Under the pieces are notes generated by a model, which was given only the letters and a program-made list of their open reading frames with translations, was not told where the DNA came from and ran no database searches. A DNA stretch of 64,000 nt from Whalleya microplaca (Eukaryota; Ascomycota; Sordariomycetes; Xylariales; Xylariaceae), in NCBI GenBank assembly GCA_022497155.1, contig MU385773.1, positions 124,001 through 188,000 of the forward strand. Reading direction: 5' to 3'. Below are positions 1 through 64,000 of the stretch, one piece after another (position 1 is the stretch's first letter; every line of letters starts with the position of its first letter). The position numbers were made by a program, and so were the translations under genes.

Positions 1-2983
1 CACGAGCAAACTTCGGAGCACGAGATTTTGAAGATACCCAAGCTCTGAACCAACCAGTACCCTAAAATGCTGTAGTTCAGAGAGGGCGTTGAAGAGAGCA
101 TTAAGGAGCTCTGGGTGCTTCTCAGGATCAGATCCTTCAACGAGTTGTAACACGAAGGTTACTTGCTTCAGTGTCGAGCTTAGTTCTGGTGTTGGTTGTG
201 TAATGGATCCTCGGTGCGTATCTGATGAGCTGGTCCTCCTGCGCTTGCCCGGTGGTGGTTCAGTCAACATATCTGCCGTTGACTGCAAAGATTCCAGGAA
301 GAAGAGAAGAATATCTGTCGTAAGCTCGACATTCCGCAAAAGATCAGCAGCCTCGCCAGATACTGCGCTACGGTCGCCTGACCAATCCTTTTGTGACAAC
401 TCTAGCATCCGTTTGGCGACTATATGCTTTGCTTCTGTTTTCATAGATGGCCATAACCGTTGAATGCGTAAGAATATAACGTGTAGAAGATTCTGTCTTG
501 TCAGAAGCTTTGGCGTCTCTATGATGCCCAGCAGGAACTCTAAGCCATCCTTGTCATTCGGAAGGACTACGTCAACGCTTCTTTGGTCCAAGATTGACTC
601 GTCAACACCTTCCTGGACGCAAGCCTGACTAGCAGCATCGGCAGACAAAGAAGACCACCACCGAAGTAGCGGCAGGAGAAGCTGTGTACGAGATGTCCCA
701 GATACACCTTTGATCTGGTTTAATGGCTCAAGGAGACGGATTTTAACAGTGACTAGAGGGGTGTGAAATGCATGGGAAGCAAGGAACATCAGGATAGAGA
801 GCCGAGTCCCATGAGAGAGATGACCCTTTTTCCCTTTGTTGGCTTCATCAAGAGAAGCTTTTGATGTACTATTTACTGCGCTTTGCACAGCCTCCACGAT
901 ATAGTCGGCATTGAGTACGCATTCCTCGAGACTAGGGATGATGACATTGCGCAGCAGTTTGTGATAGACATCCGAGCTCATCCATGCTATTGATTCAGCA
1001 GTGTCATATAGATGTTTGTTACCCCAACAAATATCGGCTCGCGACTTGTCTAAGTCTAGGAATACAATGTCCAAGACAGCGACGACAGCGACGAGGTCTG
1101 CGGCAGCGCGCCGTACCTTTTTGGATGGATCGTTTAACGCAGCAAGACAATACGGAAGGAAAGCCTGGAAGTCTATCCCTGCGCAATCCTTCTGTTTTAG
1201 ACGTCGTTTGGCCATGTCCAAAGCTCCAACCCGAGCCAGAATTGGATAGGGGCCGCACCATATTCTCATAAGGAAGGAGAAGTAAAATGGATTCTCGCTT
1301 GCTTGCTCATGCTGCAAAGGCGCAGTTTTAGCGAAAGATGCGACGTTTTCTGGTGCTGCAAGGCCAGATAGGAAGACAGAACATAAGTCGGTGAATACGT
1401 CAGAGGAAGGGGACTGGAGGCATGAATCGGACGGCGATGTCGAAATCTTGCTTGCTCTCTGGAGAGCAGTTTCGAAGTTTTCAGCCTGCTCGATTACGTC
1501 TTCATTTTCTCCCATATCGACATCATGTTGAGGCTGGCTCGTAAGAGTTTTAGGTCGAAGCTGAGTACCAAGCATCATTTCCAGCGCATCCACGTCAACA
1601 TCTGTGTCTTTGATTGCCTTTGTGAATATAGTCTCAGTATCTGCCTCCAACTGCGAAAGTTTGATAATTGTTGACGCGAGAGCCTTCCCCACCAGACCCT
1701 GTTCGTCAACACGATCGTTGACTTTATGAGCAGCTAACAAAAGGCTCTTAAAGATTACCGCCTTCTGCGGCTCATTCAGTGCTGAACCCAAGAGGAGTGA
1801 CTCGACTGTTGGGAGGCCCTTTGGGTCACCCTTCTTGTAGGCCCTATCTATCAGCGCTAGGCACAGACCATTTGCCAATTTCGTAATGTTATGCTCCGCC
1901 CCAACCTCAGCTAGGAGGCTAGGAAGATTTTGGACCTTGAGCAACGCCCTTGTCACCTTTCCCGACATCTGCTTAGCAGAGCGATATTGAGCAAGGATTG
2001 AGAGACAGACAAGTCCGGGACGGAGCGTCTCAGCAGTCCACCCAGAAACAAGCTGCTCCATCAAAGCGCTAATCGCATTATCATCGAGGTCTCCCTTTGC
2101 AACAAAGACAGACATGACCATATAACAAGCAATCTGTAAACCGGGGACCTTATTCATGACCAAACCATCACTAAGGGTCGGCCCTATTTGATGTAGCAAG
2201 GTTTGATCGTTGTCTTTTTGAATACTGCGGCGGCCCGATCGCATCTTGTCTAGCATGCCATTGACAGCTTCTGTCATGATACCACCCCAGAATGATATCA
2301 AGGCAGGGTAGTGCTGTTGTGACCTGCAGGTATCTAGCGTGTACATAGATATGGCGGCGAGGAAATCCGGATGGTGTATAGCTTGATGGACCAGGACAGA
2401 CCTTGGTGGGTGTGTTAAGGAGCGTATATATGGATCCAAGAACCTGTACACTTGCGGAATAGTGCTGGGGAGGATAGAGAGCAGCGTCACGAAGATCGGT
2501 ATAGTGTGATAGGGTAGGAATGTCGAGAGAACGATCTCGGTATTGTATTCGTGGATTCTGTTGCAAACTTAGGAACATAACCCCAGAACACGTCTAGGGA
2601 GCTTACCGAAACCTCCTGACCAGCCATTCTATCGCCTTCACGGCTGGCATGAGTCTGAGGCGTGCGCCCGCAAGGCGAAGGAACGAGGCTATCTTCTTGT
2701 CGAGCACGGCGTTCTCGGCGGCAGTCATTTGACTGCGGTCCTCATGCTGGCTTTGCTCGCTAAAGATGGTGGTACCATAAGGTACGAAGCGCGCGTCCAG
2801 CTGACACAGTTCCTCGAAGCCTTCGTGGCAGATGGTATAGAGCGTCTGGAAGTTTTGTGAAGCTGCAACTCGCGGCTCGAAGATCAGCGACTTCGAATGG
2901 GCAGCTTTCTGGGCCTTCACGTTGAGAGTCGATTTGGAGCTCGCAGCGATCTGCGCAAGCTGCGCAGCCAATGCTGTCGTCAT
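1..2983 (-). CDS. UTP10: U3 snoRNP protein Utp10 (HEATR1 homologue), 5' part, runs off left edge
   Basis: Utp10 is a very large HEAT-repeat protein of the t-UTP/UtpA complex of the small-subunit processome, needed in the nucleolus for rDNA transcription and 18S pre-rRNA processing. Exon 1 is 2983-2607 and exon 2 is 2557 to the window edge; the 49-bp intron 2606-2558 has GTAAGC/CAACAG ends and splits an Arg codon. The start at 2983 gives MTTALAAQLAQIA, the usual N-terminus of the family; an upstream in-frame Met at 3037 is less typical. Other recognisable N-terminal pieces are SLIFEPRVAA and EWLVRRFR. Exon 2 stays open for about 850 codons as alpha-helical, Leu-rich sequence without a stop, as expected for a protein of about 1,800 residues whose C-terminal half lies outside the window. 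What I see is the start and the long open frame; the name rests on family recognition of the N-terminus. Confidence 0.9.
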
Positions 2984-5739
2984 CTTCGTATCTGTGGTAG
3001 CTGCGCTTGGTCTTCCATCAGAATATGCACAAAACACCGAGCCCGAAAAATGCTACACTCCGAGGCGGCTTTCCAGTCTGTGAGGGCTTCCGTGATGCGA
3101 TTGGAACTTTTCCAAAATTTTGGCGGGGAGCAAAGTTTCACCGGCAGAAAATTTCCCGATAAGGTGATCAGCAAATGATATACTTACGATAACAGGATAA
3201 CAGCATAGGCCCCACAAGATCTCGCAATAGCTCAACCTATCAGCCTATTAGATGTCTACCTAGGTGTATATCGCCCTATGCATATGCGCATCCAGGCATC
3301 TTAAGCAACCTAGAGAATGAAATAATCCAAGGCATATGGGCCTCTCATGATCCGTGGGGAGTCCGCTTTCCCCTCTGTAAATACCATTTTTCATTGTGTC
3401 TTAATGCAGCATCCCGCAATTATACAATCTCCTATTCCGTGTGAATAATCTTGTCACGCGAATCACCCCGGGCACCCCGAATACACCAGATACCCAGGCA
3501 CCTAGACAACGCCCATCCAGGAGTTAACCAGTGCAACCGTGCAAACTTCAAAGCCATATAATTGCCAACAACATAACACCTATCGCCCTTCGGGGTAGTC
3601 CAAGTAACAAATCCAATGGCCTAATGGTTTAAATCGTAGTTTGAAATTAATACTTCAAGACAAGGGTTCAACAGTTCGAAGTGTAGGCTCAAAATAATAT
3701 TTCAATAGTTCGAAGTTAATGTTCAAATAAAAGTTTAAATAGTTCGAAATTAATACTCCAAAAAATGTTTTTTTTTAATACTACTGCTTTGTGGTTTCTT
3801 TCTTTTTCTTCTGTATTTGTTTTAGAGTCGCGGGTTGCGCGCTGTATTAGTGAAGCTTCTCAGTAGATGTATACCTCAGTGACCAAGGGCCATCAGGATA
3901 TTTGAACAGAGGTCTAACTGGCAGCAATGTCTTGATTATATGAGTTACTATGAGGTATTGGGTTATGTGTATAATTCATATTGAAAAGTTAGGTAGCTCC
4001 TATCCTGTGGTACCTAGGTCTGGGGAATCACTCGGAGCACAATTGAGAGCAACGAAATACCCGACTTCTAGACTATCTTCCAGGGGTATGCTGCTTCTCG
4101 AATATACTGTATGAGGAAAACGAAATGAAACCTGGTCTATTGACTTCGCTAAGTAAAGTTTGTGATCTGGCTGAAAAATCTAGTTCAAGGATTGCTGAGG
4201 TGGCAGTAACTAAGCGAAGAGTTGCTAGCTTCGATATAGTATAAAGAGGACCCCCAAACCACCTAACGCAAGACTACATCTGCAGCCTAAAGCAAGACTT
4301 GCAGCCCGATCGGTGCCGGAGCTCAGGGCCGGAAGCTGCGCGGGATCCGGTACCGATATCGGGGCCGAAAAGGGAAATAATCTCGGAGCTGTGCACCGGT
4401 TAGTCGAACCCACCGTGCAGGGGTTGCCAATTGTTGCCAACAGTCACGTCGTCAACAGATCAATAGCCCTATTTGCTCCTGTGAATGCACCTTTCTCTGG
4501 TATGACAGACAGGGTTAAACCGAAACCGAGAGCGTAAGGCTTGTTGTTGTCAGGGCTAGGGAGGTCATGGGTGTTTATGTCATTGTCGTCGTAGCCAAGA
4601 ACAGCTGTTGGCTGTGTTATAGTCATTACTATAAGATGAGATATCTTGATTTCTAATCCTGTCAACATCGGCTAGCCATCCTTTAGCGTCAGCCTATTGC
4701 TGTCTGTATCGTTAGAGGTAAGGATCAACTTCTTGGTACATAGTATTGTTGTCGTACAGCATCACTTTGTCGAGGGAATTCCGTATATCGGACTTTAGGC
4801 ACTCGAAAGCGACTGTCTGACGGAGAAAGAATACCTGGCCTACGACTCTACATTTCAGACTCGTTGACTCTAATGTTCGTGATCATTATAAAGGAGTTGC
4901 CGATGTTGGCAACGACACAACGAAAATAGGAAAGGGGATCCCTATCTGATATAGCTTCTGCAGTCATTCTAACTCAAGGGTGTGAAGTACGGACCTGGGA
5001 CCTCGTTGTTATCGTTGAGCTGAGATGCTATACTTGTTTTTTAACCAGATTCATGATAGGAACATGCAGAACCAACCTCGATGTGGTGTACTCGAGGGCA
5101 TTGCATGTCAAAAGCCCTTGCATACGCTATTGTTTACTATTGGTGGTATACTTCACATATATGATCAAGTCTAATAGTATAATAAAGCTTGGTGACTATA
5201 GGTGGGTATAAGCTATAACTGGTGTGGAAGGTCCAGTCGCCTTCACCCGGTAAAGCACCAGTAGCATCAAGAGGCATTGAAAGGTGGGGAATATAGGGGC
5301 CAATCACTTGAAAACGCTAATAGAAGTTGTAAGGATCTTCCAAGTTCATGTTCGACATACATATGTCAGCTTTTGTTGACAGCAGAGCAGTTGTCCAACG
5401 GTTATCTCTGCCACAGACTTACATAATGACTCTAAAAACCCTAAAATGAAGGACATCACTGTAACACGGCGAAGACCGACGGAAGTTTTAGGGCCTGTTT
5501 TGTCCAGATAGACTTTTAGCTAAGCCGGTTCTCGCTCGGTACTTGTACAAATAGAACCCCCGCTACTCTCTTCTCAGATTCTCGGTAGGATTTGGTTGCA
5601 TCTACTAATTGCAATTGATCCTATATATTGTGGGTTGTGTATGCGCAGTTCCTACATCTTTTGCCCAGTTAATTGAAAATATGGCCGTGCGTTTCAATTT
5701 GCCCTGTTTCCGGTAATAGAACTAATACGCAGAAAACAG
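2984..5739. other. Gene-free stretch with a 34-bp tandem repeat
   Basis: No convincing gene was found in about 2.7 kb. The first part is the probable promoter and 5' UTR of UTP10. The middle is AT-rich and carries the tandem repeat at 3634-3773. Around 4,220-4,640 two short, GC-richer open frames on the minus strand resemble no family I know. Two ACCTAGGT palindromes occur at 3258 and 4012. Confidence 0.6.
3634..3773. repeat. Degenerate tandem repeat, about 34-bp unit, four copies
   Basis: Units start near 3634, 3672, 3706 and 3740. The last three are spaced exactly 34 bp apart, and each opens with a variant of TAGTTCGAARTTAAT followed by an A-rich tail. The first unit is longer, about 37 bp, and more diverged. 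The sequence is AT-rich and non-coding. Confidence 0.75.
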
Positions 5740-6792
5740 AAACCATACAATCAAATAGTCCTGTTTGGGGACTCGCTCTTCCAGTTTTCCAGCGAAGTCA
5801 AGGAGGGCTTCTCATTTCAAGGTGCCTTACAAAGCTGTATGTATCCATGTGGCCATGGGATTAGCTGGGCTTTGTATCTAAGCAACTTACAGTCTGTATG
5901 CGATATCTGGATGTGATAAATAGGGGCTTCTCTGGTTACAACTCGAAGAATGCCCTGGAGCTGCTTCCACAAATATTCCTGCCGCCTTCATCCTCAAACC
6001 CCAGGATAGAGTACCTTGTAAGTAATGGGAATCTGGCAGTCTAGGTGTATGCGCTGTGTTTCAAGCACGATAACGCTTGCTAAGTTTGACCATGCCCTCT
6101 GCAGCTGGTGTTGTTTGGCGCCAATGATGCTTGCCTTCCTATCCCGACAAACACGCAAGGGGTTCCGGTTGACCAATACAAAGACAACTGTGAGTTACTT
6201 GCTATCCTGTCATGTTCTTCTCTTCAGGCTATATATTGCTGTCTCAAGCCTGTTTTGGAGCATAGCACAGAAAGCACAATGTAGAATCACTGATAGGATC
6301 TTACGTCAATAGCAATGACTGACCCTGGGTGCTGCTGTAGTGACCAAAATCATAACTCACGAACACGTCAAGGCTCACCATCCCAAGATCCTGCTGGTGA
6401 CACCTCCCCCGATTGACGAGATTCGGATGACGGAGCTTGACCTGGCTGCTGGTCATCCACAAGTGACGCGTCAAGCTGCCATCAGCGCAGCTTATTCCGA
6501 GACAGCGCGGAAAGTGGCGGCAGAGAACCCAGGAGTCGTATTAATCGACTTGCAAAAAGCCATCATGGACGAAGCCATCGCCACGACTACGGATTTCGAC
6601 GCGAGCAAGCCTCCGTTGGGGTATCCGGGGGGCAAGCGAGGCGCACTGGCGCAGCTTTTGCCAGACGGACTGCACATGAGCGGATCGGCGTACAAGATCC
6701 TGTTCGAAATTGTGAAGCCCCATATCGGACCCTTCTCAGACGGAACGACGGTATTTCCGGCGTGGCGGGTGCTGAATCCTGGCTCGCTGTGA
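5740..6792 (+). CDS. IAH1: SGNH/GDSL-family esterase, isoamyl acetate-hydrolysing esterase type
   Basis: This family hydrolyses acetate and other short esters, probably in the cytosol. Four exons can be joined: from about 5740 to 5836, then 5893-6017, 6105-6189 and 6341-6792. The introns have GTATGT, GTAAGT and GTGAGT donors and the phases agree. All SGNH blocks are present: VLFGDSL with the nucleophile Ser, NRGFSGYN, FGANDACLP with the oxyanion Asn, and DGLHMSG with the catalytic Asp-His pair. The first clear family residue lies at about 5743, but I could not find a convincing start codon: the frame is open upstream to a TGA near 5674 without an ATG, so a short first exon probably lies further up. 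The internal reading is intact, so I call it a gene with an unresolved 5' end rather than a pseudogene. The C-terminal 150 residues are the best-supported part. Confidence 0.82.
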
Positions 6793-7574
6793 TGAGTCAG
6801 GCGGGGAGAGAGAGAGACCAACGTGACAAAAAGGAGAGGAGGAACGATGAGAAATAAAATAAAAAATGAGCGCGAAGATGATGACCGAAGCCGAATCGAT
6901 TTATGGGGCCGTCCGAGCTCAACGGGCGGCAGGTGGGCTGGTGGATTACTTATAGACAGTCAATAATAGAGCTGTACTATGGATGTATTATTCTGTACGT
7001 ATAAGTATTCCGTAGTATGTGAATACTGCATCCTATCTGCGACTGATGAATGAATCAATTGGAACATTCGAACCAGCAGGAAGCTGCTAAAATAAGAAAT
7101 AGGTATGGATATACATGTACTCGGTGGTACATACCTAGGTGAAAGACGGGATAATTGCATACATGTATGCTCGGAGTGAGAGTCCAGCTTGTGGCGTTCA
7201 TCTCATCAAGAATCCTCAGTGTAATTACCGTTCCCGTTCCATACGTGTATTACTTTGGTACAGGGCGGTTACCTTATTATCGACTAGTCAGCTGGGTAGG
7301 CAGGCCTTGGGACCAACCAAATCAACCAAGCCAATGAAGGACAGTGCAGGTGCATGGCAGCGTGGCTACCTATCTTTCATCAGAGTTTAGCTAGGCAGCT
7401 GCTAGGCAGGCAGGGCAGGATGATTCGACGCTAGAACGAAACCAATCGTGGGTAGGTGCTCCGAACGTGATTGCACTACAACTTTCCGTACCACAACTAC
7501 TTTTTTCCGTGTGTGAATGCGAATCGTAGTCATCATCGCCTCTCCAGCCCGATTCCAGCATCCACTTACTGCTT

Positions 7575-7609
<35 letters not shown>

Positions 7610-8616
7610 ACTACTACACACCACCATCCATTCACACACAAACGAAAACGTCCGGTCTCTTTTTCCTCACCTACCCACCAAAAGTCTGTCTGTCATCTCC
7701 TGACGACAAGCTACCGTAGATAGTCCCTCCATCAATACCCGCTACTCAATTCTTCTTCACAACACAAGTCACAGTTCCGGCCTGGAACTTGAAACGCCAC
7801 TCGAGAGATCCTCTCCCTCTTTGCCCGTCTTACTTTGACCTCCCTGACCTCGAATCCAATCGCTCATACTTCCCTACGCCATCCATCTTCTACGACGAGG
7901 AGTCATCCGGACTGACATCTCTTAATCAATAAATAAATTTCGATTACTGTGTAACCCCTCATTGGTGATTGTACTATATAGGATTATTACTACTACATAC
8001 GTCGACGAACACCTCAGTGCAGCTCGGTGCCACCGCAGACACCAGACCACCATATCATATCGTTTGTTTCCTACCAAGTCCTGCTAGAGCATCCCTTTCA
8101 TACGACGAGGCCATCGACACTCCCCTAGTCACATCGCTCCTCGCCCTTCCTATCTGCTCGATTCACTTGCCGGAAGTTTCCGCCCTTCGACCTCGAGCAG
8201 CTGTACTATTTAATACCAGATTTCGATAGTTCCGAACCCCTGAAGAAAGAGTGCTCCGAGTCACCGTTCGCAAGGAGACCATTTGGTCCTCTGCGATGAG
8301 GAGGTGGTGGTGGACCTGATCGTTCACGTACAAGGTTAGAGGTCACGATCAGATCAAACAGACATCGAACGGGGCGCAAAACCAAGTCCGGCGGTCATAT
8401 TTCGAGCTGATGGGTCGCGCGTTCCCATACGCTCCGGTCCAGTGCTCTGAGCTGGCTATTCACGCCCCTTGAGATCCGACTTGCAACCCTGCTGCCGCTT
8501 CGTCACGGCCAATCTTCCCTCGTGCCTCCCGTTCGACCTACGCCCGACAGTCCAGCCTCCCTACCGCTTGCCTTGCCGACCTAGACTTGATTTGAACGCC
8601 TTTCATTGGGGTTGGT
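6793..8616. other. Gene-free stretch, promoter and probable 5' leader of the next gene
   Basis: This 1.8 kb holds no supportable gene. It contains a TGC microsatellite at 7576-7609. From about 7,500 on it is C/T-rich with short upstream ATGs, which fits a long 5' leader of the gene starting at 8617. Confidence 0.55.
7576..7609. repeat. TGC trinucleotide microsatellite
   Basis: A 34-nt uninterrupted TGC run of about 11 copies lies in non-coding sequence. Short frames across it give poly-Ala, poly-Cys or poly-Ser, but none has other coding features. Confidence 0.9.
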
Positions 8617-10557
8617 ATGGATTCCCGCTTTTCGATCTCCCGCGAAGACCTCTACACTGTCCACATGGACGTCAAGCAGATGCAAATCGTCCAGAGCAAC
8701 CATGCCGAAAGACTTTCTCGCTTAGAGAAACGCCAAGCCGACGATGCCGCCATGAAGTCCGTCTGGAACTCTCCCTTTCCGAGTGCCCTGGGTGGTACAC
8801 CACAACACGGTTCGCTCCCTCCTCTGTCCTGCCCTCTTCCTTGCAGCCACGTTTTAACATAATATCACTTAGGTCCGATTCAGATGCCTCCTAGCGAAAT
8901 GTTCGACGATTTCGAGGAGCAGGGTCAGAACCTGCTAGGCAGTCTACATCTTGATGCCGAGGATGAACCTGCGAGACGCGGCGCAGCTTCTAGAGCAAAT
9001 AGCGTTCGCTTCGACGAGAGTGCTCTGCAAAGTTCTAGCTGGGCACAGAACGGTCGGCACTCAGGCGACTTTGGGCCCATCAGACCTGGAAGTGGCCTCG
9101 GTAACCATCCTATGGAGCGCTCATTGTCCCATAAGTCTGATGGTAGGCACAGTTCTGCTGGCCATTCGGTGCACTCAATCCACTCTCACCACTCTATCGC
9201 CTCCGATCGAGGAAGTAGCTTAGGTCTGAATACGACATTCATGGCCGACTGCCAGGATGATGACTCCCCAATTGGTATTCCAGGTCCACCTCCAAGTTTA
9301 TTCATATTGGGCTCGGTACCTTCCATCGTTCGATGCTGGCTAACCGCTAACTTCACACATGATACCCTGCTCTACGCGGATATCTGTACTGGGTCGCAAA
9401 AATCTGTCATTGACATGTCCTTGATCAAGGAACTGGATCTTCTGGGTAGCATACACAGGGAGTTGGACGGGTTTCACAGAATCCGCCTACCGGTATACTT
9501 GACTGAAGCAACCGTATCTCATGCTCCAAGTTCGCGAGGTATGAGCCCAGCGCCGCAGATGCCGAATTTCCCATGTACGTTCGAGGTGGCGGGAATGGAC
9601 CAGCCAGAGATTCCAGAGGCCAAGAAAGCTATTCGCATCTTCATTGGCAGTGAAGCCTTGAGGGAGCATTCCGCCGACATCTTGTTCTCACAGAATCGGA
9701 TGACGTTGCTTAGCAGCGATCGCGCTAAACTCTCGGTGCCCTTCGTGCGTCCTGAAGACAACACGGTTTTCAAGAACATCCGGACAATGGCTGTGTTCCC
9801 TGAAAAGCCTAAGCTGAATGCTACAGCTCGCCCGTTCGTCTTCAGCGAATCCAAGCAGCAAACTCCCGAAGCCGCATCTTCTAACGGCACGCAATCGAAA
9901 GAATTGCGTAATGGAGATAGTGGTCGCGAACCGATGTCGCCATCTTCAGAGCAAGCGGGCCAGCATGCTACACCCGTTTCAGGGAGTAACCTATCAGAGA
10001 GTGGCGGTGAAAGCGAGAACCAGTACAAAGACACCGGCAGCTTGGAGTCAGCTTCTAAGGAGTCTCAAGCCCAGCCAAGTGACGCCTCGGGGGACAACAC
10101 CCGCCGAACTTCTGCAGCAAGTGGGATTTGGAATTCATGGCGTCACAATGCTGCATCCAATGGCAACGAATCGAAGGATAGCGCTCCATTGAGTGGATAT
10201 CAGCCAGCTGGACGTGGAGGTCGGAGTATGAAGGTCTTGAAGCCGATGAAGTCGAGCGCATCGTCCTCAGCTCGAACAGGAGCGGCTTATGAATTGCCTC
10301 CGCCTCCTAGAACTAGTGGTGAACATCGGCGCAAGAGCCAATCTGGCGCAGACACTGCCAGCAGCAACACAATCCGATGGGAGTCGAAGCGCACGCCGAC
10401 TGGTACAGCCGAGATCAAGCCACCGCCGGTTGTTCGTGAAGCTCGGTCCGTATCTGGTACGCCGCGCACTTCGACAAATCCCGTAGGCGGTGCTTCGGCT
10501 TTCTCGTGGATGAACCCATCGAGCAAACCGAGGACGCCGACTTCGGCAGCCGAGTAA
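8617..10557 (+). CDS. Conserved-looking fungal protein of unknown function
   Basis: Two exons, 8617-8809 and 8873-10557, encode 625 residues. The intron has a GTTCGC donor and a CACTTAG acceptor. The ATG at 8617 opens a hydrophilic, probably coiled-coil N-terminus (SREDLYTVHMDVKQMQ). A disordered segment rich in Ser and His follows (HSVHSIHSHHSIAS). A folded core runs from about residue 200 to 370 and starts SLFILGSVPSIVRCWL. The C-terminal 250 residues are a low-complexity tail rich in Ser, Thr, Pro and Gly with several Arg-Arg-Lys patches. The core segment YADICTGSQKSVIDM has the look of an aspartic-protease-like fold in which the catalytic D-T-G is replaced by C-T-G, but this is only an impression. 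I do not recognise the family. Signal peptide and membrane segments are absent. A scaffold or regulatory role is a guess. Confidence 0.85.
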
Positions 10558-11040
10558 GGGACTCTCTTTCACCTACCTAGGTCGCCTGTTTGTTATGCGG
10601 TAATAGTAGCCCCCGTTTTGCCGGCCTCACGTTCTGTCTGGTGCTTCAGCTAGGATCGCAATGATTGATTGTATTCCTCCCATAGCGTACCCCAGACATG
10701 AGTAAAGCCAAAATACCAAAAGAAAAAAAGAAAATCCAAATAAACAATATTAATCAACATATCTGTCTCAGTGCGATCACATGTGTAGCCCGTGAATGAG
10801 AACTAGTAGGTTACCTTGCAGACTACCGACAGGTACGATCTACCTTGATACCTCTCGCTGCATGGAGCGGGTGATCTTAGGCCTGGATGACGGAATATAG
10901 CTCGCACTAACCCCGATAATTACGTAGTTTTAGGGCGTAGAAGATTGTACAACGGCAGGCCGCAGAAACGATACTACCTACTACAGCGTGCTACCTAATA
11001 CCTACTAGTCCCCGCATTGAGAACCCGCACCCAGCCAACG
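10558..11040. other. Intergenic stretch before THI6
   Basis: This 480-bp space holds the 3' end of the previous gene and the promoter of THI6. An ACCTAGGT palindrome lies at 10575. I see no recognisable thiamine regulatory element. Confidence 0.5.
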
Positions 11041-12927
11041 ATGCCGAAACACGAGGTCGACTACTCGCTGTACCTGGTGACGGACTCGACGCCCGCGATC
11101 CTAGGTGACGCAGACATCGCCGCGGTCGTCGAGGCGGCCCTCAGGGGCGGTGTCACCTGCGTGCAGTACCGGGACAAGACCAGCGACACCGGCGTGCTTG
11201 TTGAGAACGCGCGCAGGCTACACCGGGTCACCAGGCGGTACGACGTCCCGCTGCTTATCAACGATCGCGTCGATGTCGCGCTCGCGGTCCGCTGCGAGGG
11301 CGTGCATATTGGACAGGATGACTTGGGTGAGTAGGGAGGGGTGTTTGTGGGTTTTATATGAGACTCGTTATATGCTGTCGAGTGGATATTGGGTGGGTGA
11401 GTGGTCGCGCTGACTGTGCGCGTGTAGATTTAAAGACTGCTAGAAGTATCCTGGGCGATGATGCTATTATTGGCGTCACCGTGAGCAATGTCGAGGAGGT
11501 TGAAGCCGCTTGTAAAGGAGGCGCGGATTACCTGGGCATCGGGACCGTGTTCGCGACGCCAACGTAAAATCCCTTCCCCAGTCACACAGCTTTTCTCATA
11601 TTCATAATCACTTGACTCTAACACGGACCACAGCAAGGAAAATACAAAATCCATCATCGGCGTAGACGGCCTCCAGCAGCTTCTGATTCAGATCGCGGCG
11701 GCGCAATGGCCCGTGAAAACGGTCTGCATCGGCGGCATAAACGCCTCCAACGTCTCGCGCGTAATGTGGCAGAGCGCCGCGCCCGCCGGCAAGGCCCTCG
11801 ACGGCGTCGCCGTCGTCAGCGCCATCGTCGCTGCTCCGGACCCGGAGGCGGCGTCGCGGGAGCTGCGGCGGCTCGTCCATTCACCACCTGCGTTCGCCCT
11901 GAACGCTAACACGACCACCATATCTCCGCAGCAGGCGAGCAGGTCGCCCCGCGAGCTGCTGGACCTGGTGCCCCAGGTCATCGGCGCCGTCGACGCGGCG
12001 AAGCCGCTCTCGCACAACATGACGAACCTGGTGGTGCAGAACTTCGCGGCCAACGTGGCGCTCGCCGTCGGCGCGAGCCCCATCATGGCGAACTACGGCA
12101 AGGAGGCGCGGGACCTGGCCGCGCTGGGGGGGGCGCTGGTCGTGAATATGGGGACGGTCACGCCGGAGGGCTTGGCGAATTATTTGATGGCGCTCAGGGC
12201 GTATAATGATGCTGGAAGGCCTGTTGTTTTTGATCCCGTTGGGTGAGTACCGCGCCCCCTTTTAACCCCCCTGAAATCTTGGAGGCTCTAGTGAGTATTG
12301 ACATCTTCTGTGCACACATATAGCGCCGGCGCAACCGCAGTAAGGCGATCAGCCACGAAGACCATACTGGGCGGTGGCTACATCGACGTGCTGAAGGGCA
12401 ACCAATCGGAGATCCTCTGCTGCATCCACACCCTCAACACCCTCACCCCTTCCTCCCCCTCCTCCCCCTCCTCCTCCACCGTGCCCCAACAGCGCGGCGT
12501 CGACAGCACCCCCAGCACCGCCACCCCCGCGGCCCTCGCACGCGCGCTCCAGGACCTCGCGGCCCGCCGGCGCGCCGTGGTCGTGATGACGGGCGCGACG
12601 GACCTCGTCACGGGCCCCGGGCAGCCCGTGTACGCGGTGGCGAACGGACACGCATACCTCGGCGCCGTGACCGGCACGGGCTGCTGCCTCGGCACGACTA
12701 TATCCGCCATGGTCGCAGCTTGGCCCGGCGACAAGCTCGCGGCTGCGGTTGCCGCCCTGCTGCTGTATAATATCGCGGCGGAGTTCGCGGCGGAGCGCGA
12801 GGATGTAAGGGGGCCGGGCACGTTTGTCCCGGCGTTTATTGATGAGCTGTTTCGTCTGAGGAAGGCTACCGCGAGGGGCGAGCCGGGGTGGTTGGAGAGG
12901 GCTAGGGTTGAGGTTGTTGGGGGATAG
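11041..12927 (+). CDS. THI6: Thiamine-phosphate synthase / hydroxyethylthiazole kinase, fused
   Basis: This bifunctional enzyme of thiamine synthesis phosphorylates hydroxyethylthiazole and couples it with the pyrimidine diphosphate to give thiamine phosphate. Four exons (11041-11326, 11428-11563, 11634-12242, 12324-12927) encode 544 residues, the usual size of fungal Thi6. Introns are GTGAGT..GTGTAG, GTAAAA..CCACAG and GTGAGT..ATATAG. The N-terminal ThiE domain shows [28 protein letters not shown] and [11 protein letters not shown]. The C-terminal ThiM domain shows [24 protein letters not shown] and the nucleotide-site motif [10 protein letters not shown] Ser/Pro/Thr-rich stretch of about 35 residues is inserted in the kinase half after [12 protein letters not shown]; it is encoded by C-rich low-complexity DNA. 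Coding sequence here is much more GC-rich than the flanks. The ATG at 11041 is the first in frame. Confidence 0.95.
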
Positions 12928-14492
12928 ATGATGGATGGATGAATGAATGGATGGGTGGGTGGATGGGGTGGTGTTTATGGATGTGAGTGTGTGGGTTTTA
13001 GGATACCATGGGGCTGTGAATATGCTTTTGGGTAGAGTAGACTAGATTTTGGGTTAGAGGGCTTCACATTGTAGAATCGTCTATCACGCTGGCAGAGAAG
13101 GCCAACAAGTCTATACACAGCATATATATCCAAAAGGGCAGCAAAATGTAAGGGGAAGAGAAAATTTTTGAAGAAAAAAAAATAAACGTGGAAAGACAGG
13201 AAGGGCTCAAGGCGGACTCGATATCCCGACCTGCGGAAAACCGACCAGTTCCCCTTCAGGTTTTCCTGCCGACTACTTTACCACCGAGCCAAGGCATCAG
13301 GGGAACGTCTATTTGGGTTATTAGGGGAGGCATTGTTTTGCATTATAACCCTCCCCCTCTCCCCCCTTTACCTGGAAAGGGGGAAGGTACGTACGTATGT
13401 ACATACGTACGTACCTACCTAGGTATGCGGGCAGATAGATAGATCAGTGAAGACATACCTAATAAATATATAGGCATATCTAGCTTACCTATATGTGGTA
13501 TATAAATCCATGATACACGACCTAACTATGGTGGCTTATAAACGAGCTGATGGAGCGAATATTAATAGTATCATGTCTCTGCTATAACTCTCCTTGTTCG
13601 ATATACGGGGCTTCTAGCTACGCAAGGAGGTTCCTATTGAAGCTATCTGGTGTGTGAATCTGTGTGCTATATATAGTTGATGATGAAATGAGGTATGAGG
13701 TCGTGCTGCTATCAAATACATGAGGCATGGGGTGCTTAGTTAGCTATCAGCTATCCCGTGGCATGACTCCTTCTAAAAGAAGCCACTATGTTCTTGTGAT
13801 GTAGTAGGGGCTTGAAAATATATGGTGTTTAAGAGGTAGTTATCCAAGTATACGTTATTCCATATCGACTTTCTTCATCCCATACTCGACCAGGTACCCC
13901 TTCTGCCCTTTTCTCAGAGTATCGTTACTTTTATAACTGTAGGCTTAAATGGTAAGAAGGGATTAATTAGTTAAAGGAATGAGGGCAGGGTTTACGTAAA
14001 ACCCAAAGAAGATATCACTAATGTTATCCTTAACCCAGATTCTGATCTAGTATACAGTGCCTTCAAGACGCCACGTCTCTCCTTATATGAAGTCGCCGCT
14101 TTCAATTGGTGATGTTCCGACGTACGATAAGATGTGGATTAGTGTAGCGAATATTCACTTAAGTATATTTCAATCCACTCATCCGGCGAAAGAATCTTCA
14201 TTCGATCGTACTGCTTCGTATAATAAATGTCATATCTCGGCTATTACTACTTAAACGATAAATAGTGCTATTAACAAGCGAACCTAACTCGCTCTACTGT
14301 ATACTCAGCCACAGGTCTTGCCCCCTACCTAGTCCCCGCATTCTCAGCCCCGCGCCGAGCTGTATAGTAGTGTAATAGCTCGTCAGCCCTCGTCAGCCCT
14401 CGCCCGAAGCTCGGAATCTCCCTTCTTCATAAGTAGCAATTGGCAGCCTGTCACTCACTCAATTGCTTTTCAAGCGGAACTGAAAGCTCCTA
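12928..14492. other. Gene-free stretch with simple repeats
   Basis: About 1.56 kb lies between two plus-strand genes. Just after THI6 there is a GATG/GGTG-type repeat (about 12,927-12,970). A GTAC-rich tract with ACCTAGGT lies at 13,386-13,424. The region 13,200-13,300 looks faintly tRNA-like on the minus strand but fails as a tRNA. Nothing else was found. Confidence 0.5.
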
Positions 14493-15405
14493 ATGAGTTT
14501 CGCGAGAACGTTTAGATCCATACCTGTGCGAGGACTCCCGCTACACAGATCTAGCCTGCCCGCCTACTTCCTGAGGCCGAGGTTCTCATCCACCATGACA
14601 GAAAGACGCTTGAGTGAGTTTCACTTAGCTAGAAGCAGAATAAAGCTATTGAGCTGAGCTGACTATATGTAGAGGACACTGCAATCTTGTCAGTCATCCC
14701 CTAGCAGGGAATCATCATATCGCAAAGACTGACTTGGATATTCAATGCATGTAGCGTCTGCGACTTGCAAGACAAGTTCCGCAATGCGATCTGGCAGTTT
14801 GACAAGATGTACGACTCTCATCCACTGCCTACATGCATCTAAACTACCTTAAAAGACAGACTAACAACAACAGTCTCCTAACAGCGCAAAAGATCCTCCG
14901 CGCCGCGCAGATCCTCGAGATCCCGGTCTACGCGACGACGCAGAACGCCGCGAAGCTGGGCGGGACAGTATCGGAGCTGCAGCCACTCCTTGAGAACGCA
15001 GCCGTGCAGACGGACAAGACGCGCTTCAGCATGCTGGTGCCGCCGATCTCGGACGAATTCAAGCAGACGTCGTGGCAGGTGATACCGCGCAAGGTGGTCA
15101 TCCTCGGCATCGAGAGCCACATCTGCGTCACGCAGACGGCGCTGGACCTGATCCTCCTCGGCCACCGCGTCTACGTGCTCGCGGACGGCGTCAGCAGCTG
15201 CAACCCGCAGGAGGTCCCCGTGGCGCTCGCGCGTCTGCGCCAGCGCGGCGCCATTGTGACGACCAGCGAGAGCTGGCTCTACGAGTGCATGGGCGACGCC
15301 GCGATCCCGGAGTTCAGGGATATGGCCAAGTTGGTCAAGGAGACGGGCGTCGAGACGAAGACTGCGCTGGATGCGTTGTTGAGTAAGGCATTGGTGGACA
15401 CATAG
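14493..15405 (+). CDS. Isochorismatase-family cysteine hydrolase, probably mitochondrial
   Basis: Four exons (14493-14613, 14673-14688, 14755-14808, 14874-15405) encode 240 residues. The catalytic triad is complete: Asp49 in FVCDLQDKF, Lys137 in IPRKVVILG and Cys148 in ESHICVTQT. The family hydrolyses amides or vinyl ethers by a Cys nucleophile; the substrate cannot be read from sequence. Exon 2 is only 16 nt, yet phases are consistent and it supplies the strand leading to the catalytic Asp. From the first ATG (14493) the N-terminus is rich in Arg and Ser with no acidic residue for 35 positions, a typical mitochondrial presequence. A second in-frame ATG at 14595 starts MTERRL and would give a cytosolic form about 34 residues shorter. 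Exon 4 is strongly GC-rich. Closest animal relatives would be ISOC1/ISOC2. Confidence 0.88.
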
Positions 15406-15592
15406 CAAGGTGATTTGTGAATATATCTACAAGAATACTGGGGTATATGATGCCTAAGTAGAACAAGCAAAGTTATAAGAGGAGGCCCATTTGTACAAAG
15501 ATAACTTTATCTACATATTTCGAGCTCTTACATCCAAAATCATGACATCGTTCAATGCATGAGTACGCCCAGCGAAAAGATATGTAAATTAC

Positions 15593-18664
<3,072 letters not shown>

Positions 18665-20594
18665 TTAAGCGGCGGTGCCCACGGCCCGAGCCGAGTTCTG
18701 AGACTCGCGTTCGAGCAAGGTCTCCATAAAGCCATTGGCCGGCTTGGATTCCTTGATCTCCTTGGCGATTTGATGGTCAATTCCGAGCTGCTCGTCTGTC
18801 CATAGTGACTCCTCCTTACTGGCGCCGGGTTCACCCACACCGATGAAACCGCCTTCAGCTGCCCACTCGGAAGTTCGTTTGATACCAAGCTTGGTCCAAA
18901 TCTCGTCAATGGCTTCAACAAGCTGGTCTCGGTATTCCTTCGTGTGGCCCGGTGTCGGAGTAACTCTCAAACGCTCCTGGCCAACTGGTACCGTGGGGTA
19001 ATTGATTGACTGTACGTAGATATGGTAATCGCTCAACAACATATCAGAGGCTTGCTTGGCCAATTCAGCGTTCCCAACAAGGATCGGAACGATGTGCGAG
19101 GGGTTCGGAATAACAGGGATATCCCTGGCGCCCAACGCCTCCTTAACAGCACGCGTGTGAAGCTGCTGCAGTCGCCTGTCACCATTATATTCCATCTGGT
19201 ACTCGATAGCCTTCCTCGCACCGGCCATAGTAGCTGGCGGAAGTGAGGTCGTGAAAATGAAGCCCGGTGCTAAGGATCTGATCGTATCCACAAGTTTGGC
19301 GGATCCAGCGATATATCCACCAACACACCCGTACGCTTTTCCGAGCGTGCCGGTTATGATATCAATGCGGTCCATGATCGTTCCTTTCGTTCTGCCCTGT
19401 TTATGGGCCTCGAAATCGAGATGCTCAGCAACACCTGCACCGTGTGATCCATACATACCAACTGCGTGTACTTCGTCAAGGAAGGTGATGGCCCCATATT
19501 TATCGGCAAGATCGCAGATTTGTTCGATTGGTCCTATGGAACCGCACATGCTGTAGACAGATTCGAAAGCAATAATCTTGGGCACATGAAGTGGTAGCGA
19601 AGCTAGCTTATCTTCAAGATCTTGCATATCATTATGTTTAAACACGATCTTTTTAGTTCCAGAATGGCGAATACCCTGGATCATTGAGGCATGGTTTAGA
19701 CTGTCAGACAAGATGACACATTCAGGTAGTTTGCTCCCGAGTGTTGCCAGTGTAGCGTCATTGGCCACATAACAAGAGCTGAAGACAAGTGCAGCTTCCT
19801 TGGCATGCAGTTTGGCGATGGTGCCCTCAAGTTCCACCGCATGTCTGTTGTGGCCCGAGATATTCCGTGTGCCCCCGGCACCAGAGCCATATTCATCAAG
19901 TGTCTCGTGCATCTGTTTTAAAACTTGCGGGTTTCTGCCCATGCCGAGATAGTCGTTGGAGCACCATACCGTCACACGCTCTTCCCTATTGGCCCCGTGG
20001 GCTTGAGGGAACTCTTTAGCTAAGCGATTGATGTTGTTGAAATAGCGGTACGACTTGTCCTTGTGTTTCTTGTCGAGCTCTCCTTGATAGAAACCATCAT
20101 AGTCGAACTTTTTGTTAGGGCCCGCATGTTTATCGGCAGGAGTAGGCGCATTAGCCTTGCGATTGGCGGGCGCAGTGGGCGGGAACTGGACTGCAATACA
20201 TTATAAGTACATGTCGATTCCGTACATACTTGGAAGAAGGCATACCTGAATCCCGAGGAGTGAAGAGAGGCGAATCGACGGCCCTCGCCTCGTGGGAGCG
20301 GCTAGTGTGAATCTTCGCCTTCCCTGGCTTCCCGTGGCCCTGGCTCGAGATGTGGCGAAGGCCGGCAACAGTCGCAGCGGCGGCCATTGGCGACTTGCCA
20401 ACTCGAGCAGACTGAATGGCGAGCGCCTTGCCCATGACAGGGCAGCGCTGGCCGAGCAGCTGGAGCTTCGAGATGGTGCCGCCACATTGCGATGCCTGCG
20501 GTCGAGTCGAAGTGGACAGGGCCCGGAGCGTGGCGGGAGAGGCCTTCTTCAAGAAGGGGCACATGGCCTTGGATTGGCGGAGGACAGCGTCCAT
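18665..20594 (-). CDS. HEM1: 5-aminolevulinate synthase, mitochondrial
   Basis: This enzyme condenses glycine and succinyl-CoA to 5-aminolevulinate, the first step of heme synthesis, in the mitochondrial matrix. Exon 1 is 20594-20246 and exon 2 is 20190-18665; the 55-bp intron has GTATGC and TTGCAG ends. The 624-residue product has the length usual for fungi. The N-terminal region is Ser/Arg/Ala-rich, fits a presequence, and carries two Cys-Pro heme-regulatory motifs: MCPFL (Cys12) and RCPVM (Cys51). These suggest that import or stability is limited by heme. The catalytic core begins at the intron junction and shows [31 protein letters not shown] and the pyridoxal-phosphate Lys at about 401 in GTLGKAYGC. 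It ends with [10 protein letters not shown]. The Met at 20594 is preferred over an upstream in-frame one at 20720, because family N-termini start with the short MDAVLRQS form. Confidence 0.96.
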
Positions 20595-22265
20595 GGTGAC
20601 AGCTACGAGGGGTGGTTTTCGCTGGCTGAGGCGGAGGGTGTGAGTAAGAAAATGTATGTATTGGAAAGGAAAGAAAAAGGTAGAATTGGGACGGGACTTG
20701 TTCGGTTTGAAGCCAGTCAAGTCCCGGTTTTGTCTTTACTTTCAACACAGTGACAAGGATTATTTTAGTTGCATACAAAAGTTAGGTTTCCCCGGGGTCT
20801 CGATGACAGCCGGACGAAACACAACCATTGAGAACCTCGGTACGTACCTATCTAAGGTACCTTACCCAATTTATGCAGGGCGGAAGCGATCAGATCCGTA
20901 TGTAACAAAGTAGGTAGGTAACCAGTAACTGGGTAGGTAAATGGATATTACGTTAGATTGATAGGTTGACAAGCAGACAAGGCAGGAAGAAGTGCCTCAG
21001 AAAAGGCATAAGACTGCACGTATCTGGCATAGTAATAAATCATTACTGTACATGTACCTCTATACGGAAAATGCACCGTTACAAGACCTGGCAAGACCCC
21101 GCAGCTGCCCCCACAATGCCATATATCCTTGACACCAGAACGCATAAGAATTTTCCTTCTTCCTTCCGAACACAAATACCTCTTCTCTCATTGGTTTAAA
21201 ATTGCCTTCTTTGCCCAGAAAGGCATCACCACTACATGATGTTGTACAGGTATTCGTCAAATGAAACATAGATATATACGCGTATAAAAGGCTCATACCC
21301 ACGATGACCGTATAGATTACATACCTAGCTAACAACCTACCTAGGTAGGCTGTGTTGGAGTGGGCATCAATGCCGTCTATTCTGGAGTCGAAATCGACTT
21401 AGAAACAACGTTGAATGGCTGGGGGTACAGATGCTATATTACAGAGTATGAAGGTGTGAGGATGTACATGAGGTACTGTAAGCTAAGGCTACAATTACTT
21501 CAGTAGAGGTCAACGTCTAACTCCTCTGGTAATATCTTGCAAAGTGATTATGTCATGTCAATGGCTTTCTTTGCTGTGATGCACAAGACTATCTAACATA
21601 CAAGTCCGTCAAGGTCATGTCTTATATACCTAACGCCAATTCCCGCATTTACAGAACTCTATTTACTGTTCTGAGTCGGGTTTATCGGATTGTCCCCTGA
21701 ATGGGATGATTGCCCTTGTCAAATAAATATCTCGTACAAGCTTGCTCGTTTTAACACCAGTAGTCCTGCCGCCGTTAGATAGTATGGGAACATTGTCTAA
21801 GCACAGTGATCAAACAGGAGACTTACCCAATAGCTGTCGCCAGGGATACGACTACCGTCACCATTTTTTGTCGTTGGGTCGCTAATACCTTGACGGGTTG
21901 GTGGTTATCTGAGGATCTCTCCTGCCCGTCTGCTAGGTATTGAGTCCGTCGCAACCAGATAGTAGAAGAGCAACCTACCGCAAGCACTATCTAGATGTAT
22001 GCCAGTCTTTAAAGAACATCTAGCGGTATTGTTACCTAGTCTTCTTCATATCACAGGAAAGACCTGAATGCAGTAGAAATCAGAGTCTATGCACAGCATC
22101 GTCAGTGTCATACTTCTATAGCGAGGACCACTAATGACTTTCTGAGCATTTCACATCCCTCAGTTTCACAAACCAAGACTTTTCATTTGCCAGTCTTTCC
22201 TATTTAGACATCTTATACTTTTAGGCCCTTTAGTCTTCATGTAACTCCATTCGTCGTTGTGGAAG
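20595..22265. other. Divergent intergenic region
   Basis: This 1.67-kb divergent space separates HEM1 (-) from the decayed acyltransferase (+). An ACCTAGGT palindrome lies at 21339. No gene was seen. Confidence 0.5.
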
Positions 22266-24308
22266 ATGGACGACACAAAGAATCCACAGGATATGGACGA
22301 CTCGATGAATCTCGAGGAAATGTTCAATGAGGTGGACGATCGTTGGTTGACTCACCCTCTGACGTCGTTCGATCAGGCTGGTAGGATGCAGCACTATTGC
22401 AGCCATTCCATTCTCAGCTAACTATTACCAGTCGACCGCCAATATGTCCGCCGCATGTTCATCTTTGACTTCCCTGATATCTCTATGGAAGCAATCAGGA
22501 AGGCCGCCAGCTCCATCTACTGGGGCCTTAAGGTCGCTTTCGACAGTTTCCCCTTTCTAACGGGCTGCCTGGGGCCTCTGGACGACCCCATCCGCAAAGA
22601 TCTCTCACAGCTACGCTACGGCAAGACGAAGGAATTACGAGAGATTCGCCCCGAAAATTTCAAATGGCAGTATTACAGAAATTCTCCGTATGACCCCGAC
22701 TACCAGAAACTTTGCGCTGGCGGCATGCCGGTGTCCCATTGGGAGATGAAAGAATTTTGCATTGCCCCGGCGGTTGTCAAATTGGATGAATGGCCGCCGG
22801 TTTTCACCCTTCAGGCGACCTTCTTGAAAGGGGGTGGCCTAGTCCTCTGCTTTGCCTTTCTGCAAACTATCGTCGACGACGCATCGATCCTTCTGTTCCT
22901 TCCCGCATTTGCACAAGGTTGCCGTGCAGAGGCGCCTCCTGATGAAATGCCAGGTGAGTGCGCAACTGCATATGATGATTAGTCTAGCAGCTTACTCGAT
23001 ATTTCAGACGCCTTGGTGTATCGCCCACCTGATCTTTCTGATTACAAAAATACTTTCGCTAACAATACCCGGGATAAATTTCTCGAGTGGAATTTTGTAG
23101 ATCAGATTCTTGCCCAGGGAGCGGTAGGGATAAGGGGTTACTCGACACGAATCTTCGCCATTCCAGCCATGATAGCCAAGGAATGGAGGGAGAAAATGTA
23201 CGACTTTCTCACCGAACATAGCTTACCTCAGCCGGTATCTACGATTGACTGTATCTCGGCCCTTGCCTTGGTAGAACTGATACAGGCAAGAGCAAGCATC
23301 CGTCCAAGGAGACGAAAAGCAGAGCAGGTTGCTTTCTTTACTTCTGTCAACGCTCGTGACAGGCTATCACCACCACTTCTGGAACCGTTTTTTGGTAATA
23401 TGCATGTGAAGGCTACAGGCTGCATGAAGACCTCAGTGGGCAGAGATACTTCCAAGCCAAGGTCCGAAATAGACGAAGATGAATTCGGCGCATATGCGGC
23501 CGCTGCGTACCGTATTAGCAGAGCCGCCGAACTAATAAATGATGAGCATATTCGAAAGCGCCTTTCTTTTCTCGATAATTGTAAGCAGCGTCCTGAGCTC
23601 ACCGTCCACTACCTGTTCAGCGTTGACTTGTGCAAATCTCCTATCGGATGTTGTTCGGGAGTCAAGGACTCGAAGCTGTTGATTACACCGCGTAGAATGA
23701 GCAAACACTGACTTGGTGTACCACAGCGCCACAACCAAATGCCTATAACGAAAGGACTGCAGCAGCAATGGAGAGTCCATACTTTGGACTCGAGATCGAC
23801 TGTATCGCAGAGTATGGGGCGGATATCAACTTCGGTATCCCGGGCGCCGGAAGGGGTTATGGTGACGGACGACCGCGCTAGGTACGCAAGCCGTGGGCGA
23901 ATGTCAAGAACACTATGACCAGTGAGTAACGCCCAAAATGATCTATCTACCCTTCAATTTATTCAAGAGGACTCAATCTGTCTCTCTCTCTCTCTCGCTT
24001 GCTCCTTGAGCATGACCGGGCATTCAGAGCACCCAATCCGAGCTGCAGAACTCCTGAAAAGTTGCCAAAGTGTCCAGGGAGAGAAAACACTGACTTTAGT
24101 TGCTGTAGTCCTTCCGAGACGAGAAGGAGGTGATGCCGACTGGGAGATCATGGTATGTCTGCCACCTCCGGTGATGGAACACTTCAATGAGGAAATGAAA
24201 CACTGGGCGTTCTCATCCGTGGATGACTACCACCCGGATTCCTATGGAAAATATGGACGTTGGTTTGGTAATGCCCGGGTGAAGGAACCCGAGCGATTTT
24301 GGCAGTAA
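22266..24308 (+). pseudogene. Decayed BAHD/TRI101-type acyltransferase
   Basis: Exons 22266-22380, 22432-22953, 23008-23580 and 23727-23921, plus a last exon ending at 24308, follow the outline of the fungal transferase family that includes trichothecene 3-O-acetyltransferases and related acyl-CoA transferases. Two lesions are visible. First, the catalytic HxxxD position in the hydrophobic strand near 22,865 reads QTIVD, so the essential His is Gln. Second, an in-frame TAG at 23879-23881 interrupts the conserved C-terminal segment between GDGRPR and VRKPW, although coding resemblance continues after it. The final exon carries a plausible C-terminus (VAVVLPRREGG, DWEIMVCLPP), but its acceptor is uncertain (24049 is one choice). 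The reading depends on an intron 23581-23726 with a GTAAGC donor; without it the frame ends at 23711. A truncated, inactive protein is the alternative to a pseudogene. The ancestral substrate is unknown. Confidence 0.7.
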
Positions 24309-25505
24309 AGGTACTGAAATTTCATACCTAGTGTTTTGTATAATTTGTTTAGGACAGGACGAAGGCTTGTTGGACGGTATTGTAAGACAACGATGAGTAG
24401 TATATGCGATCTGAGCTGCTCGGCTCAATAGAGTCTTCTCAGCGCTAGTATGACATTCTATGGGGACTTTCCTTCTTATAGTCTTCCCTTTGATTGTGCT
24501 CGTCATAACATTTTATGTATTCGAAGTTTAAGTGAAACAACCTATTCTGAGTTCAACGTAGCCCCCTAAAGATATGAATATAGTAACGTAAGTCCTTCAA
24601 ATGACTGGCTTCAACATTTAGAATAAACTATCGTAACGTAACAGGACGTTCCGGAATAGACTAAAAAATACCTATGTAATATTGACCCGGAACTTGCAAA
24701 TATTCCAGACTCGCACCAAAGTCAAAGAGGCCAGTTGGAAGCAAAGGATGCCGGAAGAGCGTCAGAAGACAACCACACTGACATATTACGTGCTACTATA
24801 ACTTCGTAGTTAATTTCTCAACAGGAAACGGACGAAATTAAAAACAACAATATACAACTAGCTTCAACAGGCATTTCTTCAGCTTGTATCTGAACATGAT
24901 TTTGTGATTTTGCAAAGTCAGAAGACTATCTGGTGTAAATTAGAGATGAAATAGAGGGCTTTTTACAGCCTATATGATTGGCTACTGTGACTGTATTGGG
25001 TGGCCGATGAAGGTTTTATGGGGTGGATCACATGCGGGTTAGCAAATGACTGGGTCGGCTTGGATCCGTCCTATCGGTTGCTAAGCTCTGACTGCCCCTC
25101 AACAAATCACAACAAATCAACTTCCGTTACCGTCGGTGAGAGAGTGGAAGCACTACCAACCCGGCTGCCCGGAAATCTTCTTCAACCAAAATCCGTACCC
25201 AGACTTTTTTTCTTTTCTCTTGTGCTGCAGGGTAATTTACAGAAATCGACAGGAATGTCTTATGACCACCCTCCGTCACGCGCGAGTGTCTAGGATAAAT
25301 GCTACGGTACAGATCGTATACTGTAGTTAATTTAGCAGCTGAATTAGCAGCTGAATTGGCATCTGACACTCTCCTTTGTCCGCCTCTCGCTGCTCCAACT
25401 CCAACAAGCTTCTCCAATTTATAGCCCAACAAACCCTCGGCGAACCTGTCCCCTCGATACCTGACGGTTTTTATTTTTATTTCTTCATCCGATGCGCTGT
25501 CCACG
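24309..25505. other. Gene-free stretch
   Basis: About 1.2 kb between two plus-strand genes, AT-rich at 24,500-24,950. The last 200 bp are the probable promoter and leader of SLC1. No other signal was found. Confidence 0.5.
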
Positions 25506-26466
25506 ATGTCCTTTACCTCGTACCTGATCTACTTCTTAGAAGGTTATACCGCCCTCGTCGTCGCCTTTTATATGCTCTCCTTCGTGGTGCCCAAAGCCGC
25601 CTTTGCGGCTCGCACCCTCGCCGCCTACGTCGCGCTGCTAGTATGCGCCTCCTACGGGGCGCTAGCGTCTATTGTACTACGGATCCTCGGCCGGCAACAG
25701 ATCGCGCAATGGACGACCGGCCGGGCCTTCAAATATCTCATGATCGCGACGACCGGCATCACCTTTGAGGTCATCGATCCGAAGCGACACCTCGAGACCG
25801 TGCGACCGGCCGTATTCATCGGCAACCACCAGACCGAGCTGGATGTGCTTATGCTGGGGTGTATGTTCCCCAAATACTGCAGCGTCACGGCGAAGAAGGT
25901 GTTGAAGAACGTGCCTTTCTTGGGATGGTTCATGTCCCTAAGCGGCACCGTCTTCATCGACAGGAAGAACTCCAAGACCGCAAGAGATGCCATGGCGGGT
26001 GCGGCAAGCGAAATGCACAGGCGGAAACAGAGCGTCTACATGTTTCCCGAGGGCACGCGCAGTTATACAAAGGAGCCCGACCTCCTGCCCTTCAAGAAGG
26101 GAGCCTTCCACCTGGCCGTCCAGGCTGGCGTGCCTATCGTCCCGGTGGTGGTAGCTAATTATTCTCACGTACTCTATATCAAGGACTTTGTGTTCACCTC
26201 GGGGAAGATCCCTGTCAAAGGTGATTATGCATGCTTATTTGAACCTTACCGGAGCCAATACTGACTGACACCTCTCAGTTCTCGACCCTATTCCTACTAC
26301 GGGACTGACGGCAGAAGACGTCGACGAGCTGACTCGCAGCACGCGCGAGTTAATGTTGAAGGAACTAGTCGCGTTAACGGAGAAAGCCCGGAACAAACCT
26401 ATCGCGATGCCGGCTACGAAGGGCGACGGTGTCGTCCGTGCCAGTGGGGTGGACACAACGCTGTGA
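25506..26466 (+). CDS. SLC1: 1-acyl-sn-glycerol-3-phosphate acyltransferase
   Basis: This enzyme acylates lysophosphatidic acid to phosphatidic acid in the endoplasmic reticulum membrane, early in phospholipid and triacylglycerol synthesis. Exon 1 is 25506-26220 and exon 2 is 26279-26466; the intron has GTGATT and CTCTCAG ends and falls late in the protein. The 300-residue product has the usual PlsC layout: two N-terminal hydrophobic segments (about residues 5-30 and 35-62), block I NHQTELD with catalytic His108 and Asp113, block II TVFIDRKNSKTARDAM, block III MFPEGTRS (residues 179-186) and block IV GVPIVPVVV. A short hydrophilic C-terminal tail follows the intron. Nothing is missing. Confidence 0.95.
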
Positions 26467-27566
26467 TTATAGAGAACTAGGCATAGAATGCCGCATGCAA
26501 ATTTGCCTGTAGGGTGACCGATATCCGGCCCAGAAGGCACACGCTGCCGCTGCCTACTACAGTATAGACAAGCGTTTTGTGCTGAGAGTGCTGAGAGTGC
26601 TGAGAGGATAGAAACATACACATTTCGGGCTCAGAACATTATACCCCCATAGATCGGATCACAATGACACAGAGCTTGAGACAAAGCAGGTCTATATTAG
26701 CGAGAAGAGGTTGTTATGAACTATATGTACCAAAAACAGAGCACACACTTCGCAAGGAAAGAGCTTCTAGGCTATTATTCATGAAACTTGCTTACTACGG
26801 GGGCGCAAAAGGGATAACTTTATAGGTAGCACATTGGGGCATCGGAAGGAGTTGTTTTGGTTTACATAGCTAGCTCCTTATTACTTGTAGATACCCGATA
26901 ACTAGTCGAAAAAAAGTTGAAGATTTCAAGCGTTGCCAATGCAATATATTATACGTACGTATCTTATAGACGGGCCTAGGCGCCCTGCACCCCTCCCACG
27001 TGCAACAGTCATTTGAAGCTATGTAGTCTTGGCATCCAGTTAGACAATATACATACCTGGGTAGGGCAGCATCCAGGAATCCAGTGCCTAGTTCACAGCA
27101 GAATTCATAATAACTTATGTAGATATTAGATACACTCGCCTGCTTTTCATCTCTTCTCCTTATGACCCTCGCTCCACTGTTTCGGGATATATATTCTAAA
27201 ATTATCTCACGTAGGTATGTGTCTAGAAATACATAATAGAAACGTGGAATCCGGTTTATGAAAATCTCCACCCTCACCGACTCCAGTTCGTGTATGTATG
27301 TATGTACATATGTACACAGCTGCACAGCCGTCTTTGGTAGGTCGTATAATAAATACCATGCATAATAAGCCTGCCCTCATCATTGCTTTTTCGAGATGTT
27401 GCGTCAGCGGGGTAAAAGGGGGCAAGCTGGAGCTCAACCATTAGCTGGGCAGTCCGAACCCCATGAACCCATGAAGCCTGCTCTGATCCATCGGATCCTG
27501 GATTGCGGTAGGCAGGTCTTTGGTTGGAACCTGCTATCTATTGTGTGCCGTGCCGCCGACAGACGA

Positions 27567-27579
27567 CCCCCTGAGGGGG
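27567..27579. promoter_or_regulatory. Face-to-face STRE palindrome
   Basis: CCCCCTGAGGGGG is a perfect 13-bp palindrome made of two stress-response elements (CCCCT and AGGGG) pointing at each other. It lies 1.1 kb upstream of the DDR48-like start codon. In yeast such sites bind Msn2/Msn4. Function here is inferred. Confidence 0.4.
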
Positions 27580-28500
27580 ACACACCAGATCTTGGCGGAG
27601 CAAAAAAGCTTAGCCTTGAGGCCGCCCAATCGCCGGCCCGGATGCCCCTAAGCTCCCCACTGTATCGCGATTATCAAGGCGTGATGATCTGCGCTGGGCC
27701 ATGACGTTGGGACCCGTCACGTCTCTTTGTGCGACGACGTACGAGTTACATACAAGTTGCAAGTTATCAGGTTATGTACATACAGCAAGAATCCAATGGA
27801 GGCTTGGAGGGCTTCGGAAACAGGACCTGAAATCTTTTGTTCCCAAGAATTCTAAGAACTGACGCAATATGCAGTCTTTGCTCGTAAACAGCAATTCAGT
27901 GCCCGGCTAGCTCCAATAGTGTCAGCTTCCAGCTTGCTGGAATCGCACTACCTCTCGGCAGCTGAAAGAGATGGGCCAGGTTGGGGGGGGGGGCGCGATG
28001 TACTAGAGCGGCAGCGCCATTGAGATATGCCTATGATGTGATCCGAACAGCCGGAAGAAAACAAGACATCCAGGTCCAGGCAACGCGGTAGACTGTGCCC
28101 TTTTGTGGCCGGCTGCATGCCGGCGCGAGGTGACTTGTCAGTCTAGCCAGCTGAGCTACGTTACTCGTACGTGTGTATGTACACACAAAGCTGCTATGTA
28201 TGAGCGATTAAATCTGGCTTCGAATCTTGCTTCTCCATGCAGGCTGGAAGCCAGTCAAAGGAGAGCAGGCTGTCTTTTTCGACAGAGCTCTTGGCGTTCA
28301 CCGACAAAGTACCCGGGTACAACAGGTACTAGGTATGGTAGACCGTAGATGTCAAGTTTCCTCAACGCAGGGATGGACGCGATCCACATGGCGTTTTCAG
28401 GTTTGCCCGAAGCTAGACATAGCTTCTTTGGTCCTATGTGAGGTAACCAGTGACGTCTCCTTACCTTACAGCTTTGTGCCATAGCTTTCGCCATGGTTTT

Positions 28501-28505
28501 CCCCT
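28501..28505 (+). promoter_or_regulatory. Single STRE (CCCCT)
   Basis: CCCCT lies 180 bp upstream of the DDR48-like ATG. A pentamer is common by chance, so this counts only together with the upstream palindrome and the stress-type product. Confidence 0.25.
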
Positions 28506-28684
28506 CATTCGGTTTGAGGGAGCTTGGTTCTTGTGGCTTCTTGGTCTGCCGTTTCTTTGCATATAAGTGATCCGCCTCTCCCGTCCCCCGTTTCGAATTG
28601 GTATCCCCGATTCCCATCTACTGTCTCTCAATCATTGTACTGTGAATATACTCAAGTCTACCCTTGAAGCCACATATTATCAAC

Positions 28685-29618
28685 ATGTCTTACAACGATA
28701 ACAACAACGTAAGTCTACTAGACACACTCTCTCTTAGGACACGAAGGGCTAACACAGCATACAGTCCAGCTACGGCTCCGGCCGGGACAACGACAGCTAC
28801 GGTGGCAACAGCGGCAACAGCGACTCGTACGGGTCCTCGAACCGCCGAGACAACAATGACAGCTCCTATGGCTCCTCTGGCCGTCGAGACAACGACTCGG
28901 GCTTCGGCTCTTCCACCACCACCGGGGCCTACGGCTCGAGCAACAACGACAACAGCTACGGGTCCAGCAACACCCGGAAGGACAACGACAGCTACGGGTC
29001 CAGCAACCGCAACGACAACGACTCCTACGGCTCCGGCGGCAAGTCGGGCGGCTTCGGCTCGTCCACCAACGACGACTCGTACGGGTCCAGCGGCGGCAAC
29101 AACAAGTACGGCTCGGGCACGGGCAACAACACCACGTCAGGGGGCTCATACGGGTCGTCTGGGAACGACTCGTACGGCTCGTCCCGCCGCGACAACGACA
29201 ACAGCAACAGCTACGGGTCTGGAAACACGGGCTCGGACTCGTACGGGTCGAAGAGTGGTAACTCCTATGGGTCCAGCAACAACGATTCCTACGGGTCTAG
29301 CAACAACGACTCCTACGGTTCGGGTAACAAGAGCTCGAACAGCTATGGTGACGATGATTCGGGACGCAAGGGAGACAGCACTGCTGGCAAGCTGCTGGAG
29401 AGTAAGTCTACCGATATATCCCTTTCTTTATCTATCCGTGGATGCCATCCTACCTTTGATTCCAATACACTCTACTACTGTGTTCTCATCACCGAGGCTG
29501 AAGATATCCCTTGCTAACTCGTTGAACAGAAGCTGGCTCGCTACTCCACAGCGACCGCGTAGAAAACAAGGGCCGCGAGAAGCGTGATGGTAACAGTTAT
29601 GGTAACAACGACTACTAG
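28685..29618 (+). CDS. DDR48-like disordered stress protein with SYGS repeats
   Basis: Three exons (28685-28708, 28765-29401, 29530-29618) encode 249 residues. Exon 1 is only MSYNDNNN. Exon 2 is almost entirely repeats of the form DSYGSSN or NDSYGSG, more than fifteen SYGS or SYGD units, rich in Ser, Gly, Asn, Asp and Tyr and with no hydrophobic core. This is the composition and repeat type of yeast Ddr48, a heat- and DNA-damage-induced protein. The last exon adds a different, helical end (AGKLLEKAGSLLHSD, then ENKGREKRDG), which resembles the tails of small fungal stress proteins. The protein is likely cytosolic, intrinsically disordered and prion-like in composition. Donors are GTAAGT in both introns. 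A long overlapping frame in another phase is only a by-product of the repeats. Confidence 0.85.
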
Positions 29619-30476
29619 GTTGGACAGGGCTTAATTCAAATAGATAATCTTGGGCATCACAACCCGTTAATTTCTTAGTATGTGTCGGAGATAAATTGAA
29701 CTGAGATCTGCTGAAGAAGAATGAACAAGGCCTGGTGACTCCTATAACCTGTTTACATGTTATCGTCTACTAGAAATGGACGAAAAAAAGGGAAGATTGT
29801 AACCAGAAATTATCAAACCCAACAGGGATCTGAGAATAGAAAGCGAAAGACATAAAAATACTGCAATGGTGATCGTCTGTATGGCTTCAAGTTTGGTTGA
29901 CTGTGTTCTGCTATACTCTAGTGCTTAGAGGTTAAGGTAAATTTCTGCATCTCTCTATCTATTCTGAGGGATACCAACTATATCCTTAGCATACCTAGAA
30001 AAAGTGAACATAGGGCAGCGAAGGAAGTTGAGGTAAAGAGGATTTCCACCGGTGTAACAAGGTGCCCTATAGGGCTGATACGAGCCTACATGCGCGCCGC
30101 TTGTATACGAAAGAGGCTCTGTCCTATAGCTTCACGTTACACCAAAAAACCCATTATGCTCCACATTGCTTTGTCTTATATTGACCACCAAGTCCAGTCC
30201 TTACTGAAAGGATTGTCCTAGTTTGGTTATGTCAACTTAAGCACCTAGCAGACCTGCAGGAGCTATTTCATGTCATCATTTTGAGAATCACGTTAAGTAG
30301 AGTCCTTCCGGAAGGGTCGACGCTAGAAAGAGACAAATGGGTTTACTGAAATCATTGGAATTGTGATGGAAGAGAGGAGCTAGCTAAATTTCCACGGGCG
30401 TATGCCATTACCATCACACCTCACTTAACCATCCGCAGCATATGATCCATCACCCACACCCCCTGCCACTTCATCT
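29619..30476. other. Convergent intergenic region
   Basis: This 860-bp space separates the 3' ends of two convergent genes. Nothing was recognised in it. Confidence 0.5.
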
Positions 30477-31600
30477 TTATTCGTCTTCATCGTCTTCAGA
30501 CACTTGCACTATCCATTCTTGAAGGTCTTTAGGCACTGGCACCTGCCATTCTTCACAGAGAAACTTGACAGTGCCAGCAGCCCGATCCCATTCCTCGCGG
30601 CTGGAGCGTAACTCGCGCGCGGCTTGGTTAAGATCTTCAAGCTGTCTGTCGGTGGGCTGACCAGATGCCATTCGACTGAGGTTGTCTTGGATCGCGGATA
30701 AATTGGGGGTGGCAGCAGCGGCCGGCGCGTTGGCGGAGACACCAGTCGGAGCAGAAGCAGCAACACCGCTAGCAGCAGTGGCAGCACTACCACCACGGGC
30801 ACTACCACCACCACGGGTACTACCACCACCACGGGCATTACTACCACCACGGGCATTACTACCACCACGGGCATTACTACCACCACGGGCACCACCACCA
30901 CGGGCACCACCACCGCGGGCAGCACTACCAGCACCGGCAGCAGCGGCGACACCAGCGGCGGAACCACCACGGGCATTACTACCACCACGGGCACCACCAC
31001 CACGGGCACCACCACCACGGGCACCACCACCAGCACCGGCAGCGGCGGCGGCGGCGGCCTCAGCGGCGGCCTCCTCGTTGCCCTTGCTCTGGCCTGCAGA
31101 ATTTGGAGTTAGCATGTTTTCAAGAGAGTCGGACAGATAATCGCGAGTCTGCAGATATGAGTTGAGGGGTTCTAAAACCTCTTAAGCAGAGAGAATCCGA
31201 CACGAATTTCCCGTGTCTGGAACAGGACAACAAAGGTAATGAACGGCTCTAGAAATTACTTACATCTCTTGAGGTGCTTAATGAGAGATTGGGCAGTATA
31301 GGATTCTTTTTTACCACTGCAGCCCGGCCAGTGGCACAAGTAGTCGTTGGGGCCATTGCCTGCCAGCAGTTGCGCGCTCGTGTTGTGCGCCTCGATATGT
31401 TGCCACATCGCGGAGTCGTCATCACTGGCCTGCGTATAGTTGCAACCTCGCCAACGGCAAACAGTGCCCAGGTGGGCGAACATGATGTGCTCCTTGTAGG
31501 TTCTTTCGGTATAGCTCTTATGGCAATCCGGGCAGGTGAGCCTGTTGTCCAATGTAGTGCTCTGGTTCGCCATCTTTGCTCGCGAACCTTGAATACGCAT
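30477..31600 (-). CDS. C2H2 zinc-finger protein with long RGG/Ala-rich domain
   Basis: Exon 1 is 31600-31264 and exon 2 is 31093-30477; the 170-bp intron has GTAAGT and CTGCAG ends and splits a Cys codon. The product has 317 residues, or 308 from the second Met at 31573. The N-terminal third contains zinc-finger-like Cys/His spacings: CPDCHKSYTERTYKEHIMFAH, then a CRWRGC finger and a CHWPGC finger ending in HLKRC. Exon 2 opens with poly-Ala/Glu and runs into about 85 residues of ARGGG and NARGGS repeats, arginine-glycine boxes of the kind that bind RNA and are methylated. An acidic end closes the protein (VSEDDEDE). A nucleic-acid-binding role, perhaps RNA, is inferred. The repeats are encoded by a minisatellite, so their number may vary between strains. 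Confidence 0.8.
30790..31040. repeat. Coding GC-rich minisatellite (RGG repeats)
   Basis: The plus strand shows about 250 bp of ACCACCACGGGC-type 12- to 15-bp units with ACTACCACCACGGGCATT variants. Units stay in frame and encode ARGGG/NARGGS on the minus strand. Confidence 0.9.
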
Positions 31601-32263
31601 GATCAGTTCATTCCCTTACAAAGAAATTTATTCGCGAGATAGATACGGTTGTGGTGAGGGGATCTAGGTGCCAGTGGATGGGGTGCTAGGGACTTTATTT
31701 CTTGGGGCTTACCTTTGTTACTCTTGATGAAGTGATGTTTGGTGCTGACGCGACGGCAAAGAAAAGGTTGCTGATGATCAGACTGTACCTATTTAGAGAA
31801 ATTAAATATTGTTTCGTTAGGAGTCAGGCCAGGGCACGATCAATCAGATGTCCATTCAGTGAACTCACTTTTCGATTTTCAGTTCAATATGCTTGTGACA
31901 AGGCTTGTGACAAGCTTGGTGATGAAAGGGCGCTATTGAGAAAGCACAGAAAAGCTTTGGTTGATATTTTGCCGCCGCCGCCCCAGGAATTCCCATGTAC
32001 GTACTGGGCAAAGCATGCATTTAACAATGCATCGAATTATCGAGGTTAAATGCTGCCTATCAGGCTCCTATATACTCGAGCATAGGGGAATACTTCAGGG
32101 GCAGTAGCGCTAACATTGCTATAAGCGATATGTTAGCAGGTATATCAAGTACTCAGAACTTGTACGTACCGATTGACAAAGGGCAACCACCAGAACTGGT
32201 AGGACAACGTAAACCCTGAATTATAAATTAATTTGTACATTATTGTGTATCGACAATGCTTTC
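31601..32263. other. Intergenic stretch
   Basis: This 660-bp space lies between two minus-strand genes. An open frame at about 31,702-32,049 (+) has no family resemblance. Nothing else was found. Confidence 0.5.
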
Positions 32264-34537
32264 TTAAAGCCTAATCCGACCATCGCCCCCGAACCATCGC
32301 CGTATGTCTGAATCGGTTCTCCCTGGTGCATTAGTACTCGAACCAGCTCCGTCGTCGCCACCCATCCACGTGGGTTTCTTGAAGCCGTCTCCTATCTCCT
32401 GCAGCCACTTTGGTGTGTCCATAGTATCGAACGTATTCTTGAATCGATGGCTCAAATTTGAGAAGAAATTGTCCTCCTCGGACTCCGCACCAGGGGCTGC
32501 CGACCGGGATGACTGAGCCGCTCTGCTTGTGGGCTGATCTCGATAGGAGGGCGATGTGGCGAAGGGCGTTCGAGTTCCCTCATTTCTAGCAGCTGGCACT
32601 GTCAGAATGGGTGCAGCACGACTTCGAGAATTAGTGCCCCCTGACCGCAACGCAGCCTCATCCAGCCTTCTCGAGATCGAGGTTCCATTCAGCTCGCGTT
32701 CGATTAAGTCCCTGCCCTCTCGCCAAGAACCAGTTCCATAGCTGATGTTCTCTTCGCCATCATCTACTATGTCGACGCCAAAACCAAAGAGTCGCTTGAC
32801 TTTGCCATATAAACCAAACAGTGTCGCCAACACCGGGACGAGGACGAGAACTGGGAAGAGGTAGTCGAACCATTTTCCAAGTGGGGTGAGGTCAACATAT
32901 TGTCCAAGAATACTGTAGAACGTGGTTTGTTCATATATATCCCGAGACAAGAAGGTCACGAAATTGTAAGACAATGGCACGCTTAGCTTTGCAACCTGCC
33001 CGGCATACCAAAATGCTGATTCGTGAGCCGTATTGCGTCGAACTAAAGCACGACCGCGCCACACCTTGACCTCAGTCACAGAATGCAAAGCTGATGCGCA
33101 CATGTACATTATCCAGAGCGCAGCAATGACCTACTCCAACGGCTGGTTAGTATTTGGCAATTTTCATCATAGAAGGATGGCTCTCTCGCGAGTAGACGCG
33201 TTCTGGTGGACTCTTGGAGGAATGAACAAAGCTAGATACTGACCTGACCTGCGAAACCGACTCGGCCACTATCACCAGTCCAGTGATGGACCACGGTAAA
33301 TCGGATTACAGATAATGATGGCAGAACGGCTTTCACCAATTCGGACCAGATGATGCAGACTGACGCCAGCGCAAGGAAGCCACCAAAGAAGATGCGCCAA
33401 TATGGAACAACGCGGCAGTGTAGAAGATACCTCGTATACGGAGAGAGGATAGTTATCTTCTCCCAGAAAGAGGAGCCCGGAGAAGATGCGCCAAAGTCAA
33501 GCTTCTTCGAAGCAGCCGAATCTAGGATCGCCTGGGTCTGCGAAGCGTCACGAAGTAGGTAGTTCCATTCGTCGACGTATCTCGACTTGGTATGCCGAGC
33601 ACGAATTAGTTGACGTGTAAGGTCCGCCAAGTACTTCTCCGTAATGACGGTTGGGATGATACGGCCGTCATTATCGGCTCGGGGCAGGACGCTTCTCGGC
33701 CGGGACTCGGGAATATTGCACATATCGGAGAGCTCCTCAATCCAGTCCTGGAAGTCCCGGGCACTCCCGGTCTTGCGCTTGCTCAGTTCCGAGACCTGGA
33801 CCTCGAGATCTTCCAAGTTTAGGAGCGAGTCTTCCATCTTCTCATATAACCTGGGCGCCTGGGCCTGGAGTCGTCGAAGTCGGCCACTCACGCTTGCGTT
33901 CCTAACCAAGTTTCGGGGAATCGCAACAAGGCCGTGACCCATGAGATAGATGGCCAGCACCAAACCCCAGCAGTAGGCCAAAGCGAGTATCAGACCCTTC
34001 AGCGAAACAAACGAAGGGCCGTAAGATATAAAGAAGTATACGAGTCCAAGCATCCCTGATCCAAACACAAGCGCATAGTACTGGGCGTTCTGGCGTAGTG
34101 AATAGAGAATTCGGCCTTTGGGCTCCCGATAGCCGGCATCGGAATACTCGGCAAGTATGGGCAAGATGAACCTGTGAGATCTTGTGTCAGGATACAACAT
34201 TACGAAGCCGATGCAACCGCATTTACCAAGTCAGAACAAAGGTCAGCCAGTACGAGATCCTCCACGACACCAACAGCGCCCGAGGTGGGAGCCAAATGCC
34301 CTTCGTTGCCTCATCGTCAGTACTAGCGTTTGATGCGAGATCAATAGGGACCAGCAGTACGATGGTCGCAGGCAGCCATAGTGCGAAGAAGACGGGCACT
34401 AGCAGGTAAGCCGGCGTTGTCCGCAGAGGCAGGTAGTGTCGCAGAATCAAGAGAACTACTAGGGAAAGGAAGAGGAGTGCGACGAGCGCAAATATTTCAG
34501 AGGGTATCGGCGACGGGCTGCTTGATATTTGAATCAT
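32264..34537 (-). CDS. LMBR1-family multi-pass membrane protein (LMBD2-like)
   Basis: Three exons (34537-34227, 34171-33244, 33130-32264) encode 701 residues. Introns are GTAAAT..CTCACAG and GTCAGT..GAGTAG. Exon 1 has three hydrophobic spans, starting FALVALLFLSLVVLLIL. Exon 2 has further spans, a family-like VFGSGMLGLVYFFISYGPS, and a central cytosolic coiled coil (EKMEDSLLNLEDLEVQVSEL). Exon 3 carries two more hydrophobic regions, including WFDYLFPVLVLVPVLATLFG, and a long disordered Ser/Arg-rich tail ending near WFGGDGRIRL. About nine membrane spans with a coiled-coil loop is the LMBR1 layout. Members act as membrane receptors or transport adaptors; for LMBD2 types no firm fungal function is known to me. 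The tail holds amphipathic motifs (NFFSNLSHRFKNTF) that may bind membranes. Confidence 0.87.
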
Positions 34538-36229
34538 CCTGGCGAGCCTAGAAGTGCGCCATGCAGCGACTCCAAAAGAAAGGTGAATGGAGTCGTTGAG
34601 GGAGAAAGGAAGAAAGAAGAATAAGGGAATGCAGGTGTGTAAGGATGATTACTTGACAGCTTTGGATGAGGCGGCGCGTAAAAACCCCTACAAGCTAATT
34701 AATTCCACAGTACGCCGAAGCTACCTCTGACGTCGGTCATTCCTTGGTCCGTGCCTAATTGGCACGCGACTGATGCATAGTAATATCGGTACGTATATCC
34801 GCAAGTACTTATTAGCATTTTGGTACGTACTGCATAATGTATTAGGACATACATGTAGAGCTATCTTACACATGCTCTGGGGATGCCCTTTCATCCATTA
34901 TACTTGTTATACAGAAAGTTCATAATGCCGACAGGATATGTGCAATTGGCATTGCATCTTAGGTGTATAAACGATCTCATGTTATCTCAAACAAACACTC
35001 AGCTTACTAACACTACTAAGAATAGTAAGAAATAACTATTGTATTCATTGGAGACGCTGAGCAAGAACTCCCAGGGGTTCAACCAAGGGAGGGTCTACAT
35101 GCAGTATTATAACAGTTGAAGTTCCTAGTGCATACATGGATATCTTAGTACAATTGGCCACGATGTGTCATTCAACCTTATGCTGCCATGCTTCTATCTA
35201 GATCAGGAACGAACAATAGCGGAGGGTCCGGGGAGTTGTGGTCCTATCAAGCGCCGAATACCTAGATACGTCTATAATACGGATTAACAATACTAACTAC
35301 GTTCTTTCCGTACCAAAACTGCCAACAATGATTGAGATGGTCTATTTAATATTCTTTGGCATTCTAATTTTTGCTTCCCCTTCTAGAAGCCTTCTAAATA
35401 TCTGTACAATTTCAAATATCTGAAAACCTTCAAACCAAGTAGGAATACCCTCAAACTGCTTGGCCACACTCAACTCATCCCACTTCTAGCAACGGCCCAG
35501 ATGGCTTCCGCGATTGATAAGTTCAAGTATGCAGTGGCCTGTAGCTGGGTCGGGATGCCGTCGAAGGGCATTCGAACAGTGTGTGACAGAGTCACCTTGG
35601 AAATAAATATCTTCAAGATGATGTTGCTTCTAGGAATTGATGAGTCTATCGCCGAGACGTTTCGTTAGTGACTTTTACCTAACTACCAGCATCTCACTAT
35701 CGAGTGTCGGTACCCTATCATTTGCCTCCATTGCTGGCAGTCTTCTAGACAGCCAACCACTCATTTCCACAGGGCCAGGCCGCAGGGTAACTCGAGGATT
35801 GGTGCGAGTAATCGGGAAAATTGTCTAGTATTTGATTTCTCGGGTATACTCATGGATATATTCATGTACCGTTGTCCATGGCTTGCTATTTACTTAGACC
35901 TCATTTATCATCCTCTTCAGCCCTTTATTCCAGTGATACTGGCTTTTGATCACGTCTAGGCAAAAGGGCAAGCAATTATATGGAGAGATATACCACTCTA
36001 TGTGGCCAAGATCTGGGCGATGGTTATGGCAATCCGCATGCTGCCTTGGCATCTGGAAAGGGGTAAGGATCATTTACCCAGGCGCTACTGATATTATCTG
36101 CTAACTAGGACCTTGAAGTGCTGATATCGTCTTTTCCGATATTCAGCCGGAAGAGCGTGCCTGGTGAGTATATATTAAAGCAATATACTTCCATACCTTG
36201 AGTCCCGCTGATTCAATACTTTAAACAGG
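34538..36229. other. Gene-free stretch, possibly with exon remnants
   Basis: This stretch is 1.7 kb and AT-rich. A 54-codon frame at 35,501-35,665 (MASAIDKFKYAVA) and helical-looking sequence at about 35,980-36,065 could be exons of the zinc-finger gene that follows, but I could not join them. Confidence 0.4.
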
Positions 36230-36832
36230 CAAGTCAAGGCTCTTGTTGCGTCTACCCAGCAGAATGCTATTGTTTCATATTCAGCAGCGCCAAAGTCGCT
36301 ATTGACTAGACGTGATGTCCTCCATGGGCCCACGCCATACTGATGCCCGAAGGTAGAGTGTGGTTATAGCACGGAGCAGAAGGAAGACTATATTGACCAT
36401 GTGCACGAGAACCATCTTAGAACGATGTGTTCATGGGGCCACTGTAAAGAAACATTCGATAACTCCACAGCGCTCCTTGAGCATCTCCGGAAGCACAACG
36501 ATCGACTTCCGGAAGGTCGTCTCGTCTGCCGCCACCTGGCTCATTCCACCGACGTCCTAGGCCGGGGAGCTTTTAGTTCCGAGGTCGAGCTCCAGCAGCA
36601 TCTCCACCGCTGCCACAACCTTCGAGTTGAGAGACTGCATTATAAGGACAGCGATGCAGTTTCTTCATATGATCACTGGTTTCTGAGCCCTTTCCCCTTC
36701 CCTCGTACCGCTAGTCGTTCCTCTTCGACGTCTTCCCACAAGAGAAAGTTCGACGAGTACTCTGATGATAACGACAGTGCGTTGGAGTCCAGCGGATACG
36801 ACACAGATCCCACGTGTGTTTCCTCAGACTAG
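36230..36832 (+). pseudogene. C2H2 zinc-finger coding region interrupted by TGA
   Basis: From a likely splice acceptor (AAACAG) at about 36229 the frame reads as protein up to a TGA at 36341-36343 and continues open in the same frame to 36832. After the TGA come three Cys/His groups: CPKVECGYSTEQ with a later HVHENH, CSWGHCKETF with HLRKHN, and a third with CRHLAH and HLHRCH. A Ser-rich basic and acidic tail follows (SSSTSSHKRKFDEYSDDND). The TGA sits exactly between TPY and CPK, so a Trp codon may have been lost. The alternative is that the true exon starts after the TGA, at 36353, and loses the first Cys. Upstream exons are not resolved. No other domain was recognised. Confidence 0.45.
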
Positions 36833-37870
36833 GCCTTGGGAATTCGCCAAGTCAAGGATGGCACATTGCAAAAGGTTGGTTTATCATCTGATATCCTCAT
36901 ATAAGGAAAAGGGACACGTGAACATGTGCTAACCTTAGACTTAGCACCGTATCATTATGGAGTCGCCAGGATATTTGACAATACTCATGCTCTAGACTAA
37001 TAGTTAGGGGTTTCGGGCATGGAGGCGTGGGTTTGGCTGGTTTTTCAACGGTAGGAAACTGCCTGGGAGTATGGGATATGGGGGGAGGGTGCTTCGGCTG
37101 AGATTCACCAGTCCAGTTGAGGAAAATGTATTGATTTACATGCATCAGTTAGGCCAATGAAAACTTGCTACATGAACAGACGCGCTTTGAAATAGAAGTT
37201 GAGCATGTCGCAAAGGAATATTATTGAATTAGGCTACGTACAGTAGGTAATGTACATATGTAGTCTACCCCTTTTAGGTGGTGGACAACAAGTGAGGTTG
37301 TAGTGGCACGGGTGGCACATGGGTACATAGTACAATAAATAAGTACCTAAAGTACTCCGTATTCCACAGTTATTTAATTATCCGGATTCAAGTAAGCTAC
37401 ACTTTAAACCCGGCCCCATGGCATTGCCCCACTGCAGGGGATATTCCATATGGCGGTGCAGGCAGAAATGTGGCTCTGGTATGTGGCTTTCATATGTGGC
37501 TCGAATCGTCACATTTTGACCGACGCTAGACAGGGGTAGCTCTAGTAAAACCAAGCTGGCCACTTGGAGGTCCGAAGATGGGCAAGTCGACCCCAGATAT
37601 TTTTGCACGGCTGAGGAGAGGCCAGCTATCATTACAGAATAGCTATTGTTGTATTCCGGATTGTGTAAACGGCGGGTTCTTCACACAACGACTGCGTAGA
37701 TTTATACTGCGTAGACCACCGACACTGGGCTCCTTGCGCCGCAATTCGTCCCAGAACGGCCTTGCCGCCCATTTCTTCTATACTTCTCCTTCGTCTCACT
37801 CTCTCTGCATCTCATTACCGCATTACCTTTACCTTGACCCTTGACCCTTGACCCTTTCCCACCTTCGACG
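36833..37870. other. Intergenic stretch with CCTTGAC repeat
   Basis: This 1-kb space lies between two plus-strand genes. A short tandem of CCTTGAC/CCCTTGA units lies at about 37,830-37,857, just before the lectin gene. Nothing else was seen. Confidence 0.5.
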
Positions 37871-38965
37871 ATGTGGTTCGCAGCGTTGTCGGTACTATGG
37901 CTGGCTGCGACGGCTTTCTGTGCTGTGAACCGCGATGAAGATGGTAATATCAGGAGTATCTCGGTGAGCTCAGCATTGCGTACGAACGTCTGCGACTGTT
38001 ATTAAACAGAGATCTTAGCTGCGCACACATACACTAAAGCAACCATACCTTGACTCTGACATGCAAAGTCGGTGGTACGATTTTGGAGGCGACACGATCA
38101 TTCGGACAGACTCGTACGTTTACGTCCCGTCTACAACTTATGAGGCAGATGGAGGTCTCTTGTTGCTCCTGCTGCTGCTCCTGCTGACGATCACCCCAAT
38201 AGTTACATCCGCCTAACGTCCGATCGTCCATCACAAAACGGCTGGCTGTTCTCGCGAGTACCTCTGACTGCTACGAACTGGGAAATCACGGTTGAATTCA
38301 AGATCCATGGCAAGAATCAATTGTTCGGCGACGGATTCGCGATGTGGCTCACCAAGGAGCGAGGGCAGATTGGGCCCGTCTTCGGCCACGCAGACAACTT
38401 CGAAGGACTCGGGCTCTTCTTCGACACCTACAAGAACAATCGACCGGGCGTCGTATTTCCGTACGTTATGGCGATGTTCGGTGACGGCAAGACTTCCTAC
38501 AACAAGGATAACGACGGGAAGGACACCGAGTTTGCTGGCTGCTCTGCGCGAGGCATACGACATGCGAACGTCCCGACCAAGCTGAAACTCACTTATTTCC
38601 AAGACAAATCCTTGAAGCTGGAACTCCAGTACAAGAGCGAAGAGGAGTGGCAGTTGTGCTTCGAGACCGAGCAACCGCCTGCGATCCCCTCGGTCACTTA
38701 TCTGGGATTCAGCGCAGAAACGGGCGAACTAAGCGACAACCACGACATCATTTCAGTAGATGCTAAGAACCTCTACGTGACCGGCGGTTCGTCTACCCGG
38801 CCCACGCCCGGCAAAGGAAATACAAAGCCGCAGAAGGCGCAAAAGCAGGGCGGTAGTTGGACCTGGTTCTTCTTCAAGATTATCATCTTTGGTTTAGCTG
38901 TTGGTGGAGCATACGCAGGCTACACGGCGTACAGAGCCAACCAGAAGAGAAGTCATCGATTCTAG
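37871..38965 (+). CDS. L-type lectin cargo receptor (VIP36/Emp46-47 type)
   Basis: Three exons (37871-37963, 38040-38113, 38203-38965) encode 309 residues. Introns are GTGAGC..CTAAAG and GTACGT..CAATAG. A signal peptide covers about residues 1-19 (MWFAALSVLWLAATAFCAV). The leguminous-lectin-like luminal domain follows, with PYLDSD, RWYDFGGDTIIRT, YIRLTSDRPSQNGWLFSR, FKIHGKN and GDGFAMWLT; calcium and mannose ligands lie around GLGLFFDTYKN. A Gly/Lys-rich stalk, one membrane span (FFFKIIIFGLAVGGAYAGY) and a short basic tail ending SHRF close the protein. Such proteins carry high-mannose glycoproteins between ER and Golgi. The tail lacks a canonical dilysine signal. Confidence 0.93.
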
Positions 38966-39984
38966 AGGACGATTGCATGGGAGGAGGGTTAACGATGCCA
39001 CGACCGGGACTTTCGTACATATGAACAGCACCTGAAGCTTGGGGCCCGTGGTCTATCGTGAAATCTCACGGTAATTTTTCTATGTCTTATGCGGTTGGCG
39101 GGCGTCGACCGGCGATGTAAAAATAGGGGCTCCAGCATTCAATCAATGCACCAAAAGTTACGAATCTACCCATCTTGGATTCAACCAAATCATACTGTTT
39201 TTTTTACCGAGACAAGACTGGCGATGTTCGATAGTCGTTGGAAGATGTAATTGTTTACCCATACCCGGGATTAATCATTTGAATCGCGGATTTAGATCTT
39301 CTATCGGAAGCTTACATATGATGCCTACCAACAGACGACTACTGCCGACAGCGCAGAATTTGTGTACAGCATGGCTTGATCAAGTGATCGCGAGCCGGGT
39401 TGCACAGCGTGCCATGCCGCGAGACTGCTTACAAGACAGTAAGGATTATATTCCACTGCACGCTCCTATCACAGAAACTGGAGCTATCTATCTATCTACC
39501 TACGCATACTTGACCTAGGTGGCACGCAACACTGATCAACACTGATCGTGGACATAATAGTGACCTCAGTCACTCATCTACAGGACCACCACAAGTTTGG
39601 AGCGGTCCCCATAATATAGTGTATTTTTCAGAACTCAAGATCGCATTGGATTATGCAAAAGGGCTCGTGTATGACGTCGGGAACTTTAGTGGCATGTCCC
39701 TCTTATTATTATTACTGACTAGGTACAGTACAGTACCTAGTCGCTTTTCCACTTTACCCCACGTCGTTGATATCAACCAGAGATATTGTTATTATTATCT
39801 GCCCTCTAATGCATCCCACCACACAATGGTCGAGTCCAGGCCGATACAGCCAATACAGCGGCGTATCTAGGTAGTACCTATTTGATTATCGCTCGGCTGA
39901 GGGTTTCAATCCATACCTAGGCATACAATGTAGTGATAGGCAAGCCTCCAGTGGCAGTTTACTGCTATAAAGGGAAAGGCCACT

Positions 39985-40029
39985 GAGTACAGCACAGCAC
40001 AGTACAGTATAGTACAGTACAGTACAGTA
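39985..40029. repeat. AGTAC/AGCAC pentanucleotide repeat
   Basis: About nine units of AGTAC with AGCAC and AGTAT variants. Non-coding. Confidence 0.8.
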
Positions 40030-40216
40030 GTTGTGTTCCCTATGATCTTATCTTGGTCCGATCTTGATGAATGACAATGAAACCCTCCCACGGTACATAC
40101 TGCGTACACGTACACGTATGTAAGTATGTATGTGTGCATGTATGCAGGTAGGTATAAAGGATCCACGGATGCCCACTGGGGATTTTCTCTAGGGTCAACA
40201 AAGCACCGACTTTGGT

Positions 40217-40239
40217 GAGAGAGAGAGAGAGAGAGAGAG
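40217..40239. repeat. GA dinucleotide microsatellite
   Basis: About 11 GA copies, extended by GGGAGAGACCGAGAG and GAGT units to about 40,282. Confidence 0.9.
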
Positions 40240-41707
40240 GGAGAGACCGAGAGATTGAGAGCAAGTGAGTGAGTGAGTGAGCAAGAGGGGAAATATGAGA
40301 ATGCGGCCTTTTCTTCCCCCTTGAAATTGTTCCTTTTTCTACCTACTTACTTACTGGGACTACATAACCTTTTAAGACTTTGAACCAGTAAGCCGATGAT
40401 TGGCACACAAGCAGCGAGACACACAAGACAAGCACCAAGCACCAAGCCAAGCACAGAGAGAAAAAGGCAAGGCAGGGAGAAAAGGGAAAAGTTGAAAAGG
40501 GAAAGCGAAAAGCGAAAAGGGAGAAAAGGGAAAAGGCTCGGCGATCTGAAGGACCCCACCCTTTTCTTCGATCCGCCATCCGCCATCCGCCCTCCGCCCA
40601 GCTGCCGCCGCCGCACTGCTGCATCGTCTCGATGCTCCCAAACATGCTTCCTCTCCTTCGTCCAAGCCGAGCCTGAGCCTGAAGCATCCCAGGCAATCCC
40701 ATGGCAGCGACTAAGTCACGAAGCTACGAAAAAGCTAGGAGGCCACTTGCACTCACTCCTCTATTATTCGCTACCTATTCCACCTCTCTATCTGCTACGT
40801 CTACGTCTTGGACTCTCTCCTTCATCTCGTCCCACATCCCCCAGCCTCTAGACTATATTCCTTAGCATTCAATAAGGTTTCCCCGCCTGCCGTCATCCAC
40901 CTACATACTTCGAACTATCGCCCCTCCGAGTCTTCCCTCGCTGCCCTCGAGGACCTACCTCTAACCTAGTATCCTGAGCCATTGCTCGCTTTGACACACT
41001 CGCACACTCACCAATTCGAACTATTCTCGCGGGAATCCTCCTAAGTTGACAACTACGCATCGTCTGTATACTACTTACTGTTGCCCCTGCATTGGCCTTC
41101 TGCGCTCAATTCGTCCGAAGATAGAGAGAGACGGAGAGAAAGAAGCCGACAAGATCGCAAAGCTAAAACGACCCAATTGACCCAACGAGCTTATTAGCAT
41201 CGTCTCTTTGTGCCTCAGCGACTAAACTGTAAGTTGCTGAAAGCGATCGAGCTGATTTCTTGTCTAAACATTGCGCTCTTATATCCATACGGTTGAGTCC
41301 GAGCCACCAATTTACCTTCAAATATCACCAAAGTATCTAGAAATAGCTTTCTCCTTTAAGCACTCGCGCATCGCGAAACCCTCAATCTACCTATGCGTAC
41401 CTGCGAAAGAGCGTCTTGCTGTCTTGCTTAAAGTTTACCAGTCCTGACTTTTAAGTATCTGCTCCCCGTCCCAGCTGCTTTCCTGGCAGTCTCCGACCTC
41501 AACGCTTACCCTCACCACTTCCTGCCGTTCGAATATCGTATCGAATATCGTAACCCCCAAGACCGTAAATCATCGATCTGTCCGACGTTGACGCCAGGCC
41601 CACCACCATCGGCCCTTCGAAGATACCACAGTATCGATATTACAACATCCTAGTCCCTGCACCATTTCGAGGCCTCGGTACCTCCCGTGTCCTAAACATC
41701 ATATCAT

Positions 41708-43314
41708 ATGCCGACTCTAGGTTTCCTCAAGAAAAAGCGGACGAGGGAGGACAAACACGATCCTTCCTCCAGCCAGCCAACCAGCCCAGTCACGCCGACA
41801 AACTCGAAACCGTTCGAGCAGACTGCGCTCGGTGTACCTCCAACCCAGAGTTCAAACATCAGCGCGCCCATTCAGTCGCAGCCCAGGACTCAGAGCAAAA
41901 CACCAGCGTCAGCCGGTGGGGGGCCACCAATGCATCAAGCAACGATGCATCAGGTGGCTGCTCCGTATGGGATCCAGCCCAGTCCGAGCCCCGGCCAGAC
42001 AGGAACACCGCAGAACTTGCCGAGCATCAATAACTTAATCAGCCCACCCCAGTCAGACGGTAAGCGTCACTCGTAGTGCGATTACTGGGTTTTCTGGCTA
42101 ATCAAGGAGCAGGTCATCACAGCCCGTCGTTACCACCGCAACAGCAACAATCGCAACCGCCTTCCGATGTTAGGGTAACGAAGGGGAAATATTCGCTCGG
42201 CGATTTTGATCTTCTCCGAACGTTAGGCACAGGAAGCTTTGGGCGCGTCCATTTGGTGCAATCCAAGCACAATCAAAGATTTTACGCTATTAAAGTATTA
42301 AAGAAGGCCCAGGTCGTCAAGATGAAGCAGGTTGAGCACACCAACGATGAACGGCGGATGCTTGGAGAAGTCAAACACCCGTTCCTTATCACGCTGTGGG
42401 GAACATTTCAGGATCCGAGGAACTTGTATATGGTCATGGACTTCGTTGAAGGTGGCGAGCTATTTTCGCTACTCAGGAAGTCAGGCGTAAGTTCATAAAG
42501 TACCTATCTTTGATTCAAAGTACATATCATGCTAACTCAACACTAGCGATTCCCGAATCCTGTGGCCAAATTTTATGCCGCGGAAGTCACTCTCGCGCTG
42601 GAATACTTGCACTCAAGAAATATCATCTACAGAGATTTGAAGCCCGAAAACTTACTCCTGGATCGCCACGGACACCTGAAAATAACAGATTTTGGGTTCG
42701 CGAAGCGAGTCCCCGACAAGACTTGGACTTTGTGTGGGACTCCGGACTACCTAGCTCCAGAGGTGGTTTCCAACAAGGGTTATAACAAATCGGTTGACTG
42801 GTAAGTATCATGTGGTTAAAATCCCGCCGGATATGAAACTGACGAGCAACTTCGATGTAGGTGGTCTTTAGGCATCTTAATCTACGAGATGCTTTGTGGC
42901 TACACACCGTTTTGGGATAGTGGCTCCCCGATGAAGATATATGAAAACATTTTGAGAGGCAAGGTCAAGTACCCACCATACATCCACCCGGACGCGCAGA
43001 ACCTCCTCGAACTGCTCATTACGCCAGACCTGACGAAAAGGTTGGGCAACTTGTACGGCGGACCGTCAGATGTGAAGACTCATCCATGGTTTGCGGAGGT
43101 TACGTGGGACAGGTTATCAAGAAAGGACATCGATGCCCCATATACGCCACCCGTCAAAGCTGGCGCTGGTGACGCGAGCCAGTTCGACAGGTATCCCGAA
43201 GAAACGGAGAAATATGGCCAACAAGGCGGCGACGAGTAAGTGAACTCATCTTGCGACCCGTGATCGCGGCACTGACATTGATATAGATACGGATACCTGT
43301 TCCCCGACTTCTGA
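41708..43314 (+). CDS. pkaC1: cAMP-dependent protein kinase catalytic subunit
   Basis: Five exons (41708-42059, 42113-42486, 42547-42800, 42861-43235, 43287-43314) encode 460 residues; all internal junctions keep phase. The N-terminal 150 residues are disordered, rich in Ser, Pro and Gln, and start [14 protein letters not shown], like fungal PKA catalytic subunits of class 1. The kinase domain has the Gly loop GTGSFG, the ATP Lys in YAIKVLKK, catalytic loop [15 protein letters not shown], the activation-loop Thr in [14 protein letters not shown], and [11 protein letters not shown]. The AGC tail includes the last exon's nine residues (YGYLFPDF), matching the hydrophobic motif at the end of PKA. 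It phosphorylates targets of cAMP signalling for growth, morphogenesis and, in plant pathogens, infection structures. The gene has a long pyrimidine-rich leader. Confidence 0.96.
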
Positions 43315-44853
43315 GATGTTAGTCTGTCCAGGTCTCAAATACGCGTGGAAGCTGAAAGCGCCCCGTGAAAGTCTTGGATTCAACGCACACCGAGCATTAT
43401 TAGGTCCGTTGTGGGTGAAGGAAGTAACCTGTTAGCTCTGCCTCTTTTGAACGTTCTGGAAAAAACAAAAAGCGACAATTCTGGTTCATGCGGGGCGTAA
43501 AAATAATGACAATGGCAACACGTTGGGCTCGAATGTGTGGGAATGGGAACAAGGAGCCTCGGGACCAGATAAACAAATGGCCGGTCCAGCTATTGCTCTA
43601 AAGCGGGTTGGTCAGGGTGCAAATCATCTTTACCTGTTAGCTTTTTCTATGCATGCATTATACTTGGATGCTCGAGGAGTTGTGCATTCTGATTATTAGC
43701 TCGAGAGGCTCAAGTCAACCTCGCCACAGGTCGAGTGGTGTCATACAGTTCACTTTTCTGTATTATTCCACAACAGTATTTTTATGACGAACTCATCATT
43801 CTTGCTTGCCAGACTCGTGTGGTCCTAACGCCCATCACGCCCCCTTTTCCTCCTCGGTGAGGCACGTACTGATTGATGAGAGGTCGCCCTATGTTGACAT
43901 TCGTGCTGGGACCCGCATGAGGCTCTTCCAGCGTTACAATACGATCCCCTCACCTGGTCTTATGCTGCGCCTCTGACTAATACGGGAGAGGTAAGCTCCA
44001 ATACAGGGCCCCCCACAGCATTCAAGGACCCTTCCATGGTGGACAGCTGGGTGTTGGAGACATTTCGAGCATTAAATGATATGAATTACTCTCGAATAGT
44101 TGTTTCTGTCGACTACCGACATCGAATTGAAAGCCTACATACATCCTGATGCCCAAGATACTGCAGTCGTAGTAATTCGGTACACGTAGTCGCCTACAGC
44201 TGCCTTCATCGTGATAGCAAGCTCCAATAGAAAAACCTGTAATCCCTAATTACTGCAACCCGGCTGTCTCCACAGACAGACCCCGGTCCCCATTGAGACA
44301 AGCTTCTGGTTTACCCGCCTCTCTCTTATTTATTATTCGCACACACTACCTATATCGTACGTGAATACAGCGGTACCCGTTTATTAGCTTAATTAGTGTA
44401 TGTATATGTAGCTGTTCAGAGTCTTGGAAGCTCCTTTCTTTCCGCAACATTGAATGAGACTTTTCGACCTGCCTGCTTGCTGCAAGACACCCGCTCCGAC
44501 TAAAGACGCTTCATCGATCTCGCTAGTTACGTTTATTAGCTAAGGTCTGCAGGAGACGGGAGTCACGGGTTTATGCGTCAAAAACCTTCTCCGCAGTAAT
44601 TTGCGCCTCTCTCGATTGCTGTTGGATCGCTGTTGGATCGCTAGCTGTGCATGCACTGCATGTTGGGGAACAGACGTGAGAGAGATCGATCAACGATGTT
44701 CTAAAACTTTTTATTGTCAAGCGTTGAGTTTGATATACTTTTTGCTTTCTCCTTGCACTGCGCTCTCACCCCCTTACTCGAACCTAGCTTCATAGCTAGC
44801 TGCCATAACTAAAGAGTTGACGTACTTATCGCTTTGCAATTGATTGATTCAAT
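43315..44853. other. Gene-free stretch
   Basis: This 1.5-kb space lies between two plus-strand genes: 3' flank of the kinase and promoter of the next gene. A short GCTGTTGGATC duplication lies near 44,620. No gene was seen. Confidence 0.5.
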
Positions 44854-47228
44854 ATGGACGATTACCTGTTCCGTCACAATGTCGAGCAATGCGCCACGGT
44901 CGAGGAGAAGACCAGCTATTTACAAATTCTCAATTACTCGGTACGATGAAATGAACCTCCCTCTCCTTCTCTGTCCCCTTGCGGCTATCCAACCAAGTTC
45001 AACATACCTAATTTCTGTTGAATTTGATTGACGTGCTGCACACACACAGGCCACCGACTGACCCCCTCCCCCTGGTACTTACACTCAATTGGAAGCTTGA
45101 GCCAAGAACTGACTTGAAGATATGATATCCCAGGATCCAAGTCTGAACATATGCGAGGAATACTCCATAAGCATGGCCGACGACTTCGACAACTTTCTCC
45201 ATAGCCGAGTAAGTCCATCACTTTCTTCATCTTTCTCATTCTGACGCCGGCGGCCTCACTCAGTCGGCGTTCGTTGCGGGGTAGATAGATATTCGGTGAA
45301 GAAGCAAGCAAGCGACCCCCTGTCCTGTCTGTCTGTCGGCTTGCTCTGAGTGCATAATATTTCAAACTACTTCATACATACCTGGACCTAGCCAAAAAAG
45401 TTTAGGATGGGACTAGTCGAGTTTTCGGTTTACAAGAAAAAAAAAACTGACATATGCATGTCTCGATGCTAGGGTACATTTGCTCCACCGAAACTGAAAG
45501 ATGGCGTCAAACTACTGGATGGCATGCGGCTGATGTAAGTGAAAACTAACTCGCCTCACCGGCCGGCCGACCCAGGTTTAAGCCTTGAGTGAGTGAGTGA
45601 GACTGATTGACTAACGAGTGTGTGAGTGAGCAGAGTTCAGAAGGATGCCAGCCATAAAGACACCTTCGCGCCTCATTTTTTGTCCCTGCCGTACAAGGAC
45701 TACGAGTCGATGGTGAGGACGTTCCATCTCCCGTTTCGAGCTATCGAGGGGCACAGTCTTGTTGGGCCGTTCTTCTGGTGCAATTATGATCACGATGAAG
45801 ATGATCGCTATCTACGTAAGGGATTCCTGCCTCCCGCGGCTTCGATTTGATGAGGTCCTTGGGGGAAGTTTTGCGGATTATGAGAATAAATGAGTCTGAC
45901 ATCCTTCAGAGATAATCTTCCGGAAATCCGATGTCCTTAAGAAGGGCAAAACCCGCGGATGGGAAATTGGTAAGTTCTATCCCAGAAATGAAATATTGTG
46001 TGAGGCGTTGCTATATTCATGAGTCTTCGTGATAAGTCTCATAGCATAATCCTATCTCATGAACCTTCAATGAATACATTGGCTAACTCTTGTTGTCACA
46101 GTTCTGTCATACTCCTATAAAACTAATATCACGACGGGCTTCGTGAAAGGCACACCGTCTTCAGATATCAGCAAGTCACTCAAGCACTTATTTGCCTGTC
46201 GTACTCAAGTAGGACATCCTCTTCTGCTGCCAATCATTATTCTCTCCCACGATCTCTCCTCCCAAAATGACATTAAACAACGGGAAGCACGACACTGGCT
46301 ACGGAGACTTGAAAATGCTATCACCATGAGGAATGAGATCGAGGCGACGGAGTCATATGTGGATTTTGACGTCGATGGAATCAACCGTGACTTGGTGGAG
46401 TGCCACTCTCGGGTCCTGTGGAAGCGCCCACAGGCTTACCAGGAAATCGTCAAGGAGATGAAGCTGGCGATGCAGAAGTTTGCCGAGTATGTGCCGGAAG
46501 AGAAAGCTACGAAGGCCGTCAAAGCGTTGCATAATAGTATGCTCGGAAGGCTGGATTTCTACCGGGTCAAGCTCACGGGCATGGAGCATTACATCCATAC
46601 CACGTTGGAGAGGTTGCATATCCAACGACAGGCGCTGTATAACATCATGGCACAGAAAGAATCGAAGCTTAACCTCGAGATGGCGGCACAGCAGAGACGG
46701 TTAGCGCATGCTAGCAAGCGGGACGGGACGGCCATGAAGACGCTGTCTCTTCTGGGTGCTATGTTCCTCCCGGGTACATTCATGGCCTCCGTCTTCAGTA
46801 TGACCTTTTTCGATTTCAAAGTTGGTAAGTTATAACGACCGCAGCGTCCCCCGTTCTAAAATGTTCAAGATCTGATCTAACCTAATCATTCTCAAGGGTC
46901 CGACTCCGACGACTCCTCTGGTGGGAGCGGCGCACAGGTCTCCGGCATGCTGTGGATATACTTCGTGGTGACGGTGCCGCTCACGCTCATCATCGTGCTG
47001 TTCTGGTGGTTCCTGGACCGGCGCCGCGAGCGGCGGTACAGTAGGGAGGATGCCGAAATCGAACAAGGGATCTTGAGGTTGGAAAGCGATATCTTCAACG
47101 TCTTGCGCCGGAAGACGCTCAGCAAGGCCTCCACGTGGAGCTCCGTGGGAGCCGGGAACGTCATGGGGCAGCCTCTCAAGACAAAAGTGGCGTTTGCGGA
47201 AAAGAACGCGGGCGCGGACATGGTTTGA
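44854..47228 (+). CDS. CorA-like membrane protein
   Basis: Seven exons (44854-44940, 45134-45208, 45473-45534, 45634-45815, 45910-45969, 46102-46824, 46897-47228) encode 506 residues, with consistent phases and GTAAGT-type donors in most introns. The long N-terminal part is soluble and helical, with motifs such as LSLPYKDYESMVRTFHLPFR and GWEIVLSYSYKTNITTG. It is followed by a helical stretch (HNSMLGRLDFYRVKL). Two membrane spans sit near the C-terminus: LLGAMFLPGTFMASVFSMTF and GMLWIYFVVTVPLTLIIVLF. Helices leading into two C-terminal spans are the layout of CorA-type metal channels. The GMN signature of true magnesium channels is not visible; the loop after span 1 is Asp/Ser/Gly-rich. This is typical of the many fungal CorA-like proteins of unknown substrate. 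The first exon is the least certain. Confidence 0.82.
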
Positions 47229-47676
47229 TGATGAGTGATGTACAGGGCGGAGTAGGAGGAGGGGTTGGATGTGGCGGGTGAAAGGAGGTGGGATGAGGTT
47301 CGGTTGATGTTTGAAATTGCATAGACGATGTGTTCGCAAGATGTGAGACGCAGGATGTGAGATGGGATGCAGTTGACTGAAGCGACTTTTTGAATTATGT
47401 GGGTTAGATCTCACGACGCTACGATTTGAACGACTACTTGACGACCGAACAAAAATTATATAATATAGAAAGAACATAGCTAATCATACACTTGGACGAA
47501 GGATAACAGTACAACGGTATCCGTCCTTGTATATAGTAACATGACGAGACATTCATTTATTATACATCACTAAGACATTTCAGGGCACGAAATCCGATAT
47601 ATGTCTCCTTTGATTCCATCTTGTAGCCTTGTAAATACCATGTCCGTATTAGCCACTCAACCTCTCTTCCCAGAGA
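47229..47676. other. Convergent intergenic region
   Basis: This 450-bp space separates two convergent genes. Nothing was recognised. Confidence 0.5.
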
Positions 47677-48361
47677 TCATAGCTTCGACTCTTTCGACTC
47701 TGCCTTAGGAGACGACGGCGGCAGAAGCGCGACATCCCGATACGGCAGACCCAGAAACTCATACACGAAGTGCCATCGATCGCTCCCGAAGAACGGCTCG
47801 GCCTCCCCGGTCCTCCTGTCCGTGACCCACAGCCACGGGGCTCCGAACGCGCCGCGCGCAAGCGCCTCGTCCGTCGTCCGCCTCAGCGCGTCCTTGGCCT
47901 CGGGCTCGGCGGCCGCGCGCAGAATTTGCGCCACCTCCGCGGCTGTGAAAAGCCGCTCGCCACTACTCCGGAATCCCGCCTCCTCCCCGCCAGCAGCGAA
48001 GAAGCTCCCACCAGTCCCAGACTCAGAGTCTCCAGCGAAGGTAAAATCCCTAGGCGCCTCGCTCAGCACCTCCCCCAGCACGTCCGCCGTCGTCGGCACC
48101 CGGTGCAGCGTCCAGAAGGCGTGGAAGAGGACGTGCAGCGCGGTCAGGTACACGCGCCGCGGGTGCGTGGCCTTGATCCGCAGGAGCGCGCGCAGCGGCA
48201 GCGTCGTGCGCCCCGCCTCGAAGAGGTCTCCCGGCGGCGAGACGGAGCGCAGGCCTACGGCGCGGAGCGCGCGCCGGCTGTCGAAGGCTGAGTGGGTGGC
48301 TTTGGCGGGGAGGGTCCAGGGGGGTTTGTTGCCTTCCTGGGGGTTAGTTCTCTCTGTGGAG

Positions 48362-48396
<35 letters not shown>

Positions 48397-48731
48397 GTTT
48401 ATGGGCTACGCACCGGAGCCGGCATTGATGGCGCCGAGGAGAACGGGGTGGATTCTTCCGGGAGGTAGTATAGTTGTTAGCTAACTAGTCGGTACCAAGA
48501 CCGTCGGTTTATTTGAGGACATACTCAATTTCCACCGAATGTTGTTTCAGGATATCTTGAGTCTTTAGGATTTGGATTAATGCGATATAGCTGTATAATG
48601 ACGCTGGGAGCTCAGATTTCTATGTCAGTCTTCTCAACTCACATACATAGTAACCAATTATCTCATAGAGAAGTCATTTCACAGCGAATCGGCTTACCAA
48701 TGTCAAGGTAACAATCGATGTGGCCACCCAT
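47677..48731 (-). CDS. Kappa-class glutathione S-transferase / DsbA-like oxidoreductase
   Basis: Four exons (48731-48698, 48603-48521, 48480-48414, 48332-47677) encode 279 residues with consistent phase. The start MGGHIDCYLDI and the first helix SLYSYIALIQIL, with the active-site Ser, are typical of kappa GSTs. The C-terminal exon has GAFGAPWLWVTD and FFGSDRWHFVYEFLGLPY, the family's cis-Pro loop and glutathione-binding helix. Odd points: the intron 48520-48481 is only 40 bp and the model then adds nine residues (LTTILPPGR) not expected in the family, so this junction may hold a small indel. The intron 48413-48333 contains the GT repeat. The first two exons are AT-rich while the last is extremely GC-rich. 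The large exon also has a Gly/Ser/Glu-rich insert. The role is presumably detoxification, with an unknown substrate. Confidence 0.78.
48364..48393. repeat. GT dinucleotide microsatellite in an intron
   Basis: Fifteen GT copies lie inside the third intron of the kappa GST gene. Confidence 0.92.
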
Positions 48732-49186
48732 TGTAAAAGCACTTCTGTTTAGCCACTTTCGATGTAAACATAAATAAGAGTCGAAGCGATTAACCAAGCT
48801 CACATTTGTTTAAGCCAAGTTGAATAATAGCAGTCATAGACCAAGGGAGTTATCAAATGTAAGTCAGTCAGCAACCTCGGCTTAACACCTGAACCCCACA
48901 ATCACAGGGGTTATTAGCAAATGATACATAATCGCCTCCTGAAAACACCCGATTTAGCGATTATTAATTGCATTTATAACCTTGAACTACCTCCAATTAT
49001 CTGACTAACAACATATGAGTTATGAGCGAAGAAAATATGCATTAGGTATAATGCTCCACGTTTGTTCCTTGTTGAATGCATGGCCCAACAATTAACTGCC
49101 TTCTCCCAGTCATAGGGATGGTTATGCTATTTAGCACTTAACTATCCTTTAAACCAGCCTCATTATAACCTTCTCTCAATGATCCC
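48732..49186. other. AT-rich spacer
   Basis: This 455-bp AT-rich stretch separates the GST promoter side from the 3' end of the O-acetylhomoserine lyase. No coding signal was found. It marks the left border of the amino-acid cassette. Confidence 0.5.
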
Positions 49187-51009
49187 TTAGGATTGGATAG
49201 TACCATCGGTACCAGGCCTTGGTGCACCTGTTGCTAGTTTACCCATGAAACCACCGCTGACCAAGTTCATCGCAGTCGAAAAGGGGTCTGCGCCAGTCTT
49301 CTCCGCCTTCTGCAAGCCAGCGGCGGTGAAAGCTTGTTCGAAGTCGCGTCTAATATCTTCGAAATCCTCAATGCCTAAACTGACGCGGAGGAGATCGGCT
49401 GTACATCATGGGTTATCAAATCAGCAAAATGTTCTCAAATCATGGATGGAGAGAAAACCGTGAGGGATTCACATACGCGTAACGCCGCCCTTGATCTTCT
49501 CTTCGTCGGGCATCTGTTGATGTGTCGTAACCCACGGGTGGATGATCAGTGTCTTACAGTCGCCGACATTGGCCAAGTGGCTGGCCATCTTCAGGTTATC
49601 TACTACGGCGCGGACTTGCTCAACTTTTCCAGCCTACAATAAAATTAGCAAGGAACTCCTTTAAGTCCATATAGGAGTTGTGTTTTAGTACATACCACAC
49701 CAAAAGTCAGGACACCCCCAGCACCCTTGGGCAAAATTTCCTTTGAAAGTTCATAGTCGGGGTGTGACTTCAAGCCCGGGTACAGAACCCAACTGATGCA
49801 AGGATGAGCCTCAAGCCACTCTGCCAGCTTTTGCGTGTTTTCGATGGTCCTTTGACCACGTAGCGGTAGTGTCTCGAGGCCTTGAAGGAATAGCCAGGCG
49901 TTGAAGGGACTCATGCAAGGACCGAGATCGCGCATGCTGTCCATTCGCAACTTCGCCGCCAGCGCCTTCTTTCCGTACGTCTCCCAGAAACGCATCCCGT
50001 GGTAGCCTTCAGCTGGCTCCGTGAAACCGGGAAACTTGCCGGAGGCGCTCCAGTCGAAATGCCCTCCATCAATTACGATGCCACCCATGCTGGTTCCATG
50101 ACCACCTATCCATTTGGTACAGGAGTGTGTTACAATGTCGGCTTTAGAATCAAGTCAGCCTATAGGCTCTACAGCTTATAGTTGTCGAGCTTGTTTAGTT
50201 ACCTCCGAGTTTGATGGGCTGACATAAATATCCGCCCATACCAAAAGTGTTGTCAATAATCAGGGGAATGCCATGTTTGTGAGCTACATCAGCGATCTTT
50301 CTGATATCTGGAACACTGTGCTTCGGGTTGCTGATCGTTTCGATGTAGATGGCTCTCGTGTTCTCGTCCACAGCCTCGTCAAATTTTGCTGGGTCGTTAC
50401 CGACCACCCATTTGACACTGATCTTGAACTTGTTCAGATATACTCGAAACTGATTGAAGCTACCTCCATATACTGCCACAACCCAGAATTCTCAGTATGG
50501 AAAGTGACAATAAAACATCCAAGAGTATATCTACTTACACCAACTAGTACTAATGAAATTTTGTCCCGGCTCGCAACAGTTGGTGAGGGCCATGAACTAC
50601 ATGGCATCTATCAGCATATGGATAACAGTTTTCTGTTTCTATGATCGTGTGTTCACCTGTGCGGAATGGCCCGATGCAGTAGCTACTGCTCCAACGCCAC
50701 CCTCTAACATGGACATTCTGGTCTCGAAGACAGTGTTCGTGGGATTGCCCATTCGGGTGTAGACGTATCCATCCCTGGACCAAGCGAACTTGCTAGCCCC
50801 ATCTGCTGCATCGGAGAAATTATATGCCGCGGTCTGGTAAAGGGGTACCGCTCTTGCGCCGTTGATCGGATCGGGCTCTTGTCCGCCATGGACGGCAATG
50901 GTGTTGAAACTGGGCTCCCTGTTGTACAATCCTTGTCAGAATGATGAATCTTGAAGGTGTTATAGGAGCATTACCAGTCTAAGTTACTGATTGATCCTGG
51001 CGGAGGCAT
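49187..51009 (-). CDS. MET17: O-acetylhomoserine (thiol)-lyase, gamma-class PLP enzyme
   Basis: Family members replace the acetate of O-acetyl-L-homoserine by sulfide, thiols or, in specialised forms such as Fub7 and LolC, by carbon or nitrogen nucleophiles. Seven exons (51009-50988, 50931-50657, 50596-50539, 50472-50203, 50141-49696, 49633-49477, 49398-49187) sum to 479 residues in phase. Marks: [72 protein letters not shown], the pyridoxal-phosphate Lys in [12 protein letters not shown], and LRVSLGIED. The 22-nt first exon is the weakest part; it assumes a GTAACT donor. The next three genes rightward are a nitrilase, a homoserine acetyltransferase and an aspartate kinase, which suggests a specialised rather than a housekeeping role. 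The symbol is the family name; orthology to the housekeeping gene is not claimed. A CACGTG lies 580 bp upstream. Confidence 0.92.
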
Positions 51010-51590
51010 GGTGAGTTTAGGTTTGTTCGGGTTTGTTTTGTGAACAGAAAGTAGCTGATGAGTATTTTCAGATGTCTTCGTTACGTGAAGGACAAAATCA
51101 GTCTGCGATTGCTATGAACTATATGATTTATAGTTACGTTCGACTTTAAATGCTCAATGGATTCGGGCAAAGCGACTGGACTCGAGTCAGGAGAAGCAAA
51201 CATCGACACGACCCCTCCTCACCTTGGTCGTCACCACCCTGACAGGACCAGATAAGATAATAGATCCCTCACTTCCCCCGTATGCGACCAGTATGCGGCA
51301 TTGGTCACGGTCTGACTGCGATGTAACACAAGCAAACCCCGAGAGCTCCGCATTCGTCGGATGAGAGACCCACCCAGCGCCTCGTTGGTCATGTAGGTAT
51401 CGCTTCCTATGCATATCGAGTGTGCATCATGCGAGGCACAGCCGTTTTCCCCGCACATAGTCAGACGTCGTCAGCTTCTTGATAACGGCGGCTGTTATAT
51501 CTCTGAGAGGATATCTCCACCCTGACCCGAGAATCCGGCGCGTTTGTCTCAGGGGGACGGGTAGCGGCCTTAAGCTACCTAGATGCATCT

Positions 51591-51596
51591 CACGTG
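51591..51596. promoter_or_regulatory. CACGTG E-box
   Basis: CACGTG, the Cbf1-type site used with Met4 at sulfur genes in yeast, lies 582 bp upstream of the lyase start. In filamentous fungi sulfur control uses Cys3/MetR with another site, so the link is tentative. Confidence 0.25.
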
Positions 51597-51833
51597 CCTA
51601 GGTTACTTAAGCGAAGGGGATCGCAAGCTTCAAGGTGAACAGCTGGCTTTTATGTAATCGTTACTAGCATGCTTTCAGTCTGTTCGCCCACACAAGTCGA
51701 CTATCTCATAACTACTTAAGTGCCCCTGGCTTATCGGAATGCTTGGCTGAAGGTTACAATATCTACTCTACTACGGATTCAGACTAAAGTTACCCCTTGT
51801 TATAGTATCATCTTCCATTCGCCATACCAGATC

Positions 51834-51858
51834 TTGTTGTTGTTGTTGTTGTTGTTGT
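51834..51858. repeat. TTG trinucleotide microsatellite
   Basis: About eight TTG copies in non-coding sequence. Confidence 0.9.
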
Positions 51859-52181
51859 ATTGTTTAACGTCTGAGCTGAAGTGGTGTGCACCTCCTTCGG
51901 CAACCTCCCTAGGGGTATGGGACGTGGCAAGCTAACTACACTATAACTACATACAGTTGTTTGAGGCCATATCGTGTCTCTAGGACTCAGCATTCCCTAA
52001 ACAGTGGCCGCTACCCCATACCAGATCTTGAAAGTTTAAAACAGATACTAGTGAAATGAAGTCTCTGCTAGGTTCCTCATCTAGCACGTAACTACTGCTA
52101 GAGGAAAGAAATACTATTGATACCGTAGTACGAAGTGATAGGTACGAGTTTGATATCAGGAGACTTGTTTATGCTCACTAC

Positions 52182-53581
52182 TCATTGGGTGAAGTTGACG
52201 TTTGTCCCCGGTTTGGTGTTGACCGTTAGTGTACTGCCGTTCAAGGGATATCAGCTATACTGTCCAATTCTTCCCTATTGGAACATAGAGTAGACTGGCG
52301 GAAGTACTCACAACACATCTGGACGGGCATAACTGCCAACAGCATCGAAGTCAAGCTATATTAACCTGTCAGTTCCTTCCAAAAAGGTGTAAGTAGATTG
52401 AGACTGGAGACTCACTCTGGATTCTGTGATCTCTGGCATCTTCAGGTCGGCGTAGATGATCTCCTCTCTATCCCATAATGGCTCTGTCAAGGGAACCCCT
52501 AATGGTCCCACAACAAAGGAGCCTCCATGATTTACCACGTCGTTAGGCTCCCACTTTGAGCCGTCTGGTTTCCTGTCGTGAGATTCAGGGGCAAAAGGCG
52601 GATAATCTAGCGGAAAATCTGACACCTTGCACATCGAGTTGACAGAAATAACGAAGCACCGGCCTTCCTTAGCGATATGCTGCATCGATGCGCTCCACGA
52701 TGGCAGATCATCCGCATTTGGAGCCAGATATATCCTGGTTTTCTATGTGTCAGTTTTTGATTCGGGCCGTAATTTGTATAAGCGGATTGACTTACTCGAC
52801 TCCTTGTTGGTAGAGAGCTAGTCGAGCTGCTGGCATGTAGTTCTCCCAACTTTCACATGTTAGCGTTTCAGAGTTCATGTTATCATTATAACGTACATAC
52901 CATATCAATGTGCCAATTTTGCCAATATCAGTTTGGACAACGCCAAGACCATCCCCTGAGCCTCTTCCCCAAATAAGACGCTCCGCAGCCGTCGGAATCA
53001 ACTACTCCACATTTAGTCTCTACAAGGCAAGGGACCCATTGTAGAACTTGACCACCCACTTTGCGATGCTTCAACAACACCGATCCGTCTCGTCCAACTA
53101 ACAAGGCGGTGCAATACAATGTCCCCCCGTCTTTCTCGATAATGCCGACCTGTATGTATACACGGTGCGACTTAGCTGCTTTCGAAATGACATCAACCGC
53201 CGGCGAGGGCACCGCAACGGCTGACTCGTAGTATTTTGCATACCACTCTCTGCCTGTCCGAGGTCAATTCTTGAGCCTCCACCCGACTGTTTAATAGCTC
53301 CTCACCGCGGGACTCACGAGCTCCAACCGTGGAATCAAAAGCATATCGCCACGGGTATGCTGAGAGAAACGCCTCCCTATATGATAGCTCACTTAGACAC
53401 TATTCATTTTATTGGCCAGTAAAGAGTCCAAATCCACAACTTACGGGAATACAATGAGCTCAGCTCCTGCAGTTGCAGCTTCCGCGGCAATCTTCGTCAA
53501 TTTCTCTAAACTCCTTTCCAGGTCGAAGGACACAGGTGCAGCCTGCACAGCGGCGACCTTGACGGTGCGAGGGTGGGCCAT
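52182..53581 (-). CDS. Nitrilase-family C-N hydrolase
   Basis: Eight exons (53581-53445, 53376-53306, 53253-53060, 53001-52901, 52849-52796, 52734-52416, 52355-52312, 52233-52182) give 323 residues, the usual nitrilase length, in phase throughout. The Glu-Lys-Cys triad is complete: Glu in [13 protein letters not shown], Lys in [18 protein letters not shown] and Cys in IGTLICWENYMP. The catalytic Cys codon is split by an intron (TG|T at 52901/52849). After it come [22 protein letters not shown] and SYARPDV, all typical of true nitrilases rather than amidases. The enzyme should turn a nitrile into carboxylate and ammonia; aliphatic or aryl specificity cannot be read. It is transcribed divergently from the homoserine acetyltransferase across a 710-bp shared promoter and sits next to the O-acetylhomoserine lyase, so its substrate may derive from that pathway. 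Confidence 0.92.
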
Positions 53582-54291
53582 AGTGTCGGCGCCAGAGAAG
53601 CTTGAGATGTTGGGCCTGAGTGACAACCAAGGGCCTTGATACCATGGGTTTAAGAGATAAGTAGTAGGACAGAGCAGCGCTGTGCGGTTGTTATGCTTGC
53701 TCCTATTTGTCTGGGGAAATTTCGCCCCCTACAAGCGCCCTGTGGAAGACATCCAGACGGAGGGCCTTGTGGACATCGTTCGATGCTGCCAACGCACCCA
53801 CAAGCACAAGACACGATGATAGGTCACTGTCAGCCAAGACGATCTCGAGTGGAGATGCTCACCTTCATCCTCACTGCATGGGATAAGCTGGGGGTTTGTG
53901 GGGCCCCAAGCGTGCGTGCTGGCACAACATAATACTACTACACTGCGGCGCGACGCAGATCCCGAAGTAAGCAAATCCCGGGTGTTAAGCTGACTGCCCG
54001 AACACCGCTGATAAGGGGACACCCTTAGCTTCGATACCTCGGTCCAGGATTTGTCAGACGGTATCCGTCGTGCTCCATAACGGTGTGTGGGTGGCGTAGT
54101 ATATGCAGTTTGCTTGCCGACATGTCGGGACGAAGATAGTCCCGAGCTCGGGTGGAGCCATATACAGCTATGACCTTACCTAGCTGTGTAAGTAGCTCTC
54201 CCAGAGCAGGTTTGCTACTCGAACCGACTAGTTAACCTATCTTCGTAGTCTCTCGCTCCTTGTTGAACCAGGAACAGATTCGCAAATCACA
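53582..54291. promoter_or_regulatory. Shared divergent promoter, nitrilase / homoserine acetyltransferase
   Basis: These 710 bp separate the two start codons. The region contains two perfect GC-rich palindromes: GACGGTATCCGTC (54057-54069, a CGG-N3-CCG inverted repeat) and CCCGAGCTCGGG (54141-54152). Zn2Cys6 regulators typically bind CGG half-sites in such arrangements. Co-regulation of both genes is inferred. Confidence 0.5.
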
Positions 54292-55927
54292 ATGGCAACT
54301 CGTAAGTGAGCCTTGCAAGTCCTCTCAGGAGATATTCTCACAGGACGCAGTTCTTGACTACAACCCCAACCCACAGAATGTCTACGCAGATTTGATTCAG
54401 GGGCAGAAATTTGCACTCATACCAAGACTATGTCTCGACTCTGGAGAAGTTCTCGAGTCATGTCCGGTCGCCTACAAGACCTGGGGTCAGCTCAACGAAA
54501 GTTGTGACAACGTCTTGGTATTGTGCCATGCCCTGACCGGTAGTAGCGATGTCAGTGACTGGTGGAGTTCGTTAGTTGGTTATGGAAAAGCATTTGAGTA
54601 CGTCTTTTGAGTCTCTGGTTCCAATCTTAGTCTGCTCGAAGAACCAATTCCACCAACTAGAATCAGGGGTCCTGGGGCAGAGCCATAATACCTGGAATTC
54701 ATCAAAGAGAATTCACTAACTCTAGATTGCTTGTAGTCCGGCACATTTCTTCATCTTCTGCGGCAATGTCCTTGGCTCACCGTACGGGAGCGCGTCGCCC
54801 CTAACCATAGATCCGCGAACAGGAATGCGGTACGCCAGCGACTTCCCACAGACGACGGTCCGTGACGACGTAAGGTACGCGAGCTACCCCTTTATATCTC
54901 CCATATGTATAGAATAATGTCTATCAGACGCTAACCCCCTTTTCTTCCATCCAGGGCACACAAGCATGTCCTCGACGCCCTCGGCGTTCGCTCCGTAGCC
55001 TCCGTGATTGGTGGATCTATGGGTGGCATGACGACGCTCGAGTGGCCGCTCTGCACGGCGCCCGGCTACGTCCAGTCCATCATCCCCATCGCAACGGCTG
55101 CCGACCATAGCGCCTGGGGCATCTCGTGGGCTGAGACCCAGCGCCAGTGCATTTACTCGGACCCCCGGTTCGCCGATGGCGACTACGACCCCGTGCCCGC
55201 GGGACAGCCGGCCGCGGGCCTCGCCGCCGCCCGTATGGTCGCCATGCTAACGTATCGCTCGTGCGTCAGCTTCGACGCGCGGTTCGGCCGCAAGCCACCG
55301 CCGTCATCTTCGCCGTCGGCAGGGCGGGCGAAGCCGAGATCTGTGCCCGAGCCGCCGCTTGATCTCCCGCGCACGGACGTGCCGCCTGCCGCGCCGGCGG
55401 CCCCAAAGACTGCAGAGAGGGAGAGGAAAAAGAGTTGGGGTGCCGGGGCGCCGCGCGAGCCCTCGTTCTCCGCACAGGGGTACCTGCATTATCAGGGGCA
55501 AAAGTTCGTGCAGCGGTTCGACGCCAACTGCTACTTACACATCACGAATAAGATGGACGCGCACGACGTGACGCTGGGGCGGAGGGAGCCGCAATCAGCA
55601 GACCACGACGCCGCCGCATTACGGGAGGTGTTATCGAGAGTGCCGTCGGGGGCCCTGGTGGTCAGCGTAGAGACGGACGCGCTGTTCCTCCCCGAACAGC
55701 AAGAGCGCCTCGCGGCCTGTCTGCCTGACGCTACGCTGGCGACGCTGAGGTCATCGGATGGGCACGATGGGTTCCTGCTGGAGTTTGAACAGCTACAGGC
55801 GTTGATCTTGGGGAAGCTAAAGAGGGATTTTCCACATTTCTACGAAGCTACTACGGGGACTGACTGGACCGAGGAACCTACGGGGCTTCGGAAAGGTAGT
55901 CTGACGGGAGAGGTTGAAGCATGGTGA
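54292..55927 (+). CDS. MET2: Homoserine O-acetyltransferase
   Basis: It transfers acetyl from acetyl-CoA to homoserine, making the O-acetylhomoserine used by the lyase two genes away. Four exons (54292-54301, 54351-54597, 54737-54874, 54955-55927) encode 455 residues. Exon 1 is only 10 nt (Met-Ala-Thr plus one base); the acceptor at 54350 was chosen because it alone fits the phase. The alpha/beta-hydrolase core has LCHALTGSSDVSDWW, FIFCGNVLGSPYGSASP, the nucleophile Ser in IGGSMGGMTTLEW, and the Asp and His in VETDALF and SSDGHDGF. A Pro/Ser/Ala-rich insert of about 60 residues lies between FDARFGRK and QGYLHYQGQKF, as in many fungal homologues, and exon 4 is very GC-rich. Fub5 of the fusaric acid cluster belongs to the same family; whether this copy is the housekeeping one cannot be decided here. 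Confidence 0.93.
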
Positions 55928-56401
55928 AGCAGAGATGGATTTATGACACTATAGTTTATTGTAATATTAAAGCGTTGATTTAAATTAGCTAAATTTCACT
56001 ATTATTCCTTCAAAACCAAGATCTCGACCAGCCAATCTAGAAATGGCACAAGTGTCAGCACGCAATCTCTTCGTGAGATGTGTATATTCATGATCGAATG
56101 AGCAAAGCGGCTCATATTACAACTACCTAGCTTGTAGATTTCATCAGCCGCATGACCTCTGCTTATGGTGGTGATATGGGAGTCAGAACTAGTAAACAAG
56201 TTGACTCCGAGAAAATTATCGCCCCTGATAATTACCGGATGAACGCCACTATCATACGAAGAGGAAAATCAGCAGATAGCACTTGATATCGGCATGCTGG
56301 TGAAGCCGACGTTGATGCGAGGATAGTGGAATCATGATCATTCCCCGATGAGGTCCACAACCTAACGATTGCCGTCCGGACATCTCCAGTTAATGGCGCG
56401 A

Positions 56402-56437
56402 CGACGTTATCGACGTTATCGACGTTATCGACGTTAT
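56402..56437. repeat. CGACGTTAT tandem repeat, four perfect copies
   Basis: Four identical 9-bp units, 36 bp in total. Each unit contains ACGT and AACGTT-like cores. Non-coding. Confidence 0.93.
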
Positions 56438-56889
56438 TCCCCTAGACCCGGCCAGGCGAGCACGTCTTACTTGGTAGTAAGGGGATTGAATGGATGTTTT
56501 GGTTTTCCCCACTGCTCTAGGCTATTTTGGCGTTGTGGTTTCCTATCTTTCGGTTATGTGAGAGGCTCTAAAGCCTTCTAGCGCTGTGCCCAACAAGGGA
56601 TCTTATCGTTCCTCAAGACACCACGTATGACCGAACCGAAGTAAATAGGGGAGGGGATTCACCGAGGAGACAGGAGTTACGGCTACGTAATCTTAAAAGG
56701 ATTCCACATCAAACACCGCGTTAATTTTGACCCGGAAATGGGGAAAGATCTCGTCGCACAACCCAGAGGGTGTGGACAGCCCTACGTATCGCAAACGCCG
56801 GGCGGGATCTGTAACCCCATCCCGTCCCACTCACGGATTCTAGTTTTAGGCGCGACCTTTTTCAGCTAGCTTCTCCAGATTCCTAATGC

Positions 56890-56902
56890 GGGGACCGTCC
56901 CC
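56890..56902. promoter_or_regulatory. GGGGAC-C-GTCCCC palindrome
   Basis: A perfect 6-bp inverted repeat with a 1-bp spacer, 340 bp upstream of the aspartate kinase start. It is a candidate regulator site; no known factor is assigned. Confidence 0.35.
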
Positions 56903-57241
56903 TCTCTTCTGTCTACTGTGTAGGTCGACCGAGATGCAATGTCGCAGTCGGACGGCCCCGGGTTGCATTTTGTTTCCTGCTGTGTGCTGCATCCCAAGGC
57001 CCAACCGGGTGACGCAACCCCGTGGGCTTATTTGGCGACTCCCCCCCTAGAAAAGCGTGCGGCTGCTTTCGGTCGTTGGGTTCTTGGCAAACCCCTTGCT
57101 TTCACCCGAAGGGGCAGTCGAATAGGGCGTATATAAAAATGCCAACGTAGGTATATTAGCTTGGCAGTCAATAAATCCTCTCCATAGGTATTCCTATCTC
57201 GACTACCTTCATTCATCGAATCGCGCGAAATATTCACTATC

Positions 57242-59269
57242 ATGGTAACGACAACAGTCCCGAGCAAGCCGTGGCTAGTACAGAAGTATGGGGGCACCAG
57301 CCTGGGCAAGATGTTACACACAATCTGCAGTGCTATTATCCCTCAGTACAGCGAGGAGCACAATCTCATCGTCGTATGTTCTGCGTTCTCCGGCACCCTG
57401 AAAGCAAGTGGCACGACGAGCCTGCTGCTGGAATGCATCGCATATGCCGAGCTCGGTGTGGAGGCGCAAAAGCAATTGATCGATTTGGTGGACGTGATCA
57501 AGGGGAATCACTTGCATGTGCTGGACTCCCTTGCAAGCTTACCCGCGCGGGGGTTCCCACAGATCTTCGATGAGACGAGATCGAGCATAGAAAAGGAGTG
57601 CGAGAGCCTGAAGAGGTTTCTGCTGGCTGCCCAGGTAGGTAAGGCTCGGTGATGTCATATCGGCTGATAAAGCTGACGTTAGTCAGATCGTGGGTGAATT
57701 ATCACCGCGTTCTAAGGACCGGGTTATTTCTCTAGGCGAGAAGCTCGCGTGTATGATTGTCGCGGCATATCTGACAAGCGTGGTGCGTTTATCTCGAGGC
57801 ATTGAGGCTCTGGGAGCCAATGGAGAAAAATCGTACTGATGTCAACTTAGGGTATTCCTGCGAAAGCGATCTTTCTCGACAATGTGATAGCTTCGGCTTT
57901 CGGAAACTCTATCCACGACCAAGTCGCTGCGCTCGAGAGGCTGGGTTCGCAGTTCTACCACGTTGTGGCTGATCAAATAGCCACGCGTGTTCGAGACTGC
58001 AGGGGTGCCATCCCTATTGTGACGGGTAAGAAGGAACTCTACGTTGCGGTTTTCAAGAATCGGGCTGACCTTGCTAGGGTTCTTTGGTATCATGCCAAAC
58101 TCGCTGCTCGAGACCGTGGGAAGGGGTTATTCGGACCTCTGTGCGGCCATGTGTGCAGTGGCAGTCGGTGCGATAGAATTACAAATATGGAAAGAAGTGG
58201 ATGGTATATTCACCGCAGACCCGAGAAAGGTTCCGTCAGCACGGTTACTGTCAACTGTTACTCCCGAAGAAGCAGCGGAGCTCACATATTATGGAAGCGA
58301 AGTGAGTCGATCTGATCAGCGTAAAGGCCGACCTGCTGACCCTGCGGAAGGTTATTCATCCATTGACAATGGATCAAATCCAAGACGCCGGCATACCTTT
58401 GCGTCTGAAAAACGTCTTCAAGCCGCTCGGAAGTGGCACGATAATCTACCCCTCGGCGGGATCTTCAACCCCCTGCAGCCCAGCGAGCGACTCCTCCGAA
58501 GACTCATTTAACTCTTCTCCGATAACTCCATCATCGAGTTTTATGCTCAAGAATGGTTACCACGGTGCTCAACAGGAGCGTAGAAAACCTACAGCGGTCA
58601 CCGTTAAAGACGACATCTTTCTCATCAATGTTATTTGTAACCGAAATACCAAATCTCAAGGCTTCCTATCGCAAGTATTCGACCGCCTCGAGCGAAATAA
58701 GATCCCCGCCGACTTGGTAGCGACGAGCGAACGTCATGTTAGCCTTGCTGTACAGTCACCAGGCGACTCAAGCGCGATGCTGAGACTCAAAGAGGAACTC
58801 GAACGGTTCGGCCAGGTTTCGATATTTCCAAATATGTCCATCGTGACGGTCGTCGGCCATAAGATGTGCAATATGGTTGGGGTATCTAGTGAGTATCTAC
58901 CATATTTGAAGTGAGCGTTACCGGGTGTCCGTTGAGTCCCTAACAGCTTGCAGACGAGATACTGTCCGCTTTAGCCAAGGCGCAGATTGACATATATCTG
59001 ACTAGTCAAGGCGCAAGCCAGATAAACATTTCGTGAGTCAGCTCCTTGGTTCATTGGCATCTGATACACTGCTAACGTTCAGTGAAAGGCTGGTTGTGAG
59101 TGCAGATGATGATCTCGCAGCAATGAATGCTATACATAGAGAAGTCCTGAAGATACCGACGCATAGAGAACAAGAGAATCGATTTATTCCTGGTAGGTCT
59201 CCCGTCTTTCGGGAGAGCTGCTCAACATAAGCTGATACACATACCTATGCAGGACCATGGCTTTACTGA
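57242..59269 (+). CDS. HOM3: Aspartate kinase
   Basis: It phosphorylates L-aspartate, the entry step to homoserine, methionine and threonine. Eight exons (57242-57634, 57687-57782, 57851-58025, 58078-58301, 58351-58888, 58954-59032, 59083-59192, 59253-59269) encode 543 residues in phase. Marks: KYGGTSLGK, LGEKLACMIVAAYL, GFFGIMPNS, GRGYSDLCAA, WKEVDGIFTADPRKV, TYYGSEVIHPLTM. Two ACT-type regulatory segments follow, the first after a Ser-rich linker and starting VKDDIFLINVICN, the second containing GVSNEILSALAKA; here pathway end products would bind. The catalytic N-lobe reads CSAFSG where most family members have CSARS, and other N-lobe positions are diverged, which suits a specialised copy. 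Fub3 of the fusaric acid cluster is the precedent. The symbol is the family name only. Confidence 0.93.
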
Positions 59270-59628
59270 AGTATTGGTGTGCACACTAGAACAGAGATGG
59301 GCGTTTTACGAGACACATGTTCTGCATATATACCCAAATCTTTGACATTGTACATAGAATATAAACACAGATACACTTGTAGAAAAGGGATGACATTGAT
59401 GTAATGTGTAATGATGGCGGACAGGGGTTTAAGAATTGGAGAGCCTCGGTTGCTCCCAGGACCCACTAAATATTATCTTATACAATACCTCGATTAGTGA
59501 CCTACGCCGGTATTATTTCATCATTGCTTGATACTCTTAAGTCAATCCTCTTGAAATGCCCAAGATGTAACTAATGTCTGCGCTTTGTTAACCGTTGAAA
59601 CCTAACGTTAAACCTCAACCTGTACAGA
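59270..59628. other. Intergenic stretch
   Basis: This 360-bp space lies between the kinase and the dehydrogenase, which point the same way. Nothing was recognised. Confidence 0.5.
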
Positions 59629-60787
59629 ATGGATGACAGAAAGGTGGCGCTCGTTGTTGGCGCGTCTAGAGGCATTGGGAGGCAGATAGCCATTGACTTG
59701 GCGAAGAATGGGTATGCTGGTATGTCTGTACTTGAATTGCTTGATTTAAAGCAGAGTTCCTGACGACGTTTATCTAGTTGTCGTGTCGGCCAAGTCGGTC
59801 AGCTATGCCCGGAGCGTCGTGCCATTTCCGCCAGATCCCAACTCTTCACAGTCAACTATCAGCACAGTTGAGCGGGAGATAGTCGAATCGGGTGGACAGG
59901 CGACGGCGATTCCAGTAGATGTCAGGGATTTCGCCAGTATCGAGAGACTAGTAGAACAGACTATTCAAGTATCTACTCTCATTCCTACCTATATCTAGAT
60001 ATTCCGGCTAGGATTTGCTGACGAAGTACGAAGACATACGGCCATCTAGATGTCCTGGTCTACAACTCCGGCGCCATCTGGTGGGCCTCCGTGGAAGACA
60101 CGCCGATGAAACGCTTCCAGTTGATGCAGAGAGTAAACCCGGAGGGCCTCTACGGGACCGTCCAAGCGGCCCTGCCGCACCTCAAGAAGTATCGGACGGG
60201 TCGGATCGTCGTCGTGAGCCCACCCATCTACAGTCGATTCTTCCGCGGAAAGACGGCCTACGCGATGGGAAAGGTGGGCATGAGTGTGCTCACGAAGGGC
60301 CTCGCCATGGACTTCCAGAGGCAGGGCCTCACGGAGATGGCGATCACGAGCCTGTGGCCTGCGGTGGTGAGTGAAATGTCCTCTCTCCCCCTCCTTTCCT
60401 CCCATACAACGCCATACAACCTCAAACCCAAACCTCAAAAAGAACATCACTGACTCGCATATCTAACAGGCAATCGAATCCGCCGCCACGCAGAAGATGA
60501 CGCAGAAGAACCCAGACGAGGCGCGCGATCTCAGAAAAGCGACCGTGTTCTCCGACGCCGTGCTCGCCATACTGCGTGCGCCTGCGTCGCGCGTCAACGG
60601 ACAGCTAGAACTCGACGAGGATTTCCTGCGGAATTACGGGGGAGTAATAGATTTCTCCAAATACGCGCTGGTGCCTGGGTCCTCGCCCCGGCGGATCATG
60701 CCGGCTGAGCTGCCGGACTTGACGGTCAGAGAGCAGGATGATGAGGGCAAGAGGATGGATAGCGCGAAGGACAGGTCGAAGCTGTGA
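59629..60787 (+). CDS. Short-chain dehydrogenase/reductase (HSDL2-like)
   Basis: Four exons (59629-59719, 59778-59968, 60034-60366, 60470-60787) encode 310 residues in phase. The Rossmann motif GASRGIG is near the N-terminus. The family NAG motif appears as NSGA. The catalytic Ser lies in VVVSPPIYSRF and the Tyr-Lys pair in TAYAMGKVGM. The segment ALPHLKK and the C-terminal LELDEDFLRNYGG resemble HSDL2 and the related fungal dehydrogenases found in several metabolite clusters. An insert (PFPPDPNSSQSTISTV) follows the second strand. The substrate is unknown. It lies 360 bp after the aspartate kinase and may be the last gene of the cassette; the link is by position only. Confidence 0.9.
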
Positions 60788-62560
60788 TCTGGGAGGGCGT
60801 TCGGGATCGTTATTGGATATTTAGTAATTTACCTAGTACTTTCCATAGTTGTTTATCCAATGGTCTTGGATCTAGGTGACAAACCCCGATCGATTCGTAG
60901 GATATGCTCACTTCTGCCCATTTAGATCAACATTATCTGGATATCGGTATCATAGACTCATTTCGGCGACGCCTCTTCGTTGACTGTGTCGATGTCAAAG
61001 AGCAGAGTCCACATTTCTGCGTTACCAGACGCATAATCAACCACGTCTCGGCGCCCAAGAAAAAGGGTGCGGTGGGAGAAGCAACTCACCTGTTCCAGCA
61101 CACGAATCCAAAGTGCTGATGGCTATGTAGTTGGATATCAGTGTTGCCGTTTGCAAAATACCGCTACTGCTTCAGAGTACTCTTCCTTGCAGCAGATGTT
61201 GAAGGGAGAAAGAGAACTCCGGCCCAGCCACCACTAGCTACTAGATAGGAAGGGCGAGGAACTCATAGCATGATACTGTCATCGCCCTTGACCAGTTGCA
61301 GGCTACAGCACAAATTGATCGATCTAGACCATCACGATCACCCTCTAGGCATGTCCGTCGCCACGAGCGCGAGTGCGAGGAGGGAGAGACGTAGCATCTC
61401 GCCGACATTCTAACATGATCTTCTGCCGTCTGAAAGAATTGATATTCACGTGTACGCATGTCAGATGTAGGCCACGGCGATGCCATGCCAGCCCACCCTT
61501 GGGTATGTGCAGAAGCAATATGCCAATTAATTTGCTAATCCAAGGATACTGTTTGGAGTATATTAAGTATTCGCTCGATTTGAAGGATTTGTTCCGGGCC
61601 TCAATCTAGGTATCGGGGCTCTACCGCCACCAATATATGCCCCATTAAATTGGCGGAAGCGAGGACGCCACCGGGGCGAGGGCGGGTGACGATGCGGCGG
61701 GGGGGTTGGTTTTCTGCGATTTCCCTCACCAGCTAGAATCTACATATCACGGTGGATTACTTGGTTGTGACAGGTTAGAACACGTAGAACCGGTAGCTCC
61801 AACTACCCTACAGGGATTTTGGCTTAAGAGCGAGACGGCGTGTCACAGAATGTCTCTGGATTAAACCATGAATCTTCAGGTGGTGATTGAGCATCTATGG
61901 GCAAGTCGAAATAAGATATGACAGCCTAGAAACCGGTGTTAGTTCATTGGTGGGGGGAACTGCTGTCAAGGGATAGCGCTAATATTAGCTGGAACTAGCA
62001 TGAATGGCGCATGGTGGTTGACGCAAGGGTGGCGGCCAAGCTTATTGTTGATTGGTGGGGTATTAACCTCACTTCTAGTTCTCGTGGGCACCTAGGTGAG
62101 CTTCAACAGGGCCTGCAGGGGAATATTGCCACAGAAACAGATACACAAACATTGCTAATGGCAGTAGAAACAAGCACGAGCTACGGTCACATCGATAGCG
62201 AAGCATACAAGCGAGAAAGAAGTCTCAGTGATCAGTAATATATTATGCACCAGACTATTGGTGAGTATCATGTTCCTGTCCTATGAGAAACCCTCAAAGC
62301 CAATGCCGGTGAACTTCTGTGTCAGATCTGGGCCCATACATTTTACCGTCTCCGCCTGACGAAGACGTCGGTATGCAACGCAGAAAACCCTAAAGTACAA
62401 TCCCGTTTTTCATTATTAATCCTCCTTCATCTCCAGTCGGGGAACCTCGAGGGAGCAGCAGTAGTATGGTACGTATCCTCGGAATGGAACAGTGGAAAAA
62501 GTGAAAATGCATCCTCCTCCAAACGTGATCGTGAGAATGGTTCCACTAGTTCTACCTTCC
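60788..62560. other. Gene-free stretch
   Basis: This 1.77-kb stretch has a GC-rich patch at about 61,650-61,715 and an ACCTAGGT at 62090. An isolated 75-codon frame at 62,011 has no family resemblance. No gene was supported. Confidence 0.5.
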
Positions 62561-63350
62561 TTAGATGACCATAGCCGCTACAAGGGCACCGCCGACAACT
62601 CCACCGATTCTGTAGACGCCAGTAGGTCGGGAGCCCGCGGCGGAAGAGGGAGGAGCGCTGGTATTAGAAGCCTCAGGGGGCTGGGTACCAGATTGAGACT
62701 CAGACTCGCTAGCAGTGCCGGTCGGAGTAGCGGTGGTCTCGGTGATAGTGCCAGTGGGAGGGGTGGTCGCCTCAGAGCTAGCCTCAGTGCCAGTGCTTCC
62801 AACGGCAGACGATCCAGCACCAGTTGTCTCAGTCTCGGTCGCAACGGTGGCGGAAGTAGTGCTGGTGGCGGTGGATGGACCAGAAACAAAAGGAGTCTCA
62901 GTGTTGCTGCCAACGACAGGGATGCTGGAGAGAGCGCTGGAAGTAGCCGTAATGAGGACAGTGCTAGGGCTCGTGAGAGAGACCGGAGTAGCCGGGACAG
63001 AAGGAGTCTCGCCGCCGTAGCCAGGGACGCTGGTGATGTAGACGGTGGTGCCCTCGCAGCTGCAGGTCTCCTCCCGCTTGGCGGCCTCAGTAGCCTGTGG
63101 CAAGAGTGAGGTCAGTACAAAGCATGGACAACATATGACAACAAGGTGAGATGGCCAGGTAGTCACTTAGGAGAGGGGAGGGGAGATCAAGGCAAGCAAG
63201 ATAAAGTGAAGACGGCAAGATGGAGAGAGGAGAAAGCAAGCGGCAGGGCAGGAGTGAGGAGTGAAGTTGGAGGAGTGGAATAATAGAATAGGAACATACC
63301 ATGCCAACGGCAACTAGGGCGAAGACGACGATGGTCTTGAGAAACTGCAT
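62561..63350 (-). CDS. Small secreted Ser/Thr-rich protein, probably GPI-anchored
   Basis: Exon 1 is 63350-63300 and exon 2 is 63094-62561; the 205-bp intron has GTATGT and CCACAG ends and is long for this window. The product has 194 residues. A hydrophobic signal peptide (MQFLKTIVVFALVAVGMA) is followed by a dibasic site in EAAKREETCSCEG. That segment holds the only two cysteines (C-S-C). The body is about 130 residues of Ser, Thr, Gly, Glu and Pro, surely O-glycosylated. The end SSAAGSRPTGVYRIGGVVGGALVAAMVI is cut here to GGVVGGALVAAMVI for its hydrophobic part, with small residues before it, as for a GPI attachment signal. A cell-wall or surface role is inferred. No enzymatic domain was seen. 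Confidence 0.83.
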
Positions 63351-64000
63351 CTTGACGATGATTGACTTGCAATGATGGCAAGGTGGAAAGATGGATGCAG
63401 AAGATGATGTTCAGCTTTGGCTGTGGGGGAGTGGCGATGGTTTTGCCTGATGGCGATGGAAAAGATCAGGTTGTGTGTGGGTGGGAGGTTGAGAAGAGGT
63501 TGTAGGTGGAAGGTGGAAGTGGAAGAGCGGAAGAGGAGGAGTGGAAGTGGAAGTGGAAGAAAAGTTTGTGTATTTGTGTACAGGTCGGCCTCGTTGACGT
63601 GTTTTTTCTGTTGGGTAGGTGCACAAGTACACAGGTACCTGATCGAGGGTGATTGTGACAGTTGCCTGGTAGATGAATGTATTGAATGTATTTAACGTAT
63701 TGAATGTATTTGGGAGGAGCAATAGGTCAAAAACGCTGCTGAAAATCAATACCTCTGGGTAGGTAGCTATTCAGGTTATCATCACTAGGTTTTTGGTCAT
63801 TCCCCTCTAGTCATCTTCCTGATTGGCGAGATGACGCCCATTTATACCTAGGTACCCTGTACTGTATGGATTGATTATCTTGTAGCCATAGATCTATTAC
63901 CTAGCTGTGTGAGCGCATCTTATTAGTTGCAGCCCCCTTCTAATATCAGTTCCCACTGCCTACTGCCATCACCCGTTCCCGGCAGCATCAAGTACCGCCC
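63351..64000. other. Promoter of the secreted protein and right edge
   Basis: This 650-bp stretch has GGAAGTGGAAG-type purine repeats at about 63,505-63,560, TGAATGTATT repeats near 63,675-63,712, and an ACCTAGGT at 63846. No gene was seen. Confidence 0.5.

What the first reader, a model, noticed from the sequence alone, without database searches (positions are those of the whole stretch)
49187..60787. Compact five-gene cassette: O-acetylhomoserine lyase, nitrilase, homoserine acetyltransferase, aspartate kinase, SDR
Three enzymes of one route (aspartate kinase, homoserine O-acetyltransferase, O-acetylhomoserine lyase) sit within 12 kb and would channel aspartate to O-acetylhomoserine and a gamma-substituted amino acid. 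Known precedent: FUB3, FUB5 and FUB7 in the fusaric acid cluster, and LolC chemistry in lolines. Here no polyketide synthase, NRPS or transporter is present, and a nitrilase and an SDR take their place. I infer a stand-alone module for a non-proteinogenic amino acid, or a relic of a larger cluster. The alternative is chance clustering of housekeeping genes.
Basis: partly seen in the sequence, partly recalled or inferred. Interest (0 to 1): 0.9.

Follow-up and report, generated by a model that had tools for sequence, protein, structure and literature searches.

The report
Conserved fungal cyanide-assimilation-like gene cluster
Five neighbouring genes in a fungus form a gene cluster whose parts stay together in many other moulds; the enzymes look as if they could fix poisonous cyanide onto an amino acid and then turn the product into glutamate, but this has not been tested at the bench.

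Summary
Five intact, intron-rich genes (lyase, NIT4-type nitrilase, homoserine acetyltransferase, aspartate kinase, SDR) fill 49187-60787. They are not the housekeeping copies: paralogues of the lyase, acetyltransferase and kinase lie elsewhere. The lyase is not FUB7-like: FUB7 pairs with this genome's own C5 copy (100/99), the window lyase sits in a separate 100/100 clade. It is hardly a relic: kinase and nitrilase share a contig in 33 cases, lyase and nitrilase in 5, lyase and kinase in 5. No ketoacyl-synthase or condensation-domain match lies on the contig. Best reading, about 0.45: the set supplies O-acetylhomoserine, the lyase adds cyanide to give gamma-cyano-alpha-aminobutyrate, and the nitrilase hydrolyses it to glutamate/glutamine, a one-carbon-longer analogue of the plant cyanoalanine route. 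The nitrilase's nearest solved relative is Arabidopsis NIT4 (296 bits, next 178). The cyanide step is inference. A gamma-substituted specialised metabolite is the main rival.

The parts
49187..51009 (-). OAHL: O-acetylhomoserine/O-acetylserine sulfhydrylase-type PLP enzyme, 7 exons (51009-50975, 50918-50657, 50596-50539, 50472-50203, 50141-49696, 49633-49477, 49398-49187), 479 aa
   Evidence: gene model; TIGR01326 586 bits; tree; relatives
52182..53581 (-). NIT: NIT4-type nitrilase, 8 exons, 323 aa, catalytic Glu47-Lys134-Cys168 present
   Evidence: gene model; PDB best hit NIT4, 44% identity over 315 aligned columns; conserved columns; tree
53582..54291 (.). divergent intergenic region (710 bases) between nitrilase and acetyltransferase; two 12-base palindromes at 54117 (CCGACATGTCGG) and 54141 (CCCGAGCTCGGG), possible regulator sites
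   Evidence: no conservation test possible
54292..55927 (+). HAT: homoserine O-acetyltransferase (MetX type), 4 exons; first exon/N-terminus uncertain
   Evidence: gene model; own-genome copies
57242..59269 (+). AK: aspartate kinase, 8 exons; 100% identical to Whalleya microplaca P0001 over 99% of the query
   Evidence: gene model (exon 7 start revised to 59089)
59629..60787 (+). SDR: short-chain dehydrogenase of the HSDL2-like type, 4 exons, 310 aa
   Evidence: gene model; NF006133 (below its cut-off); PDB 3e03 and 3kvo; AK-SDR run-together gene model in Xylaria curta, 62% identity
47680..48405 (-). DSBA-like thioredoxin-fold ORF downstream of OAHL; possible sixth member or only neighbour
   Evidence: Pfam PF01323; run together with OAHL in the gene model of Parahypoxylon ruwenzoriense P0244, 55% identity

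Best explanation
The five genes are a metabolic cluster of Pezizomycotina, most likely for assimilating (and so detoxifying) cyanide. Aspartate kinase and homoserine O-acetyltransferase, with the one aspartate-semialdehyde dehydrogenase found elsewhere in the genome and with homoserine dehydrogenase or the SDR, supply O-acetylhomoserine. The PLP lyase replaces the acetyl group by cyanide, giving gamma-cyano-alpha-aminobutyrate. The NIT4-type nitrilase turns this into glutamate plus ammonia, with some glutamine. Net: aspartate + HCN gives glutamate + NH3. It would be the one-carbon-longer counterpart of the plant route cysteine + HCN to beta-cyanoalanine to Asp/Asn by NIT4. Shown: the enzymes' families, the separateness from the other copies in the genome, the linkage across species for kinase, nitrilase and lyase. 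Inferred: cyanide as nucleophile, gamma-cyano-alpha-aminobutyrate as the nitrilase substrate, HAT as a lasting member, and the role of the SDR.
For: Only the nitrilase says what functional group is involved: nearest PDB relative NIT4, 296 bits against 178 for the next (44% identity), inside a NIT4-type group with bacterial nitrilases and Arabidopsis NIT4, apart from Nit6803 (97/98). Two characterised fungal NIT4-like nitrilases (NitTv1, NitAb; their sequences were not compared with this one) had their highest activity on beta-cyano-L-alanine, giving Asp and Asn; NitAb has hundreds of homologues in Pezizomycotina at ca. 50-70% identity (PMC7503981, passages). Gamma-cyano-alpha-aminobutyric acid synthase is a recognised bacterial cyanide-assimilating activity (PMC13257105 table, passages), and gamma-replacement on O-acetylhomoserine is what the lyase's family does (recalled). 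Linkage: AK-NIT 33 exact contig-length matches against a chance mean of 0.009; NIT-OAHL 5; AK-OAHL 5. Gene numbers are adjacent or nearly so in Anthostomella pinea, Xylaria grammica and Colletotrichum jinshuiense. Four Fusarium relatives have the kinase run together in the gene model with an aspartate-semialdehyde dehydrogenase, a further enzyme of the same supply route. No ketoacyl-synthase or condensation-domain match on the contig.
Against: No sequence feature shows that the lyase uses cyanide; sulfide or a carbon nucleophile fits the family as well. In bacteria, NIT4-like nitrilases are not linked to such lyases: a lyase match in 2 of 80 loci. HAT lies between NIT and AK here, but the gene numbers of A. 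pinea and X. grammica leave no gene between them, so HAT may not be a fixed member; HAT and SDR were not searched in other fungi. The SDR has no place that is required. The genome holds a second NIT4-like nitrilase on C29. Contig sharing is not neighbourhood: 10 of the 33 AK-NIT contigs exceed 1 Mb. No expression data.
Confidence: 0.45

Rival explanations
1. A specialised-metabolite module: the lyase joins O-acetylhomoserine to a carbon or nitrogen nucleophile, the nitrilase and SDR trim the product, and the non-proteinogenic amino acid is the end product or is passed to another pathway.
For: AK, HAT and lyase together recall FUB3/5/7 (recalled) in function; dedicated copies apart from the others in the genome; an SDR is a usual tailoring enzyme.
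Against: No ketoacyl-synthase or condensation-domain match on the contig; lyase not in FUB7's group; wide and well conserved distribution, the lyase being 66-93% identical in the named Pezizomycotina rows transcribed, more like a primary or detoxification pathway. The genome has another locus, C3, that looks more like such a cluster.
Confidence: 0.27
2. An alternative sulfur route: a second, differently regulated homocysteine synthase with its own O-acetylhomoserine supply, with the nitrilase a fellow traveller acting on plant nitriles.
For: The lyase passes TIGR01326 (586 bits, cut-off 495) and its best PDB relative is the homocysteine/cysteine synthase 8ovh (504 bits), which I take to be yeast Met17 (recalled).
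Against: The nitrilase is linked to the kinase in 33 cases, which this idea leaves unexplained; a copy grouping with Met17-like enzymes exists on C5.
Confidence: 0.13
3. Beta-cyanoalanine route: the lyase works on O-acetylserine plus cyanide, and the nitrilase gives Asp/Asn as in plants.
For: The lyase family model covers O-acetylhomoserine and cysteine synthase activities (TIGR01326 description); fungal nitrilases of the NIT4 type preferred beta-cyanoalanine (PMC7503981 passages).
Against: Would leave aspartate kinase and homoserine acetyltransferase in the cluster without use.
Confidence: 0.1
4. Chance neighbourhood of housekeeping genes.
For: Each of the lyase, acetyltransferase and kinase families also exists as a housekeeping enzyme.
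Against: Separate copies in the same genome and recurrent linkage in other fungi.
Confidence: 0.03

Closest known systems
Plant beta-cyanoalanine synthase / NIT4 cyanide detoxification
   Same: PLP enzyme makes a cyano amino acid, NIT4-type nitrilase hydrolyses it; the nitrilase here is nearest to NIT4 among solved structures (44% identity)
   Different: Different PLP fold (recalled) and acceptor (O-acetylhomoserine type, gamma- instead of beta-carbon), clustered genes, dedicated precursor supply; activity not shown
Bacterial gamma-cyano-alpha-aminobutyric acid synthase
   Same: Same proposed reaction product (PMC13257105 table, passages)
   Different: Listed for bacteria in that table; in bacteria I saw no linked lyase in 78 of 80 loci with NIT4-like nitrilases, some of them short
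Fusaric acid cluster FUB3/FUB5/FUB7
   Same: Same three enzyme families feeding a gamma-substitution (recalled)
   Different: No ketoacyl-synthase or condensation-domain match on the contig; the lyase belongs to another clade than FUB7; nitrilase and HSDL2-like SDR instead
Loline LolC and citrinadin-type CndF (recalled)
   Same: Fungal PLP enzymes that replace the acetoxy group of O-acetylhomoserine
   Different: Sequences not compared here
Fungal nitrilases NitTv1 and NitAb
   Same: NIT4-like; homologues of NitAb across Pezizomycotina (PMC7503981 passages)
   Different: Their sequences were not compared with this nitrilase; no gene cluster in the passages seen; the term O-acetyl does not occur in that paper's main text

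Membership tests
O-acetylhomoserine/O-acetylserine sulfhydrylase family (TIGR01326) | score over the curated cut-off, full length of the model | tested here: met
   586 bits against 495, residues 16-433
Gamma-cyano-alpha-aminobutyrate synthase | use of cyanide as nucleophile | not testable with these tools
   needs enzyme assay
NIT4-type nitrilase | catalytic Glu-Lys-Cys and nearest kinship to NIT4 rather than to other nitrilases or cyanide hydratase | tested here: met
   E47 and K134 invariant, C168 nearly invariant in 20 sequences (their catalytic role is recalled); NIT4 296 bits, next 178, cyanide dihydratases 161-163, cyanide hydratase 116; tree
NIT4-type nitrilase | activity on cyano amino acids | not testable with these tools
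   only by analogy with NitTv1 and NitAb (PMC7503981)
Homoserine O-acetyltransferase MetX | score over curated cut-off | tested here: inconclusive
   NF001209 341 against 331 passes; TIGR01392 411 against 500 does not
Aspartate kinase | score over curated cut-off | tested here: met
   TIGR00657 281 against 209
FUB-type (fusaric acid) cluster | lyase orthologous to FUB7 | tested here: not met
   FUB7 pairs with own copy C5 at 100/99; window lyase in a separate clade at 100/100
FUB-type (fusaric acid) cluster | polyketide synthase nearby | tested here: not met
   0 of 108 ketoacyl-synthase matches on this contig
FUB-type (fusaric acid) cluster | NRPS-like gene nearby | tested here: inconclusive
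   0 of 31 condensation-domain matches on this contig, but an NRPS-like gene needs only an adenylation domain and only 14 of 82 such candidates were scored, none on this contig
FUB-type (fusaric acid) cluster | kinase and acetyltransferase orthologous to FUB3 and FUB5 | not tested
   no FUB3 or FUB5 sequence in hand
Conserved fungal gene cluster | recurrent linkage in other species | tested here: met
   33 AK-NIT, 5 NIT-OAHL, 5 AK-OAHL exact contig-length matches; HAT not tested; SDR in one run-together model

The most novel reading that the evidence does not exclude
An old, dedicated cyanide-assimilation gene cluster of filamentous ascomycetes that uses O-acetylhomoserine as the acceptor and converts aspartate plus HCN into glutamate through gamma-cyano-alpha-aminobutyrate: a eukaryotic, clustered pathway for a reaction that the table I saw lists for bacteria.
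Probability: 0.42. Interest if true: 0.85.

Novelty: new variant of a known kind. Interest (0 to 1): 0.62.

Why it matters
If true, it gives genes to the old observation (recalled, not looked up) that fungi put labelled cyanide into amino acids, offers a reason why NIT4-like nitrilases are so widespread in Pezizomycotina, shows how plant-associated fungi could live with cyanide from cyanogenic plants and ethylene synthesis, and offers a bioremediation enzyme pair. Even if the nucleophile is not cyanide, the linkage table defines a conserved fungal cluster that my paper searches did not find described, with a lyase clade distinct from Met17-like enzymes.

Tried and rejected
FUB-like cluster: rejected for the lyase by the tree. 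Relic: judged unlikely from the linkage. A dedicated aspartate-semialdehyde dehydrogenase in this genome: only one place found, on C40. Regulator motifs in the four promoter regions: GATA-like sites occur in all four and others in some, which such short motifs do by chance; no word of 9 bases occurs in three or more of the regions. Specificity positions of the lyase (19 clade rows against 13 outgroup rows; five of the 37 tree rows left out): ten found, e.g. Asp51 against His in 13 of 13 outgroup rows and Trp291 against Phe in 9 of 13; not interpretable without a structure with ligand. Adenylation domains and MFS transporters on the contig: inconclusive, 14 of 82 and 9 of 561 candidates scored.

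Paper searches for the cluster: 2 of 2 hits listed; 6 of 7; 20 of 142; 15 of 344; 10 of 10; 12 of 21; 12 of 2165; 8 of 8; 12 of 18. No paper on it among those listed; unlisted hits were not seen, and the library lacks most subscription journals.

Linkage table: I transcribed all 120 kinase rows, 101 of 120 nitrilase rows and 23 of 120 lyase rows; the rest were left out (for the nitrilase unnamed or bacterial rows; for the lyase unnamed, bacterial and most basidiomycete and other fungal rows below about 60% identity, and some unnamed rows above that). The chance control was run for the kinase-nitrilase pair only. Contig-length equality shows the same contig, not neighbourhood: of the 33 contigs, 4 are under 60 kb, 7 under 200 kb and 10 over 1 Mb. 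5 of 36 shared species names had different contigs in the script; one of these (Colletotrichum noveboracense) has another kinase row that does match. In one search the other copies of the nitrilase (163-288 aa) were partial, which favours the window copy in that comparison.
Full report
What is there. Five intact genes occupy 49187-60787: OAHL and NIT on the minus strand, HAT, AK and SDR on the plus strand, with NIT and HAT reading away from each other over a 710-base region. The coordinates of the finding match the lyase stop codon and the SDR stop codon exactly. All splice sites are GT..AG and no frame is broken; the models are mine, the N-terminus of HAT is uncertain, and the acceptor of AK exon 7 was revised after seeing relatives. 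Of 20 ORFs scanned in the rest of the window, those with a Pfam match are ordinary genes (UTP10, a thiamine enzyme, aminotransferase, acyltransferase, LMBR1, lectin, zinc finger, protein kinase, DSBA).

Which organism. The window lies on contig C64, 272,487 bases. The aspartate kinase is 100% identical, over 99% of its length, to one from Whalleya microplaca on a contig of the same length, an ascomycete of the Xylariales.

Not the housekeeping copies. The lyase family has further members on C42, C6, C5, C3, C7 and C9. To the window lyase, C5 is 49% identical, C3 47%, C42 30%, C6 29%. HAT has copies on C6 (44% over the joined stretch, 58% in its best piece) and C19 (34%), and a weak match on C42; AK has one other, on C4 (36% over the joined stretch, 45% in the piece); NIT has weaker relatives on C29, C53 and C2. 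In the lyase tree (37 rows) the window lyase lies in a clade of 21 rows with 100/100 support and a stem of 0.57 changes per column; its 19 named rows are Pezizomycotina, two are unnamed. The C5 copy groups with FUB7 (100/99) among Met17-like enzymes (90/93). All 120 kinase relatives score higher to the window AK than to the C4 copy. All 120 nitrilase relatives score higher to the window NIT than to the C29, C53 or C2 copies, but these were partial. For the lyase, 70 of 120 are nearest to the window copy and 50 to C5, because the list runs into general homocysteine synthases.

Conserved linkage. AK and NIT share a contig length in 33 cases (chance mean 0.009, maximum 1, in 1000 jittered trials), NIT and OAHL in 5, AK and OAHL in 5 (rows left out are told under Tried and rejected). 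Four of the 33 contigs are under 60 kb, ten over 1 Mb. The cases cover Xylariales, Colletotrichum, Sporothrix, Thozetella (Sordariomycetes); Microthyrium, Aulographum, Amniculicola, Rhizodiscina, Lepidopterella, Dendryphion (Dothideomycetes); Paecilomyces and Rasamsonia (Eurotiomycetes); Tricladium (Leotiomycetes); class names recalled. All three genes on one contig were seen only in Parahypoxylon. Gene numbers support neighbourhood: Anthostomella pinea 060780 (AK) and 060790 (NIT), Xylaria grammica g1087 and g1088, Colletotrichum jinshuiense X_000486 and X_000484. Gene models that run two genes together give the same message: AK-SDR in Xylaria curta (SDR part 62% identical to the window SDR), OAHL-DSBA in Parahypoxylon (DSBA part 55%), and AK-aspartate-semialdehyde dehydrogenase in four Fusarium rows (P0098, P0105, P0106, P0115). 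Against a fixed five-gene set: in A. pinea and X. grammica no gene number is left for HAT between NIT and AK, and HAT was not searched in other fungi.

What it does. The nitrilase decides the reading. Its nearest solved relative is Arabidopsis NIT4, 296 bits (44% identity over 315 aligned columns), with the next at 178, cyanide dihydratases at 161-163 and cyanide hydratase at 116; it carries the conserved Glu, Lys and Cys. In the tree the fungal rows (95/93) join a group holding bacterial NIT4-like rows and Arabidopsis NIT4 (97/98), apart from Nit6803 and the C53 and C2 copies. NIT4 acts on beta-cyanoalanine; two characterised fungal NIT4-like nitrilases, not compared with this one by sequence, had beta-cyano-L-alanine as best substrate, yielding Asp and Asn, and one of them, NitAb, has hundreds of homologues across Pezizomycotina (PMC7503981, passages). 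A lyase of the O-acetylhomoserine type next to a nitrilase for cyano amino acids suggests gamma-cyano-alpha-aminobutyrate as the link. That compound is a bacterial product of cyanide assimilation (PMC13257105, table passage; another passage of that paper says of a list of absent enzymes, this one seemingly among them, that they are found mainly in bacteria and in some fungi and mammals; Brysk and Ressler 1970 seen only as a reference in PMC13320846). It is also a methionine analogue that E. coli puts into protein, though reported as nontoxic there (PMC13320846, abstract), which would be a reason to couple its formation to a nitrilase. AK and HAT, and in some Fusarium a dehydrogenase, would feed the acceptor. 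In this genome aspartate-semialdehyde dehydrogenase was found in one place, on C40. The SDR is HSDL2-like; a role as semialdehyde reductase is a guess.

Limits. That the lyase uses cyanide is inference. Bacterial NIT4-like loci do not show the linkage (a lyase match in 2 of 80). A second NIT4-like nitrilase lies on C29. Nothing is known here about expression. The specialised-metabolite reading stays open: no ketoacyl-synthase (0 of 108) or condensation-domain match (0 of 31) lies on the contig, but adenylation domains and MFS transporters could not be excluded (14 of 82 and 9 of 561 candidates scored).

In print. My searches showed no paper on such a cluster among the hits listed; several listings were cut, and the library is open-licence only. 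I saw passages of PMC7503981, PMC6928751 and PMC13257105, and passages plus abstract of PMC13320846; all others only as listings. FUB, LolC and CndF functions are recalled.

Noticed in passing
own genome C3:346000-365000 (L120, L121): A second locus with an O-acetylhomoserine-sulfhydrylase-like gene beside a Zn2Cys6 regulator, an FAD monooxygenase, an SDR and P450 genes: a better candidate than the window for a FUB/LolC-like specialised cluster. The nearest ketoacyl-synthase match on C3 is at 872 kb and no condensation-domain match lies on C3.
   Followed up: partly
own genome C29:83921-87444 (L124:4922-8445): A second NIT4-like nitrilase whose two halves of the CN-hydrolase domain lie in ORFs about 1.9 kb apart with a 535-aa ORF without Pfam match between them; interrupted gene or two genes.
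   Followed up: no
window 54117-54152: Two 12-base palindromes, CCGACATGTCGG and CCCGAGCTCGGG, starting 24 bases apart in the divergent NIT-HAT region; the only ones of 26 such palindromes in the window with a CCG..CGG arrangement and a spacer.
   Followed up: partly
lyase tree rows P0249, P0288 and P0255: The lyases of Paecilomyces variotii and Aspergillus cavernicola are sister to the Sordariomycetes group (98/95), while another Eurotiomycete, Rasamsonia, falls with Leotiomycetes (94/88): old duplication or horizontal transfer.
   Followed up: no
P0098, P0105, P0106, P0115: In four Fusarium relatives the kinase gene model runs into an aspartate-semialdehyde dehydrogenase, so the dehydrogenase gene is probably a neighbour there.
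   Followed up: partly
window 56405-56440: Short tandem repeat of TCGACGTTA upstream of the aspartate kinase gene (seen).
   Followed up: no
lyase tree rows P0251, P0252, P0254: A second lyase subclade (Seiridium, Nemania diffusa, Xylariaceae AK1471; 100/100); in AK1471 it lies on another contig than AK and NIT, so it may be an unclustered paralogue.
   Followed up: no
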